A DNA stretch of 64,000 nt from Pseudomonas azotoformans. GTDB taxonomy: Bacteria > Pseudomonadota > Gammaproteobacteria > Pseudomonadales > Pseudomonadaceae. The position numbers and the translations under genes were made by a program. The stretch lies in contig NZ_CP014546.1 in assembly GCF_001579805.1 (NCBI RefSeq), positions 6,448,001 to 6,512,000 of the forward strand, given 5' to 3'. This document shows, piece by piece, positions 1 to 64,000 of the stretch (position 1 is its first letter; every line of letters starts with the position of its first letter). The notes under the pieces are model-generated. The model was not told the DNA's origin. It ran no database searches and worked only from the letters and a program-made list of their open reading frames with translations.

Positions 1-869
1 CAATAGCTGTCGAGCACCTTCAGGCAGATATCGAGCGTGGCCGCGCCATCGTGTCCGCGCCAGCCATGTATATTCAGGGTCTGCGACACTTCGTGTTTGC
101 CGGGCAACCGGGCCGGCGTGGCCTGCGCGGCGGGGCGCTGCCCTTGCAAGAGTGCCTTGGCGAAGGCGGCAAAGGTCGAACCGGTCTTACTGTCCTTGGC
201 CAGCCCCATGCGTTCACGCAAAGTCGCGAGTTTTGCCCCCGTGCGGGCCAATATCAGGGTCTGGGCCGGCCGCAGGCACTCCATCAACGCGCCGAGCAGG
301 TGGCTCTTGCCGATGCCCGCGTAGCCTTGGACATGCAGGTCTTCGTTCAGGTTGGCGCGAAAGGTCCGCACCAGCTTGTCCTGGGCCGGGCTGAGCCAGC
401 GCTCGCGGTGCCGGGGCGTGACCATCTGCTGGCTGAAGGGATCGTTGCTGCGCAAATGGCGGACCTTGTAGCCGATATCCCATTTACCCGTAGGCAGCAG
501 GTAATCCCGCGCCGCGACTTCTTCAGCCGAGAGCAGGCGCAGATTGACGGTTTTAAGGGCATTGAAGCCGAAGTACAGCTTGCGCGGATCGAACAGCCGC
601 TGGGCTTCGGACAACAACGTGGCGGCGCCCTCTGCCTGGGTATCCACCGACCAATCGAGCAACTTGGCCAGGATGCGCTCGGCACCCGCGCACGTCAGGT
701 CCTTTTGCGCCGCCTGGGCCAGGTTCTGGATCACCAGCACGGCGGCCAACTCCGGGTCCGTCAGGCCGACCAGGGCCTTGGCAGCGTCCGCGCCGAGCAG
801 GGCCGTGCAGGTTTCCTCCGTGACAGGCAGGAAGACCGGGCTGGCTAAATCAAAGTGTTCCGGTTGCAT
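1..869 (-). CDS. P-loop NTPase, UvrD-like N-lobe (partial)
   Basis: The frame is open from an ATG at 869 to the left edge, so only the first 289 residues are seen. About 180 residues without a recognisable domain precede a Walker A motif, GYAGIGKS (residues 182-189). After it come ILARTGAKL and STFAAFAKALL, which sit where motifs Ia and Ib lie in UvrD/Rep-type SF1 helicases. The catalytic C-terminal half is outside the window. The gene starts 20 bp after the stop of the 178-aa gene upstream, so the two look like an operon. SF1 helicase is my best reading, but another P-loop ATPase is possible. The cellular role is unknown. Confidence 0.7.
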   Translation of the reverse strand, partial: MQPEHFDLASPVFLPVTEETCTALLGADAAKALVGLTDPELAAVLVIQNLAQAAQKDLTCAGAERILAKLLDWSVDTQAEGAATLLSEAQRLFDPRKLYFGFNALKTVNLRLLSAEEVAARDYLLPTGKWDIGYKVRHLRSNDPFSQQMVTPRHRERWLSPAQDKLVRTFRANLNEDLHVQGYAGIGKSHLLGALMECLRPAQTLILARTGAKLATLRERMGLAKDSKTGSTFAAFAKALLQGQRPAAQATPARLPGKHEVSQTLNIHGWRGHDGAATLDICLKVLDSY

Positions 870-889
870 AACGCCTCGCCGCCAGGGAA

Positions 890-1426
890 TCAGGCATTGC
901 CCTGACCGCCCAGTTCAAACCGATACTCCCCGAGGGAGCCTGACATACCGCCCCAATGAGGACCCGCGTCAGCCGTAGTAACCATCGCAGTGACCTGCTG
1001 CTGAAGTTCGAAGACCGCCATATCCAGTAGCCGGCGCAGGTCTTCGGCACTCTGTGCGGCCACATTCAATTGCAGCGTGTAGGCACCTGTGAGGGGCGGC
1101 GCTGCTGGATCGGCAGGCGGTGCGGGCTCGTTGGCCACCTCCCCCGTCCGGATCATTTCCGCCTGGCTGAGGATTTCCGCGTGTTCGTCGTCCATAAGGT
1201 CCAGCACCCGTGACAATTCCAGGGTCTGTTCAGGATGGGATTGAATGCGGTCCTTGATCTCCAGGCGCCGCATCTGCCACTCCCGCAGCTTCTCGCGCGT
1301 GAGGTCGTCGACTTTTTCCACGTGTGTTGTCTCCGGATGCCAGGCACTGGAGTATGCCGCCATGGACTGCTCGATGGCAGATGGCTTGAATGCATTTTTT
1401 GAATTGAATTTAAGGAGGTGTTGCAA
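890..1426 (-). CDS. Hypothetical protein, acidic helical, partner of the P-loop NTPase
   Basis: Up to 178 aa. The longest frame begins at a TTG (1426); an ATG at 1363 would give 157 aa starting MAAYSSAWHPE and is a reasonable alternative. The first half is rich in charged residues and predicted helical (about residues 38-95). A Pro/Ala linker follows (PAPPADPAAPP), then a compact C-terminal half. I do not recognise a family. It lies immediately upstream of the P-loop NTPase and in the same direction. Its 5' end is only 7 bp from the truncated ffs repeat, so any promoter must lie inside that repeat or in the island. Confidence 0.6.
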   Translation of the reverse strand: MQHLLKFNSKNAFKPSAIEQSMAAYSSAWHPETTHVEKVDDLTREKLREWQMRRLEIKDRIQSHPEQTLELSRVLDLMDDEHAEILSQAEMIRTGEVANEPAPPADPAAPPLTGAYTLQLNVAAQSAEDLRRLLDMAVFELQQQVTAMVTTADAGPHWGGMSGSLGEYRFELGGQGNA

Positions 1427-1432
1427 GGAAGA

Positions 1433-1530
1433 GCGTTATGGAGGCAACCCCACCAGCCACACCCCGGCACACAATGTTCCCGCTGTGGCTGCTGCCTTCC
1501 GGCTCTGACCAGGTTCACGGGTAATCGTTG
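1433..1530 (-). repeat. Left attachment repeat: 5'-truncated copy of ffs
   Basis: These 98 bp are identical, in direct orientation, to 16039-16136. The minus strand carries the conserved SRP RNA tip (GAGCCGGAAGGCAGCAGCC). The copy stops before the RNA 5' strand that closes the terminal stem, and there is no ffs promoter next to it, so it should not make functional 4.5S RNA. I read it as the distal attachment site left when the island inserted into ffs. The integrase gene begins about 135 bp inside this end. Confidence 0.9.
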
Positions 1531-1666
1531 AAAGCCATATGGGGCAAGGGTAACAGGCTTTTGAGGTTGTCTCTATTCTTCCGTGCCAACACCCGGTGCG
1601 GACAGTCAGAAATCGGGGTGTAGCCAGCACTGTCACACACAGCTGCCACACATCGGTGTCACACAT

Positions 1667-2959
1667 ATGGCCTACATAATCCGTCGCGGGGCTTTCTACT
1701 ATTTGAATCTGCGACTACCTAAGCACCTCTTCCTAAGGTGTCACACCTTACGTTTGAGCCTGAACATCCGGGACCGGCAAAGCGCGTTGCTTCTTGCTGC
1801 ATTTCTGGCCCAGCGGGTGCATAAGCACTTATCAGAACACCCCCTGGATGGCTTTCAGACGCTGCGTAGGCTGTGTTCGGAGTGGCGTGATTCAGCACCC
1901 ATGCCGACCATCCAAAACGCATCACGGAAGGTTCCAGCCATCAGCGTGAAGTGCAATGTGGACGGACCTACACTGACCACCCTGTCCAAGCTGTATATCG
2001 AGGAAGGAAAACGTGGTGGCACGTGGCGTGAGGTCAGCACACACGAAGTTGAACGTGCATTACGAGATTTGTTCGAACTGATGGGCGATATGCCTGTATT
2101 TGAGTTCGATGTGCATCAGGCCCGACTGTTGAAGGATCGTCTGAGCCGTTGCCCCCAATACTTCGCTCTGCTACCCCAGTTTAAGGGCAAGACGTTAACT
2201 CAAGTGATTGACTCTGGTGGCAAGTACAAAAGCATCACCGCCGTGACCGTGAACAACCGTCTACGTAAACTCTCGGCATTCATGAATTGGTGCAAATCCA
2301 ATGGTTACATTACCGACAACCCCTTGTTGGGACTCAAGATGATGACGGGGTCGGCGAAAGATGCACGACTGTCGTTTGATCAACGCGACCTGAGCATCCT
2401 TCTCGACTTAAATGCACTCAAGGAAGAATCACGTAAGCATCCATGGAGGTTTTGGCTCCCATTGCTTGGTAGGTTCACCGGCGCCCGACTGGAAGAACTT
2501 TGCCAGTTGCACGTTACCGACTTCGTCACGCTGCAAGGATTCGAGTGCATCCGGATTGACGATGGTCACCACGCCCAAAACCTGAAGAACAGTAGCAGTC
2601 GCCGAACTCTCCCAATCCATCCAACGTTGATTCAGCTTGGACTGCTTGATCACCTGAATAATCAGCGTATTCAGGGCTCTGATCGTTTATTCCCAGAACT
2701 GGAGCCTGTTCGCGGAAAGCTAGGCCACGCGCCGTCGAAGTGGTTTAGTCGATATAGGATTAAAATGGGCGTCACCGACCCAAAGAAAACCTTTCACAGC
2801 TTCCGCCACACAATGATCGATGATCTTAGGGATGCCGGAGTACAAGACTCCTTGATCAAGCGCATTGCTGGGCATGAAGACAGCAGTATTACCTTTCGCG
2901 TTTATGGAAGCAGGATACCGATAAAAGCAATGCTAAAAGCCCTGACCTACATACGGTGA
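1667..2959 (+). CDS. Tyrosine recombinase / integrase
   Basis: Site-specific recombinase that probably integrates and excises this island at ffs. From the ATG at 1667 it is 430 aa. The N-terminus (MAYIIRRGAFYYLNLRLP) resembles the N-terminal arm of phage-type integrases with a DUF6538-like domain. The catalytic set is visible: Arg274 in TGARLEEL, His377-x-x-Arg380 in HSFRH, His403 in GHED, and nucleophile Tyr413 in FRVYGSR. The frame stays open upstream to a GTG at 1583, but I see no ribosome binding site there and the family N-terminus fits the ATG. An inverted repeat at 3020-3050 follows the gene. Confidence 0.93.
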   Translation: MAYIIRRGAFYYLNLRLPKHLFLRCHTLRLSLNIRDRQSALLLAAFLAQRVHKHLSEHPLDGFQTLRRLCSEWRDSAPMPTIQNASRKVPAISVKCNVDGPTLTTLSKLYIEEGKRGGTWREVSTHEVERALRDLFELMGDMPVFEFDVHQARLLKDRLSRCPQYFALLPQFKGKTLTQVIDSGGKYKSITAVTVNNRLRKLSAFMNWCKSNGYITDNPLLGLKMMTGSAKDARLSFDQRDLSILLDLNALKEESRKHPWRFWLPLLGRFTGARLEELCQLHVTDFVTLQGFECIRIDDGHHAQNLKNSSSRRTLPIHPTLIQLGLLDHLNNQRIQGSDRLFPELEPVRGKLGHAPSKWFSRYRIKMGVTDPKKTFHSFRHTMIDDLRDAGVQDSLIKRIAGHEDSSITFRVYGSRIPIKAMLKALTYIR

Positions 2960-3363
2960 TGAACGCCGCGTGAAAACCACGGTAATCTGACTGAATATCG
3001 TCCTAGGACTCTTACCACGCTTCACCCAATGCACTTCGCTAGGGGTGAAGCAACTCCACAGATTAATTTCATAAAATCATCAAAAGCAACCAATTAACCA
3101 AACTAGCACACCACCTGGCCGTTTACATCATTTACCAGATCATTTACATCAAACAAAAACAATACAACCAGTACCAGTCCACGATTAAGTTAGAAATCTA
3201 CAACCATAAAGATCGATCCAACTTTATTCAGACTGAATGTTTAGAATGGCACCCCCCGCATTGTATAGTTGCCCCATCGAATGAGTAACAAGCACACCAG
3301 ACATTCGAACGCACATCCGGCAATCAACGCCATCCTACAACTGAAAAAACCACTGGAAAACCA
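2960..3363. other. Non-coding region with hairpin and phased repeat
   Basis: No credible gene lies in these 404 bp. An 8-bp inverted repeat (CTTCACCC...GGGTGAAG, 3020-3050) follows the integrase and may end its transcript, although no T-run follows. Further on, the 9-mer TTTACATCA occurs at 3122 and 3143, exactly 21 bp apart (two helical turns), with a related TTTACC between. The region is A/T-rich and precedes the helicase gene, so it probably holds that gene's promoter and possibly binding sites for an element-encoded protein. Confidence 0.5.
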
Positions 3364-4884
3364 ATGAACAGCAAAATCATTCACGTATCTATTGCAGCAC
3401 CTGGCACAGGTAAAACCATGGCGGCAATTTCTGCTATTCCTGGAATGCTTGCTCATGGAAAAAAAATTCTCTACGTAGCACCAACACTTGCACTGGCAGA
3501 CCAAGTTCTTAAAGACATCCGTAGAATTTGTAGTTTTCTTGAACCTATTATTATTGATTCACGCTGTGAAGGATCAGCAGAGGCAAACCTGAACAAAATG
3601 CTGAACCCAAAAGAAATTTCGCATTTAATTATCTGCCAGCATATCACTTTCCAAAAGTGTTCAACAAAACACTTGCGCGACTGGACGATCATCATTGATG
3701 AGCTGCCTATGCCCATCAGTCTTCGTCATATGACCTTCGACCAAATACAACTCAAGCGCTTGGACCTCATTGAGATCATTGACAACCAAATCAAAATCAA
3801 ACAAAACAAATACGAAGCCATCAAAAATGAAGTAGCCACGTTCAAAAAATCTAACAACCAGGGATACAATCAAATTGACACCACATTATCCCCTGCCGCG
3901 CAAGATATTTACAGCGCGATTTTGAACAAGCTTCCCGTATTCGCTGATACATATTATTCAGGCCGTGAAAAAACCGTGATTCGAATCATTGAAGAATATG
4001 GATTTTTCGAACGATTCCACATGGCACAAGAAGTACATCTTTTGTCAGCCACGCTCAAGGGCTCACTGTTCGATTGGTTCGCGAGAGCCAATGGGTTTAC
4101 GTATGCACACTCACACTTCGCTCAAAGCACCGTCGACAACGGAAAAGATGTAACTATTTTTCCAATGCTGTCCGACAAGAACCACTGCTCACGAGGAGTA
4201 TTGGATTCAGTGGACAGTGCTTCCAATGACGGATGCACAGTCCTGCAATCGATGGCAAATTTTATTAGCCAACAATTGACTAACCGGGAATCCTGCCTGA
4301 TGTTTGCGTACAAATGGGGCAAAAATGTCCGTAGTGGTAAATTCATTCAGTGCAAAATTGATAGCCGTGGACTCAATAATTTTACAGATACACATTGCGC
4401 ATTCACAGCATTCCATGGAAACCCTAATCCATTGGCATACAAATCGCTTGAATACATTGCAAAAAAATACAACAGACCAACAGATGCACTGCAAAAAGCA
4501 TGGAAATTCACATACAAGTTGGAAATGACTTTGCAGAATGTCTTTCGGACGTCGCTGCGAAGCAAAACAATCGACAAGCCGGTCAAACTGTACGTCCAAG
4601 ATAATGAAGCCGCCGAATTTTTGAAAAACACGTACCTTCCAAATGCAAAAATTGAAAACAGTATGGCTAGAACCTACAAGGAGAAGAAAAAGCCTGGGCC
4701 AGCACCACACCCGGAACGCGAACGGGCGATTATTTTGCTCAAAAACGGTATGAAGCAGGCAGATGTTGCACGGGAAACCATGCTTGATAAGATGACCATC
4801 TGCAAATACGCAAAACTCATTCATCGGATCAAAGCAGAAGAAAACAGGGCAAACTCCACCCATACCCTTGAACAGTGGTTGTAA
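3364..4884 (+). CDS. DEAD/DEAH-like helicase with C-terminal HTH
   Basis: 506 aa. Superfamily 2 helicase signatures are present in order: Walker A APGTGKT (12-18), a Walker B variant IIIDELP (109-115), motif III SAT (228-230), and a motif VI-like NVFRTSLRS near residue 400. The tail, about residues 450-490, has a resolvase-type helix-turn-helix (GMKQADVARETMLDKMTI) after a basic linker. ATPase activity on nucleic acid is well supported; the rest is inference. A helicase joined to a DNA-binding domain, standing alone beside long A/T-rich non-coding DNA in an integrative element, suggests replication or excision of the island rather than host metabolism. Codon use is much more A/T-rich than in the flanking chromosome. 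Confidence 0.8.
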   Translation: MNSKIIHVSIAAPGTGKTMAAISAIPGMLAHGKKILYVAPTLALADQVLKDIRRICSFLEPIIIDSRCEGSAEANLNKMLNPKEISHLIICQHITFQKCSTKHLRDWTIIIDELPMPISLRHMTFDQIQLKRLDLIEIIDNQIKIKQNKYEAIKNEVATFKKSNNQGYNQIDTTLSPAAQDIYSAILNKLPVFADTYYSGREKTVIRIIEEYGFFERFHMAQEVHLLSATLKGSLFDWFARANGFTYAHSHFAQSTVDNGKDVTIFPMLSDKNHCSRGVLDSVDSASNDGCTVLQSMANFISQQLTNRESCLMFAYKWGKNVRSGKFIQCKIDSRGLNNFTDTHCAFTAFHGNPNPLAYKSLEYIAKKYNRPTDALQKAWKFTYKLEMTLQNVFRTSLRSKTIDKPVKLYVQDNEAAEFLKNTYLPNAKIENSMARTYKEKKKPGPAPHPERERAIILLKNGMKQADVARETMLDKMTICKYAKLIHRIKAEENRANSTHTLEQWL

Positions 4885-5548
4885 GTCCGAAACTCAAATC
4901 ATGTGAGCGTAAACAGTTCCCTAGAACACTATAAGGTATCTATTTACAAAAAGTACCAGCACCGTAGGTGCTTCCGAAGCAAAGCGAGGAAGGTGAACAG
5001 AAAATAATATCTACTTAATTTGATGCTCGCCTACCGGCTTCGCATGAACTGCGTTCCAGTGATACCTTCCAGCTACAGGCTTTACCTCCAATCTACAATC
5101 GTGCATGCCTGTGGAGAAAACACAATCACCTAAAACAGTTCTCATTCAAATTGTAACCATAACAGTTACTCACTCTGACTGTAATGCTTTGTATCGTTCA
5201 AGCATTACAGCCAAGTTTTTCCTGTGCAATTCAAATGATTCGTTAACACTAACGCCAGTAACCAAATCACACATACAGTATAGTATTCAGCAGACTTCCG
5301 AGCCAGCACTACATGTAATGTCACACCACCACATTAATTGATTCGCCATTCCTCGACTGCAAACCGCCTTACAGCCAACTACATTAGCCACAAAGTATGG
5401 TTACAGTATCGAAAGCACGTATGCTGCATTTGAAAAACCGGCTAACCACACTACAACCTCGACTACCGCAAACCAGTTTCGCGCTGCATTCTATAACCAA
5501 AATCAGTACACACTAATACACAAGTTCATGTACGACCTAAAACACCCG
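4885..5548. other. Long AT-rich non-coding region, possible origin
   Basis: There is no convincing gene in about 660 bp; the one short frame (5105-5341) is low-complexity with no family resemblance. The clearest structure is a perfect 11-bp inverted repeat with a 10-nt spacer, CTGTAATGCTT (5179-5189) and AAGCATTACAG (5200-5210), followed by CCAAGTTTTT. Variants of TTACAG/CTGTAA recur nearby, and GTAAC...GTTAC lies just before it. The hairpin could end the helicase transcript or be a replication or regulatory site. Confidence 0.5.
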
Positions 5549-6310
5549 TTAAAAAGTTAAGTCACCGGGGGTGAACGACATTTCAAATAGTCGATATTTG
5601 ACTTTATCAGCAAGCTTCATTTCCTGCATTTCAGTGAGAATACCAATGTTCTTGACTGCGGCTACTGCTGATTTATCAAATGCCAAGTCACCACTGGTTT
5701 TGGCTACGTCAACCGAGGTCACAGTTCCATCTGGATTGATGCTGATTTCCAATTCAACGACCATTCCCTGCCTTGCCGATGGCGGCCGTGTCCAGCCTTC
5801 GGAAGCCCTGGCCCTAATAAGTTCGTCAAAGTGAGCAGCCAGATCAGGATATTCCTGTTTGATGTATACAGGTGGGGGGGCAGGAACAGGAGCGGTAGTC
5901 AGCAGTTTTGCTGACTGCTTTACGATTTTTTTCTTATCAGTAGTTAGCCGCTCAATAACTAGGGTTCCGTACACATCTGTGCCTACCACGCGAACAAACT
6001 GCCCTTGGAGTTTTCGCCCATTGAAATCACCTTGTTCTTGTTTGACTGCAACCCTCAACCGGCCACTGCTTTCCCATATGTAACAAAGCCCATCACCGCA
6101 CGCAGTGATTGCGAACTCTTTATCCAGTTCAAATGCTTTGTTTTTGAACCAACTCAAGTCTTGGTTTTGGTTGCTTGCAAAAGCCCTTGAGAGCCCACCC
6201 CAATAGCTCACGTTATTGGCGTCTTCAAGTGCTTTCAAATTAGTTTCACTATCATTCTGCCCAAGTGCAATCGCGGGCAAAAGCATCAAAGCCGATATAA
6301 ACTTTCGCAT
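5549..6310 (-). CDS. Secreted or envelope protein with TolA/TonB-like C-terminal domain
   Basis: 253 aa. The first 18 residues (MRKFISALMLLPAIALGQ) look like a Sec signal peptide, so the product is periplasmic or anchored in the envelope. A middle domain of about 110 residues contains one Cys pair (ACGDGLCY). A Pro-rich linker (APVPAPPPVY) leads to a C-terminal module of the TolA_C/TonB type: WTRPPSARQGMVVELEI, then NPDGTVTSVDVAKTSGD and FDKSAVAAVKN. Unlike chromosomal TolA it has no long helical region or clear N-terminal anchor. The gene faces the helicase across the non-coding region. Family assignment is fairly good; the role (envelope maintenance, immunity or TolA mimicry) is unknown. 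Confidence 0.75.
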   Translation of the reverse strand: MRKFISALMLLPAIALGQNDSETNLKALEDANNVSYWGGLSRAFASNQNQDLSWFKNKAFELDKEFAITACGDGLCYIWESSGRLRVAVKQEQGDFNGRKLQGQFVRVVGTDVYGTLVIERLTTDKKKIVKQSAKLLTTAPVPAPPPVYIKQEYPDLAAHFDELIRARASEGWTRPPSARQGMVVELEISINPDGTVTSVDVAKTSGDLAFDKSAVAAVKNIGILTEMQEMKLADKVKYRLFEMSFTPGDLTF

Positions 6311-6461
6311 AATACTTCCCTTGTTCTAATCATTAGCGAGCCAGATAACGTTATTAGCAGGAAGCCTCCCATGTGAAGTCCCTGCTGACGGGCATAAATA
6401 TTTAGCGATATGTGTTACCGAACAGGCGTTTTGTTATGGTTACTAATCTGGATCACAAGTA

Positions 6462-6749
6462 TCAGTTCCTGTACGTCAACCATACTAACCCCATCACAAT
6501 TGCTACCCAGATGGTTGCTATCAATGACCACTTCAGTGCGGACAGAAAACCCGTACCGTTTGCAGCACCGAACCTGAAGCCAATGCCCCAGCGCCACCAC
6601 TTGTTTAGTGCATAAGCCACTGGTGGAGCGGCTAGAAGGAATGCCCATAGCAGATCATCAGATGTGCCCTTACCAGTTTGGGCGGCTGATACAGCGCTTG
6701 ATGCGGTTGCTAATGTCATCAACAGCCAGGCCCGTCGAAAAAGGGTCAT
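6462..6749 (-). CDS. Small membrane protein (95 aa)
   Basis: The N-terminus MTLFRRAWLLMTLATASSAVSAAQ looks like a signal peptide or first membrane segment. Further hydrophobic stretches follow at about 33-48 and 70-90, the latter ending WLTYRN. No family is recognised. It is in the same direction as the TolA-C-like gene (150 bp downstream) and the 73-aa membrane protein upstream (18 bp gap), which suggests one operon transcribed leftward from the promoter region shared with the XRE regulator. Confidence 0.6.
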   Translation of the reverse strand: MTLFRRAWLLMTLATASSAVSAAQTGKGTSDDLLWAFLLAAPPVAYALNKWWRWGIGFRFGAANGTGFLSALKWSLIATIWVAIVMGLVWLTYRN

Positions 6750-6767
6750 GCGATTCGTCCTTGAAAA

Positions 6768-6989
6768 TCAGTTGGTATTGATCGGTGAGCGCAAACGCCG
6801 CAATGTCGAGGGGACCCCTGCCAGGAACAAGGTCAAGGCCACCAGCAGCATCACAGAGCCCACCAGGACGCCAACGCCTAGTGCTTGCCGGAAACTGGAA
6901 ACGTATCCGAACTCCAAAGAACAGATACCGCCAATGCTGGCTAGCGGCATGCTGATTGCGGCGATAAATATGGATGTGTAGAGCTTCAT
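6768..6989 (-). CDS. Small membrane protein (73 aa)
   Basis: I start it at the ATG at 6989 (MKLYTSIFIAAISMP) because GAGGTCAG lies just upstream. A longer frame reaching 7061 would cover the palindromic operator and is less likely. Two hydrophobic segments are visible: residues 4-20, and about 32-60 (ALGVGVLVGSVMLLVALTLFL). No family is recognised. It is the first gene of the leftward set that diverges from the XRE regulator. Confidence 0.55.
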   Translation of the reverse strand: MKLYTSIFIAAISMPLASIGGICSLEFGYVSSFRQALGVGVLVGSVMLLVALTLFLAGVPSTLRRLRSPINTN

Positions 6990-7024
6990 ACTGACCTCGG
7001 TTTCAGTGAATTTGATTTCAATAT

Positions 7025-7040
7025 TCACAGTATACTGTGA
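7025..7040. promoter_or_regulatory. 16-bp perfect palindrome, probable XRE operator
   Basis: TCACAGTATACTGTGA is a perfect 16-bp palindrome between two divergent genes: the leftward membrane-protein set (start 6989) and the XRE regulator (start 7097). This is the usual place and form for the operator of a small homodimeric HTH repressor that controls itself and its neighbour. It does not match the LexA pattern CTG-N10-CAG. Confidence 0.6.
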
Positions 7041-7096
7041 GGACGTATCCACAGCCATCACCGACAGTGATCCGTCTTTGAGACCGGACTGTAAAA

Positions 7097-7339
7097 GTGG
7101 ATATTGGCGTAGCTTTCGGAAAAGTCCTTCGCCAGAAGCGTAAGGACGCCGGACTGACCCAGGAACAGCTTGCCCATGAGGCTGACGTGCAGCGCAATTA
7201 TGTCAGCTTGATCGAACGAGGAATTCACCATCCCACAATTGCAGTTGTGTTCAAGCTTGCACATGCATTGCGGTGCCCTCCATCCGTTCTCATATCGGAT
7301 TTAGAGAAAGCAGTTAGCGACACCCCTGAGTCAAATTGA
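7097..7339 (+). CDS. XRE-family transcriptional regulator
   Basis: 80 aa from a GTG start. The whole protein is one cro/cI-type HTH: LRQKRKDAGLTQEQLAHEAD (about residues 11-30), then VQRNYVSLIERGIHHPTI with the recognition helix, and FKLAHALRCPPSVLI. Length and sequence fit the compact regulators of mobile elements and the C-proteins of restriction systems. It diverges from the small membrane protein genes with a perfect palindrome between. Autoregulation and control of the leftward genes are inferred. Confidence 0.85.
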   Translation: MDIGVAFGKVLRQKRKDAGLTQEQLAHEADVQRNYVSLIERGIHHPTIAVVFKLAHALRCPPSVLISDLEKAVSDTPESN

Positions 7340-7433
7340 TTGCTGCTTTGCCCCTACAATGGGGACTAGCCAGCATTCGGGTCGTTAACTCATCGAGTTA
7401 TGATTCATTGAAACCCTAACGTAGCCTTCTTGA

Positions 7434-8408
7434 TCAGACGTTCACCGCAGATTCGTACGATCTGACAATCTCAAGGCATCGCTGCCTAAGCTCGTCACGG
7501 TTCAAGGCATAGTGAGCCTGGCGGTGTGCATCAGCAGACAACGCAATGACATTTTCAACGGTGTCAGGACCACCCTCACAGAGTGGGATTATGTGATGCG
7601 TTTCTAGATACGTGCCGCCGTTTGCCATCCGAAACCCCGGCGCCATTGTCAATTCGCAAATACCTTTCGACCTCGCTAACACGATTGCTCGGACATTCGG
7701 ATCACGATATCGCTGGACGCCTTGGTAGGTGTAAGCAGAAGGTCGCGCTTCGGCGTGAAACTGGTCCACAATTTTCCCAGCATCAACAGATTCGTATTTT
7801 TCGGGTATGTGCGGCATCCCATCGATAGGGTCCATTACAGGCGCTAAAGTCTGGCGACTGTTATCCCCTCGCACGAGGCTGAAAGCCCCTGTATCGCCGT
7901 TAAAACCTTCCACGTGCCAGAATTCATCATCTAAATAACGGCCGATGGCACGATCAGTTCCAGGGTCGATTTCATCCGACTCACCTACGGGGCCAGACAC
8001 GATTACCACTCGGACAGGAATTGCATTTAGATGTGCAAGCTGAACAGTCGAGTGAAAATGCCCTGCACGACTAATGCTCGGGTCCTTGATTGTTCGATTC
8101 CTGTTTTTGGGCGCTTTCTCAAGTTGCCGAATCAAATCTTCCGCATATACCTTCAGATTTCTTGAGAAGAAAATTCTCCCATGATCATCAACTTGCAGCT
8201 CTTCAAACCAAACGCACAATAGCAGTATGCTTCCGTTGCTGCTCCGGAATGACCATTCGTAACAATACCCTCCATTAGATTGTGGCAAGGCTACAGGGCG
8301 ACCATCACTCCTGAAGCTCCAAGCAGTGACGTCGATGCCCGCTTGTTGCACACAATCGATAATCAACAATTTTCTCGTCGGTCTTAGGGCTTCCAATTTC
8401 ATGTCCAT
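7434..8408 (-). CDS. HNH endonuclease
   Basis: 324 aa from the ATG at 8408; the frame extends five codons to a TTG. The last ~80 residues form an HNH module: RAIVLARSKGICEL, then YLETHHIIPLCEGGPDTVENVIALSADAHRQAHY. The metal-binding His pair, the Asn in ENVIAL and the final His are present. The CxxC zinc knuckles usual for this subgroup are missing: ICELTMAP and SADAHRQ stand where CxxC and CxxCH are expected. The first ~240 residues match no domain I know and might read a modification or bind DNA. DNA cleavage is likely. A restriction or defence role is plausible from the neighbourhood but not shown. Confidence 0.8.
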   Translation of the reverse strand: MDMKLEALRPTRKLLIIDCVQQAGIDVTAWSFRSDGRPVALPQSNGGYCYEWSFRSSNGSILLLCVWFEELQVDDHGRIFFSRNLKVYAEDLIRQLEKAPKNRNRTIKDPSISRAGHFHSTVQLAHLNAIPVRVVIVSGPVGESDEIDPGTDRAIGRYLDDEFWHVEGFNGDTGAFSLVRGDNSRQTLAPVMDPIDGMPHIPEKYESVDAGKIVDQFHAEARPSAYTYQGVQRYRDPNVRAIVLARSKGICELTMAPGFRMANGGTYLETHHIIPLCEGGPDTVENVIALSADAHRQAHYALNRDELRQRCLEIVRSYESAVNV

Positions 8409-8515
8409 ACGCCCTATATCCAATTCAACAAATTCAACGGCTCATTAGGTTCCGGGGCGGCTTAGCATGGTGAATTTTCAAGAAGCTGGCGTACCAAATT
8501 CATAACAATGGGAAT

Positions 8516-8797
8516 TTGGCAGCACCACTACCTACAGCAGGTATTAATTCACTACTTGGAAGGTTTGTGTACTGGAAGCGTTGGGTGCTTAGGCTTGGTT
8601 TCGGGGTTTACGTGACGCCTTCGGTCGTCCTTGCCGTCTTCTCGCGCTGGTTTGGGGCCGGGCTTGATAACAGTAAACATGTGCTGTCCTTTTCGTTTGT
8701 GGTACTGGTTTTTCAATCGTGGCTGTTAACCATCGCATTGAGCATTCGGATGAAAACTCCCGCCACACCTGACATAAATAGCGGCAATCTGCCATAA
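8516..8797 (+). CDS. Possible small membrane protein (93 aa)
   Basis: The frame begins at a TTG after a weak GGGA. It has a basic stretch (YWKRWVLRL) and two hydrophobic segments, LGFGVYVTPSVVLAVF and VLSFSFVVLVFQSWLLTIAL. No family is recognised. The competing minus-strand frame is lower-quality. A short two-helix membrane protein fits the set of similar proteins in this island, but the weak start leaves it uncertain. Confidence 0.35.
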   Translation: MAAPLPTAGINSLLGRFVYWKRWVLRLGFGVYVTPSVVLAVFSRWFGAGLDNSKHVLSFSFVVLVFQSWLLTIALSIRMKTPATPDINSGNLP

Positions 8798-9096
8798 GTC
8801 AAGGGCGTGATGGCGTGAGGCAAACCTGTTCGGAATTTTTGCCGAACAGCTAACCCGCTCCGCTGCAATCCTTCCAGACCTGGCCGCGTTCACTACTGAG
8901 TGCAGTGTGAGAATCAACCCCTGGGAGAAGATATTCTCGATTCTAAGACACCGCCTTTGCTGTTTGCCCAACTGCATGGCAAGGAGTTGGTAGATGTAGC
9001 CGGAGACCTAATGTCTGAACGTGGCCCACGTGAAAACGTTGGGCAAGATCACATTGTCGATGCCATTGCTTACGAAGTGGCACCACTAAGCTACGG
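8798..9096. other. No confident gene; inverted repeat
   Basis: About 300 bp with no gene I can support. An 8-bp inverted repeat with an 8-nt spacer, CTGTTCGG (8826-8833) and CCGAACAG (8842-8849), has its T-run inside the loop, so it is more like a binding site or weak attenuator than a classical terminator. A short rightward frame at 8900-9154 resembles nothing known and overlaps the end of the next leftward gene. Confidence 0.4.
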
Positions 9097-9474
9097 TCAT
9101 TCCCGCCGTATAGGCTCCCGTAACGGTGTTGGCGAAGCTGAAGGGCTTTGCTGACTCTCTTGATGATCCAATGCTAGACGTGGCTCCTGTGACGCCTGGC
9201 GTACACCCAGCGGTGATAGTTGATCCACTTCTGCGGGAGCGATAGGCAGAGGGCGAAAGCCCCGGTAGACCCATTCCAAGGACTGCAAAATTCCATAGGC
9301 CGCTAGCCCCCCAATCGCACCACCAAGAAAGATACCAATGCCCACCTGATTATTTCCGGCAAGCGGTACTTGCGGCGCTGTTTGAATCAGCTTGAAGGAC
9401 ACAAACAGTCCAGTGGCAATGGCTGCCATCCACTTCAGCAACTCCCACAGCCTTCGCCATCCCTCTCCATGCAT
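9097..9474 (-). CDS. Small membrane protein, paralogue of the next gene (125 aa)
   Basis: The start ATG at 9474 has a good ribosome site (GGGAGAG) 6 nt upstream. The protein begins with GWRRLWELLKW, followed by two membrane segments (about 15-31 and 42-62), the short motif YRGFRP, then a hydrophilic Pro/Ser-rich tail. The frame W-RRLW...RGFRP is shared with the 136-aa protein encoded 21 bp upstream, so the two look like diverged duplicates in one operon. Function unknown. Confidence 0.65.
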   Translation of the reverse strand: MHGEGWRRLWELLKWMAAIATGLFVSFKLIQTAPQVPLAGNNQVGIGIFLGGAIGGLAAYGILQSLEWVYRGFRPLPIAPAEVDQLSPLGVRQASQEPRLALDHQESQQSPSASPTPLREPIRRE

Positions 9475-9495
9475 ACGAATCTCTCCCGTGATGGG

Positions 9496-9906
9496 CTATA
9501 CAGCGTTGGGTCGGAAGCCACGGATCACCCACCCAATGAGCCATCCCATTACGTAGAGGCTGACGCATATGCCCAGCCAGATCCCAACCCCAGTAGCGAC
9601 ATGCTTGAACTGTTTACCCGGCAAACCCAATAAGTCACGTTGGTAGCGCTGGTCTGTCTCTTTGCTGCGCTCATCCATCTGTGCCACGGTTCTGTCGGAT
9701 GTATCGTAAATACTCCGAGGCTCGATACCAGCCTCCCTTTTCTGAATGTGCTCGATTTCCATACTCTGCATAACCTTGTCGGCCTTATACCAAGTCGTTA
9801 TCTGGCTCTCGGTTTCCATGGTGTCAACGATAAGAACAACAGCTACCGCTCCAAGAAGACAGCTCACCAGTACCCACAACCTTTGCCACCCGTTCAGTCG
9901 TCCCAT
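9496..9906 (-). CDS. Small membrane protein with periplasmic loop (136 aa)
   Basis: I choose the ATG at 9906 because AAGGAGAG lies 8 nt upstream; the frame itself opens further, to 9957. After GRLNGWQRLWVLV comes a first membrane segment (about 10-28), then a long charged loop of some 70 residues, then a second segment (about 103-127) ending VIRGFRP. Both the N-terminal WQRLW and the C-terminal RGFRP occur in the downstream 125-aa protein. No family recognised. Confidence 0.65.
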   Translation of the reverse strand: MGRLNGWQRLWVLVSCLLGAVAVVLIVDTMETESQITTWYKADKVMQSMEIEHIQKREAGIEPRSIYDTSDRTVAQMDERSKETDQRYQRDLLGLPGKQFKHVATGVGIWLGICVSLYVMGWLIGWVIRGFRPNAV

Positions 9907-10061
9907 TCGCAAGCTCTCCTTGATCGTGAGGGAATTATCCATGCCTGACACGTTCATTCGTCATCACGGCATTGCCCTCAGCCTAACCTCCCTGCCATGC
10001 TGGTGGCGAACTGATTCCACAGTCCGTGGCTCAGTCGCTAACCCTTGAAAGGATGCTGGGA

Positions 10062-10397
10062 ATGATTCATGTCATGTTGTCGCTGGACCTCAAGAACGCA
10101 ACAAAGCAGCAGCGCGATGCTTTTGATGGTGCTTTGAAAGACGAAGCATTTGTTAAGTTGACTGGAGTAGACACAGTATGGGTATTCGCTTTTCCAAACG
10201 AGCCTACTGAGAGTGCAATTGTGGAGGCATCTGGTGTGATTCAGCGCTTCCTAAAGGAGGTTGTAGAAGAACTTAAAATAGAGAAGATTACATATGTTCT
10301 TCAGATAGGTAACAGTGCCCCAGTTGGTGCAGAAATCGAAGATATTTATGGCACGCACAAGGTTAGAGACTTCGACCCAACTGTAATCGCTGACTGA
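10062..10397 (+). CDS. Hypothetical protein (111 aa)
   Basis: I use the ATG at 10062 (MIHVMLSLDLKNATKQQR); GTG 10026 or ATG 10071 are alternatives, and no start has a strong ribosome site. The product looks like a compact alpha/beta protein: an N-terminal strand and helix (QRDAFDGALKDEAF), a second strand (VDTVWVFAFP), a long amphipathic helix (EASGVIQRFLKEVVEEL) and a last strand (ITYVLQIG). It is acidic and has no signal peptide. No family recognised; it stands alone. Confidence 0.55.
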   Translation: MIHVMLSLDLKNATKQQRDAFDGALKDEAFVKLTGVDTVWVFAFPNEPTESAIVEASGVIQRFLKEVVEELKIEKITYVLQIGNSAPVGAEIEDIYGTHKVRDFDPTVIAD

Positions 10398-10717
10398 TTC
10401 AGTGCATCCATGGCCGAGACTCAAAACCCCGGCCATATCTCAAAATATCCTGGGCTAAACCCACCCGATACCCTTGCCCGGTGAGGCTATCCCTTCCAGG
10501 CATAAGTCTTGTGGCACGTCTGTACCCCAGTGTTTCCGTGGGGCATGTCGAAAACGGACAAGCTCGCCTCTGTGAGAACTCAGCGTCAAACTAGTTTCCA
10601 GCTTTCAGAACGCACGAAGCGCGTCGAAATGGCAAAAATCAGCAAGATGGCAACACCCAACCCCATCCAATCCTTAGCTGGTCTACGATCCTTGCACCAC
10701 AACCGAGGATGCCTCTC
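10398..10717. other. Mostly non-coding; weak 61-codon frame
   Basis: The only rightward candidate starts with the ATG at 10545 (MSKTDKLASVRTQRQ) and runs to 10730, slightly overlapping the next gene. Its basic first half could be a small DNA-binding protein, but the second half looks like random translation. The opposite strand also has a frame (10586-10843) without family resemblance. I call neither. Confidence 0.35.
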
Positions 10718-10924
10718 ATGGATGACCTGAACGAAGTGACCGCCGATGCCTTGGAGTTGCTTATGTTGAACCAGAACGCTCTGGGCGCTGCCATCGAAGA
10801 GTTGAGCAACTGGGTACGGGATCAGGGCGGGATAAAGACTCACGCCAACATCGTCGGCGCCCTGGAGACGCTAGACACGAGCAATGAAGGCATCGCCAGC
10901 ATGATCAGGGTGCTACGTAGATAG
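10718..10924 (+). CDS. Small hypothetical protein (68 aa)
   Basis: Starts at MDDLNEVTADALELLML; GAGG lies 11 nt upstream of this ATG, and another ATG at 10709 is possible. It is an all-helical acidic protein with a heptad-like pattern (ELLMLNQNALGAAIEELSNWV, trimmed, then ALETLDTSNEGIASMIRVLRR). No family with a known function is recognised. Its stop codon touches the 30-bp inverted repeat upstream of the serine recombinase gene. Confidence 0.5.
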   Translation: MDDLNEVTADALELLMLNQNALGAAIEELSNWVRDQGGIKTHANIVGALETLDTSNEGIASMIRVLRR

Positions 10925-11040
10925 CATCATCAAACGACCGTTTGGTGATGCTAGAAATTGATGGTCGTAAACGTATCAACAAAATAGCCTTGCACATATA
11001 ACGACACCAACATACAGTGATACTACGTTTAATGATGCTT
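10923..11040. promoter_or_regulatory. Repeated half-sites upstream of serine recombinase (candidate res-like site)
   Basis: Positions 10923-10952 form a near-perfect inverted repeat (AGCATCATCAAACG / CGTTTGGTGATGCT, 14 positions per arm, one wobble, 2-bp centre). A third copy of the arm, CGTTTAATGATGCTT, lies at 11026-11040, just before the recombinase start at 11052. Arms arranged as a palindrome plus a separated copy directly upstream of a resolvase/invertase gene resemble a recombination or regulatory site. The recombinase bound is inferred. Confidence 0.5.
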
Positions 11041-11051
11041 GAGCACACCCC

Positions 11052-11621
11052 ATGTCCCGCACATTTCTATACTGCCGTGTTTCAACGTCCACTCAGTTCA
11101 ATGCAAACCAAGTGCAAGAAGTGAAAGCAGCTGGATTCGACGTACAGGCAAGCCGGGTAATAGAAGAAGTCATATCGGGTAGCATTGCTGCCAGTGAACG
11201 CCAAGGGTTTCAAAAGCTATTGGATCGGATGGAAACAGGTGACGTACTGATCGTGACCAAACTGGACCGTTTGGGCCGCAACGCAATGGATGTGCGTCAG
11301 ACCGTTGAATATCTAGCTGGAATTGGAATTCGCGTACATTGCCTAGCATTAGGCGGCGTAGACCTGACCAGCCCGGCTGGCAAGATGACAATGCAGGTTT
11401 TGAGCGCCGTAGCTGAGTTTGAACGTGACCTGCTGATAGAACGTACGCAGCAAGGGTTGAAGCGGGCCAAGGCTGAAGGCAAGAAGCTGGGCAGACCCGA
11501 GGCAAAAGGCACGACAGCATCAGTGCAACACCTCAAGACAAAAAATATGACTCAGGCACAGGCAGCAGCTGAACTTGGTATTGGCATTGCAACGGTAAAG
11601 CGTCACTGGAACAAAAGCTGA
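11052..11621 (+). CDS. Serine recombinase (resolvase/invertase family)
   Basis: 189 aa, the usual size for small serine recombinases. The catalytic region begins [11 protein letters not shown] with nucleophile Ser11 and its preceding Arg. The active-site pattern [12 protein letters not shown] follows at about 74-85, then the long helix with [28 protein letters not shown]. The C-terminal HTH is [22 protein letters not shown]. It could resolve multimers of the circular island, invert a segment, or act as a regulator of its own site. Three copies of a 14-15 bp arm lie directly upstream. Confidence 0.92.
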
Positions 11622-11745
11622 TCAAAAGAGAATCACCAACAGTTCGCGAGACGCTTCGCCCTTAAGCCTCAATTTTGCTTGAGAATCTTACCGAAATGCA
11701 GTTTTATTCTCCAATGAGAAAATCATCAATACTAAGGGATAGCAT

Positions 11746-14121
11746 ATGGCAAACATTGACTTGATCGAACTTGCACTGGCTGCCCCCATCGACTGGGAAA
11801 AGTTCGAAACAATTATATGCGACATTCTCGGTGATGACGACCTTCCAAAGATAAGAAAACTTGGAGGTCGCGGCGATCATGGAATGGATGCGACAGAAGA
11901 ATCATATTACTCTTTAACGGGATCGATCGATACTGCAATACAAATCACATCGCAAAAAGCTCAAAAGATCAAGGTTAGCGATACATTAAAAAAACTTGCA
12001 TTTTACAACATCAAAGCCAAGCAACTTATAATGGTATTCAGAGACACGTGCGCTGCAAGTACGTTAAGAGACATACGAGATCAAGGCATAGCAGCAGGCA
12101 TTCACATCGATGTACGGGATCGCAGCTACATAGTTCGAAGACTAGGCTCAAAAGACTCCAAGGTTTTCGCCAGACACTTCAGTGGCGATATACAAAAACA
12201 AGTAAAATTATTACTAGAAAAACCAGATCCTTTAAACCAAGCTTCGGATGAACTGAAACGCTCGGTATTCGCATCGATGGCAACATACTCACTTACGCCT
12301 CACTCCCGACTCGTACACGGGAAACTCTTTGAGCGGACTGTGCTAGCAATAATTGCGGCTACAGATAAGCCGATTACAAAGAATGAAATTCTCGAAAAAG
12401 CAGCTCTATTACTTCCTGAAAACAATATCATCCAAGACACCCAAATCACATCGGCTATAAACAACCTTAAGACATCAAACGACATTGTGGGGTCAGACTC
12501 AGGATACAGCGCATCAAAGGAAGCACTGATTAGAGTAGGCACTTCAATACTTTCTGTACAGTCTGCTCATGAAGATATCCAACAATGGGTTCGATCATCA
12601 GTTGAAACTCTTAGGAAGCTCAACGATGCAGAAATAGGTTACATCGAAAGAAATGTACGCGAAGCAATAGCTCTGATTATAAGGCTGATAGCACCCAGGG
12701 CTATTGATGCAACTATCCCATTAGATAAAAACACCGAAAAAGATTTGCACCGCATTCTGTCAAAGAATATCTCACCTGATCTAGGAAAGAAAGCCCTAGC
12801 AGCCATTGCTGGATACGTCTCAGATGAAGATAGACGAACAAAATTAGCACCGTTCGTACGCGCGTACACCACGCTCGCGATAAGAAATCTTGATCCAATC
12901 GGAAAGCAATGGCAAGCATCCATTTTAAGCAGATCCATAATAGCTTTAGACACAGACGCCGTTCTCAAATTAATTGTCACCGACCTGCCAGAGCATAACG
13001 CAATCAAAGCCGCCTTAGAATCTTTAGCCAAGGAAGGCGTACAAATAATAATCCCTGATAACGTTTTAAAAGAGGCTCACGGCCATATAGAAAGAGCGCA
13101 AACGACATTCAATAAGTTTCGAGAAAACCTACTACAACTACCTCTGTCGATTGTCGACTCCAAGGTATGGCATGCTGTTGTTCGTGGTTATGCTTATGCT
13201 CAAACAGAAACCGAGAAACCATCTTGGAGCGAATATTACAATAGGTACTACGACCAAGATGACTCCTTAAATTATCTAATTCGAATTCTGAAAAAACGCG
13301 TTCCAGCAAAGATTGAAGACCTACATGAACTTCCTGATTCTGACTTAGAACCTTTAAGGGAACTTACCGATATAATCCTTACGAAAAAAGAACAAAGTCG
13401 ATTGAAGGCTGACTTTCGTGGAAATGAACTAATGCATGAGCGAGTAGAACGAGACCTACGCATGCTATTTTCGATGGCGCACAAACAATCGTCCTCTTTC
13501 TATACGGCAAAGGGTTATCTAGTGACTGAGGATCGCGCCTTATTTTACGCCGAAGATTCAGCTCCTTGGAGTGGTCGTCCGCATGTGGCTATGATGACGA
13601 GATCCCTTCCAGTCCTAACAGACTTTGTATGTGACGCCCGTTTAGATGACACAGATATTGTAAGGCTCGTGTTTGAACCTCTAGTGGCAGCGACAGCAGA
13701 ACTGTTAGGTGACGAAATTGAGACGCTAACCAAAGCCGGAGCAGACCTCCATAAGGAAACGTTGGATCAGATTGAATGGAAGCTAGAGAAAGGCCTGAGA
13801 AAAAAGATACATGAATTCAATTGCGCTGACGAGTTAGCTGACCAGACTATCAGTGGCGAGCTTAGTTTAGAACTTATAGAGGCAGTTAGCAGAGCTGATA
13901 TACAACTGATTCCCTCTATTGCAGAAGTCGCAGAAAATTACAGGGCTCTAGTTCAAACCTCCGCCGAAGAAAAAGCTGAACTAGACCGCATCAAGAAATC
14001 GATTGAAGCGGCACTATTTGAGGTGGCAGGACAAAGTTCGAAAGGAAGAGCGCGGGCTAACAAAATGCTCGCTTCGCTGGGGTTATCTACCCTACCAGAC
14101 CCTGAAGAACAAAAACCCTAG
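11746..14121 (+). CDS. Large multidomain nuclease: PD-(D/E)xK-like + winged helix + PIN-like
   Basis: 791 aa, with AAGGGA before the ATG. Residues 1-130 read as a PD-(D/E)xK-like fold: Glu21 in an early helix, GGRGDHGMD with Asp48, and IQITSQK (66-71), where Q-x-T-S-x-K stands for the usual (E/Q)xK strand. Residues about 192-262 look like a winged helix (PITKNEILEKAA...). Residues about 395-630 resemble a PIN domain: LDTDAVLKLIV (Asp402/404), VLKEA (Glu443), VERDLRML (Asp570) and LVTEDRALF (Asp596). The rest is helical with a coiled-coil tail. The gene stands alone as cargo. Two nuclease folds in one protein suggest a defence or toxin-like effector; this is inference and I know no named system with this architecture. 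Confidence 0.7.
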   Translation: MANIDLIELALAAPIDWEKFETIICDILGDDDLPKIRKLGGRGDHGMDATEESYYSLTGSIDTAIQITSQKAQKIKVSDTLKKLAFYNIKAKQLIMVFRDTCAASTLRDIRDQGIAAGIHIDVRDRSYIVRRLGSKDSKVFARHFSGDIQKQVKLLLEKPDPLNQASDELKRSVFASMATYSLTPHSRLVHGKLFERTVLAIIAATDKPITKNEILEKAALLLPENNIIQDTQITSAINNLKTSNDIVGSDSGYSASKEALIRVGTSILSVQSAHEDIQQWVRSSVETLRKLNDAEIGYIERNVREAIALIIRLIAPRAIDATIPLDKNTEKDLHRILSKNISPDLGKKALAAIAGYVSDEDRRTKLAPFVRAYTTLAIRNLDPIGKQWQASILSRSIIALDTDAVLKLIVTDLPEHNAIKAALESLAKEGVQIIIPDNVLKEAHGHIERAQTTFNKFRENLLQLPLSIVDSKVWHAVVRGYAYAQTETEKPSWSEYYNRYYDQDDSLNYLIRILKKRVPAKIEDLHELPDSDLEPLRELTDIILTKKEQSRLKADFRGNELMHERVERDLRMLFSMAHKQSSSFYTAKGYLVTEDRALFYAEDSAPWSGRPHVAMMTRSLPVLTDFVCDARLDDTDIVRLVFEPLVAATAELLGDEIETLTKAGADLHKETLDQIEWKLEKGLRKKIHEFNCADELADQTISGELSLELIEAVSRADIQLIPSIAEVAENYRALVQTSAEEKAELDRIKKSIEAALFEVAGQSSKGRARANKMLASLGLSTLPDPEEQKP

Positions 14122-14183
14122 GTTTAACCGTCCGCCTGTTTGCCTCTAAGTCATGACCAATGCGGCAGAGCAGGATCAATAAT

Positions 14184-14302
14184 AATATCGGTTAGGAGTT
14201 CTAGCCGATATTGCTAGGTAAACGTGCAAGGCCACCAGCGCACACCTGTCAAGGGGCATGACAGGTTATGCATCGCATCAGAGACCGACGCTTTAGCGTC
14301 GG
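14184..14302. other. Cluster of three hairpins
   Basis: Three inverted repeats lie in 120 bp between convergent genes: 14184-14212 (12-bp stem with one wobble, loop GAGTT), 14244-14266 (ACCTGTCA / TGACAGGT, 7-nt loop) and 14285-14302 (CCGACGCT / AGCGTCGG, 2-nt spacer). None is followed by a clear T-run on either strand. They may end transcripts from both sides, or be remnants of a recombination or packaging site. Confidence 0.55.
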
Positions 14303-14327
14303 CAGTGTATTCGGCTGTATCTGGCAG

Positions 14328-14997
14328 TTACTCGCCTTCCGCCCTGTTAAACTGTGTTGAAAGGCTTGGGGTTCGCTCACGAAGGTAGGTCGCAGCGTCC
14401 TCTGCGATATCCTTCGCTTTCTTGGGCCGTTCAGCAAGACTCATTGCCCATGAACGCCCTGGATGCAAAACATCCCAGCGTGGACGCATCCCAGCATGGC
14501 GGCCCTTCCCAGGGTTATGGTTGTCAAAGCCATCAATTAGCGAATTCCATACTGGAGTAAATCTCGCGATAAATAGCGATTCACCCAACGAAATCCAAGT
14601 GTCATCCACGACAAAAAAGCGGCAATGAAAATCGTCGATATTTAAGTTATCGGCAGCTCGAATGCTGTCAGCATGTTCCTTCACCGTTTGTGAAGAACTT
14701 TCCCCGGAGAAGAACCAAGATCACCGCCCATCCTGGCTACAGCGGGAACAGCCTTACCGACATAAATCGGCAGCATGAATTGCCCATTTTGATTTAATGA
14801 GGCTAAACGCGCACAAGCTGGAAAGTCACCAGTGTAGTTAATCGCATACACCCCTGCCCATCAAACGCAAGCAACGCACTGAGTGGGTGAACCTCCTTCG
14901 ACAGCAACGCTTCGGCAACGCTGACACCTATCAGTTGGCGAAAGGTAATACTGTAGACCGACGGAGCGATTCGACTCCTACAATGTGAGCACCGCAA
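14328..14997 (-). pseudogene. Eco29kI-family GIY-YIG restriction endonuclease, frameshifted
   Basis: Three fragments in different frames add up to most of an Eco29kI-type enzyme (GIY-YIG nuclease; the family prototype cuts CCGCGG). Fragment one reads IGVSVAEALLSKEVHPLSALL, trimmed here, then breaks at a G-run (14851-14854). The next frame continues VYAINYTGDFPACARL and LPIYVGKAVPAVAR, which hold the GIY and YIG parts. It stops near 14685, and the remainder resumes as KEHADSIRAADNL, then VVDDTWISLGES and WDVLHPGRSWA to the stop at 14328. The true N-terminus is not clear. No methyltransferase partner is visible in the window. Sequencing errors in two places would be an alternative explanation. 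Confidence 0.8.
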
Positions 14998-15033
14998 TTT
15001 CCGGTGGCTGGACAGATGTGGTGACGCGGGAAG

Positions 15034-15702
15034 TTAATTTTCGAGGTCTGGAGCGATGCAGACACCGTTTCCGAAATTGAATCCTTCTCTTTGCAGCCCT
15101 TCCTGCACGTTGGTGTAGCAAGACCCGCAAGCCTTCTCATGCTTGACCACACCCACCTGATGGTCAAAATATGGGATGAGATACATGCCACCTACCTCGT
15201 AGGTGCAAGCGCACGACCCCCCATGAACATGCTGGATGAGTCGCGAATAAGACTGTGGGAAGCATTGGCTGATCAAGTTATAGAACTTGGGATCGCTTAC
15301 AAGATCACTTTGAATCTCGAAGTTTGTCAGGACCCAATAACGGTAACGGTAACGTCCCGCTACTGCCTCAATGTGTCTAAGCAGGCCCTCGGTTATAGGT
15401 CTTGAATAGACAAACAGAGCCCCCTGACAATGGTTCTCCATCATCTTTGTCGCATCGAGACCATCATCGTTAGACCCTATGCTGGCGTGACTTGAAATAC
15501 GATGTTTGCAGCTTACCATCCATCTGGTAGTACTCCCGAACATCCCGCCCTCTAAAACGATCATGTCCTTACCGCCATCGGCCCCGACAGCGGGTCGCCG
15601 CTCGATCTGAAAGCCCTTCAGCTCAAGATAAGCCATAGTGAACAACTCAAAAATGTGAGGGTCTTGAATTTCAAAGAAATCAATCAGGGCAGCTTCGATC
15701 AT
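15034..15702 (-). CDS. Mrr-like restriction endonuclease-fold protein
   Basis: 222 aa. The N-terminal half fits the Mrr-like PD-(D/E)xK pattern: helix with Glu19 (IFELFTMAYLELKGF), then GADGGKDMIVLEGG with Asp46, and WMVSCKH (61-67) with Lys66. The position before the usual x-K, normally Glu or Gln, is Ser64, so the active site is either altered or borrows an acid from elsewhere. A second half has several Cys (SCACT, ACGSC) that could bind a metal. It lies 24 bp downstream of a small Cys-rich gene and upstream of the broken Eco29kI-like gene. Probable restriction or DNA-end-processing role, target unknown. Confidence 0.7.
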   Translation of the reverse strand: MIEAALIDFFEIQDPHIFELFTMAYLELKGFQIERRPAVGADGGKDMIVLEGGMFGSTTRWMVSCKHRISSHASIGSNDDGLDATKMMENHCQGALFVYSRPITEGLLRHIEAVAGRYRYRYWVLTNFEIQSDLVSDPKFYNLISQCFPQSYSRLIQHVHGGSCACTYEVGGMYLIPYFDHQVGVVKHEKACGSCYTNVQEGLQREGFNFGNGVCIAPDLEN

Positions 15703-15726
15703 TCAAATCTCCGGTGTCTTGTCGAT

Positions 15727-15969
15727 TCAATCGCCTTCTCTGTACCACTCATGAGTGCAGCGAATATAAATGCCTTCATGGTCAACGTCTCTCTGTGATG
15801 TAAGCAGGGTATCCCCCGCAGCAAGAGGTGGATACTCACCCAAAAATCGACCACCACAGTAGCAAAACCTTCCACCTATTGCCGATGTTGAACAACGTAG
15901 GAAGACTGCGTGATTACACGAGAGCTTTTTTTTAAACGACAAGGTAGGATCGACAGTACAGTGCACCAC
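15727..15969 (-). CDS. Small Cys-rich, possibly zinc-binding protein (80 aa)
   Basis: Frame from a GTG at 15969, ending 24 bp before the Mrr-like gene, so the two are probably cotranscribed. Cysteines at SCNH, LRCST, FCYCGG and RCTHEWY could make a zinc ribbon; CYCGGRFLGEYPPLAAGD is the most structured part. No ribosome site is clear, and the first ~15 codons are uncertain. No family recognised. Confidence 0.5.
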   Translation of the reverse strand: MVHCTVDPTLSFKKKLSCNHAVFLRCSTSAIGGRFCYCGGRFLGEYPPLAAGDTLLTSQRDVDHEGIYIRCTHEWYREGD

Positions 15970-16038
15970 TTAGGTGTACCAAAACGCTGTCACACTTCGA
16001 ATTTTCTGACTGAGAAATCCTTGAGATTTCAAGGACTT

Positions 16039-16136
16039 GCGTTATGGAGGCAACCCCACCAGCCACACCCCGGCACACAATGTTCCCGCTGTGGCTGCTG
16101 CCTTCCGGCTCTGACCAGGTTCACGGGTAATCGTTG
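16039..16136 (-). repeat. Right attachment repeat (within ffs)
   Basis: Identical in direct orientation to 1433-1530. It covers the 3' and tip portions of the 4.5S RNA. Sequence identity ends at 16136 on the right (the RNA's 5' side) and at 16039 on the left. The insertion therefore leaves a complete ffs here and a partial copy at the far end of the island. Confidence 0.9.
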
Positions 16137-16164
16137 CGGGGGGACCGATGGGGTCACCATAACG
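16040..16164 (-). ncRNA. ffs: 4.5S (signal recognition particle) RNA
   Basis: The RNA part of SRP, which binds Ffh and targets membrane proteins. The minus strand has the conserved domain IV tip (ACCTGGTCAGAGCCGGAAGG, then CAGCAGCC). The outer stem closes perfectly: CGTTATGG at 16164-16157 pairs with CCATAACG at 16047-16040, and ACCCCA on the 5' side faces TGGGGT on the 3' side. The ends given are those of this stem; the mature RNA may be slightly shorter. The 3' part lies inside the island repeat, so the island has preserved the gene. Confidence 0.93.
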
Positions 16165-16190
16165 ACGCCTGCCTCTCGGCAAGCGGGGCC

Positions 16191-16218
16191 ATTGTACCGA
16201 TCTCATCGGAAGTTACAA
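16191..16218 (-). promoter_or_regulatory. Promoter of ffs
   Basis: On the minus strand TTGTAA (16218-16213) and TACAAT (16196-16191) are separated by 16 bp, a good sigma-70 pair. Transcription would begin near 16184 and give a short leader, with a small hairpin (TTGCC GAGA GGCAG), before the 4.5S stem. Only the right ffs copy has this promoter. Confidence 0.75.
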
Positions 16219-16266
16219 CCGTTGGGCGCGGATTAAAAATATGAAGGGGCTCAAGCACTTGTACCC

Positions 16267-17430
16267 CTACAGAATCACCGCCTCATCGGCCCTGCCGCCC
16301 TCCTCCTGAATCACCAGATGAATGAAGTGCAATTTGGCAATCACCGCCGGTGGCAGCACGAAGGGATAGAAATCCGGCTGGCCCATGCTGCGCGACAGTT
16401 CATTGAGCATGCCGGCCAGCTCGATCCAGGCATTGACGAACGACAGGAACGCCACGCCGCCGGGGTGTTCGGGGTCGTAGAGGGTGGTGAGTGGGAATGG
16501 CTGGTAATCCAGGTCCATCTCGCGGGCGCTCATGCCAAAGCCGAGGGCGGTGTCGACGGCGTCCATCATGTGCAGGTAATGCGCCCAGGTTTCGGCCCAG
16601 TCTTCCCAGGGATGCATAGTGGCGTAGGCGCTGACGCAGGTTTGCTGCCAGTCCGGGCGTGGGCCGTTCTGGTAGTGCTGGTCGAGGGCCTCGGCGTAAC
16701 TGGCGCGTTCGTCGCCGAACAGCTGGCGAAACGGTTCAAGCCAATGGGTATTGGCGATCAGCCGGTCCCAGTAGTAATGGCCGACTTCATGGCGAAAGTG
16801 TCCAAGCAGGGTGCGATAGGGTTCGCGCATTTGTACGCGGACTTTTTCGCGGTGGGCGTCGTCGGCTTCCTTGATGTCCAGGGTGATCAGGCCGTTGGCA
16901 TGGCCGGTCATTGGCGCGTTGCCTTCCAGATCGATGCCGACAAAGTCGAAGGCCAGGCCGGTGTCTTCGTCGACGCTTTTGGGCACCACTTGCAGACCCA
17001 GGCTGATCAGTTGCGCCACCAGACGGCGCTTGGCGGTTTCGACTTTGCGCCAGCGCTCGTGGTTTTCCGGGATCGATAAGTCAGGAATGGTGCGGTTCAG
17101 GCTGCACGCCACGCACAGCGACGCGGTGCTGTGGGCCGGGATCAGCCAGTTGCAGGCGGCCGGCGTGTCGAGATTGGCGCAGCGGCGGAAGGTGCCGGCG
17201 TCGAGGTTGCCGTCCTGTAGCCATGTGCCTTCGACCGGGCCGGGTTGCAGGGAGGCGAGTCGACTTCGTTGGGGTTGATAGCCCAGCAGCGCTTGGCAGG
17301 CCAGGCACTGGCTGTTGCGAAAGAACAACGATTGGCCGCAGCGGCACTGCCACACCTTGCTATCGCGGGAGGTGCCAGCTACGAAGGGTGCTGCAATGCG
17401 CGAACTGAGTTGCTCGAAGTAGCGGAACAT
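16267..17430 (-). CDS. Putative zinc-binding metallopeptidase with N-terminal zinc ribbon
   Basis: 387 aa from an ATG at 17430 with GGAGAG 6 nt upstream; the frame stays open much further into ligA by chance. The N-terminus has a rubredoxin-like zinc ribbon (CRCG...CLAC, about residues 29-48) and another Cys pair near CVAC. The second half has HEVGHYYW (about 235), an HExxH zinc site typical of this peptidase-like family, followed by DWAETWAHYLHM with candidate third ligands. No signal peptide is seen. It lies between ffs and ligA. Substrate unknown. Confidence 0.85.
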   Translation of the reverse strand: MFRYFEQLSSRIAAPFVAGTSRDSKVWQCRCGQSLFFRNSQCLACQALLGYQPQRSRLASLQPGPVEGTWLQDGNLDAGTFRRCANLDTPAACNWLIPAHSTASLCVACSLNRTIPDLSIPENHERWRKVETAKRRLVAQLISLGLQVVPKSVDEDTGLAFDFVGIDLEGNAPMTGHANGLITLDIKEADDAHREKVRVQMREPYRTLLGHFRHEVGHYYWDRLIANTHWLEPFRQLFGDERASYAEALDQHYQNGPRPDWQQTCVSAYATMHPWEDWAETWAHYLHMMDAVDTALGFGMSAREMDLDYQPFPLTTLYDPEHPGGVAFLSFVNAWIELAGMLNELSRSMGQPDFYPFVLPPAVIAKLHFIHLVIQEEGGRADEAVIL

Positions 17431-17522
17431 GGCGATCTCTCCCTGGGTGACTGAGACTAGATCATTTGTTCTTCTGGATCGTTCCACATTGTTGTATGAG
17501 CCCGCTCGCCACAGCGTCCACA

Positions 17523-19919
<2,397 letters not shown>

Positions 19920-19968
19920 TCAATATGTTAGTGCGCTTATTCTATCCGACAACGCCGAGGAGCAATCC

Positions 19969-20832
19969 TCAGCGTTTTTGTGTCAGGGCGCGACGCTCGA
20001 ACTCGACGATGCGCTGACGGTAATGCTCGATGGTCTGGGCGGTCAGGACGCTGCGCTGGTCGTCCTTGAGTTCGCCGTTCAGTTCCTGGGACAGCTTGCG
20101 GGCTGCGGCGACCATCACGTCGAACGCCTGTTTCGGGTGACGCGGGCCTGGCAGGCCAAGGAAGAAGCTCACCGCTGGAGTGCTGAACAGGTCGATATCG
20201 TCCAGGTCGAAGGTGCCCGGCTTGACCGCGTTGGCCATGGAGAACAGCACTTCGCCGTTACCGGCCATGCTTTCGTGGCGGTGGAAGATATCCATCTCGC
20301 CGAAACGCAGGCCGCTTTCCAGAATATTTTGCAACAAAGCCGGGCCCTTGAAGCCGGCGGCATCGCGGCAGATCACGCTGATCACCAGCACTTCTTCGGC
20401 GGCAGGCTGGTCGTTCACGGATTGGCGCGGCGCGTTCTTGCCAGCGTTTTCATCCGGGAAATCATCGTCGCGGCTGCTGAAGCTCGGGCCGTCATCGACG
20501 TCCAGGTCCAGGTCGGCCTGGCGCGGTTCGGCCACCACCGGCGCGGCGCGCTTGCCACGCTTGGAAGACGGCTCGCGGGCTTCACGCACCGGCGCGCTCA
20601 TCGACGGCAAGTCGTGCTCGTCCAGTTGCGGTTCTTTATGGGTATCCAGCACACGGGGCGGCCCCAGCAGCTCGGCGCTGCCGTCGTCGTCAGGCAAGTT
20701 GGACAGGTTGCGGTCCAGACGGAATTTGAGCTTGCCCTTGCCACCACGCATGCGGCGCCAGCCATCAAAAAGAATACCGGCAATGACAATTATGCCGATG
20801 ACGATCAGCCACTCGCGCAGACCGATTTCCAT
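19969..20832 (-). CDS. zipA: Cell division protein ZipA
   Basis: 287 aa. Tethers FtsZ to the inner membrane. Residues 1-25 hold the single N-terminal membrane helix ([19 protein letters not shown], then a basic [12 protein letters not shown]). A long charged, Pro/Asp-rich linker follows (about 30-145), then the FtsZ-binding domain ([19 protein letters not shown] to the end). The start at MEIGLREW is the family start; the frame extends 19 codons further without support. It sits 88 bp upstream of ligA, in the same direction. Confidence 0.96.
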
Positions 20833-21091
20833 GTAATCCCGTGCCTCTAATAAAAAATGCTGAAAAATAAGGGGTTTAGCAACGTGCAAACCGCTTTAAA
20901 ACGTGGCGCCAACTCTATGTTCTGACTGACGTTTTGCCCACGCATACGAAAATTTGACATTAAACTAGCACGACCAAAGATAACTTTACACCGTCTGTCA
21001 AAATGCCTTGAACAAATATGTCCATTTGCCACTTTCGCCAGACCGGTAAAGCGTCTTACCGCGTGCTATAAAAATTCTGCCCCGGCATGGA
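20833..21091. other. Intergenic region between smc and zipA
   Basis: 259 bp without a gene. It should hold the zipA promoter (minus strand). I see no strong hairpin after smc, so read-through from smc into zipA-ligA is possible. Confidence 0.4.
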
Positions 21092-24000
21092 TCAAGACTC
21101 CACCATCGCCATCGCTTCTTCCACATCCACCGCAACCAAACGCGAACAGCCCGGTTCATGCATTGTCACCCCCATCAGTTGATCCGCCATCTCCATGGCG
21201 ATCTTGTTGTGGGTGATATAGATGAACTGCACGGTCTGGGACATCTCTTTAACCAACCGTGCGTACCGTCCAACGTTAGCGTCATCCAGCGGGGCGTCAA
21301 CTTCGTCGAGCATGCAGAACGGCGCCGGGTTCAACTTGAAGATGGCAAATACCAGGGCCAATGCGGTCAGGGCTTTCTCGCCGCCGGACAACAAATGGAT
21401 GGTGCTGTTCTTCTTGCCCGGAGGCCGCGCCATGATCGTTACCCCTGTATCGAGTAGATCTTCGCCCGTCAGTTCCAAGTAAGCGCTGCCACCGCCGAAA
21501 ACTTTTGGGAATAAGGCCTGTAAACCGCCATTAATCTGATCAAAGGTATCTTTGAAGCGGTTGCGGGTTTCCTTGTCGATCTTGCGGATCACGTTTTCCA
21601 GGGTGTCCAGGGCTTCGACCAGGTCAGCGTCCTGGGCATCCAGATAACGTTTACGCTCGGATTGTTGCTGGTACTCGTCGATGGCCGCCAAGTTGATCGC
21701 GCCCAGGCGTTGAATACGCGCAGCAATCCGCTCAAGTTCTTCTTCGGCGTCTTTCTCATTGGCCTGGGCGGTCAGGGTATTGAGCACGCCGTGCAGGTCG
21801 TAGCCGTCTTCCAGCAACTGGTCTTGCAGGGTCTTGCGGCGCACGGTCAGGGCTTGCCATTCCATGCGCTGCTGTTCGAGTTGGCCGCGGATCAGCTGGG
21901 ATTGCTGCTCGGCCTGGGTCCGGCGCTTTTCGGCGTCGCGCAGTTCGCGGTCGGCGTCTTCCAGGGCGATCTGCGCAGTCTTGAGTTCTTCGTCGACGGT
22001 CATGCGTTTGTCGAGCAATTCTTCAAGCTTGAGGCGCAGCTCTTCCAGCGGCGCTTCGCCCTCTTCCAGGTTGAGGCTCAGTTGTTCGCGCTTTTCGGTG
22101 AGGCGTTCGGACTGCATCTCCAGGCGTTCAAGGGCCTGGGCGGTGGACGCGTGCTGGGCCTTGAGCGAGCCCAGGCGCACCGCCAGCTGGTGCGCGTGAT
22201 CCTTGTGCTGGCGGGCTTCCTGGCGCACGCGGTCGAGGCGTTCGCGCAGGCTGTCACGCTGGGCCAGCAGCAGTTCGCGCTGCTCGGTGTCCAGCGCCAT
22301 GCTGTCGAGGGCCTCCTGCAATTGCAGGCGCGCTTCGCCAATCTGCTCGTGTTCCAGGGCGCGTTGCTCGCCCATCTCCGCCACTTCCTCATCAAGACGG
22401 GTGCGACGCAGAGTGAGTTGTTCGACCTTGGCTTTGCTCGCGGAAAGCTGGGCTTTCAGTTCGCCTTGCTGGCGCGCTTCGTCCTGCAACAAGCGGCGCA
22501 GGTGTTCGCGACCGGTCTCTTGCTGGCGCTGGGTGGCGCGCAGGGTTTGCAGTTCGGTTTCCAGGCTTTCAAGGGTGGCTTCGCGTTCTTCGCGTTCGGC
22601 GATCAGGTTGACGATTTCCTGGCCACGGGCCAATACGCCGCTTTCGGCTTCACTGGCGCGACGTACACGCAGGAAATGGCGGCCGACCCAGTAGCCGTCG
22701 CGGCTGATCAGGCTTTCACCGGCGCCGAGTTGGCCGCGTTGCGCCAAGGCCTGCTCCAGTGATTCGACCGGTTTGACCAGGCCCAGCCAAGGCGACAGAT
22801 CAATCGCAGCCTCTACCTTATCCAACAGACTGCCCGGCACCCGCGTGCCGTCGGCGGCCGGGCTGAGCAAACGCAAATCGCCCTGGGCAAAACCGGCCAG
22901 GTCGAAACCGCCAAAATCATCCACCAGCACGGCTTGCAGGTCGGCGCCGAGCACGGTCTCCACCGCCAGTTCCCAGCCCGCTTCCACTTTCAAGCCTTCA
23001 GCCAATCGTGGGCGCTCGGCCAGATGCTGATCGCGCAGCCATTCGGCTGTGCCGGTGCCCGGATCCAACGCGGCTTGCTGCAAAGCTTCCAAAGATGCCA
23101 GGCGACCATTGAGCCGCTGCAAATCACCCTGGGCCTGTTGCTGTGCCTGGGTCGCCTGTTGCAGTTGCTGACGCAATTGCTCCAGGCGCTCCACTTGTTG
23201 TTCTTCGCTGGCTTCCAGCTCTTCCAGCGTCATTTCGCTTTCGGCAAGCTGTTCGCTCAGCTCCATGATCGCCGCGTCTTCCGGGTCGGCGGACAGCAAT
23301 GCGCGTTCTTCCTGCATCCGGCGCTGACGCTCGGCCAGACGCTCCATGCTGGTTTCCAGTTGCTGGATGCGCGACTGCTGCACCTCGGCCTGGCGGCGTG
23401 GCTCGGCGGATTGCAGGTTGAAAGTATCCCACTGCTCCTGCCAGCCATGCATGGTGGTTTCGGATTCTTCCAGGGCGGCGGCGGCTTCTTCCGCGGCGGC
23501 GCTGGTGATTTCCTGCTCGGGGGTGAGCATGTCCAGCTCTTCGCCAAGGGTCAGCAGCAAGGTGCGGTCGTGGCCCAGGTGCGATTCGGTTTCCAGGCGT
23601 GCGCGTTCGGCTTCCTTCAAGTCATCCTGCAATTGGCGCAGGCGTTGCTGGCCGTGCTGGATGCTCTGCTCGACACGGGCAATGTCGCCGCCCACCGAAT
23701 AGAAGCGGCCCTGCACCAGATTGAAGCGCTCGGACAGGTCATGGTGACCGTCACGCAGGCGTTCGATGCTGGCGTCGGCGTTGCGCTGCTCGGCCACCAG
23801 GGCCTCAAAGCTGATTTCCTGGGTGCCGATGATTGCTTCGCGCTGGCCGACCTGATCATTCAGCGCCTGCCAGCGCAGGGCCGAGAGTTGCGCCTTGAGC
23901 TGGCGCTCTTCGCCCTTGTATTCCTGATATTTCTCGGCGGCCTGGGCCTGGCGGTGCAGGCGTTCAAGTTGACGCTCCAGCTCTTCGCGCAGGTCAGTCA

Positions 24001-24580
24001 GGCGGGCGAGGTTTTCATGGGTGCGGCGGATACGGTTTTCGGTCTCGCGGCGGCGCTCCTTGTACTTGGAGATGCCGGCCGCTTCCTCGATGAAGTTACG
24101 CAGGTCTTCGGGCTTGGCTTCGATCAGCTTGGAGATCATGCCCTGCTCGATGATCGAGTAGCTGCGCGGGCCCAGGCCAGTGCCAAGGAAGATATCGGTG
24201 ATGTCGCGGCGCCGGCACTTGGTGCCATTGAGGAAGTAGCTGTTCTGGCTGTCGCGGGTCACTTTGCGGCGAATGGAAATTTCCGCATAGGCCGCGTACT
24301 CACCAATCAAGGTGCCGTCAGAGTTATCGAACACCAGTTCGATGCTGGCCTGGCTCACCGGCTTGCGGCTGGTGGAGCCGTTGAAGATGACGTCGGTCAT
24401 CGACTCGCCACGCAGGTTCTTGGCCGAGCTCTCGCCCATCACCCAACGGACGGCGTCGATGATGTTCGACTTGCCGCAACCGTTGGGCCCGACCACCGCC
24501 GCCATATTACTGGGGAAGTTCACCGTGGTCGGGTCGACGAAGGATTTGAACCCCGCCAGTTTGATGCACTTGAGCCGCAC
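21092..24580 (-). CDS. smc: Chromosome partition protein SMC
   Basis: 1162 aa. Condensin-like ATPase that organises the chromosome together with ScpA/ScpB. The N-terminal head starts RLKCIKLAGFKSFVDPTTV and has Walker A GPNGCGKSN (31-39). Two coiled-coil arms surround a hinge at about 500-660. The C-terminal head has the signature HLLSGGEKALTA and Walker B FCMLDEVDAPLDD. I start at the GTG 24580, the family start; the frame is open 13 codons further into the GntR gene. That GTG is 2 bp after the GntR stop, so the two are probably translationally coupled. Confidence 0.97.
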   Translation of the reverse strand: MRLKCIKLAGFKSFVDPTTVNFPSNMAAVVGPNGCGKSNIIDAVRWVMGESSAKNLRGESMTDVIFNGSTSRKPVSQASIELVFDNSDGTLIGEYAAYAEISIRRKVTRDSQNSYFLNGTKCRRRDITDIFLGTGLGPRSYSIIEQGMISKLIEAKPEDLRNFIEEAAGISKYKERRRETENRIRRTHENLARLTDLREELERQLERLHRQAQAAEKYQEYKGEERQLKAQLSALRWQALNDQVGQREAIIGTQEISFEALVAEQRNADASIERLRDGHHDLSERFNLVQGRFYSVGGDIARVEQSIQHGQQRLRQLQDDLKEAERARLETESHLGHDRTLLLTLGEELDMLTPEQEITSAAAEEAAAALEESETTMHGWQEQWDTFNLQSAEPRRQAEVQQSRIQQLETSMERLAERQRRMQEERALLSADPEDAAIMELSEQLAESEMTLEELEASEEQQVERLEQLRQQLQQATQAQQQAQGDLQRLNGRLASLEALQQAALDPGTGTAEWLRDQHLAERPRLAEGLKVEAGWELAVETVLGADLQAVLVDDFGGFDLAGFAQGDLRLLSPAADGTRVPGSLLDKVEAAIDLSPWLGLVKPVESLEQALAQRGQLGAGESLISRDGYWVGRHFLRVRRASEAESGVLARGQEIVNLIAEREEREATLESLETELQTLRATQRQQETGREHLRRLLQDEARQQGELKAQLSASKAKVEQLTLRRTRLDEEVAEMGEQRALEHEQIGEARLQLQEALDSMALDTEQRELLLAQRDSLRERLDRVRQEARQHKDHAHQLAVRLGSLKAQHASTAQALERLEMQSERLTEKREQLSLNLEEGEAPLEELRLKLEELLDKRMTVDEELKTAQIALEDADRELRDAEKRRTQAEQQSQLIRGQLEQQRMEWQALTVRRKTLQDQLLEDGYDLHGVLNTLTAQANEKDAEEELERIAARIQRLGAINLAAIDEYQQQSERKRYLDAQDADLVEALDTLENVIRKIDKETRNRFKDTFDQINGGLQALFPKVFGGGSAYLELTGEDLLDTGVTIMARPPGKKNSTIHLLSGGEKALTALALVFAIFKLNPAPFCMLDEVDAPLDDANVGRYARLVKEMSQTVQFIYITHNKIAMEMADQLMGVTMHEPGCSRLVAVDVEEAMAMVES

Positions 24581-24582
24581 GC

Positions 24583-25242
24583 TTAGGCGTCCGCCAACGC
24601 GGCGATAACCAGCGAGCAACTGCGCTCGCCGTAGGCCGACAGCACTTGGCGGATCTGCGGCAGGTCACGGGCCAGCACGGCGGCGAGCAGTTGCTCGAAC
24701 AGCGCCAGGTACTCGCTCATGGACGCCTTGCGTTGATCCAGCGCCAGGTAATAGGCGCGGTTCATCGCCGGTTGCAGGTTCTCGACGGTTTCCTGCAAGT
24801 ACGGGTTGTTGGCGAAGGGGTACGCGGCGCGCATCACATTGAAGCTTTCTTCGACGAAGGCGCGGATGTCCTGGCGCTCGAAGCTGGCGATCAGGCGCTG
24901 CTGGATCTGCATGAACGGCGCCATGTCGGCCTGGGTCTGCCAGCCCTGGGCAACCGCGTTGCCGAGCAGGATGTACAGCTCGCCCATCAAGGTGCACAGG
25001 CTCTGCACCTTGTGCGCCGTGAGTTCGGTGACGTGGGCGCCACGACGCGGCAGGATCGCGATCAGGTGGCGGCGTTCGAGGATCAGCAAGGCTTCGCGCA
25101 CGGAACCACGGCTGACATTGAGTGCCAGCGTGACCTTTTGCTCCTGGATCCGCTCCCCAGGCTTGAGATCGCCGCGAATGATGCGTTCGGCGAGGTGGTG
25201 AGCAATTTGCTCGGCGAGACTGTCCGGCGCCTTGAACGTCAT
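24583..25242 (-). CDS. GntR-family (FadR/FCD subgroup) transcriptional regulator
   Basis: 219 aa. The N-terminal winged helix is clear (GDLKPGERIQEQKVTLALNV, SRGSVREALLILERR). The FCD effector domain fills the rest, with helices such as FVEESFNVMRAAYPFANN. It lies between the divergent xdhABC operon and smc, so it may control purine catabolism; the inducer is unknown. Its stop codon is 2 bp from the smc start. Confidence 0.88.
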   Translation of the reverse strand: MTFKAPDSLAEQIAHHLAERIIRGDLKPGERIQEQKVTLALNVSRGSVREALLILERRHLIAILPRRGAHVTELTAHKVQSLCTLMGELYILLGNAVAQGWQTQADMAPFMQIQQRLIASFERQDIRAFVEESFNVMRAAYPFANNPYLQETVENLQPAMNRAYYLALDQRKASMSEYLALFEQLLAAVLARDLPQIRQVLSAYGERSCSLVIAALADA

Positions 25243-25403
25243 GTTTTCCCTTCAAAATCTTCTATCGGTACAAGCGCGGCAGTGTAGCGCATTGGCTGGC
25301 TGATGGCGCTACGCCCACCCTGCAGAATTTGGCACGGAATAAGCAGCGATGAACACCCACAAGCCCCCAAAAACACCGGTTCCAGAAGACTGGACCATAA
25401 TTG

Positions 25404-25464
25404 AAAGTGTTGCGACTGCACTTTCTTGACCTTCTGGTCAGAAAATCGTTGACCGAAAAGTCAG
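25404..25464. promoter_or_regulatory. Three tandem inverted repeats between gntR and xdhA
   Basis: In the divergent intergenic region there are three short inverted repeats in a row: GAAAGTG-N9-CACTTTC (25404-25426), TGACCTTCTGGTCA (25428-25441) and TGAC-N6-GTCA (25451-25464). The TGAC arms of the last two start 23 bp apart. GntR-family proteins bind short palindromes of this sort, so these are candidate operators for the divergent regulator or for another purine regulator. Confidence 0.5.
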
Positions 25465-25522
25465 ACATGACTAGATTCGGCGCAAAGCGGTTAACAACAA
25501 TAATGAGTCTGCGAGGCCTTCC

Positions 25523-26971
25523 GTGATCCAGTTTTTACTTAACCAGGAACTCCGTAGCGAGCACGCCCTGGACCCCAACCTGACGGTGCTCAACTATCTG
25601 CGTGAGCATTTGGGCAAATCCGGCACCAAGGAAGGCTGCGCCAGCGGCGATTGCGGTGCCTGCACCGTGGTGGTCGGTGAGTTGCATACGGATGCTCAAG
25701 GCGCCGAGCAGATCCGTTATCGCAGCCTCAATTCGTGCCTGACCTTTGTGTCGTCGTTGCACGGCAAGCAACTGATCAGCGTTGAAGACCTCAAGCACCA
25801 GGGCCAACTGCACAGCGTCCAGCAAGCCATGGTCGAGTGCCACGGCTCGCAATGCGGCTTTTGCACTCCCGGTTTCGTGATGTCGTTGTTCGCCCTGCAA
25901 AAGAACAGTGACGCGCCCGACAGCCAAAAAGCCCACGAAGCCCTGGCCGGCAACCTGTGCCGCTGCACCGGTTATCGCCCGATCCTTGCCGCCGCCGAGC
26001 AGGCTTGCTGCAACAAACCCCAGGATCAGTTCGACAGCCGCCAGGCCGAGACCATTGCCCGCCTCAAAGCCATCGCACCCACGCAAACCGGTGAACTCAA
26101 CAGCGGCGACAAGCGCTGCCTGGTGCCGCTGACCGTTGCCGACCTGGCCGACCTCTATGACGCCTACCCACAAGCCCGCCTGTTGGCGGGCGGCACCGAC
26201 CTGGCGTTGGAAGTCACCCAGTTCCACCGCACGCTGCCGGTGATGATCTACGTCGGCAACATTGAAGAAATGAAGCGCATCGACGACTTCGATGACCGCC
26301 TGGAAATCGGCGCCGCCACCGCCCTCTCCGACTGCTACACCGCGCTGCACCACGAATACCCGGACTTCGGCGAACTGCTGCACCGCTTCGCTTCCCTGCA
26401 GATACGCAACCAGGGCACCCTGGGCGGCAACATCGGCAACGCCTCGCCGATCGGTGATTCGCCGCCACTGCTGATCGCCTTGGGCGCGCAGATCGTCTTG
26501 TGCAAAGGCGAAACCCGCCGCACCTTGGCGCTGGAAGATTACTTCATCGACTACCGCGTCACCGCGCGCCAGGACAGCGAGTTCATCGAGAAAATCATCG
26601 TGCCGAAGGGCCACGCATTGTTCCGTGCCTACAAGGTCTCCAAGCGCCTGGACGATGATATTTCCGCCGTGTGTGCCGCGTTCAACCTGAAGATCGAAAA
26701 CGGTGTGATCAACGAAGCCCGCGTCGCGTTCGGCGGCATGGCCGCCACGCCAAAACGCGCGAAAAGCTGCGAGGCTGCGTTGGTGGGTGCCACCTGGAAT
26801 TCCGCCACCGTGGAAAAAGCCTGCGCCGCCCTGGCCGAAGATTTCACCCCGCTGTCGGACTTCCGCGCCAGCAAGGAATACCGCCTGCTCAGCGCGCAGA
26901 ACCTGCTGCGCAAATACTTCATCGAACTGCAAACGCCGCACATCGAGACTCGGGTGACCGCTTATGTCTAA
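25523..26971 (+). CDS. xdhA: Xanthine dehydrogenase small subunit XdhA
   Basis: 482 aa from a GTG. Oxidises hypoxanthine and xanthine to urate together with XdhB; this subunit carries two 2Fe-2S clusters and FAD. The plant-type cluster ligands are GCASGDCGACTVVV with a later Cys in NSCLTF (residues ~40-80). The second cluster motifs are CHGSQCGFCTPGF and NLCRCTGYRPI (~105-150). The FAD-binding domain (LAGGTDLALEVTQ, GTLGGNIGNASPIGDS) fills the C-terminal half. xdhB overlaps the end by 8 bp. Confidence 0.97.
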   Translation: MIQFLLNQELRSEHALDPNLTVLNYLREHLGKSGTKEGCASGDCGACTVVVGELHTDAQGAEQIRYRSLNSCLTFVSSLHGKQLISVEDLKHQGQLHSVQQAMVECHGSQCGFCTPGFVMSLFALQKNSDAPDSQKAHEALAGNLCRCTGYRPILAAAEQACCNKPQDQFDSRQAETIARLKAIAPTQTGELNSGDKRCLVPLTVADLADLYDAYPQARLLAGGTDLALEVTQFHRTLPVMIYVGNIEEMKRIDDFDDRLEIGAATALSDCYTALHHEYPDFGELLHRFASLQIRNQGTLGGNIGNASPIGDSPPLLIALGAQIVLCKGETRRTLALEDYFIDYRVTARQDSEFIEKIIVPKGHALFRAYKVSKRLDDDISAVCAAFNLKIENGVINEARVAFGGMAATPKRAKSCEAALVGATWNSATVEKACAALAEDFTPLSDFRASKEYRLLSAQNLLRKYFIELQTPHIETRVTAYV

Positions 26972-29363
26972 CCATCACGCCGTCGTTAAAACCCAGGCTG
27001 AATTGGCCGAGCTGTTCGCCCAGGACCTGACCTCCGGGGTCGGTCGCAGCGTCAAACATGACAGCGCCGCCAAGCACGTGTCCGGTGAAGCGCAGTACAT
27101 TGATGACCGCCTGGAATTCCCCAACCAATTGCACCTGTATGCGCGCATGTCGGACCGCGCCCACGCCCGCATCCTCAGCATCGACACCGCGCCCTGCTAT
27201 GCCTTTGAAGGCGTGCGCATTGTCATCACCCATGAAGACGTGCCGGGGCTGAAAGACATCGGCCCGTTGATGCCAGGTGATCCATTGCTGGCCATCGACA
27301 CCGTGCAGTTCGTCGGCCAGGTCGTGCTGGCGGTTGCCGCTCGCGACCTGGAAACCGCACGCAAAGCCGCGATGGCCGCGGTGATCGAATACGAAGACCT
27401 GGAGCCGGTGCTGGACGTGGTCGAGGCCTTCCGCAAGAAGCATTTCGTGCTCGACAGCCACACTCACCAACGCGGCGATTCGGCCGGCGCCTTGGCCACG
27501 GCGAAAAACCGTATCCAGGGCACCCTGCATATCGGCGGCCAGGAACACTTCTACCTGGAAACCCAGATCTCTTCGGTGATGCCCACCGAAGACGGCGGCA
27601 TGATCGTCTACTGCTCCACGCAGAACCCCACCGAAGTGCAGAAACTGGTGGCCGAAGTGCTGGACGTGTCGATGAATAAAATCGTCGTCGACATGCGCCG
27701 CATGGGCGGTGGTTTCGGCGGCAAGGAAACCCAGGCGGCCAGCCCCGCGTGCCTGTGCGCGGTGGTTGCACGTCTCACCGGCCAGCCGACCAAGATGCGC
27801 CTGCCGCGCGTCGAAGACATGCTGATGACCGGCAAGCGCCACCCCTTCTATATCGAATACGACGTGGGCTTTGACGACAGCGGCCGCCTGCACGGGATCA
27901 ACCTGGAACTGGCCGGCAACTGCGGTTGCTCGCCGGACCTGTCGAACTCGATTGTCGACCGCGCGATGTTCCACTCCGACAACTCGTACTACCTGGGCGA
28001 CGCCACGGTCAACGGCCATCGCTGCAAGACCAACACCGCGTCCAATACCGCCTATCGCGGCTTCGGCGGCCCACAAGGCATGGTTGCCATCGAAGAAGTG
28101 ATGGACGCCATCGCCCGCCATCTGGCGCTCGACCCGCTGGCGGTTCGCAAGGTCAATTACTACGGCAAGACCGAGCGCAACGTCACCCACTACTACCAGA
28201 CCGTCGAGCACAACATGCTCGAAGAGATGACTGCCGAACTGGAAGCCAGCAGCCAATACGCCGAACGCCGCGAAGCGATCCGCCTGTACAACGCCCACAG
28301 CCCGATCCTGAAAAAAGGCCTGGCATTGACCCCGGTGAAGTTCGGCATTTCGTTTACCGCCAGCTTCCTCAACCAGGCCGGTGCGCTGATCCATATCTAC
28401 ACCGATGGCAGCATCCACCTGAACCATGGCGGCACCGAGATGGGACAAGGCTTGAACACCAAGGTCGCGCAGGTGGTGGCCGAAGTGTTCCAGGTCGAAA
28501 TCGACCGCGTGCAGATCACCGCCACCAACACCGACAAGGTGCCCAACACCTCACCGACCGCTGCCTCCAGCGGCGCTGACTTAAACGGGAAAGCCGCGCA
28601 GAACGCCGCCGAAACCATCAAGCAACGCCTGGTGGAATTCGCCGCACGCAAATACGACGTGAGCGAAGCGGACGTGGAATTCCACAACGGCCACGTGCGC
28701 GTGCGGGATCAGATCCTCACCTTCGAGGCGCTGATCCAGCAGGCGTATTTCGCCCAGGTTTCGCTCTCCAGTACCGGCTTCTACAAGACCCCGAAAATCT
28801 TCTATGACCGTAGCCAGTCGCGCGGTCGGCCGTTCTACTACTTCGCCTTCGGCGCGGCCTGCTGCGAAGTGATCGTCGACACCCTGACCGGCGAATACAA
28901 GATGTTGCGCACCGACATCCTCCACGACGTCGGCGCCTCGCTGAACCCGGCCATCGACATTGGCCAGGTCGAAGGCGGCTTTATCCAAGGCATGGGCTGG
29001 CTGACCATGGAAGAGCTGGTGTGGAACAACAAGGGCAAGCTGATGACCAACGGCCCGGCCAGCTACAAGATCCCGGCCGTGGCGGACATGCCGTTGGACC
29101 TGCGGGTGAAGCTGGTGGAAAACCGCAAGAACCCCGAAGACACGGTGTTCCATTCCAAAGCCGTGGGCGAACCGCCGTTCATGCTCGGCATTGCGTCGTG
29201 GTGCGCGATCAAGGATGCGGTGGCGAGTCTGGGTGACTATCGCCATCAGCCCAAGATTGATGCGCCGGCGACACCGGAGCGGGTGTTGTGGGGGTGTGAG
29301 CAGATGCGCAAGTTGACGGCGGCGAAGGCTGTCGAAACCGAAAACGAGTTGGCCTCACTCTGA
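26964..29363 (+). CDS. xdhB: Xanthine dehydrogenase molybdopterin-binding subunit XdhB
   Basis: 799 aa. Catalytic molybdenum subunit of the xanthine dehydrogenase. The N-terminal a/b hammerhead domain begins near SAAKHVSGEAQYIDD. MoCo-binding segments include MRRMGGGFGGKE, NTAYRGFGGPQG and HGGTEMGQGLNTK. The active-site Glu lies in KAVGEPPFMLG near the C-terminus. It overlaps xdhA by 8 bp and is followed by xdhC, the usual operon order. Confidence 0.97.
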   Translation: MSNHHAVVKTQAELAELFAQDLTSGVGRSVKHDSAAKHVSGEAQYIDDRLEFPNQLHLYARMSDRAHARILSIDTAPCYAFEGVRIVITHEDVPGLKDIGPLMPGDPLLAIDTVQFVGQVVLAVAARDLETARKAAMAAVIEYEDLEPVLDVVEAFRKKHFVLDSHTHQRGDSAGALATAKNRIQGTLHIGGQEHFYLETQISSVMPTEDGGMIVYCSTQNPTEVQKLVAEVLDVSMNKIVVDMRRMGGGFGGKETQAASPACLCAVVARLTGQPTKMRLPRVEDMLMTGKRHPFYIEYDVGFDDSGRLHGINLELAGNCGCSPDLSNSIVDRAMFHSDNSYYLGDATVNGHRCKTNTASNTAYRGFGGPQGMVAIEEVMDAIARHLALDPLAVRKVNYYGKTERNVTHYYQTVEHNMLEEMTAELEASSQYAERREAIRLYNAHSPILKKGLALTPVKFGISFTASFLNQAGALIHIYTDGSIHLNHGGTEMGQGLNTKVAQVVAEVFQVEIDRVQITATNTDKVPNTSPTAASSGADLNGKAAQNAAETIKQRLVEFAARKYDVSEADVEFHNGHVRVRDQILTFEALIQQAYFAQVSLSSTGFYKTPKIFYDRSQSRGRPFYYFAFGAACCEVIVDTLTGEYKMLRTDILHDVGASLNPAIDIGQVEGGFIQGMGWLTMEELVWNNKGKLMTNGPASYKIPAVADMPLDLRVKLVENRKNPEDTVFHSKAVGEPPFMLGIASWCAIKDAVASLGDYRHQPKIDAPATPERVLWGCEQMRKLTAAKAVETENELASL

Positions 29364-29375
29364 GCCGAGGTGACT

Positions 29376-30215
29376 ATGAACAACTGGATCAGCGCCCTCG
29401 CCGACCTGCAGAACCGAGGTGAACCCTGCGTCCTGGTGACCATCATCGAAGAGCTCGGCTCCACGCCGCGCAATGCCGGTTCGAAGATGGTGATCAGCGC
29501 CGCGCAGACCTTCGACACCATCGGCGGCGGGCACCTGGAATACAAGGCGATGCAGATTGCCCGCGACATGCTCGTACGCGGTCAGCAGAACACTCACCTG
29601 GAGCGCTTCAGCCTGGGCGCCAGCCTGGGCCAGTGCTGCGGTGGCGTGACTGTATTGCTGTTTGAACCCATGGGCCAGGTGCAGGCGCAGATCGCGGTGT
29701 TTGGCGCCGGCCACGTCGGCCGTGCGCTGGTGCCGTTGCTGGCCAGCCTGCCGTGCCGGGTGCGCTGGATCGATTCGCGGGATCAGGAGTTTCCGGAACA
29801 TATCCCACAGGGAGTGCGTAAAATCGTCAGCGAAGAGCCGGTCGACGAAATCGCCGACCTGCCAGTGGGCAGTTACTGCATCGTCATGACCCATAATCAC
29901 GCGCTGGACCTGGAACTCACCGCTGCCCTGCTCAAGCGCAATGACTTTGCCTACTTCGGCCTGATCGGCTCGAAGACCAAACGGGTCAAGTTCGAACACC
30001 GCCTGCGTGATCGCGGTTTCGATGCCGCGCAGTTGCAACGCATGCGCTGCCCCATGGGCCTCACCGAGGTGAAGGGCAAGTTGCCGGTGGAAATCGCCAT
30101 TTCCATCGCCGGCGAAATCATCGCCACCTATAACGCCAATTTCGGCCAGCACACCGCCAGCGCCGAACCTATTGCCAAACTGCTGCCGGCTTCACGTCGC
30201 AGCCAAGCCCTTTGA
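29376..30215 (+). CDS. xdhC: Xanthine dehydrogenase accessory protein XdhC
   Basis: 279 aa. Binds molybdenum cofactor and helps sulfurate and insert it into XdhB. The N-terminal XdhC/CoxI domain has PCVLVTIIEELGSTPRNAGS and DTIGGGHLEYKA; a conserved QCCGG follows. The C-terminal half is a Rossmann-like fold starting IAVFGAGHVGRALVPLL. I prefer the ATG at 29376 (MNNWISAL) with GAGGTG upstream, two codons inside the longest frame. Confidence 0.95.
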   Translation: MNNWISALADLQNRGEPCVLVTIIEELGSTPRNAGSKMVISAAQTFDTIGGGHLEYKAMQIARDMLVRGQQNTHLERFSLGASLGQCCGGVTVLLFEPMGQVQAQIAVFGAGHVGRALVPLLASLPCRVRWIDSRDQEFPEHIPQGVRKIVSEEPVDEIADLPVGSYCIVMTHNHALDLELTAALLKRNDFAYFGLIGSKTKRVKFEHRLRDRGFDAAQLQRMRCPMGLTEVKGKLPVEIAISIAGEIIATYNANFGQHTASAEPIAKLLPASRRSQAL

Positions 30216-30227
30216 ATTGAGATCACC

Positions 30228-31532
<1,305 letters not shown>

Positions 31533-31542
31533 TCCCGGAAAC

Positions 31543-31584
31543 AAAAAATCCCCGGTTCATTACACATGAACCGGGGATTTTTTT
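31543..31584. terminator. Bidirectional terminator after guaD
   Basis: Perfect stem AATCCCCGGTTCAT / ATGAACCGGGGATT with a 5-nt loop, an A-run on the left and a T-run on the right. It serves guaD (+) and the convergent GntR gene (-). Confidence 0.93.
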
Positions 31585-31589
31585 GACTG

Positions 31590-32354
31590 TTACAACTTGA
31601 TCGAAGAACGACCCGGCTTCTTGGTCTGCAACAAATGCGAGAACACCGCATGCAGATCATCCGATGCGCTCTCTTCATCGAGGTTGAGCTTGCTGTCGAT
31701 GTGATCCATGTGATGCATCATCAGGTTCACCGCCAACGCCGCGTCCCGCGCTTCGATCGCATCGATCAATTGGGTGTGCTCGTCGTAGGAACAGTGCGAG
31801 CGGTTGCCGCTTTCGTACTGGGCGATGATCAATGAGGTCTGGGACACCAGGCTGCGCTGGAAGCTGATCAGCGGCGCGTTCTTCGCCGCTTCGGCCAGCT
31901 TGAGGTGGAATTCGCCGGAGAGGCGGATACCGGCGCCACGATCGCCACGGGAAAAGCTGTCGCGCTCGTCGTTGACCATCTGGCGCAGCTCAGCCAGTTG
32001 TTCGGCCGTGGCGTGCTGGACGGCCAGTTCAGTGATCGCCCGCTCCACCAGACGCCGCGCAAGGAACACCTGGCGGGCTTCCTCGACGCTCGGGCTGGCC
32101 ACCACCGCACCGCGATTGGGCCGCAGCAGGACCACGCCTTCATGGGCCAGGCGCGACAGGGCGCGGCGAATGATGGTGCGGCTCACGCCAAAGATTTCGC
32201 CCAGTGCCTCTTCACTCAATTTGGTGCCGGGTGCCAGGCGTTGTTCGAGGATCGCCTCGAAGATATGCGCGTAGACGATATCGTCCTGGGTTCCGCTGCG
32301 ACCGGCCTTGCCGGCTCGCGGTTGTTTCTTGAGAGGTTGCAACTGTTCGTTCAT
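31590..32354 (-). CDS. GntR-family (FCD) transcriptional regulator
   Basis: 254 aa from the ATG at 32354. A basic N-terminal tail (KKQPRAGKAGRSG) precedes the winged helix (QRLAPGTKLSEEALGEIFGV, SRTIIRRALSRLAHEG). The FCD domain follows, with metal-type ligands in RLSGEFHLKLAEAA and YDEHTQLIDAIEARD. It sits between guaD and the divergent BenE-family transporter gene, so regulation of purine use or of that transporter is likely. Confidence 0.9.
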   Translation of the reverse strand: MNEQLQPLKKQPRAGKAGRSGTQDDIVYAHIFEAILEQRLAPGTKLSEEALGEIFGVSRTIIRRALSRLAHEGVVLLRPNRGAVVASPSVEEARQVFLARRLVERAITELAVQHATAEQLAELRQMVNDERDSFSRGDRGAGIRLSGEFHLKLAEAAKNAPLISFQRSLVSQTSLIIAQYESGNRSHCSYDEHTQLIDAIEARDAALAVNLMMHHMDHIDSKLNLDEESASDDLHAVFSHLLQTKKPGRSSIKL

Positions 32355-32580
32355 GGGCACTCGGGTTTGGAGAACGGCGGCGAATTAACGGTAATACGGC
32401 AACAGCGGGTCGCTGGCAAGTATCACCTAAAAACAGGGCACATTGTACACAACCGGATGCGCCAACACACTGTACGGCTGTTTGCGCCGTCGGCTGTATT
32501 GCAATGAGTCGTTACGTTTGAGTTTAGGCTTGAATCCGTGCCGACAACGGCAAAAATCCAGGTAAAAGGAACACCTCTCC
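32355..32580. other. Divergent promoter region gntR / benE-family gene
   Basis: 226 bp with no gene. It contains TTGTACACAA (near 32444), which has the GTAC core common in FadR-type operators, and AAGG before the transporter start. No exact operator assignment is possible. Confidence 0.35.
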
Positions 32581-33771
32581 ATGAACGACGCCACCCAAGC
32601 GCCTTTGCGCCCGCTGGCCGACACTTCTCCCTCGGCCATTGTAGCCGGCTTCATCGCCATGATGACCGGCTACACCAGCTCCCTGGTCCTGATGTTTCAG
32701 GCCGGGCAAGCCGCCGGTTTGACCACGGCGCAGATTTCTTCATGGATCTGGGCGATTTCCATCGGCATGGCGGTGTGCAGCATCGGCTTGTCCCTGCGCT
32801 ATCGCACGCCGATCACCATTGCCTGGTCGACGCCGGGCGCGGCGCTGCTGATCACCAGCCTGGGCGGTGTGAGTTATGGCGAGGCCATCGGTGCCTACAT
32901 CACCTGTGCGGTGCTGGTGACGATCTGCGGGCTGACCGGCAGCTTTGAAAAACTGGTCAAGCGCATCCCGGCGTCACTGGCGGCGGCCTTGCTGGCGGGG
33001 ATTCTGTTCAAGATCGGCAGCGAGATCTTCGTCGCCGCGCAGCATCGCACCGGGCTGGTACTGGGAATGTTCTTCACTTACCTGGTGATCAAGCGCCTGT
33101 CGCCACGCTATGCGGTGCTGGCTGCGCTGGTAATCGGCACCGTATTGTCGGGGTTGATGGGGCTGCTGGACTTCAGTGGTTTTAACCTGGAAGTGGCGAC
33201 GCCGGTGTGGACCACGCCGCACTTCTCGCTGGCCGCAACCATCAGCATCGGCATCCCGCTGTTCGTGGTGGCGATGACGTCGCAGAACATGCCCGGCGTC
33301 GCGGTGCTTCGGGCCGACGGTTACAACGTGCCCGCCTCGCCCCTGATCACCGCGACCGGCCTGGCCTCCCTGGTGTTGTCGCCGTTCGGCTCCCACGGTA
33401 TCAACCTGGCGGCGATCAGCGCGGCCATCTGCACCGGTCCCCATGCTCATGAAGACCGTAACAAACGCTACACCGCTGCCGTGTGGTGCGGAGTGTTCTA
33501 CGGGATTGCCGGGGTGTTTGGCGCGACCTTGGCGGCGTTGTTCGCAGCCTTGCCCAAGGAGCTGGTGCTGTCGATTGCGGCGTTGGCGCTGTTTGGCTCG
33601 ATCATCAATGGCTTGAGCATCGCCATGAATGAGCCGAAGGAACGGGAAGCGGCGCTGATCACCTTTATGGTCACGGCGTCCGGCTTGACGCTGTTTTCCA
33701 TCGGGTCGGCGTTCTGGGGGATTGTGGCGGGGGTATTGACGTTGCTGATTCTGAACTGGCGCAAGGCATAA
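32581..33771 (+). CDS. BenE-family membrane transporter
   Basis: 396 aa, about 11-12 hydrophobic helices with little else. It belongs to the benzoate/H+ symporter (BenE) family: FIAMMTGYTSSLVLMFQA near the start, TIAWSTPGAALL in helix 3, and TSQNMPGVAVLRADGYNVP. Despite the family name, its position beside xdh, guaD and a GntR gene suggests a purine or related aromatic substrate. The substrate is inference. Confidence 0.88.
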   Translation: MNDATQAPLRPLADTSPSAIVAGFIAMMTGYTSSLVLMFQAGQAAGLTTAQISSWIWAISIGMAVCSIGLSLRYRTPITIAWSTPGAALLITSLGGVSYGEAIGAYITCAVLVTICGLTGSFEKLVKRIPASLAAALLAGILFKIGSEIFVAAQHRTGLVLGMFFTYLVIKRLSPRYAVLAALVIGTVLSGLMGLLDFSGFNLEVATPVWTTPHFSLAATISIGIPLFVVAMTSQNMPGVAVLRADGYNVPASPLITATGLASLVLSPFGSHGINLAAISAAICTGPHAHEDRNKRYTAAVWCGVFYGIAGVFGATLAALFAALPKELVLSIAALALFGSIINGLSIAMNEPKEREAALITFMVTASGLTLFSIGSAFWGIVAGVLTLLILNWRKA

Positions 33772-33804
33772 AAAAACGGCGACCCTGAGGTCGCCGTTTT
33801 TTTT
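33771..33804. terminator. Bidirectional terminator
   Basis: AAAAAACGGCGACC-CTGA-GGTCGCCGTTTTTTTT: 8-9 bp GC-rich stem with tetraloop and A/T-runs on both sides. Serves the transporter gene (+) and yggL (-). Confidence 0.93.
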
Positions 33805-33808
33805 AGTA

Positions 33809-34153
33809 TCACTTAGCCGCGTTGATCGGCTTTTCCGGATACCACACGTCCAGCAGTGGGCTGACTTCAGCGCTTTTCAGTTCGCTGCGGCCTTTGAGCC
33901 AGCTTTCAACAGCTACGCGCTGTTCTTCGTTGACCGAGCCACGCTTCTGCAGGCAAACCAGACCGAAGTCATCGCCGCCAACATAGCCCAGACCATTGGC
34001 TTCCATGGCTTCTTTGATGAATGCTTCGAGGAAAGCGTCGGTAGCTTCTTCACTCAGGTCTTCTTTGAAGTCCAGGTTCAGTTCGAAACCCAGCTCTTGA
34101 AATTCATCAACGCACAGTTTTTTGCGCAGACGCTGGGAACGGTTAGTCGCCAT
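33809..34153 (-). CDS. yggL: YggL-family ribosome-associated protein
   Basis: 114 aa from the ATG at 34153 (MATNRSQRLRKKLCVDEFQE). It fits the YggL/DUF469 family, small proteins known to associate with the 50S subunit: RSQRLRKKL at the N-terminus, ELGFELNLDF, and a C-terminal W/L-rich part. The chosen start is five codons inside the longest frame. Single gene. Confidence 0.88.
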   Translation of the reverse strand: MATNRSQRLRKKLCVDEFQELGFELNLDFKEDLSEEATDAFLEAFIKEAMEANGLGYVGGDDFGLVCLQKRGSVNEEQRVAVESWLKGRSELKSAEVSPLLDVWYPEKPINAAK

Positions 34154-34391
34154 TGGAACAATCCTCATAAGTAATAACGGGCGGCACTTTAGCAGTTTAA
34201 GGCGGCGATTGCCCGACTCTCTATGACAGGCGGCAATTTGCCTGCAAAAAAAACGCAGAATACCAGCTATGGTTCAGCTACAAGTGGCTCCACCTTGGGG
34301 CATAATGTCGACACTTTCATGACCATTGAGGGATTTTTCTTATTTACCCCTCGCCTTTTTCACCCTCCTCAGCAGTAGGGTTTTACTTCTT

Positions 34392-35852
34392 ATGATCAAA
34401 TCTTTGCGTTCTGTGTTTTTTGCCGGTCTTATTCTGCCACTGGCCTTTTCCGTCTCCGCTGCCCCCGTCAACAACACCCTGCCGCCGAATGTTCAACAGG
34501 CGCTGGCCAAAGCCAAGCTGCAAAACACTGCGTTGTCCTTGGTAATGATCCCCCTGAACGGTCCCGGCACGCCGACCGTGTTCAACGCTGACGTCTCCGT
34601 GAACCCGGCGTCGACCATGAAGCTGGTCACCACCTACGCGGCCCTGGAGATGCTCGGCCCGAACCACCAGTGGAAAACCGAGTTCTACACCGACGGCACC
34701 CTCAGCGGTGGCGTGTTGCACGGCAACCTCTACCTCAAGGGCGGCGGCGACCCCAAGCTGAACATGGAAAAACTCTGGCTGCTGATGCGCGACCTGCGTG
34801 CCAACGGCGTACAGCAAGTCACCGGCGACCTGGTGCTGGACCGTGGCTTCTTCAACCAGCCGCTGTTGCCGGAGTTCAATGACGATGGCAATGACGAGAA
34901 CAAACCGTTCCTGGTCAAGCCGGACGCGCTGCTGGTCAACCTCAAGGCCCTGCGTTTTGTAACGCGCAATGACTCCGGCCGCGTACTGGTGTCGGTCGAA
35001 CCGCCGATTGCCAGCATTCGCATCGACAACCAGGTCAAGGTCTCCAACGCCAAGCAGTGCACCGGTGATGTGCGCTACAACCCGGTCACCGCCGCCGATG
35101 GCAGTGTGACGGTCACCGTCAGCGGCCAATTGGCCGATGGCTGCAGCTCGCAGACTTATCTGTCATTGCTCGACCACGCCACCTACACCGCCGGCGCCGT
35201 GCGCGCGATCTGGCAGGAACTGGGTGGCACCATCCAGGGCCGTGATATCCAGGCGCCAGTGCCCAAGGATGCCAAGGTACTGGCCCGGGCCTTCTCGCCG
35301 GACCTGGCGGAAATCATTCGCGACATCAACAAATACAGTAACAACACCATGGCCCAGCAGCTGTTCCTGAGCCTGGGCGCGCAGTTCCGCAACGACGCGG
35401 ACGGCGACGATGCCAAGGCAGCCCAACGTGTGGTGCGCCAGTGGCTGGCGAAGAAAGGCATCACCGCGCCGCACCTGGTGATGGAAAACGGTTCCGGCCT
35501 GTCCCGCGCCGAACGCGTCAGCGCCCGCGAAATGGCGGCCATGCTGCAAGCCGCGTGGAAGAGCCCTTACGCTGCCGAATACATCAGCTCGATGCCGATC
35601 GCCGGCACCGACGGCACCATGCGCAAGCGCCTGAAGACTACTGCCATGCGCGGCGAAGCCCACGTCAAGACCGGTACTTTGAACACCGTGCGTGCCATCG
35701 CCGGGTTCAGCCGCGACAATAACGGCAATACCTGGGCCGTGGTGGCGATCCTCAACGATCCAAAACCATGGGGTGCTTCGTCGGTGCTGGATCAGGTGTT
35801 GCTCGACCTGTACCGCCAGCCGAAGGCAGTGGCGGCCGCTCCCGTCCTTTAA
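34392..35852 (+). CDS. dacB: D-alanyl-D-alanine carboxypeptidase / endopeptidase (PBP4 family)
   Basis: 486 aa. Periplasmic penicillin-binding protein of class C that trims peptidoglycan cross-links. The N-terminus has a signal peptide (MIKSLRSVFFAGLILPLAFSVSAAP). Catalytic motifs are STMK (SxxK, about residue 76), SNN in NKYSNNTMAQQL, and KTG in HVKTGTLNTV. The frame opens 22 codons earlier; I choose the ATG that starts a clean signal peptide. Confidence 0.95.
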   Translation: MIKSLRSVFFAGLILPLAFSVSAAPVNNTLPPNVQQALAKAKLQNTALSLVMIPLNGPGTPTVFNADVSVNPASTMKLVTTYAALEMLGPNHQWKTEFYTDGTLSGGVLHGNLYLKGGGDPKLNMEKLWLLMRDLRANGVQQVTGDLVLDRGFFNQPLLPEFNDDGNDENKPFLVKPDALLVNLKALRFVTRNDSGRVLVSVEPPIASIRIDNQVKVSNAKQCTGDVRYNPVTAADGSVTVTVSGQLADGCSSQTYLSLLDHATYTAGAVRAIWQELGGTIQGRDIQAPVPKDAKVLARAFSPDLAEIIRDINKYSNNTMAQQLFLSLGAQFRNDADGDDAKAAQRVVRQWLAKKGITAPHLVMENGSGLSRAERVSAREMAAMLQAAWKSPYAAEYISSMPIAGTDGTMRKRLKTTAMRGEAHVKTGTLNTVRAIAGFSRDNNGNTWAVVAILNDPKPWGASSVLDQVLLDLYRQPKAVAAAPVL

Positions 35853-35870
35853 AAGGTAACGCAGTCCCCA

Positions 35871-35960
35871 TGTGGGAGCGGGCTTGCTCGCGAATGCGGA
35901 GTATCAGTCGCCAAATGGAGTGGCTGGTCTACCGCATTCGCGAGCAAGCCCGCTCCCACA
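35871..35960. repeat. REPIN (two inverted REP sequences)
   Basis: TGTGGGAGCGGGCTTGCTCG begins the left arm (35871-35899), and the right arm (35932-35960) is its exact inverse, including CGAATGCGG. The 32-bp spacer separates them. This is the common Pseudomonas REPIN form, found between genes and spread by RAYT transposases. It lies between the ends of dacB and the GGDEF gene and can fold into a long hairpin. Confidence 0.95.
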
Positions 35961-35976
35961 TTGGCCTGCGGCGGTC

Positions 35977-38376
35977 TCAGGCGCGCAGTCTTTCAGCCTC
36001 CACCCGGTCCCTGCCCGCCTGCTTGGCCACATACACGGCCGAGTCGGCGCGTAGCAGCAACCCGTCAATGCCCTCATCCACCCGCCAGCTGGCCACGCCA
36101 AAGCTGGCGGTGACGATGCCCACCGGTTCCATCGGCGCACTGCGCAGCGACGTCCACAATTCCATCGCCAAGCTGTAGGCCTGTTCGCCATCGGTGTGCG
36201 GGCACAGCACCATGAACTCCTCGCCACCCAGGCGACAGAACACATCGGTACGCCGCAGGCGCTGGCTGATGCGTTTGCACAACTCCTGCAACACCCCATC
36301 GCCGACGGCGTGTCCGTGCTGGTCGTTGATGCGTTTGAAGTGATCGATATCCAGCATGATCACCGACAAGTTGCCCGAAGTCCGGTTGAGCCTCACCATC
36401 TCGGCCTTGAGGCGATCCTGGAAATAGCGACGGTTATGGATGCCGGTCAAAGAGTCGGTGATGGACAGCGCACGCAGCTCTTCTTCCACCCGCTTCAGAT
36501 CGGAAATATCCGACACGTAGCCATGCCACAACGTACCGCCTGCGGGTAACTCTTCCGGGGTCGCCTCGCCCCGAATCCAACGCAGGCCGCGTTGCGGCAA
36601 CAGCACGCGGTATTCCTCGCGCCAATGGCTCAACTGCAATGCTGACAAGCGGATCGAAGCACGCACGCGTTCCGCATCCAGCGGGTGGATGCGCTCGAAG
36701 ACCTGCTTCGCATCCTGCTGCAACACATTCGGTTCGATTTCATAGATGTCGCGCATGCCGTCGCTGGCGTAGATGAATTTCCAGTTGTCCTGGGGTTCCA
36801 GGGTGAACTGGAAGATCCCGCCGGGCACATGGGCGCTGAGTTTCTTGAGCAGGCGGTCGCGGGCCGCCAAGGCCTCGTAGGCACGTTTCTGTTCGGTAAT
36901 GTCCAGGTAGATCGCCAGGTGGCCGATCCACAAACCATGGTCGTCCAGCAACACCGTGGCCAGCATGTTCACAGTCAACTGGGTGCCGTTTTCGCGGATC
37001 AAGGTCCATTCGCGGGCTTCGTGCAGCGTGTCCGGGCTCTCTACCAGCATCGCCTGGCTGGCGGGAATACGCTTGCCCAACGCCACACTCAGGCTGGCCG
37101 CGCGCGCCTCCAGCTCAGGCGCCAGGTGCAGGCTTTCCAGTGTGTGCGTGCCCACCACGTGATCGGCCTTGAAACCCAGCATCTGCTCGGCACCGGCGTT
37201 GAAGGTATTGATGACGCCGCGCAGGTCGGTGGCAATGATCGCCACCTGGGTCGCGGCATTCAGCACACTGCGCAATTGGCCATGGGCGCCACGCAATTCC
37301 TGTTCACGCAGGCGCAACTGGGCAGTGCGTTGTTCCACCAGCTTCACGGCGCGCTGGCGTTGGCTGACCAGCACATAAAGCAAGGCACTGAGCAGCAGGC
37401 TGAGCAGGCCGCCCATGGTCAGGATGGTGTTCAGCGAGGAATGGTTGGCCTGGTCGAACACCTGGCTGGGGCGCAGTTTCAGGGCGTACACATGGTCACC
37501 CAACGTGAGGCGGCGCGCGCCGACCAAGTCGCTGCTGCCTACCTCATTGCTGGACTCGAAGAGCACGCGTTTCTGCAGATCGGACGTGTCGATGATCTGC
37601 ATCACCAGGTTGTCCCGGTCCGGCTTGGGCAAGCCGTCGGCTACCAACTGGCGCATGCTGATTACGGCCATTACATAGCCGTAGGGCTCGTTCTGGGATT
37701 GATCAGAGGTGGGCAAATGGCTGACCGGCGCGACCAGTAAAACCCCGGTGGCATAGGCCGGCTCCACCCCCACCAATTGCATGGGCTGGGACACCGCCAG
37801 CTTGCCGGTCTTCTGCGCACGTTCAAGGGTTGAACGGCGCAGGGGCTGGGCCAGAAGGTCAAAACCGAGGGGGGCGCCCAGCAAGCTTTGGGTCTGGCTG
37901 TACAGCACCGGCACGTATTCGTCGCGCTCGAGCGCCGGGGCCAGTTCGCCAGCCGAATTCAATTCGCGGATGAAAAAGGGGGCACCGCGTTGGCTGGATA
38001 CCTCTTGCTCGAACTGGCTGCGCTGTTCGCGATACACCCGTGGCGCCCAGGAGTAAGCACGGGCGCGCAACAACAAGGGCTGGGCAAAACCGTCGAATTC
38101 TTCGCGGGACACATCATCGGAGTTGACGAAGAAGCGCCGCAGGCTGTTCAGCCGTTGCTCCTGGTCTTCGAAACGCTCCTGCAGGCGGGTGTAGCGCTCA
38201 TTGACCAGCAATTGAAAGCGCTGGCGCACCTGTTGCTGATAGAGGTCGGCGGCCGCCCAGGCGACAATCGCGGTCAAGGCAAACCCTGCCAGTAACACCA
38301 CCAATGCCACCAGCCAAGCCGACGCCTGCTCACTGATAAAGCCTAGGATTTTCGGGCGAACGGCTTGCAACGGCAT
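35977..38376 (-). CDS. Membrane diguanylate cyclase: CHASE-PAS-PAS-GGDEF
   Basis: 799 aa. Probably makes cyclic-di-GMP. It begins with a membrane segment (about 17-42), a periplasmic CHASE domain (about 70-250; AYSWAPRVYREQR), and a second membrane segment (about 315-340). Two PAS/PAC regions follow (VAIIATDLRGVINTFNAG and GGIFQFTLEPQDNW). The C-terminal cyclase has the active RLGGEEF motif, preceded by RRTD, an RxxD inhibitory site, five residues earlier. There is no EAL domain. Start at ATG 38376. The signal sensed is unknown. Confidence 0.93.
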   Translation of the reverse strand: MPLQAVRPKILGFISEQASAWLVALVVLLAGFALTAIVAWAAADLYQQQVRQRFQLLVNERYTRLQERFEDQEQRLNSLRRFFVNSDDVSREEFDGFAQPLLLRARAYSWAPRVYREQRSQFEQEVSSQRGAPFFIRELNSAGELAPALERDEYVPVLYSQTQSLLGAPLGFDLLAQPLRRSTLERAQKTGKLAVSQPMQLVGVEPAYATGVLLVAPVSHLPTSDQSQNEPYGYVMAVISMRQLVADGLPKPDRDNLVMQIIDTSDLQKRVLFESSNEVGSSDLVGARRLTLGDHVYALKLRPSQVFDQANHSSLNTILTMGGLLSLLLSALLYVLVSQRQRAVKLVEQRTAQLRLREQELRGAHGQLRSVLNAATQVAIIATDLRGVINTFNAGAEQMLGFKADHVVGTHTLESLHLAPELEARAASLSVALGKRIPASQAMLVESPDTLHEAREWTLIRENGTQLTVNMLATVLLDDHGLWIGHLAIYLDITEQKRAYEALAARDRLLKKLSAHVPGGIFQFTLEPQDNWKFIYASDGMRDIYEIEPNVLQQDAKQVFERIHPLDAERVRASIRLSALQLSHWREEYRVLLPQRGLRWIRGEATPEELPAGGTLWHGYVSDISDLKRVEEELRALSITDSLTGIHNRRYFQDRLKAEMVRLNRTSGNLSVIMLDIDHFKRINDQHGHAVGDGVLQELCKRISQRLRRTDVFCRLGGEEFMVLCPHTDGEQAYSLAMELWTSLRSAPMEPVGIVTASFGVASWRVDEGIDGLLLRADSAVYVAKQAGRDRVEAERLRA

Positions 38377-38463
38377 AGGCAACACTCACAACGCCAGCGT
38401 GCGGGGGGTGTCACTTTGGCTAGGCCTTAAGTTATAGCCATCGGCCCTGGGTTTGACCAGCGT

Positions 38464-38506
38464 AAAAAAGCCGCAAGCCCGGAATAATCCAGGCTTGCGG
38501 CTTTTT
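38464..38506. terminator. Terminator downstream of rlmL
   Basis: AAAAAGCCGCAAGCC / GGCTTGCGGCTTTTT: 10-bp perfect stem, 12-nt loop, runs of A and T outside. It ends the leftward rlmL transcript. Confidence 0.9.
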
Positions 38507-38516
38507 GGTGCAGCAA

Positions 38517-40782
38517 TCAGCGTGCGGTGATTTTCCACGCCCGGTGGATCTTGGCATTGCGCGCAAAATCCGGGTCGATGGTCTTGTCGCTGATCTCCTC
38601 GACCGCATAGCGTTCGCTGAGGTTGTCCTCCAGCGCGAACTTGCGGAAGTTGTTCGAGAAATACAGCACGCCGCCCGGTGCCAGGCGCGCCATGGCCAGG
38701 TCGAGCAACTGCACGTGGTCGCGCTGTACGTCGAAGATGCCTTCCATGCGCTTGGAGTTGGAGAAGGTCGGCGGGTCGATGAAGATCAGGTCGAACTCAT
38801 CGCGGCTGGCCTCCAGCCACGCCATCACGTCACCCTGCTCCAGACGGTTCTTGTCGGAGAAACCGTTGAGGGAGAAGTTGCGACGCGCCCAGTCCAGGTA
38901 GGTCTTGGACAGGTCGACACTGGTGGTGCTGCGCGCGCCGCCCTTGGCCCGCGTGCACACTGGCGGTGGCGGTGTAGCAGTACAGGTTGAGGAAGCGCTT
39001 GCCGGCCGCTTCTTTCTGGATGCGCATGCGCATCGGGCGGTGGTCGAGGAACAGGCCGGTGTCCAGGTAGTCGGTGAGGTTGACCAGCAACTTCACGCCG
39101 CCTTCGCTGACTTCGGTGAACTTGCCCTGGGCGCTCTGGCGCTCGTACTGCTTGGTGCCGCTCTGACGCTCACGACGCTTGACCACCACGCGGCTCTTGT
39201 CGATGTTCAGCGCCTGGGGAATCGCCGCCAAGGCATCGAACATGCGTGCGGAGGCTTTTTCCGGGTCGATGGATTTCGGTGCGGCGTATTCCTGCACGTG
39301 GACCCAATCGTGGTACAGGTCGATGGCCATGGAGTATTCCGGCATGTCGGCGTCATACACACGGTAGCAATCCACGCCTTCACGCTTGGCCCACTTGCCC
39401 AGCAGCTTGAGGTTTTTCTGCAGGCGGTTGGCGAACATCTGCCCGCCTTCGCTCAGGCGCGCCTGCTCGACCACAGGTGCCGGAGCAGGTTTGATCGGGT
39501 TGCCGTTCTTGTTGTACTGGCGCTCTTGCGGCTCAGCCGGAGCTTGATCGTAAGCGGCTTGCTCACGCTCAGCCTGGCGCTGTTCCGGGGTGCGACGCTC
39601 ACCGGTGACGAACTGGTCTGGATTGACCTTGATCAGCAGCAGCTTGCACGGCAACGCGCCGTTCCAGAACGAATACTGTTTGTGGCTGCGGATGCCCATG
39701 CGCTTGCCCAGGTCCGGCGCGCCGGTGAACACCGCCGCTTCCCAGCCCATGCACGCCTGGCGCAGGCGCTCGCCGAGGTTCTGGTAGAGGTACAACAGGC
39801 TGGCTTCGTCACCCAGACGCTCGCCGTACGGCGGGTTGCAGATGACCAGGCCTTTCTGGTTCTGGTCCGGACGCGGTTCGAAGGTGCCGACTTCGCCTTG
39901 GTACACCTTGATCCAATGGCTCAGGCCTGCGCGTTCGATGTTGTTGCGCGCGGGTTGGATCAAGCGGGGGTCGGCTTCGTAGCCTCGGATCCACAGGGGC
40001 GGCTTGTTCATGCCGATGGCGGCGCGTTCGGCAGCCTCTGCGTGCAGCTTCTTCCACAGCGCCGGGACGTGGCCCAGCCAAGTGGTGAATCCCCACAGTT
40101 CACGATTCAGGTTGGGCGCCATGTCGGCGGCGATCATCGCGCCTTCCACCAGGAAGGTGCCCACGCCGCACATCGGGTCGCTCAGCGCGCCGCCTTCAGC
40201 GGCAATACGTGGCCAGCCTGCACGGATCAGGATCGCGGCGGCCAGGTTTTCCTTCAACGGTGCCGCGCCTTGCTGCAGGCGGTAACCGCGCTGGTGCAAG
40301 CTGTGGCCGGACAAGTCGAGGGACAGGATGGCTTCGCCACGGTCCAGACGCAGGTGGATGCGCAGGTCCGGGTTGATCTTGTCGATGGACGGGCGTTCGC
40401 CGGTCGGCGTGCGCAGCTTGTCGACGATCGCATCCTTGACCTTCAGCGCGCCGAAGTGAGTGTTGTCGATACCCGAGCCGTGACCGCTGAATTCAACAGC
40501 CAAGGTACCGTCCGGCACCATGTGGTCGGCCCACTCGATATCCAGCACGCCGTGGTAGAGGTCTTCGGCGTCCTTCATCGGGAAGCGCTTGAGCACCAAC
40601 AATACGCGGTTTGCCAGGCGCGACCAGAGGCACAGGCGGTAGGCGGTTTCCATGTCGGCCATGCCGCGCACGGCCGAGGTGTGCTCGCGGGCTTCCTCAA
40701 GGCCAAGCCCGACGGCTTCCTCGATCAGCAGGCCTTCGAGGCCCTTGGGGCAGGTGAGGAAGAGTTCAAAACGGTCCGACAT
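38517..40782 (-). pseudogene. rlmL: 23S rRNA methyltransferase RlmL (RlmKL), frameshifted
   Basis: The intact gene would encode about 754 aa: an N-terminal THUMP plus RlmL domain (modifies G2445) and a C-terminal RlmK domain (modifies G2069). The frame from ATG 40782 (MSDRFELFLTCPKG) holds THUMP, DPMCGVGTFLVEGA and the motif NPPYGERLG. It continues as [14 protein letters not shown] and then is broken by one extra G in a C/G-run at 38948-38950. The correct sequence resumes as [20 protein letters not shown] to the end, with DPPTFSNSK. So the RlmL half is intact and the RlmK half is out of frame. Either a real mutation or a sequencing error at a homopolymer. Confidence 0.9.
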
Positions 40783-41314
40783 GGGGCATTCCAGGCTTTT
40801 CAGCAATAAATGAACGGGCGACGCATCGCCGGCTCGGTTTTCAATCAAGCACTTTTCTTGAAGAGTGCTCGCGTGGCACGAATGTGCCGTCCCACCCCGT
40901 CCGACAGGCCCTTGGGCCTTTATTGACGGGGCAGATAAACAATTAGCTGTAACAAAAAGAAATATTCCGACCCTTCGTCGAATAATAACCGACTGCAACG
41001 GGCGGACATTCTCACTAAAGGATTAAACCCATCCTCTATGCAGGGTGCATCATAGCTGGCTTTGCCCCACAAATGGGGCGAAAAGCCATCCCAGCTTATG
41101 GCTATAGCATCGTTATCGTTACGTGCTTATGACAAAACGATCATTGAATCCATGTGACCTATTGGTTAGAACTCAACACAGGTTGGCGCCGTAACGACGC
41201 CGACACATAGGCTCGCCACGCCGGCAGCGAGCCCACCAACGGCAGAAAAACTCTGCCCGGCCCCAAGCGGGGCCGAAGGATATCAAGACAGTCAACAAGT
41301 GAGGGAAACACCCT
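40783..41314. other. Intergenic region with structured rmf leader
   Basis: About 530 bp without a gene between divergent rlmL and rmf. Hairpin-forming segments: TTTGCCCCA...TGGGGCGAAA (near 41061-41083), GGCTCGC...GCGAGCC (near 41211-41233), and GGCCCC-AAGC-GGGGCC (near 41260-41274) just before the rmf start. rmf mRNA in gammaproteobacteria is long-lived and stress-regulated, so a structured leader is plausible. Confidence 0.5.
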
Positions 41315-41530
41315 ATGAGAAGACTTAAGCGTGATCCGTTGGAAAGAGCATTTTTACGCGGATATCAATATGGCGTTCATGGCAAATCCCGTGAGCTTTG
41401 CCCATTTACTCTACCGTCGGTACGCCAAGCCTGGATCAACGGCTGGCGAGAAGGACGCGGCGACAACTGGGACGGTATGACTGGCACTGCGGGAATCCAC
41501 AGACTCAACGAACTTCACGCCGTCGGCTAA
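41315..41530 (+). CDS. rmf: Ribosome modulation factor
   Basis: 71 aa basic protein that turns 70S ribosomes into inactive 100S dimers in stationary phase. The sequence (KRDPLERAFLRGYQYGVHG, then WINGWREGRGDNWDG) is the family pattern over its whole length. It has its own terminator (41621-41644) and a long leader with hairpins. Confidence 0.96.
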   Translation: MRRLKRDPLERAFLRGYQYGVHGKSRELCPFTLPSVRQAWINGWREGRGDNWDGMTGTAGIHRLNELHAVG

Positions 41531-41620
41531 TCAAGGGCAACTAATTCCGACATCACCACCGATGAAGATTTAACGACTTAACCACGCACGCCCCATCCGG
41601 GCGGCGGGCTTCGGCCCAGG

Positions 41621-41644
41621 GGGCTCCTTGATGGAGCCCTTTTT
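41621..41644 (+). terminator. Terminator after rmf
   Basis: GGGCTCC-TTGAT-GGAGCCC followed by TTTTT: 7-bp GC-rich stem. It lies between rmf and the convergent pyrD. Confidence 0.93.
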
Positions 41645-41656
41645 AATGGGCGCAGT

Positions 41657-42682
41657 TCAGGCTTTTGGTAGTGCTGCGATAGCGTCCACCGACTGGCGGA
41701 TCAGCGCCGGGCCCTTGTAGATAAAGCCGGAGTACAACTGCACCAGGCTGGCACCTGCGGCGATCTTCTCCGCTGCGTGCTTGCCTTCGGTGATACCTCC
41801 TGCGGCGATGATCGGCAAACGCCCAGCCAGTTCGGCGGCCAGCACCTTGACGATATGAGTGCTCTGCTCACGTACTGGAGCACCGGACAGACCGCCCGCC
41901 TCATCACCATGGGCCAGGCCTTCGACACCGACGCGGCTGAGAGTGGTGTTGGTCGCGATCACCGCGTCCATGCCGGCGTCCACCAGGGCCTGGGCAACCA
42001 GTACGGTTTCTTCGTCACTCATGTCCGGGGCAATCTTGATCGCCAGCGGCACGCGCTTGCCATGGCGCACGGCCAGGTCTTCCTGGCGCTGGCGCAGGGC
42101 TTCCAGCAATTGCTTGAGGGAGTCACCGAACTGCAGGCTGCGCAGGCCCGGCGTGTTAGGTGAACTGACGTTGACCGTGACATAGCTGGCGTGGGCGTAG
42201 ACCTTGTCCAGGCAGATCAGGTAATCGTCAACGGCACGCTCGACCGGCGTATCGAAGTTCTTGCCGATATTGATACCGAGAATGCCCTTGTACTTCGCCG
42301 CCTGAACCCGCGACAGCAGATGATCAACGCCCAGATTGTTGAAGCCCATGCGGTTGATGATCGCCTCGGCTTCCGGCAGGCGGAAGATCCGCGGCTTGGG
42401 GTTGCCCGGCTGTGGACGTGGGGTGACGGTGCCGATTTCGACAAAACCGAAACCCAACTGCGCAAAGCCATCGATGGCCGCACCGTTTTTATCCAGGCCA
42501 GCCGCCAGGCCGACCGGGTTGGGGAAATCGAGCCCCATCACCGAGACCGGCATTTTTGCCGGAGCCTTGCATACCAGGCCATTGAGCCCCAGGCGGCCAC
42601 CGGCACCGATCAGGTCCAGGGACAGATCGTGGGAAGTTTCCGGGGAAAGTTTGAACAACAGCTGGCGGGCCAGGGTATACAT
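41657..42682 (-). CDS. pyrD: Dihydroorotate dehydrogenase (quinone), class 2
   Basis: 341 aa. Oxidises dihydroorotate to orotate with quinone in pyrimidine synthesis; peripheral on the inner membrane. The N-terminal helix ([17 protein letters not shown]) is typical of class 2. FMN and substrate motifs: [51 protein letters not shown] with catalytic Ser, and [13 protein letters not shown]. Confidence 0.97.
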
Positions 42683-42767
42683 GGGCGGGCTAGACTCGGA
42701 GGCGGCGAAAGGTGACGGCGATTATAGCCGGGGTGACAGGTAAGGCGCGAGGCGTGAACCCCAATCG

Positions 42768-43229
42768 TCAGTAACGATGCGCGACCAACTGCTCGTAATA
42801 CGCCCAGATTTTCTGCGCATACTGCAGGCGCAATGCCTCACGCTCGGGCCCGGCGCCTGCCCCCACATTGTACGAACCCACTGCCGTCCAGTTGTACCCA
42901 AAGCGCTGGATGAACTCGGCCAGGATCGAAGCCCCCACCTCAACCGACAAACACGGCTCGTTGAGCAACCGATCCTCAGTGATGCCCTGCTTGAGCAAGC
43001 GTGGCAGATGAATGCTGTTGATCTGCATCAGGCCGATGTCCCGGGTGCCATTACGGTTGGCATGATTCATCGCTTGGGCGCGGTTACCCGACTCTACGAC
43101 GGCGATCGCCTGCAACAACTCCGGCTCGATATTGTAGTGACTGGCGGCCTCCTCCCAGCAGTAGGCCAACGCTTGATGACTGACCATCAGCGCACCCAGC
43201 ACCCAGCCCTTGCTCCAGAACCTAGCCAC
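42768..43229 (-). CDS. IagB-like lytic transglycosylase of a type III secretion remnant
   Basis: 153 aa from a GTG that overlaps the end of the hilA-like gene by 8 bp. A signal peptide (MARFWSKGWVLGALMVSHQALA) is followed by an SLT domain: AIAVVESGNR with the catalytic Glu, then GTRDIGLMQINSIHLPRL and the GSYNVGAGAG motif. Size and placement right after a HilA-type regulator match iagB of SPI-1-type systems, which cuts peptidoglycan for the secretion apparatus. The apparatus itself is not present here. Confidence 0.82.
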   Translation of the reverse strand: MARFWSKGWVLGALMVSHQALAYCWEEAASHYNIEPELLQAIAVVESGNRAQAMNHANRNGTRDIGLMQINSIHLPRLLKQGITEDRLLNEPCLSVEVGASILAEFIQRFGYNWTAVGSYNVGAGAGPEREALRLQYAQKIWAYYEQLVAHRY

Positions 43230-43617
43230 GCTTCAACAAACCCTGGCTGACGTGCCCGCAGGCGGCACACACCTGTTGCGCACGCTCCGACACGGCGCGC
43301 ACTGGACAGGTAAAGCGATACCCCCGGCCGTAGATCGTCTTGATAAACCCCTTGTCGGCACCGAGGTACTTGCGCAGCGAGTAGATGCAGCGTGTCAACG
43401 ACTCCTCGGCAACCTCTCCCTGCGGCCAGCCCAGTTCCAGCAAGCGATCCTTGGTCATCAAGGCACCGTCAGACACCAACAACAGCCGCAACACCTGGCA
43501 CTCCTTGGGCGGTAATTGGACATCCGAACCCTCACCGGTCAGGCGGCCGTGGTGATGCAGGGTCCAACGTGCGAACACCAGGGAAGTCGCCGTCTCTCCA
43601 TCATCCATGACGGCCAT
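43222..43617 (-). CDS. HilA-like winged-helix regulator, DNA-binding domain only
   Basis: 131 aa, GAGG 5 nt before the ATG. It is an OmpR-type winged helix (QLPPKECQVLRLLLVSDGAL, TRCIYSLRKYLG, IKTIYGRGYRF), ending with a short Cys-containing tail (CAACGHV). HilA proteins also begin with this domain but continue for several hundred residues, which are missing here. The downstream gene is iagB-like, as hilA-iagB in SPI-1. It is either a truncated HilA or a short regulator of the same family. Confidence 0.75.
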   Translation of the reverse strand: MAVMDDGETATSLVFARWTLHHHGRLTGEGSDVQLPPKECQVLRLLLVSDGALMTKDRLLELGWPQGEVAEESLTRCIYSLRKYLGADKGFIKTIYGRGYRFTCPVRAVSERAQQVCAACGHVSQGLLKRG

Positions 43618-43772
43618 GCTTACCTCGGCATCCGACTGCTGACATTGAAGCCCTCATTTCAATCACTGACCCATGCACCCATGTCACGACTATAAAAACC
43701 TGGCTCACGACTCACACTAGGAAAAAACCCATACATCCAGCGGCTTTTGAAAACGTGCTGTAAGACGTTTCG

Positions 43773-43997
43773 CTACCCCTCTTCCACAGGCAGCCACGCT
43801 TGATACACCTCATGCAACTCAACCCCCAGTCGGTCCTCCAACTGCACCAGCTCGCCCAAGGCCAGCAGTTGCCCGTTCACCCGGACTTCCACGCTGTGGA
43901 TGATCTCCGGGGCCAACGGCAGCACCTTTCCGGGTGCAAAGGCCGCCAGCCGCCTGCGGCTGATCAGTTGTTCCTGCAGAAGAATTTCCAGATGCAT
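43773..43997 (-). CDS. SctQ-like SpoA-domain protein (C-terminal part only)
   Basis: 74 aa. The core VEVRVNGQLLALGELVQLED with GVELHEVY is the SpoA (FliN/SctQ C-terminal) motif of the type III secretion sorting platform. Normal SctQ is about 300 aa, so this is either the tail of a deleted gene or a separate SctQ-C-like product. It has its own ATG with AAGGTG upstream and starts 15 bp after the SctC gene. Confidence 0.7.
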   Translation of the reverse strand: MHLEILLQEQLISRRRLAAFAPGKVLPLAPEIIHSVEVRVNGQLLALGELVQLEDRLGVELHEVYQAWLPVEEG

Positions 43998-44012
43998 GGG
44001 TTAACACCTTGT

Positions 44013-45464
44013 TTACGGTGAGACATCGCGCTGCGGTCGCACAAACGCACGCTGGACACGCTCGTATTGCGCCGCAGTCAGGGGCGGTGGCCCTCCCGCC
44101 TCTTCCTGCCCCTTCAATTCACTACCCACCGCCCTGGCCTGGATCACAAACAGGCGCACTTGGGCTGCACGACCTGCCGCGCGCCCTTCTGATTCCCGTT
44201 GAAACGCCCCCAGCCACAGGCGTCTGCCCTGAGGCACTCGGACCACGCTGTTGATGCCGATCCGCCCCACCGCCGCATTTTTTTCGCGCTGCCCCGACTC
44301 ACTCACCTGGCGCCCTTCGTCCACCTCCAGGCGCATCTCAATCTGGTTGCCCTCGCCAAAACGCGGCAGCACGCTGACCTGGGTGCCATAACGCATCGGT
44401 TTCCAGTCAGCGCGATCATCTCCGCGGGGCGGCAGATAAAACGTGTGATTGTCCTGAAACACCGCCGGCACATTCTCCTGGGTGAGGATCACCGGCAACG
44501 TCACCACCTTCGCCCGTCGACGGCGCTCCAATGCACCTACCTTCGCCATAAGCTGGCTATCGTCCAGGGGAGCCAAGACGCGCGTGGTCGACGCCTTCGG
44601 TTGTTCGTCCGAATCCAGGCCCAACTTCTTCAATTCATCGCGCTCAACATCCACCAGCCACAGCGAAACCTCGATCGCTCGCTTGGGCATGTCGAGTTCC
44701 GCCACCAGTTTCTGGATGAAACTCACCTGGGCCGGCTTGCCCTTGATCAACAGGCTGTTGCTGTCCGGGTAAGCGATCACGCCCAGGCTCTTGTCCGAGA
44801 GCAAGCCCTTTTGCTCGCTGGCCAACAAGGTCTCGATCATCGACGCCATCCCCGGCACGGTGACCGGGTTGTCGCGCGTGCCGTACTGTCGATCCACTAC
44901 ATCAGTGTTGAGCACCTGGACGACGGCAAAAGACTGAGCGCCCACCCGCAATTCCGCCCGTTGCCGGTCCATCAGCTGAGCCAGACGCAGCACCTGGTCG
45001 ATGTAATTCGGCGGGCCGGAGACAGAAAACGTGCGTGCTCCGCTTTCACGCAACGGATAGCGCGACGCATCGAGGCCGGAGCGCCGCATGAGGTTACGCA
45101 GCCTGTCGACGGAGATATGCCGCAAGGTCACCGCAGAGCTCTTAGCTTCACCCGCGTCATAGACATACAACGCTTGCCCGTCGCTGTACCAGATCAACCC
45201 TTGCTCAAGTGCAACCGCCTCCAGGGCCTGTTGAGGCGCATCAAAATCCAGTGCTGCGCTGAGGCGTTTGCGTGCAACTTCGCGACTGACAACGATGGGC
45301 AACCCAAGTGGCACCGACAGCGCAGTGAACACGGTATGCAGGCTCTCGTCCTGCGCTTGGTAAAGCTCGCCCCAGGCCAGCGCACTAATCAGTAGCAGCA
45401 CGACAAACAACAGTCGGCGGTACAGCCAGAGGCGAGGCATCGTTGCTGGGACTTCGGCGTACAC
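44013..45464 (-). CDS. Type III secretion outer-membrane secretin SctC (InvG/MxiD-like)
   Basis: 483 aa. After a membrane/signal segment (RRLLFVVLLLISALAWG, about 15-32) come N-domain repeats typical of secretins (LSVPLGLPIVVSREVARKRL; TLRHISVDRLRNLMRRSGLD; LTIKG-type YPDSNSLLIKGKPAQVSFIQ). The secretin pore domain follows (VSLWLVDVERDELKKLGLD, VILTQENVPAVFQDNHTFYL, YGTQVSVLPRF). It forms the outer-membrane ring of an injectisome. No other ring or export genes lie nearby, only sctQ-, hilA- and iagB-like genes, so it is probably a relic. Confidence 0.85.
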   Translation of the reverse strand: MYAEVPATMPRLWLYRRLLFVVLLLISALAWGELYQAQDESLHTVFTALSVPLGLPIVVSREVARKRLSAALDFDAPQQALEAVALEQGLIWYSDGQALYVYDAGEAKSSAVTLRHISVDRLRNLMRRSGLDASRYPLRESGARTFSVSGPPNYIDQVLRLAQLMDRQRAELRVGAQSFAVVQVLNTDVVDRQYGTRDNPVTVPGMASMIETLLASEQKGLLSDKSLGVIAYPDSNSLLIKGKPAQVSFIQKLVAELDMPKRAIEVSLWLVDVERDELKKLGLDSDEQPKASTTRVLAPLDDSQLMAKVGALERRRRAKVVTLPVILTQENVPAVFQDNHTFYLPPRGDDRADWKPMRYGTQVSVLPRFGEGNQIEMRLEVDEGRQVSESGQREKNAAVGRIGINSVVRVPQGRRLWLGAFQRESEGRAAGRAAQVRLFVIQARAVGSELKGQEEAGGPPPLTAAQYERVQRAFVRPQRDVSP

Positions 45465-45713
45465 CGTGGGCTTTCCTGGGGGGCTGGCAGTGGGAGAGTC
45501 GCCATACTGAGAGCCCGCCCGCTTTCAATCTTGATGGAAAGTTGATGACGCTCCAGGCCCAGCCTGCCGTGGCATGTGCCTTGCTATGAACTCTGTATCA
45601 GAGCACGCGCCAACGGCGGAGCGAGCTTACGGACAAAGGCGTCGTTACCCGCGTTGGCTTACATCGCCATCTAAGGGAACGACGCTTTTTTTTGAAAGAA
45701 AAGGTAGGTGTTG
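45465..45713. other. Divergent region upstream of nasS
   Basis: 249 bp with no gene. It holds the sigma-54-type promoter for nasS (45570-45584) and the leader of that gene, ending with AAGGTAGG 5 nt before the nasS ATG. Confidence 0.5.
45570..45585 (+). promoter_or_regulatory. Sigma-54 (RpoN) promoter of the nas genes
   Basis: TGGCATGTGCCTTGCT matches the -24/-12 consensus: GG at 45571-45572 and GC at 45583-45584 with exactly 10 bp between. Nitrate assimilation in pseudomonads is under NtrC/RpoN control, so this fits. Transcription would start near 45596, about 118 bp before nasS. Confidence 0.8.
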
Positions 45714-46940
45714 ATGAACGATTCGGTTGGCAACAGCCCGATGAACGACCCGCTGGCCTGGGTCAACGGCAGTGATGCCCCGGAAAAGAGCAGCCTCGAC
45801 CTGGGCTTCATGGCCTTGAGCGACTGCGCCTCGATGGTGGTGGCGGCGACCCAGGGCTTCGCGCAACCCTATGGCCTGACCTTGAACCTCAAGCGCCAAT
45901 CGTCCTGGGCCAACCTGCGCGACAAACTGGTCAGCGGCGAACTCGACGCCGCCCACAGCCTGTACGGGCTAATCTACGCCGTGCACCTGGGTATCGGCGG
46001 CGTCGCACCCACTGACATGGCCGTGCTGATGGGGCTCAACCAGAACGGCCAGAGCATCAACCTGTCCCACGGCTTGCAACAACAGGGGGTGATCACTCCT
46101 GAGGCACTGGACCGCCACGTGCACCAAAGCCGAACAAAACTGACCTTCGCTCAGACGTTTCCCACAGGCACCCATGCCATGTGGCTGTATTACTGGCTGG
46201 CGAGCCAGGGCATTCACCCCTTGCAGGATGTGGACAGCGTGGTGGTCCCGCCGCCGCAAATGGTGGCGCACCTGCAAGCCGGGCGCATCGACGGGTTTTG
46301 CGTGGGTGAGCCCTGGTGCGCCAGTGCGGTCAAGCAAAACCAAGGATTTACCCTGGCAACCACCCAGGCGATCTGGCCGGATCATCCGGAAAAGGTACTT
46401 GGCTGCACCCAGGCGTTCGTCGACCAGTATCCAAACACAGCACGCGTGCTGGTGAGGGCGATCCTGGAGGCCAGCCGGTTTATCGAAGAAAGCACTGAAA
46501 ACCGCCGCTCCACCGCGCAACTGCTCAGTGGCCGCGAATACCTTGACGCTCCGCTGGATTGCATCGAACCGCGCCTGTTGGGCGCCTATGACGACGGCCT
46601 GGGCAATCAGTGGCAGGATCCCCACGCGCTGCGCTTTTTTGCCGACGGTGAAGTGAACCTGCCCTACCTCTCTGACGGCATGTGGTTCATGACCCAGTTC
46701 CGGCGCTGGGGCCTGTTGCGCGAAGACCCCGACTACCTCGGCGTCGCGCGCCAGGTGCAACAACTGGCGCTGTATCGCCAGGCCGCCGATGGACTGGGTA
46801 TCGCCACGAACGACCAGGACATGCGCAGCAGCCAGCTGATCGACGGCAAAGTCTGGGACGGTTCCGACCCCGCCGGCTATGCCCGCAGCTTCCGGTTGCA
46901 TGCGCTGGCCGATCCGACCCACCGCCAAGCCTTGCGCTGA
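45714..46940 (+). CDS. nasS: Nitrate sensor NasS (NrtA/CmpA family)
   Basis: 408 aa. Cytoplasmic relative of ABC nitrate-binding proteins; it lacks a signal peptide. In known nas systems NasS binds NasT and releases it when nitrate or nitrite is present. Family segments include GFMALSDCASMVVAATQGF, GELDAAHSLYGLIY, FPTGTHAMWLYYWLA and GRIDGFCVGEPW. Start at ATG 45714 with AAGGTAGG upstream. nasT follows 13 bp later. Confidence 0.92.
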   Translation: MNDSVGNSPMNDPLAWVNGSDAPEKSSLDLGFMALSDCASMVVAATQGFAQPYGLTLNLKRQSSWANLRDKLVSGELDAAHSLYGLIYAVHLGIGGVAPTDMAVLMGLNQNGQSINLSHGLQQQGVITPEALDRHVHQSRTKLTFAQTFPTGTHAMWLYYWLASQGIHPLQDVDSVVVPPPQMVAHLQAGRIDGFCVGEPWCASAVKQNQGFTLATTQAIWPDHPEKVLGCTQAFVDQYPNTARVLVRAILEASRFIEESTENRRSTAQLLSGREYLDAPLDCIEPRLLGAYDDGLGNQWQDPHALRFFADGEVNLPYLSDGMWFMTQFRRWGLLREDPDYLGVARQVQQLALYRQAADGLGIATNDQDMRSSQLIDGKVWDGSDPAGYARSFRLHALADPTHRQALR

Positions 46941-46953
46941 CAGGAGGACCTCC

Positions 46954-47529
46954 ATGCTGCGAATCCTGCTGATCAACGACACGCCGCGTAAAGTCGGCCG
47001 ACTGAGAACGGCTCTGATCGAAGCCGGCTTTGACGTCATCGATGAGTCCGGCCTGACCATTGACCTGCCCGCACGCGTCGAAACGGTGCGCCCGGACGTC
47101 ATCCTGATCGATACCGAGTCACCGGGCCGCGATGTGATGGAGCAAGTGGTGCTGGTCAGTCGCGACCAACCCCGGCCCATTGTGATGTTCACCGACGAAC
47201 ACGACCCGAACGTGATGCGCCAGGCGATCAAGTCCGGCGTCAGCGCCTACATCGTCGAAGGTATCCAGGCCCAACGCCTGCAGCCGATCCTTGATGTGGC
47301 CATGGCCCGTTTCGAAAGCGACCAGGCCTTGCGCGCGCAGCTTCAAGCCCGCGACCAGCAGTTGGCCGAGCGCAAGCGCATCGAGCTGGCCAAGGGCATG
47401 CTGATGAAAATGAAGGACTGCAACGAGGAAGAGGCCTACACACTGATGCGCCGCCAGGCCATGAGCCGCCAGCAGAAGCTGATCCAGGTGGCGGAGCAGA
47501 TTATCGCCATGAGTGAGCTGCTTGGATGA
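46954..47529 (+). CDS. nasT: ANTAR response regulator NasT
   Basis: 191 aa. RNA-binding antiterminator. A receiver-like domain (LRILLINDTPRKVGRL, about 1-120; DVILIDTES) is followed by a coiled coil and an ANTAR domain (ERKRIELAKGMLMKMKDCNE, then AYTLMRRQAMSRQQKLIQVA). It should bind the two-hairpin leader of nasA (47565-47601) and prevent termination. Start at ATG 46954 with AGGAGG upstream. Confidence 0.95.
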   Translation: MLRILLINDTPRKVGRLRTALIEAGFDVIDESGLTIDLPARVETVRPDVILIDTESPGRDVMEQVVLVSRDQPRPIVMFTDEHDPNVMRQAIKSGVSAYIVEGIQAQRLQPILDVAMARFESDQALRAQLQARDQQLAERKRIELAKGMLMKMKDCNEEEAYTLMRRQAMSRQQKLIQVAEQIIAMSELLG

Positions 47530-47564
47530 TTTGGCGCAGCTCTTGCTAAGCATTCATCACAGGT

Positions 47565-47643
47565 AGCCAACGGCGGTTGCCCCTCCCCGACAAAGACGTC
47601 GCACACCCGGTTTGCCATCGCGAACCAGGTGGCGGCGTTTTTT
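47565..47643 (+). promoter_or_regulatory. ANTAR-target leader with terminator upstream of nasA
   Basis: Two small hairpins have six-nt loops with A at position 1 and G at 4, the ANTAR recognition rule: AGCC-AACGGC-GGTT (47565-47578) and CGAC-AAAGAC-GTCG (47588-47601). They are followed by GCCATC...GGTGGC (47614-47633) and TTTTTT (47638-47643), a terminator-like structure. NasT binding should let transcription pass into nasA when NasS releases it. The motif is seen; its action is inferred from known NasT systems. Confidence 0.78.
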
Positions 47644-47686
47644 CGTTTTGGCCTTCTTGCAAGACTCCCAACCGTTGAGGTGCGTG

Positions 47687-48898
47687 ATGAAATCAAGCTT
47701 CTGGAAATCCGGGCACACCCCGACCCTGTTTGCCGCGTTCCTGTATTTCGACCTGAGCTTCATGGTCTGGTACCTGCTCGGCCCCTTGGCGATACAGATT
47801 GCCGCCGACCTGCACCTGACCACTCAGCAGCGTGGCCTGATGGTCGCGACGCCGATCCTCGCCGGTGCGATTCTGCGCTTTTTGATGGGCATGCTGGCAG
47901 ACAAGCTGTCGCCCAAGACGGCCGGGCTGATTGGTCAGGTGATCGTGATCTGCGCCCTGTTCGGCGCCTGGAAACTCGGAATCCATAGCTACGAACAAGC
48001 GCTGTTGCTGGGCGTGTTCCTCGGCATGGCCGGTGCCTCGTTTGCCGTTGCGCTGCCCCTGGCCTCCCAATGGTATCCGGCGGAACACCAGGGCAAAGCC
48101 ATGGGCATCGCAGGTGCAGGCAACTCCGGCACGGTGTTCGCCGCGTTGCTGGCACCGGTTTTGGCGGCCGCGTTTGGCTGGAGCAACGTGTTCGGTTTCG
48201 CGCTGATCCCTCTGGTGCTGACCCTGATTGTCTTTGCCTGGCTGGCGCGCAACGCCCCGGAACGCCCGAAGGCCAAGTCCATGGCCGACTACTTCAAGGC
48301 GCTGGGTGACCGGGACAGCTGGTGGTTCATGTTTTTCTACAGCGTGACCTTTGGCGGCTTTATCGGCCTGGCGAGCGCCCTGCCCGGCTATTTCAATGAC
48401 CAATACGGCCTGAGCCCGGTAACCGCTGGCTACTACACCGCCGCCTGCGTGTTCGGCGGCAGCCTGATGCGCCCACTGGGCGGCGCATTGGCGGACCGTT
48501 TCGGCGGGATTCGTACCCTGCTGGGCATGTACAGCGTGGCGGCGATCTGCATCGCGGCGGTGGGATTCAATCTGCCGAGTTCCTACGCAGCGCTGGCGCT
48601 TTTCGTCTGCACCATGCTGGGCCTTGGCGCAGGCAATGGCGCGGTGTTCCAACTGGTGCCGCAGCGTTTCCGCCGTGAAATCGGCGTGATGACCGGCCTG
48701 ATCGGCATGGCCGGCGGTATCGGCGGCTTCGCCCTGGCAGCCGGCATGGGTGCGATCAAGCAAAGCACCGGCAGCTATCAGATGGCGCTGTGGTTGTTCG
48801 CCAGCCTGGGCGTGCTGGCCTGGTTCGGCCTGCACGGCGTGAAGCGTCGCTGGAGAACCACCTGGGGCTCGGCGGCCGTGACGGCTGCGCGGGTCTGA
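47687..48898 (+). CDS. nasA: Nitrate/nitrite transporter (MFS, NNP family)
   Basis: 403 aa, about 12 membrane helices. NNP-family signatures are GAGNSGTVFAALLAPVLA and GLGAGNGAVFQLVPQRF, with GRF-type loop RFLMGMLADK between helices 2 and 3. It imports nitrate for assimilation. The chosen ATG has GAGGTG upstream; the frame is open 25 codons earlier through the leader terminator. Its stop shares a base with the start of the next gene. Confidence 0.95.
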   Translation: MKSSFWKSGHTPTLFAAFLYFDLSFMVWYLLGPLAIQIAADLHLTTQQRGLMVATPILAGAILRFLMGMLADKLSPKTAGLIGQVIVICALFGAWKLGIHSYEQALLLGVFLGMAGASFAVALPLASQWYPAEHQGKAMGIAGAGNSGTVFAALLAPVLAAAFGWSNVFGFALIPLVLTLIVFAWLARNAPERPKAKSMADYFKALGDRDSWWFMFFYSVTFGGFIGLASALPGYFNDQYGLSPVTAGYYTAACVFGGSLMRPLGGALADRFGGIRTLLGMYSVAAICIAAVGFNLPSSYAALALFVCTMLGLGAGNGAVFQLVPQRFRREIGVMTGLIGMAGGIGGFALAAGMGAIKQSTGSYQMALWLFASLGVLAWFGLHGVKRRWRTTWGSAAVTAARV

Positions 48899-50568
48899 TG
48901 AGCCTGCAACTGAGCGTCGCCCAGGCCAGTGCCATTGGCCCACGGGCGGAAAACCAGGACGCGCTGCGGGTGGTCACGCCCGTGGCCGAACTGGCGGCGA
49001 GCAAGGGCTACCTGTGCGCCATCGCCGACGGCGTGAGCCAATGCGCCGACGGCGGCCTGGCCGCGCGCTCGACCTTGCAGGCACTGGCCTTGGATTACTA
49101 CGCCACACCGCAAACCTGGGGCGTGGCCCAGGCCCTGGAGCGTTTGCTGCTGGCACAGAATCGCTGGCTGCAAGCCAATGGCGGTGGTCAGCCGCTGCTG
49201 ACCACCCTGAGCGCGCTGGTGTTTCGCGGCCAGCGTTTTACCCTGGCGCATGTCGGCGATTGCCGGGCGTATCGTTGGCTCGCCGGCCAATTGCAGCGCA
49301 TTACCGAGGATCACGTGTGGGAGCAACCGGGCATGCAGCATGTGCTCAAGCGCGCCCTTGGCCTGGATCAACACCTGGTGGTGGATTTTCTCGACGGTCA
49401 GTTGCGTGAAGGCGAATGTTTCCTGCTGCTCAGTGATGGTGTGTGGGCCACCCTGGGCGATCAGAGTATCCAGGCAATTCTGCGCGAACAGACGGACATG
49501 CAATTGGCCGTCAACACCCTGGTGACTGCCGCGCACCTGGCCGGCAGCCAGGACAATGCCAGCGCGTTGCTCATCCGGATCGACACCCTCGGCGCCGCCA
49601 CCCTCGGCGACGCGCTGGTGCAGTTGCGGCAATGGCCACTGCCACCGCCGTTGAAAGCCGGGCAGCATTTTGAAGGCTGGCAGGTGGAAAGCGTGTTGGC
49701 GCAAAGCCGGCAGTCACTGCTTTACCGGGTGCGCGATGCCCAGCAGCAACCCTGGCTGCTGAAAACCCTGCCGCTGAGCCGCGACGATGATCATGATGCC
49801 GGCCAGGCCTTGCTGTCGGAGGAATGGTTCCTGCGGCGGGTTGCGGGACGGGCGTTTCCTGAAGTGCATGCCGGCAACGGGCGCCAGCATTTGTACTACG
49901 TGATGCGTGAGTATTCCGGCCAAACCTTGGCCGAACTGTTCCAGCAGCAAGGCCCCTTGCCCTTGGCGCAATGGCAGTCGATTGCCGAGCGTTTGCTGCG
50001 CGCTGTGGGCATGCTGCATCGACGGCAGATCCTGCATCGCGATATCAAGCCAGAAAACCTGCTGCTCGGGGACGACGGCGAATTGCGGGTGCTGGATTTC
50101 GGCCTGGCGTATTGCCCAGGCCTGTCGGAAGACAGCGACCATGCGTTGCCGGGCACACCCAGCTTTATTGCACCTGAAGCCTTCAACGGCGAGCGTCCTA
50201 CCACCCAACAGGATTTATACAGCGTTGGCGTAACCTTGTATTACCTGCTGACCGGACATTACCCCTACGGCGAAATCGAGGCTTTCCAACGGCCACGGTT
50301 CACTCAACCTGTCAGCGCCAGCCGCTACCGCCCGGACGTGCCGGATTGGCTGCCCCTCAGCCTGGAGCGGGCCGTGGCGGCCCAACCCGCCCATCGCTAT
50401 GAGACCGCCGAAGAGTGGTTGCGCGTGCTGGAACAGGCTGACCGCCGGGAACTTAGCATCCGCCCCAAGCCATTACTGGAGCGTGAACCCTTGAAGGTCT
50501 GGCGCACCCTGGCGCTGCTCTCGCTGCTGATCAATCTGGTGCTGCTGTACTCACTCTTTCACCGCTGA
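48898..50568 (+). CDS. PP2C phosphatase / Ser-Thr kinase fusion protein
   Basis: 556 aa; its ATG overlaps the nasA stop (TGATG). The N-terminal PP2C domain (about 1-240) has CAIADGVSQCADGGLAA, HVGDCRAYR and LLLSDGVWATLGD metal-site motifs. The C-terminal kinase domain (about 260-525) has ILHRDIKPENLLLGDD, DFGLAY, and PEAFNGERP. A hydrophobic helix ends the protein (TLALLSLLINLVLLYSLF), so it is membrane-anchored. The gene is found in pseudomonad nas clusters; its substrates are not known. Confidence 0.93.
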   Translation: MSLQLSVAQASAIGPRAENQDALRVVTPVAELAASKGYLCAIADGVSQCADGGLAARSTLQALALDYYATPQTWGVAQALERLLLAQNRWLQANGGGQPLLTTLSALVFRGQRFTLAHVGDCRAYRWLAGQLQRITEDHVWEQPGMQHVLKRALGLDQHLVVDFLDGQLREGECFLLLSDGVWATLGDQSIQAILREQTDMQLAVNTLVTAAHLAGSQDNASALLIRIDTLGAATLGDALVQLRQWPLPPPLKAGQHFEGWQVESVLAQSRQSLLYRVRDAQQQPWLLKTLPLSRDDDHDAGQALLSEEWFLRRVAGRAFPEVHAGNGRQHLYYVMREYSGQTLAELFQQQGPLPLAQWQSIAERLLRAVGMLHRRQILHRDIKPENLLLGDDGELRVLDFGLAYCPGLSEDSDHALPGTPSFIAPEAFNGERPTTQQDLYSVGVTLYYLLTGHYPYGEIEAFQRPRFTQPVSASRYRPDVPDWLPLSLERAVAAQPAHRYETAEEWLRVLEQADRRELSIRPKPLLEREPLKVWRTLALLSLLINLVLLYSLFHR

Positions 50569-50594
50569 CGTCATCCCTGGACGAGGAACATCTT

Positions 50595-51338
50595 ATGAAT
50601 GCAAAAGTCTGGCTGGTAGGCGCGGGTCCGGGTGACCCGGAGCTGTTGACCCTCAAGGCGGTACGCGCCCTGCGTGAGGCCGATGTGGTGCTGATCGATG
50701 ACTTGGTCAACCCGGCAGTGCTGGAACATTGCGTTGAAGCGCGGGTGATTACCGTGGGTAAACGCGGTGGCTGCCGGTCGACCCCGCAGGATTTCATCCA
50801 CCGCCTGATGCTGCGTTATGCGCGCCAAGGCAAGTGTGTGGTGCGCCTCAAAGGCGGAGACCCGTGCATTTTCGGGCGCGGTGGTGAGGAGGCGATGTGG
50901 CTGCGTGAACGGGGTGTCGAGGTGGAGTTGGTCAACGGCATTACCGCAGGCCTGGCGGGCGCAACGAATTGCGCAGTGCCACTGACCTTGCGCGGGGTGA
51001 GTCGCGGCGTGACGCTGGTCACGGCGCATACCCAGGACGACAGCAGCCTGAATTGGCGTGCGCTGGCAGAAGGCGGGACCACCCTGGTGGTGTACATGGG
51101 CGTAGCGAAGCTGGAGGAAATCCGCCAGCAACTGCTCGACGGAGGAATGGCGGCGGATATGCCGGTGGCGATGATCGAGAATGCATCGCTGCCCCTGCAA
51201 AGGGAATGTCGCAGCGAGCTGTGGCGTCTGTACGAAGATGCGCAGGCATTTGCCTTGAAGAGCCCGGCTATCCTGGTAATCGGCCGTGTTGCAGCCCCAG
51301 GCCAGGTCGCTAGACTCGCCCAAGCCGCCAGCGCCTGA
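50595..51338 (+). CDS. cobA: Uroporphyrinogen-III C-methyltransferase
   Basis: 247 aa. Methylates uroporphyrinogen III twice with SAM to precorrin-2, towards siroheme for nitrite and sulfite reductases. SAM-site motifs: VWLVGAGPGDPELLTLKAV, VVRLKGGDPCIFGRGGEEA, and VNGITAGLAGATNCAVPLT. GAGGAAC precedes the ATG. It starts only 26 bp after the kinase gene; in pseudomonads I recall nirB-nirD-nasC between them. Confidence 0.96.
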   Translation: MNAKVWLVGAGPGDPELLTLKAVRALREADVVLIDDLVNPAVLEHCVEARVITVGKRGGCRSTPQDFIHRLMLRYARQGKCVVRLKGGDPCIFGRGGEEAMWLRERGVEVELVNGITAGLAGATNCAVPLTLRGVSRGVTLVTAHTQDDSSLNWRALAEGGTTLVVYMGVAKLEEIRQQLLDGGMAADMPVAMIENASLPLQRECRSELWRLYEDAQAFALKSPAILVIGRVAAPGQVARLAQAASA

Positions 51339-51353
51339 GGCAAATTGCAGGCG

Positions 51354-51384
51354 AAAAAAAGCCCGGCCTAAGCCGGGCTTTTTT
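51354..51384. terminator. Bidirectional terminator cobA / oprF
   Basis: GCCCGGC-CTAA-GCCGGGC with A7 on the left and T6 on the right. It ends both cobA (+) and the convergent oprF (-). Confidence 0.95.
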
Positions 51385-51398
51385 CTACCACTCAGTAA

Positions 51399-52379
51399 TT
51401 ACTGAGCTTGAGCTTCAACCGACGCTTCTACGCGACGGTTAACAGCACGACCAGCTTCAGTTGCGTTGTCAGCAACTGGGCGGGATTCGCCGTAACCTAC
51501 TGCGGTGATACGGCTAGGAGCAACGCCGTCTTTAACCAGGACTTGCTTAACAGCGTCAGCACGACGCTGGGACAGCTTCTGGTTGTAAGCGTCTGGACCT
51601 ACGGAGTCAGTGTGACCAGCAACTTCTACGTTGGTAGCTGGGTACTGAGCCATGAAGTCGGCCAGGTTTTTCACGTCGCCGTAGCTGTTAGGCTTAACAA
51701 CCGACTTGTCGAAGTCGAACTTAACGTCCAGCTCAACACGTACAACCTGAGCAACTGGAGCTTCTGGCTCTGGAGTTGGCTCTGGAGCTGGTGCTGGGGT
51801 AGGAGCTGGGGCAGCTGCGCCAGCGTTACCGCCGAAGTTCACGCCCAGGCCGACCAGTGCGGAGTAGTCCCACTTGCCGTTGTCCAGACCGTAGTCAGCT
51901 TCAACACCGGCACGAGCGTACAGGTTGTTGGTGAAGTAGTACTTCACGCCAGTACCAACGGTAGCGAAGGTAGTCTGGTCGCGACCGCTGTGGCCGTCAG
52001 CTTGAACGTTGGTACGGCTCTGGTGGCCGAAACCGCCTTCTACGTACGGACGCAGGCTGTCTACGCCAGCTTGACCGAAGTGATACTGGGCAACCAGGCT
52101 GCCGGTATCGCCTTTGATCTTCTGGTTACCAGTACCGTCGTTCGAACGGGTGTGGTTGGTTTTGTCGTAGGACAGGTTCAAGGACAGGTCGTCGGTCAGG
52201 AAGTAACCGATGCGAGCGCCAGGATTGAAGCCGTCTTCGATGTGCTTGACGCTATCGTTGTACTGCTTCTTGTAGAACAGCTCGCCTTCAACTGCGCCTT
52301 GGCCTTGTGCCAGAACGCCGAAAGAAGTAGCGGCAATAAGAGAACCAATGGCCAAGCCCAAGGTGTTTTTCAGTTTCAT
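51399..52379 (-). CDS. oprF: Major outer-membrane porin OprF
   Basis: 326 aa. Signal peptide (LGLAIGSLIAATSFGVLAQ), N-terminal eight-stranded barrel (about 25-180), a Pro/Ala hinge (APAPTPAPAPEPTPEPE), and a C-terminal OmpA-like peptidoglycan-binding domain (VEVAGHTDSVGPDAYNQ, then GYGESRPVADN). It links outer membrane and wall and acts as a slow porin. Preceded upstream by sigX. Confidence 0.98.
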   Translation of the reverse strand: MKLKNTLGLAIGSLIAATSFGVLAQGQGAVEGELFYKKQYNDSVKHIEDGFNPGARIGYFLTDDLSLNLSYDKTNHTRSNDGTGNQKIKGDTGSLVAQYHFGQAGVDSLRPYVEGGFGHQSRTNVQADGHSGRDQTTFATVGTGVKYYFTNNLYARAGVEADYGLDNGKWDYSALVGLGVNFGGNAGAAAPAPTPAPAPEPTPEPEAPVAQVVRVELDVKFDFDKSVVKPNSYGDVKNLADFMAQYPATNVEVAGHTDSVGPDAYNQKLSQRRADAVKQVLVKDGVAPSRITAVGYGESRPVADNATEAGRAVNRRVEASVEAQAQ

Positions 52380-52400
52380 CCGTTAAATCCCCATCTGGTG

Positions 52401-52406
52401 ATTGTA
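52401..52406 (-). promoter_or_regulatory. Putative -10 element of oprF
   Basis: TACAAT on the minus strand, 22 bp before the oprF ATG. oprF is known to have both sigma-70-type and SigX-dependent promoters in pseudomonads; a -35 with good spacing is not clear. Confidence 0.4.
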
Positions 52407-52486
52407 AAGCAGTCCCACAAACCGGGGGACAACTCGGCGACAAGTCTAACAGAACTTGCCTACACGTAAGAGATATTTGCCACGCA

Positions 52487-53077
52487 CTAAGTTTCAGTCT
52501 CGCCCGCAAATTTCTCACGTAATTTATCAAGAGCACGTTTGTAACGCATTTTTGTAGCACTCAAACCCATGTGCATGATGTCAGCGATTTCCTGAAATTC
52601 CAGCTCTGCGACAAATCGTAGCACCAGAATTTCCCGGTCAATCGGGTTCACATACACCAACCAGCGATCAAGTCCGCCCTTCTCCTCGGGTGCCGGCGCC
52701 TTCTCTTCAGACGCCTCCTCGAGGGGGTCCAGACTCAACGCGTCCATCAAGCGACGCTTTCGCCGTTCCTTACGATACTGCGTGATGCACTCGTTGTACG
52801 TGATGCTGTATAGCCATGTCTTGAACTTCGATTTGCCCTCGAAGTTCTTCAGGCCGTACAGCACCTTGAGCATCACTTCCTGACAGACATCATCCGCATC
52901 TCTATCGTTCCCTAAATACCTTGAACAAACGTTGAACAGAGTGCGTTGATATCTGCGCATCAATTCTTCATACGCGCGAGTTACGTGAAACAGCTCCGTG
53001 TGCGAGCGCGCGACCAACTCCTCATCAGAGAGCTCACGGGGGTCATAGCGCGTGGACAGCGTTTGGGCTTTATTCAA
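52487..53077 (-). CDS. sigX: ECF sigma factor SigX
   Basis: 196 aa from a TTG (then NKAQTLSTRYDPRELSDEEL), which agrees with the family start. Region 2 contains DADDVCQEVMLKVLYGLKNF and SKFKTWLYSITYNE; region 4 contains VLRFVAELEFQEIADIM and SATKMRYKRALDKL. SigX controls envelope genes including oprF and its own neighbours. The TTG start may limit translation. Confidence 0.96.
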   Translation of the reverse strand: MNKAQTLSTRYDPRELSDEELVARSHTELFHVTRAYEELMRRYQRTLFNVCSRYLGNDRDADDVCQEVMLKVLYGLKNFEGKSKFKTWLYSITYNECITQYRKERRKRRLMDALSLDPLEEASEEKAPAPEEKGGLDRWLVYVNPIDREILVLRFVAELEFQEIADIMHMGLSATKMRYKRALDKLREKFAGETET

Positions 53078-53164
53078 AACAAGTCGTGCCGACAGTCAGG
53101 TCAATGTCCGCTACAGCCCGGTCAGCCGGGTTTGCGGCGGCGTACATTAGCAGGGTTTGCCGGA

Positions 53165-53989
53165 TTAGCGGCTACTGACCTGCTGCTCAAGAAGAATCCG
53201 ATTGGACAACGACACCAGGTCGCCGTCATCGGTCAGCACCGTCGTCTTGACTGTGCCGATCTCCTCGATTTGCCCTTCGACCTCGCCCACACGCACCTGT
53301 TGCCCAACCTGATACAACTCACGCACATAGACTCCCGCAAGAATCTGACCGGCAATTTCCCGGCTTCCCAAGCCCATGGCCAGCGCAACGGCCAGACCAA
53401 CGGTAATCAAAACGATCACAATCACATGGTTGAGCAGGTCAGTCTTGACCTCCAACTGGCTGATCGCGACCGAAATACTGATGATAATGACCAAGCCCTG
53501 GGCGATCCGCCCCAGGCCCGCCGCATAGTCAAGCCCCACGCCTTCGGCGGCGCCGCGCACCAGCCCATTGGCCAGTTGCGCCAGCAAAACGCCTACCAGC
53601 AGCACCAGCGCGCCGCCGAAAACCTTCGGCAAATACAGCGCCAGCATGTCGAGCGTAGCTGAAACTCGCTCAAGTCCAAGGGATTGAGCCGCAGAAACCA
53701 GAAAAATCAGCAAAACGAACCAATAGACGATCTTGCCGATCAAGGTGGAGATCGGCACTTGCAGCCCGGCGCGACCCAGCAGCTTGGTCAGGCCAGTGCC
53801 GGCCATCAGACGATCAAGGCCCAGTTTTGCGAGCAATTTGGACAGCAGGGTGTCGAGCAGCTTGGCCACGACAAAGCCCAACAGTACCAGTACCAAGGCA
53901 CCAAACAGGTTGGGAATGAAATTCGCCACCTTGGTCCACAATGCGGTCATCGCGGTGACCAGGCTCTGGGTCCAGAGATCAAGTTCCAT
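53165..53989 (-). CDS. cmpX: CmpX, MscS-like membrane protein
   Basis: 274 aa with several membrane helices (FGALVLVLLGFVVAKLL; GKIVYWFVLLIFLVSAA; GALVLLVGVLLAQLANG; VIVIVLITVGLAVALAMG) and a small soluble end resembling the MscS beta domain (VREL-YQVGQQVRVGEVEG). It is next to sigX, as in other pseudomonads, where it is tied to envelope stress. Start ATG 53989 lies 2 bp after the crfX stop. Confidence 0.9.
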   Translation of the reverse strand: MELDLWTQSLVTAMTALWTKVANFIPNLFGALVLVLLGFVVAKLLDTLLSKLLAKLGLDRLMAGTGLTKLLGRAGLQVPISTLIGKIVYWFVLLIFLVSAAQSLGLERVSATLDMLALYLPKVFGGALVLLVGVLLAQLANGLVRGAAEGVGLDYAAGLGRIAQGLVIIISISVAISQLEVKTDLLNHVIVIVLITVGLAVALAMGLGSREIAGQILAGVYVRELYQVGQQVRVGEVEGQIEEIGTVKTTVLTDDGDLVSLSNRILLEQQVSSR

Positions 53990-53991
53990 AT

Positions 53992-54237
53992 TCAATCAGC
54001 CTTATCAGCAGTGCGAGCAAGAGGTTTACGACGGGAAACCGGCGATACGTGGGCCGAACCGTTGTTCAGGGCCATCATCAACGCCGGCAGCCAGCGGCCG
54101 AGCAGACCGAACAGGTCACCCGCACCCACCTGGCGGTTGGCAGTTTTCAACACGCGGCCCAGGCAGGCATCGTCGTCGCGGTTGGACGGCGAGGCATTGA
54201 GCATGTCACGCAAAGACTGTTCGAACGGATCGTGCAT
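53992..54237 (-). CDS. crfX: CrfX, small conserved protein of the sigX locus
   Basis: 81 aa from the ATG at 54237 (MHDPFEQSLRDMLNASPS) with GAGAGG upstream. A central hydrophobic segment (LFGLLGRWLPALMMALN) and a basic tail are seen. I recognise it mainly from context between cmaX and cmpX. Role unknown. Its stop lies 2 bp before cmpX. Confidence 0.85.
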   Translation of the reverse strand: MHDPFEQSLRDMLNASPSNRDDDACLGRVLKTANRQVGAGDLFGLLGRWLPALMMALNNGSAHVSPVSRRKPLARTADKAD

Positions 54238-54323
54238 AAAGACCTCTCGCAAGTGATTTAAAAGACGAGGGTAAAATTCTTGGGGTCACATAGGACCCTT
54301 CCTACGTTCAGGTCATATTCAGC

Positions 54324-55319
54324 TCAAACCCAGCGCAATCGTCGAAAAAGCCACCATTGTCCGAGTGCCACCGAGACCATCAACAGGCATGCCACCATGA
54401 ATCCATAGGGGCTGGCGGAGAACGGAATACCGCCCACATTGATGCCCAGCAGACCGGTGAGAAAACTCATCGGCAGGAAGATTCCGGTGATGATCCCGAA
54501 GCGGTACATGGTGCGGTTCATGCGCACGCTCAAACGCCGGTCTTCGGCCTCCAGCACAAGCCCCACGCGCTCCCGGGTCAATTCGAGTTCTTCCAGGTAG
54601 CGGGTCAGGCTGTTGTTCAATTCGTTCCAGTAGTCGGCATCGTCATCACAGAACCACGGCAATTTGATCCGCGTGAGCTGGGCAAAAATATCCCGTTGCG
54701 GAGCGAGGAATCGCTTCAGCCCGGCCGCTCGTCGGCGGATCTGCAAAATGCTTCCGTGTTCCGGGGTATACCGTTCGTCGGTATCGAGTTTTTCTTCCTC
54801 GGCATCAACGATTTCAGACAGGTCGGAGACCAGATCCTGCACCTTATTGGTCAGGTACTGCGCCATATAAAGGATGAGTTCCGACGCGGTTTTCGGCCCT
54901 TTGCCGTCCGCCAACTGCACCAACAGCTCGTCAGTGGCGCGCAAGGGGCGCAGGCGCAGGGAAATCACACGGCTGGCAGCCGCAAAGATGCGCACCGAGA
55001 CCATGTCTTCCGGCTCCGCACCGGGGTTTAGGTTGACCCCGCGCAGGAACAGCAGCAATTCCGAGTCCGGCAGCGGCAACAGGCGCGGACGGGTGTTTTC
55101 TTCCAACAACAGGTCACAGGCAAACTCGCTCAAGCCGCTGGATTTGCGCAGCCAGGTCTGGGTTTGCGGGTGGCTGCGATCCCAATGCAGCCACAGGCTC
55201 TCCTGGGGCTGCAGTTGCAAGTCGTCGAGTTCAGTCCGGGCAATCGAACGCGCACCGCCTTTACCGTCCAGCACCAGGGCATGCACCAGGCCCCATTGCG
55301 CGTTTTCTTCCTCGAACAT
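54324..55319 (-). CDS. cmaX: CmaX, CorA/ZntB-like metal transporter
   Basis: 331 aa. Long N-terminal cytoplasmic domain with coiled helices (VQDLVSDLSEIVDAEEEKLD, RRRAAGLKRFLAPQRDIFAQ) and two C-terminal membrane helices. The CorA signature GMN appears as GIN in FLTGLLGINVGGIPF. The variant is seen in ZntB-type relatives. Substrate, Mg2+ or Zn2+, is not determined by the sequence. Confidence 0.9.
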   Translation of the reverse strand: MFEEENAQWGLVHALVLDGKGGARSIARTELDDLQLQPQESLWLHWDRSHPQTQTWLRKSSGLSEFACDLLLEENTRPRLLPLPDSELLLFLRGVNLNPGAEPEDMVSVRIFAAASRVISLRLRPLRATDELLVQLADGKGPKTASELILYMAQYLTNKVQDLVSDLSEIVDAEEEKLDTDERYTPEHGSILQIRRRAAGLKRFLAPQRDIFAQLTRIKLPWFCDDDADYWNELNNSLTRYLEELELTRERVGLVLEAEDRRLSVRMNRTMYRFGIITGIFLPMSFLTGLLGINVGGIPFSASPYGFMVACLLMVSVALGQWWLFRRLRWV

Positions 55320-55332
55320 CCTTGCTCCTGTC

Positions 55333-55824
55333 TTATTCGGGCATTTTCAGCGGGCTGGGGGAAACGATCACGCCATTGTTATCGGCATAGATGTATTCAC
55401 CCGGACGAAAGGTCACACCCGCAAAAGTAACGACCACGTTCAGGTCGCCAATACCGCGTTTATCAGTCTTCATCGGATGGCTGGCCAAGGCCTGTACACC
55501 CAGATCGGTCTGGGCAATGACGTCGACATCACGGATGCAACCGTAGATCACCAGCCCTTCCCAGCCGTTTTTCGCCGCTTTCTCGGCGATCATGTCGCCC
55601 AGCAGCGCGCGACGCAGGGAGCCGCCACCGTCGACCACCAGCACCTTGCCGGCACCCGGCTGATCGGCTTGATCCTTGACCAGGGAGTTATCTTCGAAGC
55701 ATTTGACGGTGACGATCTCGCCGCCGAAGGAATCCCGGCCGCCGAAGTTGCTGAACATCGGTTCGAGCACCTGCACCAGGTCCGGGTAGGCGTCGCACAG
55801 ATCGGGGGTCACGTAATGGTTCAT
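55333..55824 (-). CDS. rraA: RraA-family protein (ribonuclease E inhibitor / aldolase-like)
   Basis: 163 aa from ATG 55824 ([20 protein letters not shown]). The family segments are [53 protein letters not shown] and [14 protein letters not shown]. RraA binds RNase E and can have HMG/CHA-type aldolase activity in relatives. The longest frame begins 33 codons earlier and is not supported. Confidence 0.93.
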
Positions 55825-56012
55825 TGAAAAATTCCTTTCCGTCAAAGAGGTGTCTTTCGAAAGAAGCGCCAGCCAGGGCAGGTGCGAAACATCCCATCCG
55901 TCTCGCCGCAACGCAATAGCCACTGCGCGACTGAATATGACCAGAAGCGTTTAACGCGTCATATCTTAGCCGCAACCACACATGAGCGAAACGCCCTTGG
56001 CAGAGCGTTGCC

Positions 56013-57002
56013 TCAAACCGTAGCCAACACCTCGGCCTGCGCGCCTGGCAAGGGTGTGAGCGGATCTTTCAGCCACTGCACCACCAACGGCCACACTTCG
56101 GCCTGGGCGGCTTTGCTCACCAGCATCTCCACATGCCCGAAATCCCCGGTAAAGCCTTGCTGACGGCCCAGGCACAGGTACTGACGGTGCTCCGAGCCGA
56201 TTTGCTCGAACAGCTTGCGGCAGGCCCAGTCGGGGTCTTGATGATCCCCGGCCGCACTGACGGCCAACAGCGGCACATCGACTTCAGCCAGGCCTTTCCA
56301 CCAATCGTTCTTGCCCTCGCCGAAGCGGCCAAACAGGCCATTCCAGCGCATGGCTTCGATCATCACGCCCGCCGGTTCGTCCTCGGGGCCACGCTTCAGG
56401 CGCGAGCCGGACACTTCGCCAAAACGCTTCAACAGCAGGCGCCCGGTCCATTCCACGGGTGGCAGTTTCAACGGCCAGTGGGTGCGACTGACCTGGCAGC
56501 CAAACAGCGCCACCGACGCCACGGCCGGCGCACCCAGGTGCTGCCCACCCAGGGCCGCCGCCAAGCTGGTGCCGCCGAGAGAATGGCCGATCCAGTGGGG
56601 AATCTGTCCGCTTTGCTCACGCACGAACGCGCCGATGGCCGGCAAATCATAACGCGCATAGTCCGCGACGCGGTTGCGGGCGTAGTCATGATTGCGCTTG
56701 GACAGGCCATGGCCGCGCATTTCCGGGATCCAGACATCAAACCCCTCTCGCGCCAGATAAGCACCCAACCCGATGCCTTTTGGCGAATACCAGAAGCGTC
56801 GGTTGGAAAAACTGCCATGCAACAAAATAACCGGGATGCCCCGGTTTTCCGGGACATCGGCCAGGCCCAAACGGGTAACCGCCAGCTCGACAGTGCCGTC
56901 GAGGCTGTTACCGGGTTTTAGGCGATACACGTCTTCACTCAGGTCGCCACGACGTTCAGCGCTGATCAGGGCGACGGGAAACAAGTTGCTGCTGCTTTGC
57001 AT
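56013..57002 (-). CDS. Alpha/beta hydrolase
   Basis: 329 aa. An alpha/beta hydrolase fold: oxyanion HGSFSNRRFW, strand and turn DVWIPEMRGHGLS, nucleophile elbow IGHSLGG with Ser, and GHVEML near the end holding the catalytic His. Asp in AAGDHQDPDW completes the set. Neighbour order (rraA, hydrolase, ppsA) matches the esterase EstX position in P. aeruginosa as I recall it. Substrate unknown. Confidence 0.88.
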   Translation of the reverse strand: MQSSSNLFPVALISAERRGDLSEDVYRLKPGNSLDGTVELAVTRLGLADVPENRGIPVILLHGSFSNRRFWYSPKGIGLGAYLAREGFDVWIPEMRGHGLSKRNHDYARNRVADYARYDLPAIGAFVREQSGQIPHWIGHSLGGTSLAAALGGQHLGAPAVASVALFGCQVSRTHWPLKLPPVEWTGRLLLKRFGEVSGSRLKRGPEDEPAGVMIEAMRWNGLFGRFGEGKNDWWKGLAEVDVPLLAVSAAGDHQDPDWACRKLFEQIGSEHRQYLCLGRQQGFTGDFGHVEMLVSKAAQAEVWPLVVQWLKDPLTPLPGAQAEVLATV

Positions 57003-57062
57003 AATGCTCTTGCACAAAAAAGGGCGGCGTCCGCGAGGATTCCCGCCCTGTACAGATAAGAA

Positions 57063-57091
57063 TGCCGGTCACCCACCACGGGTGACCGGCA
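57063..57091 (-). terminator. Terminator after ppsA
   Basis: TGCCGGTCACCC / GGGTGACCGGCA, a perfect 12-bp stem with a 5-nt loop. On the minus strand it is followed by TTCTT. It ends ppsA before the hydrolase gene. Confidence 0.82.
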
Positions 57092-57108
57092 CTTTTGACG
57101 TGACGATC

Positions 57109-59484
57109 TTAGGCGGACGCTTGGCCTTCCGCCAGGAAGAACCAGGTTTCCAGCACGGAATCGGGGTTCAGCGAGACGCTTTCGATGCCCTGTTCCATCA
57201 GCCACTTGGCAAGATCTGGGTGGTCGGAAGGGCCTTGGCCGCAGATACCGATGTACTTGCCGGCCTTGTTACAGGCCTGGATGGCGTTGGCCAGCAGCTT
57301 CTTGACCGCAGGATTCCGCTCGTCGAACAAGTGCGCGATGATCCCGGAGTCACGGTCCAGGCCCAGGGTCAGCTGGGTCAGGTCGTTGGAGCCGATGGAG
57401 AAACCGTCGAAGAACTCCAGGAATTCTTCGGCCAGGATGGCGTTGGACGGCAGTTCGCACATCATGATCACGCGCAGGCCGTTTTCACCACGGGACAGGC
57501 CGTTCTCAGCCAGCAAGTCCACCACCTGGCTCGCTTCGCCCAGGGTGCGCACGAACGGCACCATGATCTCGACGTTGGTCAGGCCCATCTCGTTACGCAC
57601 GCGCTTGAGGGCGCGGCATTCGAGTTCGAAGCAGTCACGGAACGCTTCACTGATGTAGCGCGAGGCGCCACGGAAGCCCAGCATCGGGTTTTCTTCTTCC
57701 GGCTCGTAGAGCTTGCCGCCGATCAGGTTGGCGTATTCGTTGGACTTGAAGTCCGACAGGCGCACGATGACCTTTTTCGGGTAGAACGCCGCCGCCAGGG
57801 TACTGATGCCTTCCACCAGCTTCTCGACGTAGAAGCCCACGGGGTCGTTGTAGCCGGCGATGCGCTTGTCGACGCTTTCCTTGATGTCCAGCGGCAGGCC
57901 GTCGTAGTTCAGCAGGGCCTTGGGGTGCACGCCGATCATGCGATTGATTATGAACTCCAGGCGGGCCAGGCCGACACCGGCGTTCGGCAATTGCGCGAAG
58001 TCAAAAGCGCGGTCCGGGTTACCGACGTTCATCATGATCTTGAACGGCAGGTCTGGCATGGCGTCGATGGAGTTCTGCTTGATATCGAAGCCCAGCTCGC
58101 CTTCAAAGATGAAACCGGTGTCGCCTTCGGCGCAGGAAACAGTCACGCCTTGGCCGTCTTTCAACAGCTGGGTCGCGTTGCCGCAACCCACGACCGCAGG
58201 AATCCCCAGTTCACGGGCGATGATCGCCGCGTGGCAGGTACGCCCGCCACGGTTGGTGACGATGGCGCTGGCGCGCTTCATCACCGGTTCCCAGTCCGGG
58301 TCGGTCATGTCGGAGACCAGTACATCGCCTGGCTGGACTTTGTCCATCTCGGACACGTCCTTGATGATCCGCACCTTGCCGGCGCCGATGCGCTGACCGA
58401 TGGCACGGCCTTCCACCAGCACGGTGCCGGTCTCTTTGAGCAGGTAGCGCTCCATGACATTGGCCGACGTGCGGCTTTTCACGGTTTCCGGACGGGCCTG
58501 CACGATGTAGAGCTTGCCGTCGTCACCGTCCTTGGCCCACTCGATGTCCATCGGGCACTTGTAGTGCTTTTCGATGATCATCGCTTGCTTGGCCAGTTCG
58601 CTGACTTCAGCGTCGGTCAGGCAGAAACGCGCGCGTTCGGCCTTGTCGACTTCAACGGTTTTCACCGAGCGACCGGCCTTGGCCTCGTCGCCATAGATCA
58701 TTTTGATAGCCTTGCTGCCCAGGTTGCGGCGCAGAATGGCCGGGCGGCCGGCTTCAAGAGTGTGCTTGTGTACGTAGAATTCGTCAGGGTTGACCGCGCC
58801 TTGTACGACGGTTTCGCCCAGGCCGTAGGCGCCGGTGATAAACACCACGTCACGGAAGCCCGATTCGGTATCGAGGGTGAACATCACGCCGGCGGTGCCG
58901 GTTTCCGAACGCACCATGCGCTGCACACCGGCAGACAGGGCCACCAGCTTGTGGTCGAAACCTTGGTGCACGCGGTAGGAAATGGCGCGGTCGTTGAACA
59001 GCGAGGCGAACACTTCCTTGGCCGCGCGGATCACGTTTTCCACGCCGCGGATGTTCAGGAAGGTTTCTTGCTGGCCGGCGAAAGAGGCGTCCGGCAAGTC
59101 TTCGGCGGTGGCTGAAGAGCGCACGGCAACGGCGACGTCCGGGTTACCGGCCGACAGCGCGGCAAAGGCGGTGCGGATTTCTTCGTTGAGCTTCTCGGGG
59201 AACTCGGCTTCCATGATCCATTGGCGGATCTGGGCACCGGTCTTGGCCAGGGCATTGACGTCGTCGACGTCCAGGGCGTCCAGCGCGGCGTGGATCTGAG
59301 CGTTGAGGCCGCTCAGTTCGAGGAAATCGCGGTAAGCCTGGGCCGTGGTGGCGAAACCACCGGGCACCGAGACACCAGCGCCTGCAAGATTACTGATCAT
59401 CTCGCCGAGGGATGCGTTCTTGCCCCCCACGTGCTCTACATCATGGACGCCGAGCTTATCGAGGGAAACTACGTACTCTACCAA
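57109..59484 (-). CDS. ppsA: Phosphoenolpyruvate synthase
   Basis: 791 aa from a TTG (then [20 protein letters not shown]). Converts pyruvate and ATP to PEP, AMP and phosphate in gluconeogenesis. Domains: ATP-grasp ([36 protein letters not shown]), swivelling phospho-His domain ([17 protein letters not shown]), and the TIM barrel PEP/pyruvate domain ([43 protein letters not shown]). Divergent from its regulator ppsR. Confidence 0.98.
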
Positions 59485-59662
59485 GGTGATCTCTCCACTA
59501 ACTGTGTTGGAAAAGCTCAGGACGCCGGCTGCTCAGTAGGAGCAATCGCCAGCGCTTGTGGCCTGGACCTGGAAAATAAGTGAGAATGCGGCCCACTGCG
59601 GGACGGCAAAATCGCGCCTATCATATCCAAGATTCGCCATCAGCTTAAGGCCCAGGGCTCAA

Positions 59663-60481
59663 ATGAAACGATCTGCTTTCTTTATCTCCGACGGCACCGG
59701 CATCACAGCCGAAACATTGGGTCAAAGCCTGCTCGCGCAGTTCGAAAACATTACCTTCGCCAAATTCACGCGGCCATACATCGACAGCGTGGATAAAGCG
59801 CGGGCCATGGTACAACAAATCAATCTGGCGGCCGAAAAAGACGGTTTTCGTCCGATCATTTTCGACACCATCGTCAATCAAGACATTCGTGAGATTCTCG
59901 CAACGTCGAATGGTTTCATGATCGACATTTTCTCGACGTTCCTGGCGCCGCTGGAACAAGAGCTGAGTGAACATTCGTCGTACTCGGTAGGAAAGTCCCA
60001 TTCCATTGGGCACAACTCCAACTATATGGAGCGTATCGAGGCGGTGAACTTCGCCCTCGACAACGATGACGGCGCCCGCACCCACTACTACGACAAAGCC
60101 GACCTGATCCTGGTGGGCGTATCCCGCTGCGGCAAAACGCCCACCTGTCTGTACATGGCCATGCAATTCGGCATCCGCGCGGCCAACTACCCGCTGACCG
60201 AGGACGACATGGAGCACCTGACGCTGCCAGCCGCCCTGCGCGCGCATTCGCACAAGCTGTTCGGGCTGACCATCGATCCGGACCGGCTGACGGCGATCCG
60301 TAATGAACGCAAGCCCAACAGCCGGTATTCCAGCTATGCGCAGTGCGAGTTCGAAGTGCGCGAAGTAGAAAATCTGTTCCGTCGCGAGAATATTGCGCAC
60401 ATCAATTCCACGCATTTTTCGGTGGAAGAGATTTCGGCGAAGATTCTGGTGGAGAAAGGCGTGGAGCGGCGCTTCAAGTAA
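59663..60481 (+). CDS. ppsR: PEP synthase regulatory protein (kinase/pyrophosphorylase)
   Basis: 272 aa (DUF299 family). Adds and removes phosphate on the PpsA active-site Thr, using ADP and Pi. Starts [20 protein letters not shown]. The P-loop [15 protein letters not shown] is at about 152-166. The frame is open 35 codons further upstream into the ppsA promoter region; the chosen ATG is the family start. Confidence 0.96.
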
Positions 60482-60500
60482 TATTTTCTGCCTGGCACTT

Positions 60501-60549
60501 TTGTGGTGAGCGAGCTTGCCTCGCGCGGGCAAGCCCGCTCACCACAAAG
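60501..60549. repeat. REP-like hairpin after ppsR
   Basis: TTTGTGGTGAGCG...CTTGCC (from 60501) and GGCAAG...CGCTCACCACAAA (to 60547) form a long imperfect stem with the loop TCGCGCG. The arm sequence resembles Pseudomonas REP-type palindromes and lies between the convergent ends of ppsR and the MocR gene. Confidence 0.7.
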
Positions 60550-60557
60550 ATCAAGGC

Positions 60558-61982
60558 CTACAGCTGGAAGCGCCCTCCCCCCTGCCCCAGCGCCGTCGCC
60601 AACGCATCAAACCCCGCCCGCAACAACTGATCATCCCCCGACGTATTGCAGATACTCGCCCGAATAAACTGTGGCACCGCCGTTTGCCCAACGGCGAATG
60701 CCTCGGCGGTGGCGATCAGGTAATTATTCTGCTTGAGCTCCGCCTCGATTTCCGACGCCCGCCAGGGCTCCGGCACTTCGATCCAGAAATGCGGGCTATT
60801 GAGATGGGTGCGATATTCCAGACCGGCCAGCAGGTCGCGGACCAAGGCCTTACGCCGGCTGATCTCGTTGATCTGTTGGCGCAACAGGTACTCCGCCGTG
60901 CCGTTTTCGATCCATTGGGTAGCCAGTTCCAGGGTGACGGGCGTGGCCATCCAACACGTTGAACGCAGGGCGGCCGAAATCCGGCTGACCAACGCCGGTG
61001 GCGCGTGCACATAGCCCACACGCAGCCCGGCCGACACGGCTTTGCTCAGGCTGCTGATCAAAATCGTACGCTCGGGGGCGAAATGGCTGAGCGGCGGCGG
61101 CCGATCTTCAACCAGTACGCCGTGGGCTTCGTCCTCAAGAATCAGCAGGTTGTGCTCACGGCAGACTTTGACCAAGGCTTCGCGGCGCGCCACCGAAAGC
61201 ACCGCCGTGGTCGGGTTCTGGATTGTCGGCGTGCAGTACAGCGCTGAAACCCGGTGATTTCGACAGACTTCGTCCAGCGCGCTCGGCAGCACACCTTCTT
61301 CGTCCATCTCCAGGCCGATCAACCGGATACCCAGCATCCGCGCAGCGGTAATCAGGCCCGGATACGTCAGTTGCTCGGTGACCACCGTATCGCCGGCCCG
61401 TAACAGCGCCATCATCGAACACAGCAGGCCGTGCTGGCCGCCATTGACGCAGATGACCTGCTCGGGAATCGGGTGAAAGTCACGCTGCACCAGCCATTGC
61501 GCGCCCGCTTCACGGTAGCGCGGCAGGCCGGCGTCGGGGGTGTAGGCGCTGATGTCCTGGAGGAATTTGGCGTTGGTCGACAGGGTCTGGAAGCTCTGGG
61601 CCAGGAACACGGTTTCCTGACCGGGGATGTGCATATTGCGGCTCATGTCGAAGTACTGGCGCGGCTCTTCGCTGAAGTTGCGAAAGCCTTCATCACGCTG
61701 GCGCTCCATCCCACGCTTGCGCACGAACGTGCCGTCACCAACCCGCGCCACTACCAACCCCAGGCGTTCCAGCTCACCGTAGGCCCGGCTGATGGTACCG
61801 ATGGTCACGCCCAGATTGTCGGAAAGCACCCGATGGGGCGGCAGTTTTCGTCCTGGTTCAATCAAGCCTTCGAGGATGCCCCGCTCCATGACATCGGACA
61901 GGCGCTTGTACTTCACGCCCTGACCGTTGGACAACCCCTCACGCATAATTGACACCATGTCAATATTTGTTTTGACAGCCAT
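60558..61982 (-). CDS. MocR-type regulator (GntR winged helix + aminotransferase fold)
   Basis: 474 aa. The N-terminal winged helix (GLIEPGRKLPPHRVLSDNLG, GTISRAYGELERLGLV, about 20-95) is joined to an aminotransferase-like domain (about 120-465). PLP-site residues are visible: VNGGQHGLL, CTPTIQNPTTAVLS, EDEAHGVLVE and the Lys in ISSLSKAVSAGLRVGYV. It diverges from the EamA transporter gene with 103 bp between, so it probably controls that operon, in response to an amine, amino acid or PLP. Confidence 0.94.
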   Translation of the reverse strand: MAVKTNIDMVSIMREGLSNGQGVKYKRLSDVMERGILEGLIEPGRKLPPHRVLSDNLGVTIGTISRAYGELERLGLVVARVGDGTFVRKRGMERQRDEGFRNFSEEPRQYFDMSRNMHIPGQETVFLAQSFQTLSTNAKFLQDISAYTPDAGLPRYREAGAQWLVQRDFHPIPEQVICVNGGQHGLLCSMMALLRAGDTVVTEQLTYPGLITAARMLGIRLIGLEMDEEGVLPSALDEVCRNHRVSALYCTPTIQNPTTAVLSVARREALVKVCREHNLLILEDEAHGVLVEDRPPPLSHFAPERTILISSLSKAVSAGLRVGYVHAPPALVSRISAALRSTCWMATPVTLELATQWIENGTAEYLLRQQINEISRRKALVRDLLAGLEYRTHLNSPHFWIEVPEPWRASEIEAELKQNNYLIATAEAFAVGQTAVPQFIRASICNTSGDDQLLRAGFDALATALGQGGGRFQL

Positions 61983-62085
61983 CTTTCGCCCTAATAGTGT
62001 GCTTTTACGGGTTCAATCGCCGAATTTTACAACTCATTACAAGCTCAATATAGAGTTCAATTCCGGCTCAGGGAAGCAATAAACG

Positions 62086-63036
62086 ATGCCAATGTCCGCC
62101 GTTCTCGAAAACACCGCCAAAACCAAAACCCAAAAACAGTGGTTGGCCGGGCTGATCACCAGCGTGATGTTCCTGATCGTGTGCCTGAGTTGGGGCACCA
62201 CGTGGCTGGGGATCAAGATTGCCGTGGAGAGCGTGCCGCCACTGACGTCCGCGGGCCTGCGTTTCCTGATCGCCTTCCCGCTGTTCCTGTGTTTTGCCAT
62301 GGTGCGCCGCGAGCCGATCCTGTTTCCCCGTGAGAGCCGCTGGTTCTTCGTGTTCGTGACCCTGTCCTACTTCAGCGTGCCCTACTACCTGCTCAACTAC
62401 GGCGAGATGCATGTCTCGTCCGGCCTGACCGCATTGCTGTTCAGCTGCATGCCGGTGTTCATCCTGATTTTCTCCGCGCTGTTCCTGCGTGAGCGCATCT
62501 ACTTTTCCCAGGTGGTTGGCATCGGCATCGGTTTCGGCAGCCTCTACATGATCATCAAGAGCCAGGGCCTGCACCTGGACCACGCTGAGTTCTTCGGCGT
62601 GCTGGCGATCCTCACCGCCGCGGTCATGCATGCCTTGTGCTATGTCATCACCAAGCAGAAAGGCAGCGCCATCAGCGTGATCACCTACAACACGCTGCCC
62701 ATCGGGATTGCCGGGCTGATGTTGTTCGTCGCCGGGCTGTGGTTTGAAACGCCGACTTTCGAGGCCATCACCCTGCGCTCCTGGGGCGCGCTGTTCTACC
62801 TGGGCCTGGTGGCTTCGGTGGGCGGATTCATCGTGTACTTCATGCTGCTCAAGCGCTTGAGCCCGATCATCCTGTCGTTCGTGTTCATCATCTTCCCGGT
62901 GTTCGCGGTGATCATCGGCGCCTGGTACGAAGGCGTGTCGATTTCCCGCGACCTGATGCTGTACTCGGCCATCCTGCTGGCCGGCTTTGCGATCACCAAA
63001 CTGCCCGTTGAAAAACTCCTGGCCAAGAAAAATTGA
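62086..63036 (+). CDS. EamA/DMT-family transporter
   Basis: 316 aa with ten hydrophobic segments in two EamA repeats. Repeat one starts VMFLIVCLSWGTTWLGIKIAV with SVPPLTSAGLRFLIAFP; repeat two starts GVLAILTAAVMHALCYV. Typically an exporter of amino acids or metabolites. A GntR/MocR gene faces it, and the JAMM-Ubl-E1 gene follows 41 bp later, so the three look like one unit. Substrate unknown. Confidence 0.92.
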   Translation: MPMSAVLENTAKTKTQKQWLAGLITSVMFLIVCLSWGTTWLGIKIAVESVPPLTSAGLRFLIAFPLFLCFAMVRREPILFPRESRWFFVFVTLSYFSVPYYLLNYGEMHVSSGLTALLFSCMPVFILIFSALFLRERIYFSQVVGIGIGFGSLYMIIKSQGLHLDHAEFFGVLAILTAAVMHALCYVITKQKGSAISVITYNTLPIGIAGLMLFVAGLWFETPTFEAITLRSWGALFYLGLVASVGGFIVYFMLLKRLSPIILSFVFIIFPVFAVIIGAWYEGVSISRDLMLYSAILLAGFAITKLPVEKLLAKKN

Positions 63037-63077
63037 CCCTTGCCCTGCCCCATCAACTTCAGCCACGCGAGAGAAAC

Positions 63078-64000
63078 ATGGACGTCCTCCGCCCCAAGGC
63101 CCTGGAACAGATCTACGCCCACGCCAGCCGCAGCTACCCAGAGGAATGTTGTGGTTTTGTCTTCGCCGACGGCAGCGTGTACCTGGGCAGCAATATCCAG
63201 AATGAACTGCACCACAAGAACCCCGAGATGTACCCGCGCAGCGCGGCCAACGGCTACACGTTCTCGGTGCCCGACACCCTGCTGCTGAACAAGGCGTTTC
63301 GCAGCGACAACCCGGTGGTGGTGATCTACCACTCTCACCCCGACGTGGGTGCCTATTTCAGCGATGAAGACCAGGACAAGGCGCTGTTCATGGGCGAGCC
63401 GATCTACCCCGTCAGCTACCTGGTGGTCGACGTTCGCCAGGGCCAGGCCCTGGGCTCCAAGCTGTTTGCCTGGGATGGCAAGCATTTCGCCCTTCAACCC
63501 TTCAACGACCTGCACACGGAGTTGTCCATGAACGCTGTCTCTTTCCCCGACATTCTGGTTCGCGTGGCCAAGCTGCCGGAATCGACCCTCGAGGGCACCG
63601 GATCGACATTGCGCGAAGTCATTGAAAACCTCTGCAGCAGCCACCCACAGTTGCGTCCGCATCTGTTTCACGAGAAGAACAACCAGCTCAAGGAACACTT
63701 CCTGTTTACCGCCGAGGAAGAGCTGGTTGGCGCGGATGACCCACTGCCCGAGAAAGCCAGAATCGAGGTGCTGCTGGCCACGTCCGGTGGCATGGACGTC
63801 GACGCGCTGAGCAACGAAGAAGTACAACGCTACGTGCGCCACATCACCCTGCCGGGCGTAGGTCGCGAAGGTCAGTTGAACCTCAAGAAAGCCAAGGTGC
63901 TGATCATCGGCACGGGTGGCCTGGGCTCGCCGATCAGCCTGTATCTGGCGGCTGCCGGGGTCGGCACCCTGGGGCTGGTGGACTTCGATGTGGTCGAAAG
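63078..64000 (+). CDS. JAMM peptidase - ubiquitin/MoaD-like - E1/ThiF-like fusion (partial)
   Basis: 307 residues are seen before the right edge, one uninterrupted frame. Residues about 1-150: JAMM/MPN+ metallopeptidase, with EECCGFVF and the motif VIYHSHPDVGAYFSDED (HxH-x10-D). Residues about 150-240: a MoaD/ThiS-type ubiquitin-like domain (DILVRVAKLPESTLEG; LREVIENLCSSHPQL). Residues about 250 onwards: ThiF/MoeB/E1-like (EEVQRYVRHITLPGVGREGQ, then VLIIGTGGLGSPISLYLAA). These are the parts of a sulfur-carrier or ubiquitin-like pathway in a single chain. JAMM could free the C-terminus of a carrier and E1 could adenylate it. The product of the pathway is unknown. Confidence 0.88.
   Translation, partial: MDVLRPKALEQIYAHASRSYPEECCGFVFADGSVYLGSNIQNELHHKNPEMYPRSAANGYTFSVPDTLLLNKAFRSDNPVVVIYHSHPDVGAYFSDEDQDKALFMGEPIYPVSYLVVDVRQGQALGSKLFAWDGKHFALQPFNDLHTELSMNAVSFPDILVRVAKLPESTLEGTGSTLREVIENLCSSHPQLRPHLFHEKNNQLKEHFLFTAEEELVGADDPLPEKARIEVLLATSGGMDVDALSNEEVQRYVRHITLPGVGREGQLNLKKAKVLIIGTGGLGSPISLYLAAAGVGTLGLVDFDVVE

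Follow-up and report, generated by a model that had tools for sequence, protein, structure and literature searches.

A protein with predicted PD-(D/E)xK, winged-helix, and PIN domains, encoded on an integrative island in ffs of Pseudomonas azotoformans, as a candidate single-gene immune protein

Can one bacterial gene encode a self-contained defence protein that carries both a DNA-cutting and an RNA-cutting domain in a single chain? This question is raised by a gene found in a 64,000-nucleotide stretch of DNA from Pseudomonas azotoformans (assembly GCF_001579805.1, contig NZ_CP014546.1, positions 6,448,001 to 6,512,000 of the forward strand; hereafter, the window). An earlier note, made from the sequence alone, had proposed that the gene encodes a candidate defence protein with PD-(D/E)xK-like, winged-helix, and PIN-like domains, and our re-derivation of the open reading frames returned exactly the boundaries and the 791-aa length that it gave. 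The gene, present in one copy in the host genome, is a single frame of 791 codons from an ATG to a stop codon, whereas no open frame on the + strand exceeded 235 codons when the island that carries it was shuffled 200 times. It is preceded by a good ribosome-binding site (AAGGGA at 11734-11739, 6 nt 5' of the ATG), and its GC content is 0.43 (43%), as compared with 0.61 (61%) in the chromosome part of the window (20001-60000). On the evidence described below, we consider it fairly probable that the product, P0001, is an immune protein of mobile elements that works as a single gene, combines two nucleases, and inhibits itself at rest, a reading in which we infer both the catalysis and the defence role.

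The AlphaFold2 model of P0001 (pLDDT 82) contains a restriction-endonuclease core fold in the N-terminal domain, a second nuclease fold, and, as the earlier note had proposed, a winged helix in between, so that all three claimed folds were recovered and structure prediction kept both nuclease folds. Residues 2-147 matched the Avs4 nuclease, EcoT38I, and MspJI in structure, residues 175-281 matched the winged helix of MotA, and residues 398-620, modelled alone (pLDDT 88), adopted a PIN fold that matched protein-only RNase P, VapC, and other PIN proteins. The top structural rows for this PIN-only model were HARP, VapC, and PAE2754, and its matches also included exosome chains and SMG6. By title, 40 of the 50 rows in its match list are PIN-type proteins; the rest comprise seven structural-genomics rows with uninformative titles, two RohQ rows, and one CbCas9-complex chain. 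Fold assignment was built on VIA-align and the PIN-only model because a Foldseek search of the PDB with the whole model gave helicases with poor TM-scores as its top rows (none at E<=0.001). Foldseek with the PIN-only model returned no match at E<=0.001 either, and the best matches in a viral structure library were single-domain proteins (phage restriction endonucleases and MotA; none at E<=0.001). Profile searches of solved-structure sequences returned only two coiled-coil proteins and one myosin fusion with the family 1 alignment described below (A1), nothing with the family 2 alignment (A2), and one beta-lactamase (E 0.14) with the N-terminal domain. The Pfam scores of P0001 itself lie under the respective cut-offs for both Mrr_cat (12.5 bits, cut-off 21) and PIN_12 (18.2 bits, cut-off 32). 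The coordinates of the gene, its predicted domains and catalytic residues, and the island features are given in Table 1.

Table 1. Features of the P0001 gene and of the island that carries it (window coordinates).
Feature	Coordinates	Strand	Evidence or remark
P0001 gene, REase-like/winged-helix/PIN protein	11746..14121	+	ORF list with translation
PD-(D/E)xK (Mrr/Avs4-like) nuclease domain, residues 1-147	11746..12186	+	
Winged helix, residues 175-281	12268..12588	+	
Helical middle, residues 282-397, possible sensor or hinge, no assigned family	12589..12936	+	AlphaFold2 model
PIN domain, residues 398-620	12937..13605	+	
Helical/coiled-coil tail, residues 621-791	13606..14118	+	AlphaFold2 model
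Glu21, predicted catalytic	11806..11808	+	26/26 family 1; 109/109 family 2 (rows with a letter); 21/21 across families
Asp48, predicted catalytic	11887..11889	+	26/26 family 1; 108/109 family 2; 21/21 across families
Gln66, (D/E/Q) of core motif, QxT in place of QxK	11941..11943	+	26/26 family 1; 109/109 family 2; 21/21 across families
Lys76, invariant lysine, probably displaced catalytic Lys	11971..11973	+	26/26 family 1; 109/109 family 2; 21/21 across families
Asp402, first PIN acid	12949..12951	+	27/27 family 1; Asp in P0140 (family 3); Gly in 108/110 family 2
Glu443, second PIN acid	13072..13074	+	27/27 family 1; 108/110 family 2; 21/21 across families
Asp570, third PIN acid	13453..13455	+	24/25 family 1 (His in P0025); 93/107 family 2
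Asp596, fourth PIN acid in TxD	13531..13533	+	25/25 family 1; TxD in P0140; TxE in 86/107 family 2
Left copy of 110-bp repeat, island end	1421..1530	.	SRP RNA remnant 1448-1540 (-), 51.2 bits, Rfam
Tyrosine recombinase of island	1583..2959	+	Phage_integrase 3.1e-12; start 53 bp from left repeat
DEAD-box helicase-like protein of island	3364..4884	+	DEAD 1.5e-10
HNH protein, type IV-like, island cargo	7434..8423	-	HNH 5.7e-5; PADLOC mREase_IV 6.3e-18, HNH part only
Serine recombinase close upstream of P0001 gene	11052..11621	+	Resolvase 1.3e-36
Small second Mrr-like protein on island, 222 aa	15034..15702	-	Mrr_cat 22.1 bits, cut-off 21
Right copy of 110-bp repeat, island end	16027..16136	.	Full SRP RNA gene 16054-16150 (-), 75.4 bits, Rfam

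A protein search identified 27 proteins including P0001 (family 1), to which a profile search added one fragment, P0029. The A1 alignment has 27 rows, namely P0001 and 26 relatives (28 to 88% identity to P0001), with the identical P0002 and the fragment P0029 left out. It should be noted that family sizes are lower bounds throughout, since the protein searches scored only those candidates that share most words (7990-7996 of them). In Pfam (E<=0.01, n=27), 17 members of family 1 matched Mrr_cat, four PIN_3, four PIN_12, and two PIN. The earlier note had named eight residues of P0001 as placed like those of two nuclease folds, and seven of them (E21, D48, Q66, D402, E443, D570, and D596), including every acidic one, stand at 96% conservation or above among the homologues. 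These seven are among the 23 of 222 D/E/K/Q/H residues of P0001 that reach this level (27-row alignment, rows with a letter; hypergeometric P 3.8e-7), a value that reflects good residue picking and not catalysis. The eighth, Lys71, was rejected as the catalytic lysine, being kept in just 12 of 26 sequences (46%). QxT/S replaces the canonical QxK, and the invariant Lys76, ten residues after Q66, is probably the displaced catalytic lysine to judge from the alignment. All four PIN acids are present in P0001 and conserved in family 1, in an assignment made on the alignment. The His found at D570 in one member (P0025) hints that the PIN site decays within family 1 as well.

A search of 298 genomes of the genus matched two, the window's own and one other (G242), which encodes a 752-aa protein whose match to family 1 is confined to the N-terminus. 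This protein founds family 2, with at least 109 hits, of which 42 were picked for spread and aligned with P0030 in the 43-row A2 alignment. In a profile-profile comparison, A1 and A2 aligned with a probability of 99.8 (E 2.2e-28, 576 columns) over residues 1-591 of P0001, and the match therefore takes in each of the three domains and ends only a few residues before D596; the tail (621-791) lies outside it, as hhalign stops at residue 591. Family 3 is found on plasmids of Escherichia, Klebsiella, and Citrobacter, and its representative P0140 (735 aa) aligned with the A1 profile with a probability of 96.8 (E 2.2e-10, 503 columns) over residues 13-537, ending inside the PIN domain. On these profile alignments, family 1 shares ancestry with two further families, whose domain order is read from profile alignment and motifs, family 1 being the one that was modelled.

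Across 21 proteins of the three families (nine of family 1, eleven of family 2, and P0140), the invariant residues include E21, D44, D48, Q66, K76, and E443. In family 2 (110 proteins, the 109 hits and P0030), the residues of the DNase-type site were counted in the 109 sequences with a letter (Table 1), and Pfam detected Mrr_cat in 6 and PIN_12 in 1 of the 43 aligned members (E<=0.05). At the first acid of the PIN site, family 2 proteins carry Gly (Table 1); the Asp two positions on is kept in 108 proteins, and where the TxD acid is not Glu it is Gln in 15 of 107. Motif inspection picks out a DEDD set with TxD in P0140; the TxD/TxE motif was used for D596 in families 2 and 3, where this residue falls one column off in the MAFFT alignment A4. 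As far as residue conservation can tell, all three families retain the DNase-type site, and a full PIN site is present in family 1 and, judged by motif, in family 3. Because family 2 has Gly for the first PIN Asp, a second active nuclease would not be superfamily-wide, and dual cutting may be confined to families 1 and 3. The PD-(D/E)xK domain is ranked as the main effector because the DNase-type site is the constant part across families.

These same counts can be read in another way, in which the PD-(D/E)xK domain is the only effector and the PIN domain, degenerate or non-catalytic, binds RNA or a phage product and thereby controls the DNase. The invariance of the DNase-type site, the loss of the first PIN Asp and the variable last acid in family 2, and the His of P0025 would all fit such a regulator, but P0001 has all four PIN acids, family 1 conserves them almost without exception, and P0140 keeps the DEDD set by motif, a degree of conservation unexpected in a dead domain. 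We consider this reading rather unlikely, and continue to favor two nucleases in P0001.

The statement in the earlier note that no named system has this domain order held in Pfam, NCBIfam, PADLOC-DB 2.0.0, solved-structure sequences, and open-licence papers, a coverage that is weak for print. In PADLOC-DB 2.0.0, P0001 had no significant match (best, LmuA, E 0.013, residues 11-51), P0030, P0140, P0120, and P0139 had none at E<=1, and P0098 (1.2e-4) and P0047 (1.9e-3) matched the N-terminal part only of Aga REase-TIR. The N-terminal nuclease of Avs4 (8dgf_B) matches residues 2-147 of P0001 in fold, but the Avs4 chain has 1534 residues, and P0001 has a PIN domain and no NTPase family found in Pfam at E<=1. 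Avs4 carries a STAND NTPase and a repeat sensor. VapC toxins and HARP minimal RNase P are small PIN proteins, in contrast to the multidomain P0001, and VapC is paired with a VapB antitoxin, no counterpart of which was recognised among the profiled neighbours of the P0001 gene. Single-gene defence proteins usually pair one effector with one sensor. DS-3 of DefensePredictor is likewise one protein, a PIN RNase, and without an antitoxin, and it acts against phages (PMC13092281); as described there, its PIN domain lies in two parts, one at each terminus, whereas that of P0001 is contiguous and accompanied by an N-terminal PD-(D/E)xK domain. DefensePredictor has 42 validated systems; thirteen systems in that paper have PD-(D/E)XK domains, and one of the systems reported there could be a relative (PMC13092281). 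Mrr, HEPN, and PIN proteins are placed in conflict systems in passages of PMC3710099 and PMC10853773 that do not give the domain order of P0001.

The PD-(D/E)XK-wH type IV enzymes FcyTI and Psp4BI, fusions that read N6-methyladenine in GATC, have the same first two domains in the same order and are set apart by their description, in that the abstract names no PIN domain (PMC11037411). Taking into account this likeness and the presence of MspJI among the fold matches, P0001 could be a type IV modification-dependent restriction enzyme, in which the winged helix reads a modified base and the PD-(D/E)xK domain cuts incoming DNA. This reading leaves the large PIN domain unexplained and would make a reader of the least conserved of six segments (winged helix, mean majority share 0.471, almost tied with the tail at 0.476). 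Moreover, Escherichia, Klebsiella, and Citrobacter hosts carry Dam methylation, and a reader of 6mA in GATC would attack its own host because these are the hosts of the plasmid relatives. We regard it as unlikely, and the dual-nuclease immune protein remains our preferred reading.

The P0001 gene lies on a 14.6-kb island with a copy of a 110-bp direct repeat at either end. The repeat consists of bacterial SRP RNA gene (4.5S, ffs) sequence, and its two copies are 96% identical. Integration into ffs duplicates most of the SRP RNA gene, and a partial second copy remains on the left. A 700-nt query of the joined flanks is contiguous in genomes G017 (query 2-535, 92%) and G004 (query 53-700, 76%), and hence an unoccupied island site exists; the repeat and the site in G017 bear out the claim of an integrative island. 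The gene had also been called a lone cargo gene, which it is not, because the island also holds helicase-like, TonB-like, HNH, serine recombinase, and Mrr-like genes. The Mrr-like gene is a second PD-(D/E)xK-like gene on the island, barely over the Pfam cut-off. The HNH protein resembles type IV restriction and IscB models chiefly in its C-terminal HNH part, its N-terminal part having no assignment, and the DEAD-box protein, whose C-terminus looks helix-turn-helix-like by eye, may be a replication or transfer gene of the island. Pfam analysis, covering mainly the longer neighbours, recognised no antitoxin gene beside the P0001 gene, and the nearest upstream genes on the same strand are the serine recombinase and a 71-aa ORF without a Pfam match. 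By eye, no defence genes were recognised in the ffs surroundings of G007, G024, G023, and G020. In G024, two partial ffs matches flank a transposase-like gene (L042, 3490-4440, +), suggesting that ffs may be a recurrent insertion site.

The relatives place the gene in further mobile contexts. A family 2 gene (L029, 8276-10498) lies between a Psu-like gene (7025-7837, 6.5e-20) and an integrase gene (10542-11738) of a P4-like element that carries its primase. The slot between psu and int of P4-like satellites has been described as a reservoir of antiviral systems (PMC9122126), in a main text in which the words PIN and Mrr are absent; the L029 relative sits in this slot, and the window gene itself elsewhere, in the ffs island. 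Two relatives lie in what read as lambdoid prophages (L028 and L030). The L028 gene is flanked by a P-like helicase loader gene and by an HNH gene that belongs to a common phage family, and stands 3.6 kb upstream of a Kiwa system (KwaB, 5e-144; KwaA, 1.6e-82), and L030 has in about the same place a cytosine methyltransferase-like gene with DUF262-like and HEPN-like genes, the latter two recognised by eye. The similar layout of Kiwa in L028 (14693-16085, -) and of the methyltransferase-led set in L030 (14540-17397) perhaps marks a second variable slot. Another relative (L006) adjoins filamentous-phage genes (morphogenesis protein I, 3.5e-115; integrase, 1.2e-71). On three plasmids (L007, L008, and L046), the relative adjoins a TrlF ATPase gene whose product has one and the same protein accession each time; in L008, this ATPase matched PADLOC Ppl at 6.2e-35, best over 724-863 of its 873 residues. 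Two single genes, L004 (from a MAG) and L034 (genome G338, assigned to family 3 by eye), had no defence neighbour recognised by eye.

Counting the window, there are seven distinct settings, of which five lie on mobile elements or next to them and three lie within or next to recognised defence loci; among the four whole-genome settings (window, L006, L004, and L034), two are mobile. The mobile setting partly reflects sampling, because the viral and plasmid relatives came from viral and plasmid collections. The defence role claimed for the gene is thus borne out in part, by the relatives in the psu-int slot, in a prophage with Kiwa, and on plasmids beside a Ppl-like gene, and left without such company at L004 and L034. 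P0001 is probably an unnamed bacterial immune protein, because its relatives in phages, a satellite, and plasmids occupy common sites of anti-virus genes. The finds on integrative, plasmid, and phage elements, together with the serine recombinase just upstream, could also point to a factor that is not antiviral and instead aids the persistence of its island, prophage, or plasmid through maintenance, stability, or competition between elements. We find this doubtful, given that no partner antitoxin was recognised among the profiled neighbours and that one relative lies in a published defence slot and others near Kiwa and Ppl-like genes.

The distribution of the gene is very patchy. Among the 298 genus genomes and 398 genomes of the phylum, full-length family 1 was found in the window's genome only, and a pattern scan of genome contigs added one further locus. 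At the settings used, family 1 had no match in viral contigs, phages, or plasmids; family 2 had none in phages, P0140 none in phages or viral contigs, and the L029 gene none in E. coli genomes. The plasmid gene of family 3 was present in 5 of 5426 E. coli genomes, always on plasmids. The one phylum match in G298, rejected as a relative, covers 55 residues of a small stand-alone PIN protein. A further search of the 398 phylum genomes matched three, namely the window's own, the relative in G338, and G625, where the match is short and N-terminal. In G338, from another family of the phylum, the family 3-like gene (L034, 8658-10868, -) stands alone in an apparent surface-sugar biosynthesis cluster, as judged by eye. 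Such patchiness and the low GC of the gene make a housekeeping RNA- or DNA-processing enzyme, which the protein-only RNase P, exosome, and SMG6 matches of the PIN domain might otherwise suggest, highly improbable.

For the immune protein that we favor, the following mechanism can be proposed. At rest, the winged-helix and helical middle domains would hold P0001 inactive; self-inhibition is proposed because no antitoxin gene was recognised beside the gene. An invading phage or plasmid would supply the trigger, which may be a DNA state or a phage protein, with the winged helix and the helical middle serving as restraint and sensor. Once triggered, the N-terminal PD-(D/E)xK domain would cut DNA and, in families 1 and 3, the PIN domain would cut RNA, and P0001 would cleave both. 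The usual targets of PIN toxins are tRNA or rRNA. The outcome would be either that the invader is cleared or that the infected cell is stopped.

More tentatively, the three families could form a superfamily of one-chain immune proteins with a DNase and an RNase on one sensor, in which a single trigger would set off DNA destruction and a translation stop simultaneously. In the phage branch the RNase would have turned to regulation or sensing, and the three families would run from a dual killer to a DNase gated by a sensor. DNA-cutting and RNA-cutting domains in one chain, across three related families carried by a P4-satellite hotspot, prophages, plasmids, and the ffs island, would constitute an immune architecture that is new and unnamed, and the natural series, in which the PIN site ranges from complete to degenerate, allows a direct test of why there are two nucleases.

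Finally, the family 2 profile matched 18 of the 398 phylum genomes, including the window's own and G242, the only one with a full-length match. In each of the other 16, a short N-terminal match of 67 to 133 profile positions lies within a frame of 601-1096 aa, as in L012 (1135-3369, +), whose frame is truncated by the locus end. The nuclease module has probably been swapped among architectures, since these proteins share only an N-terminal stretch with family 2.
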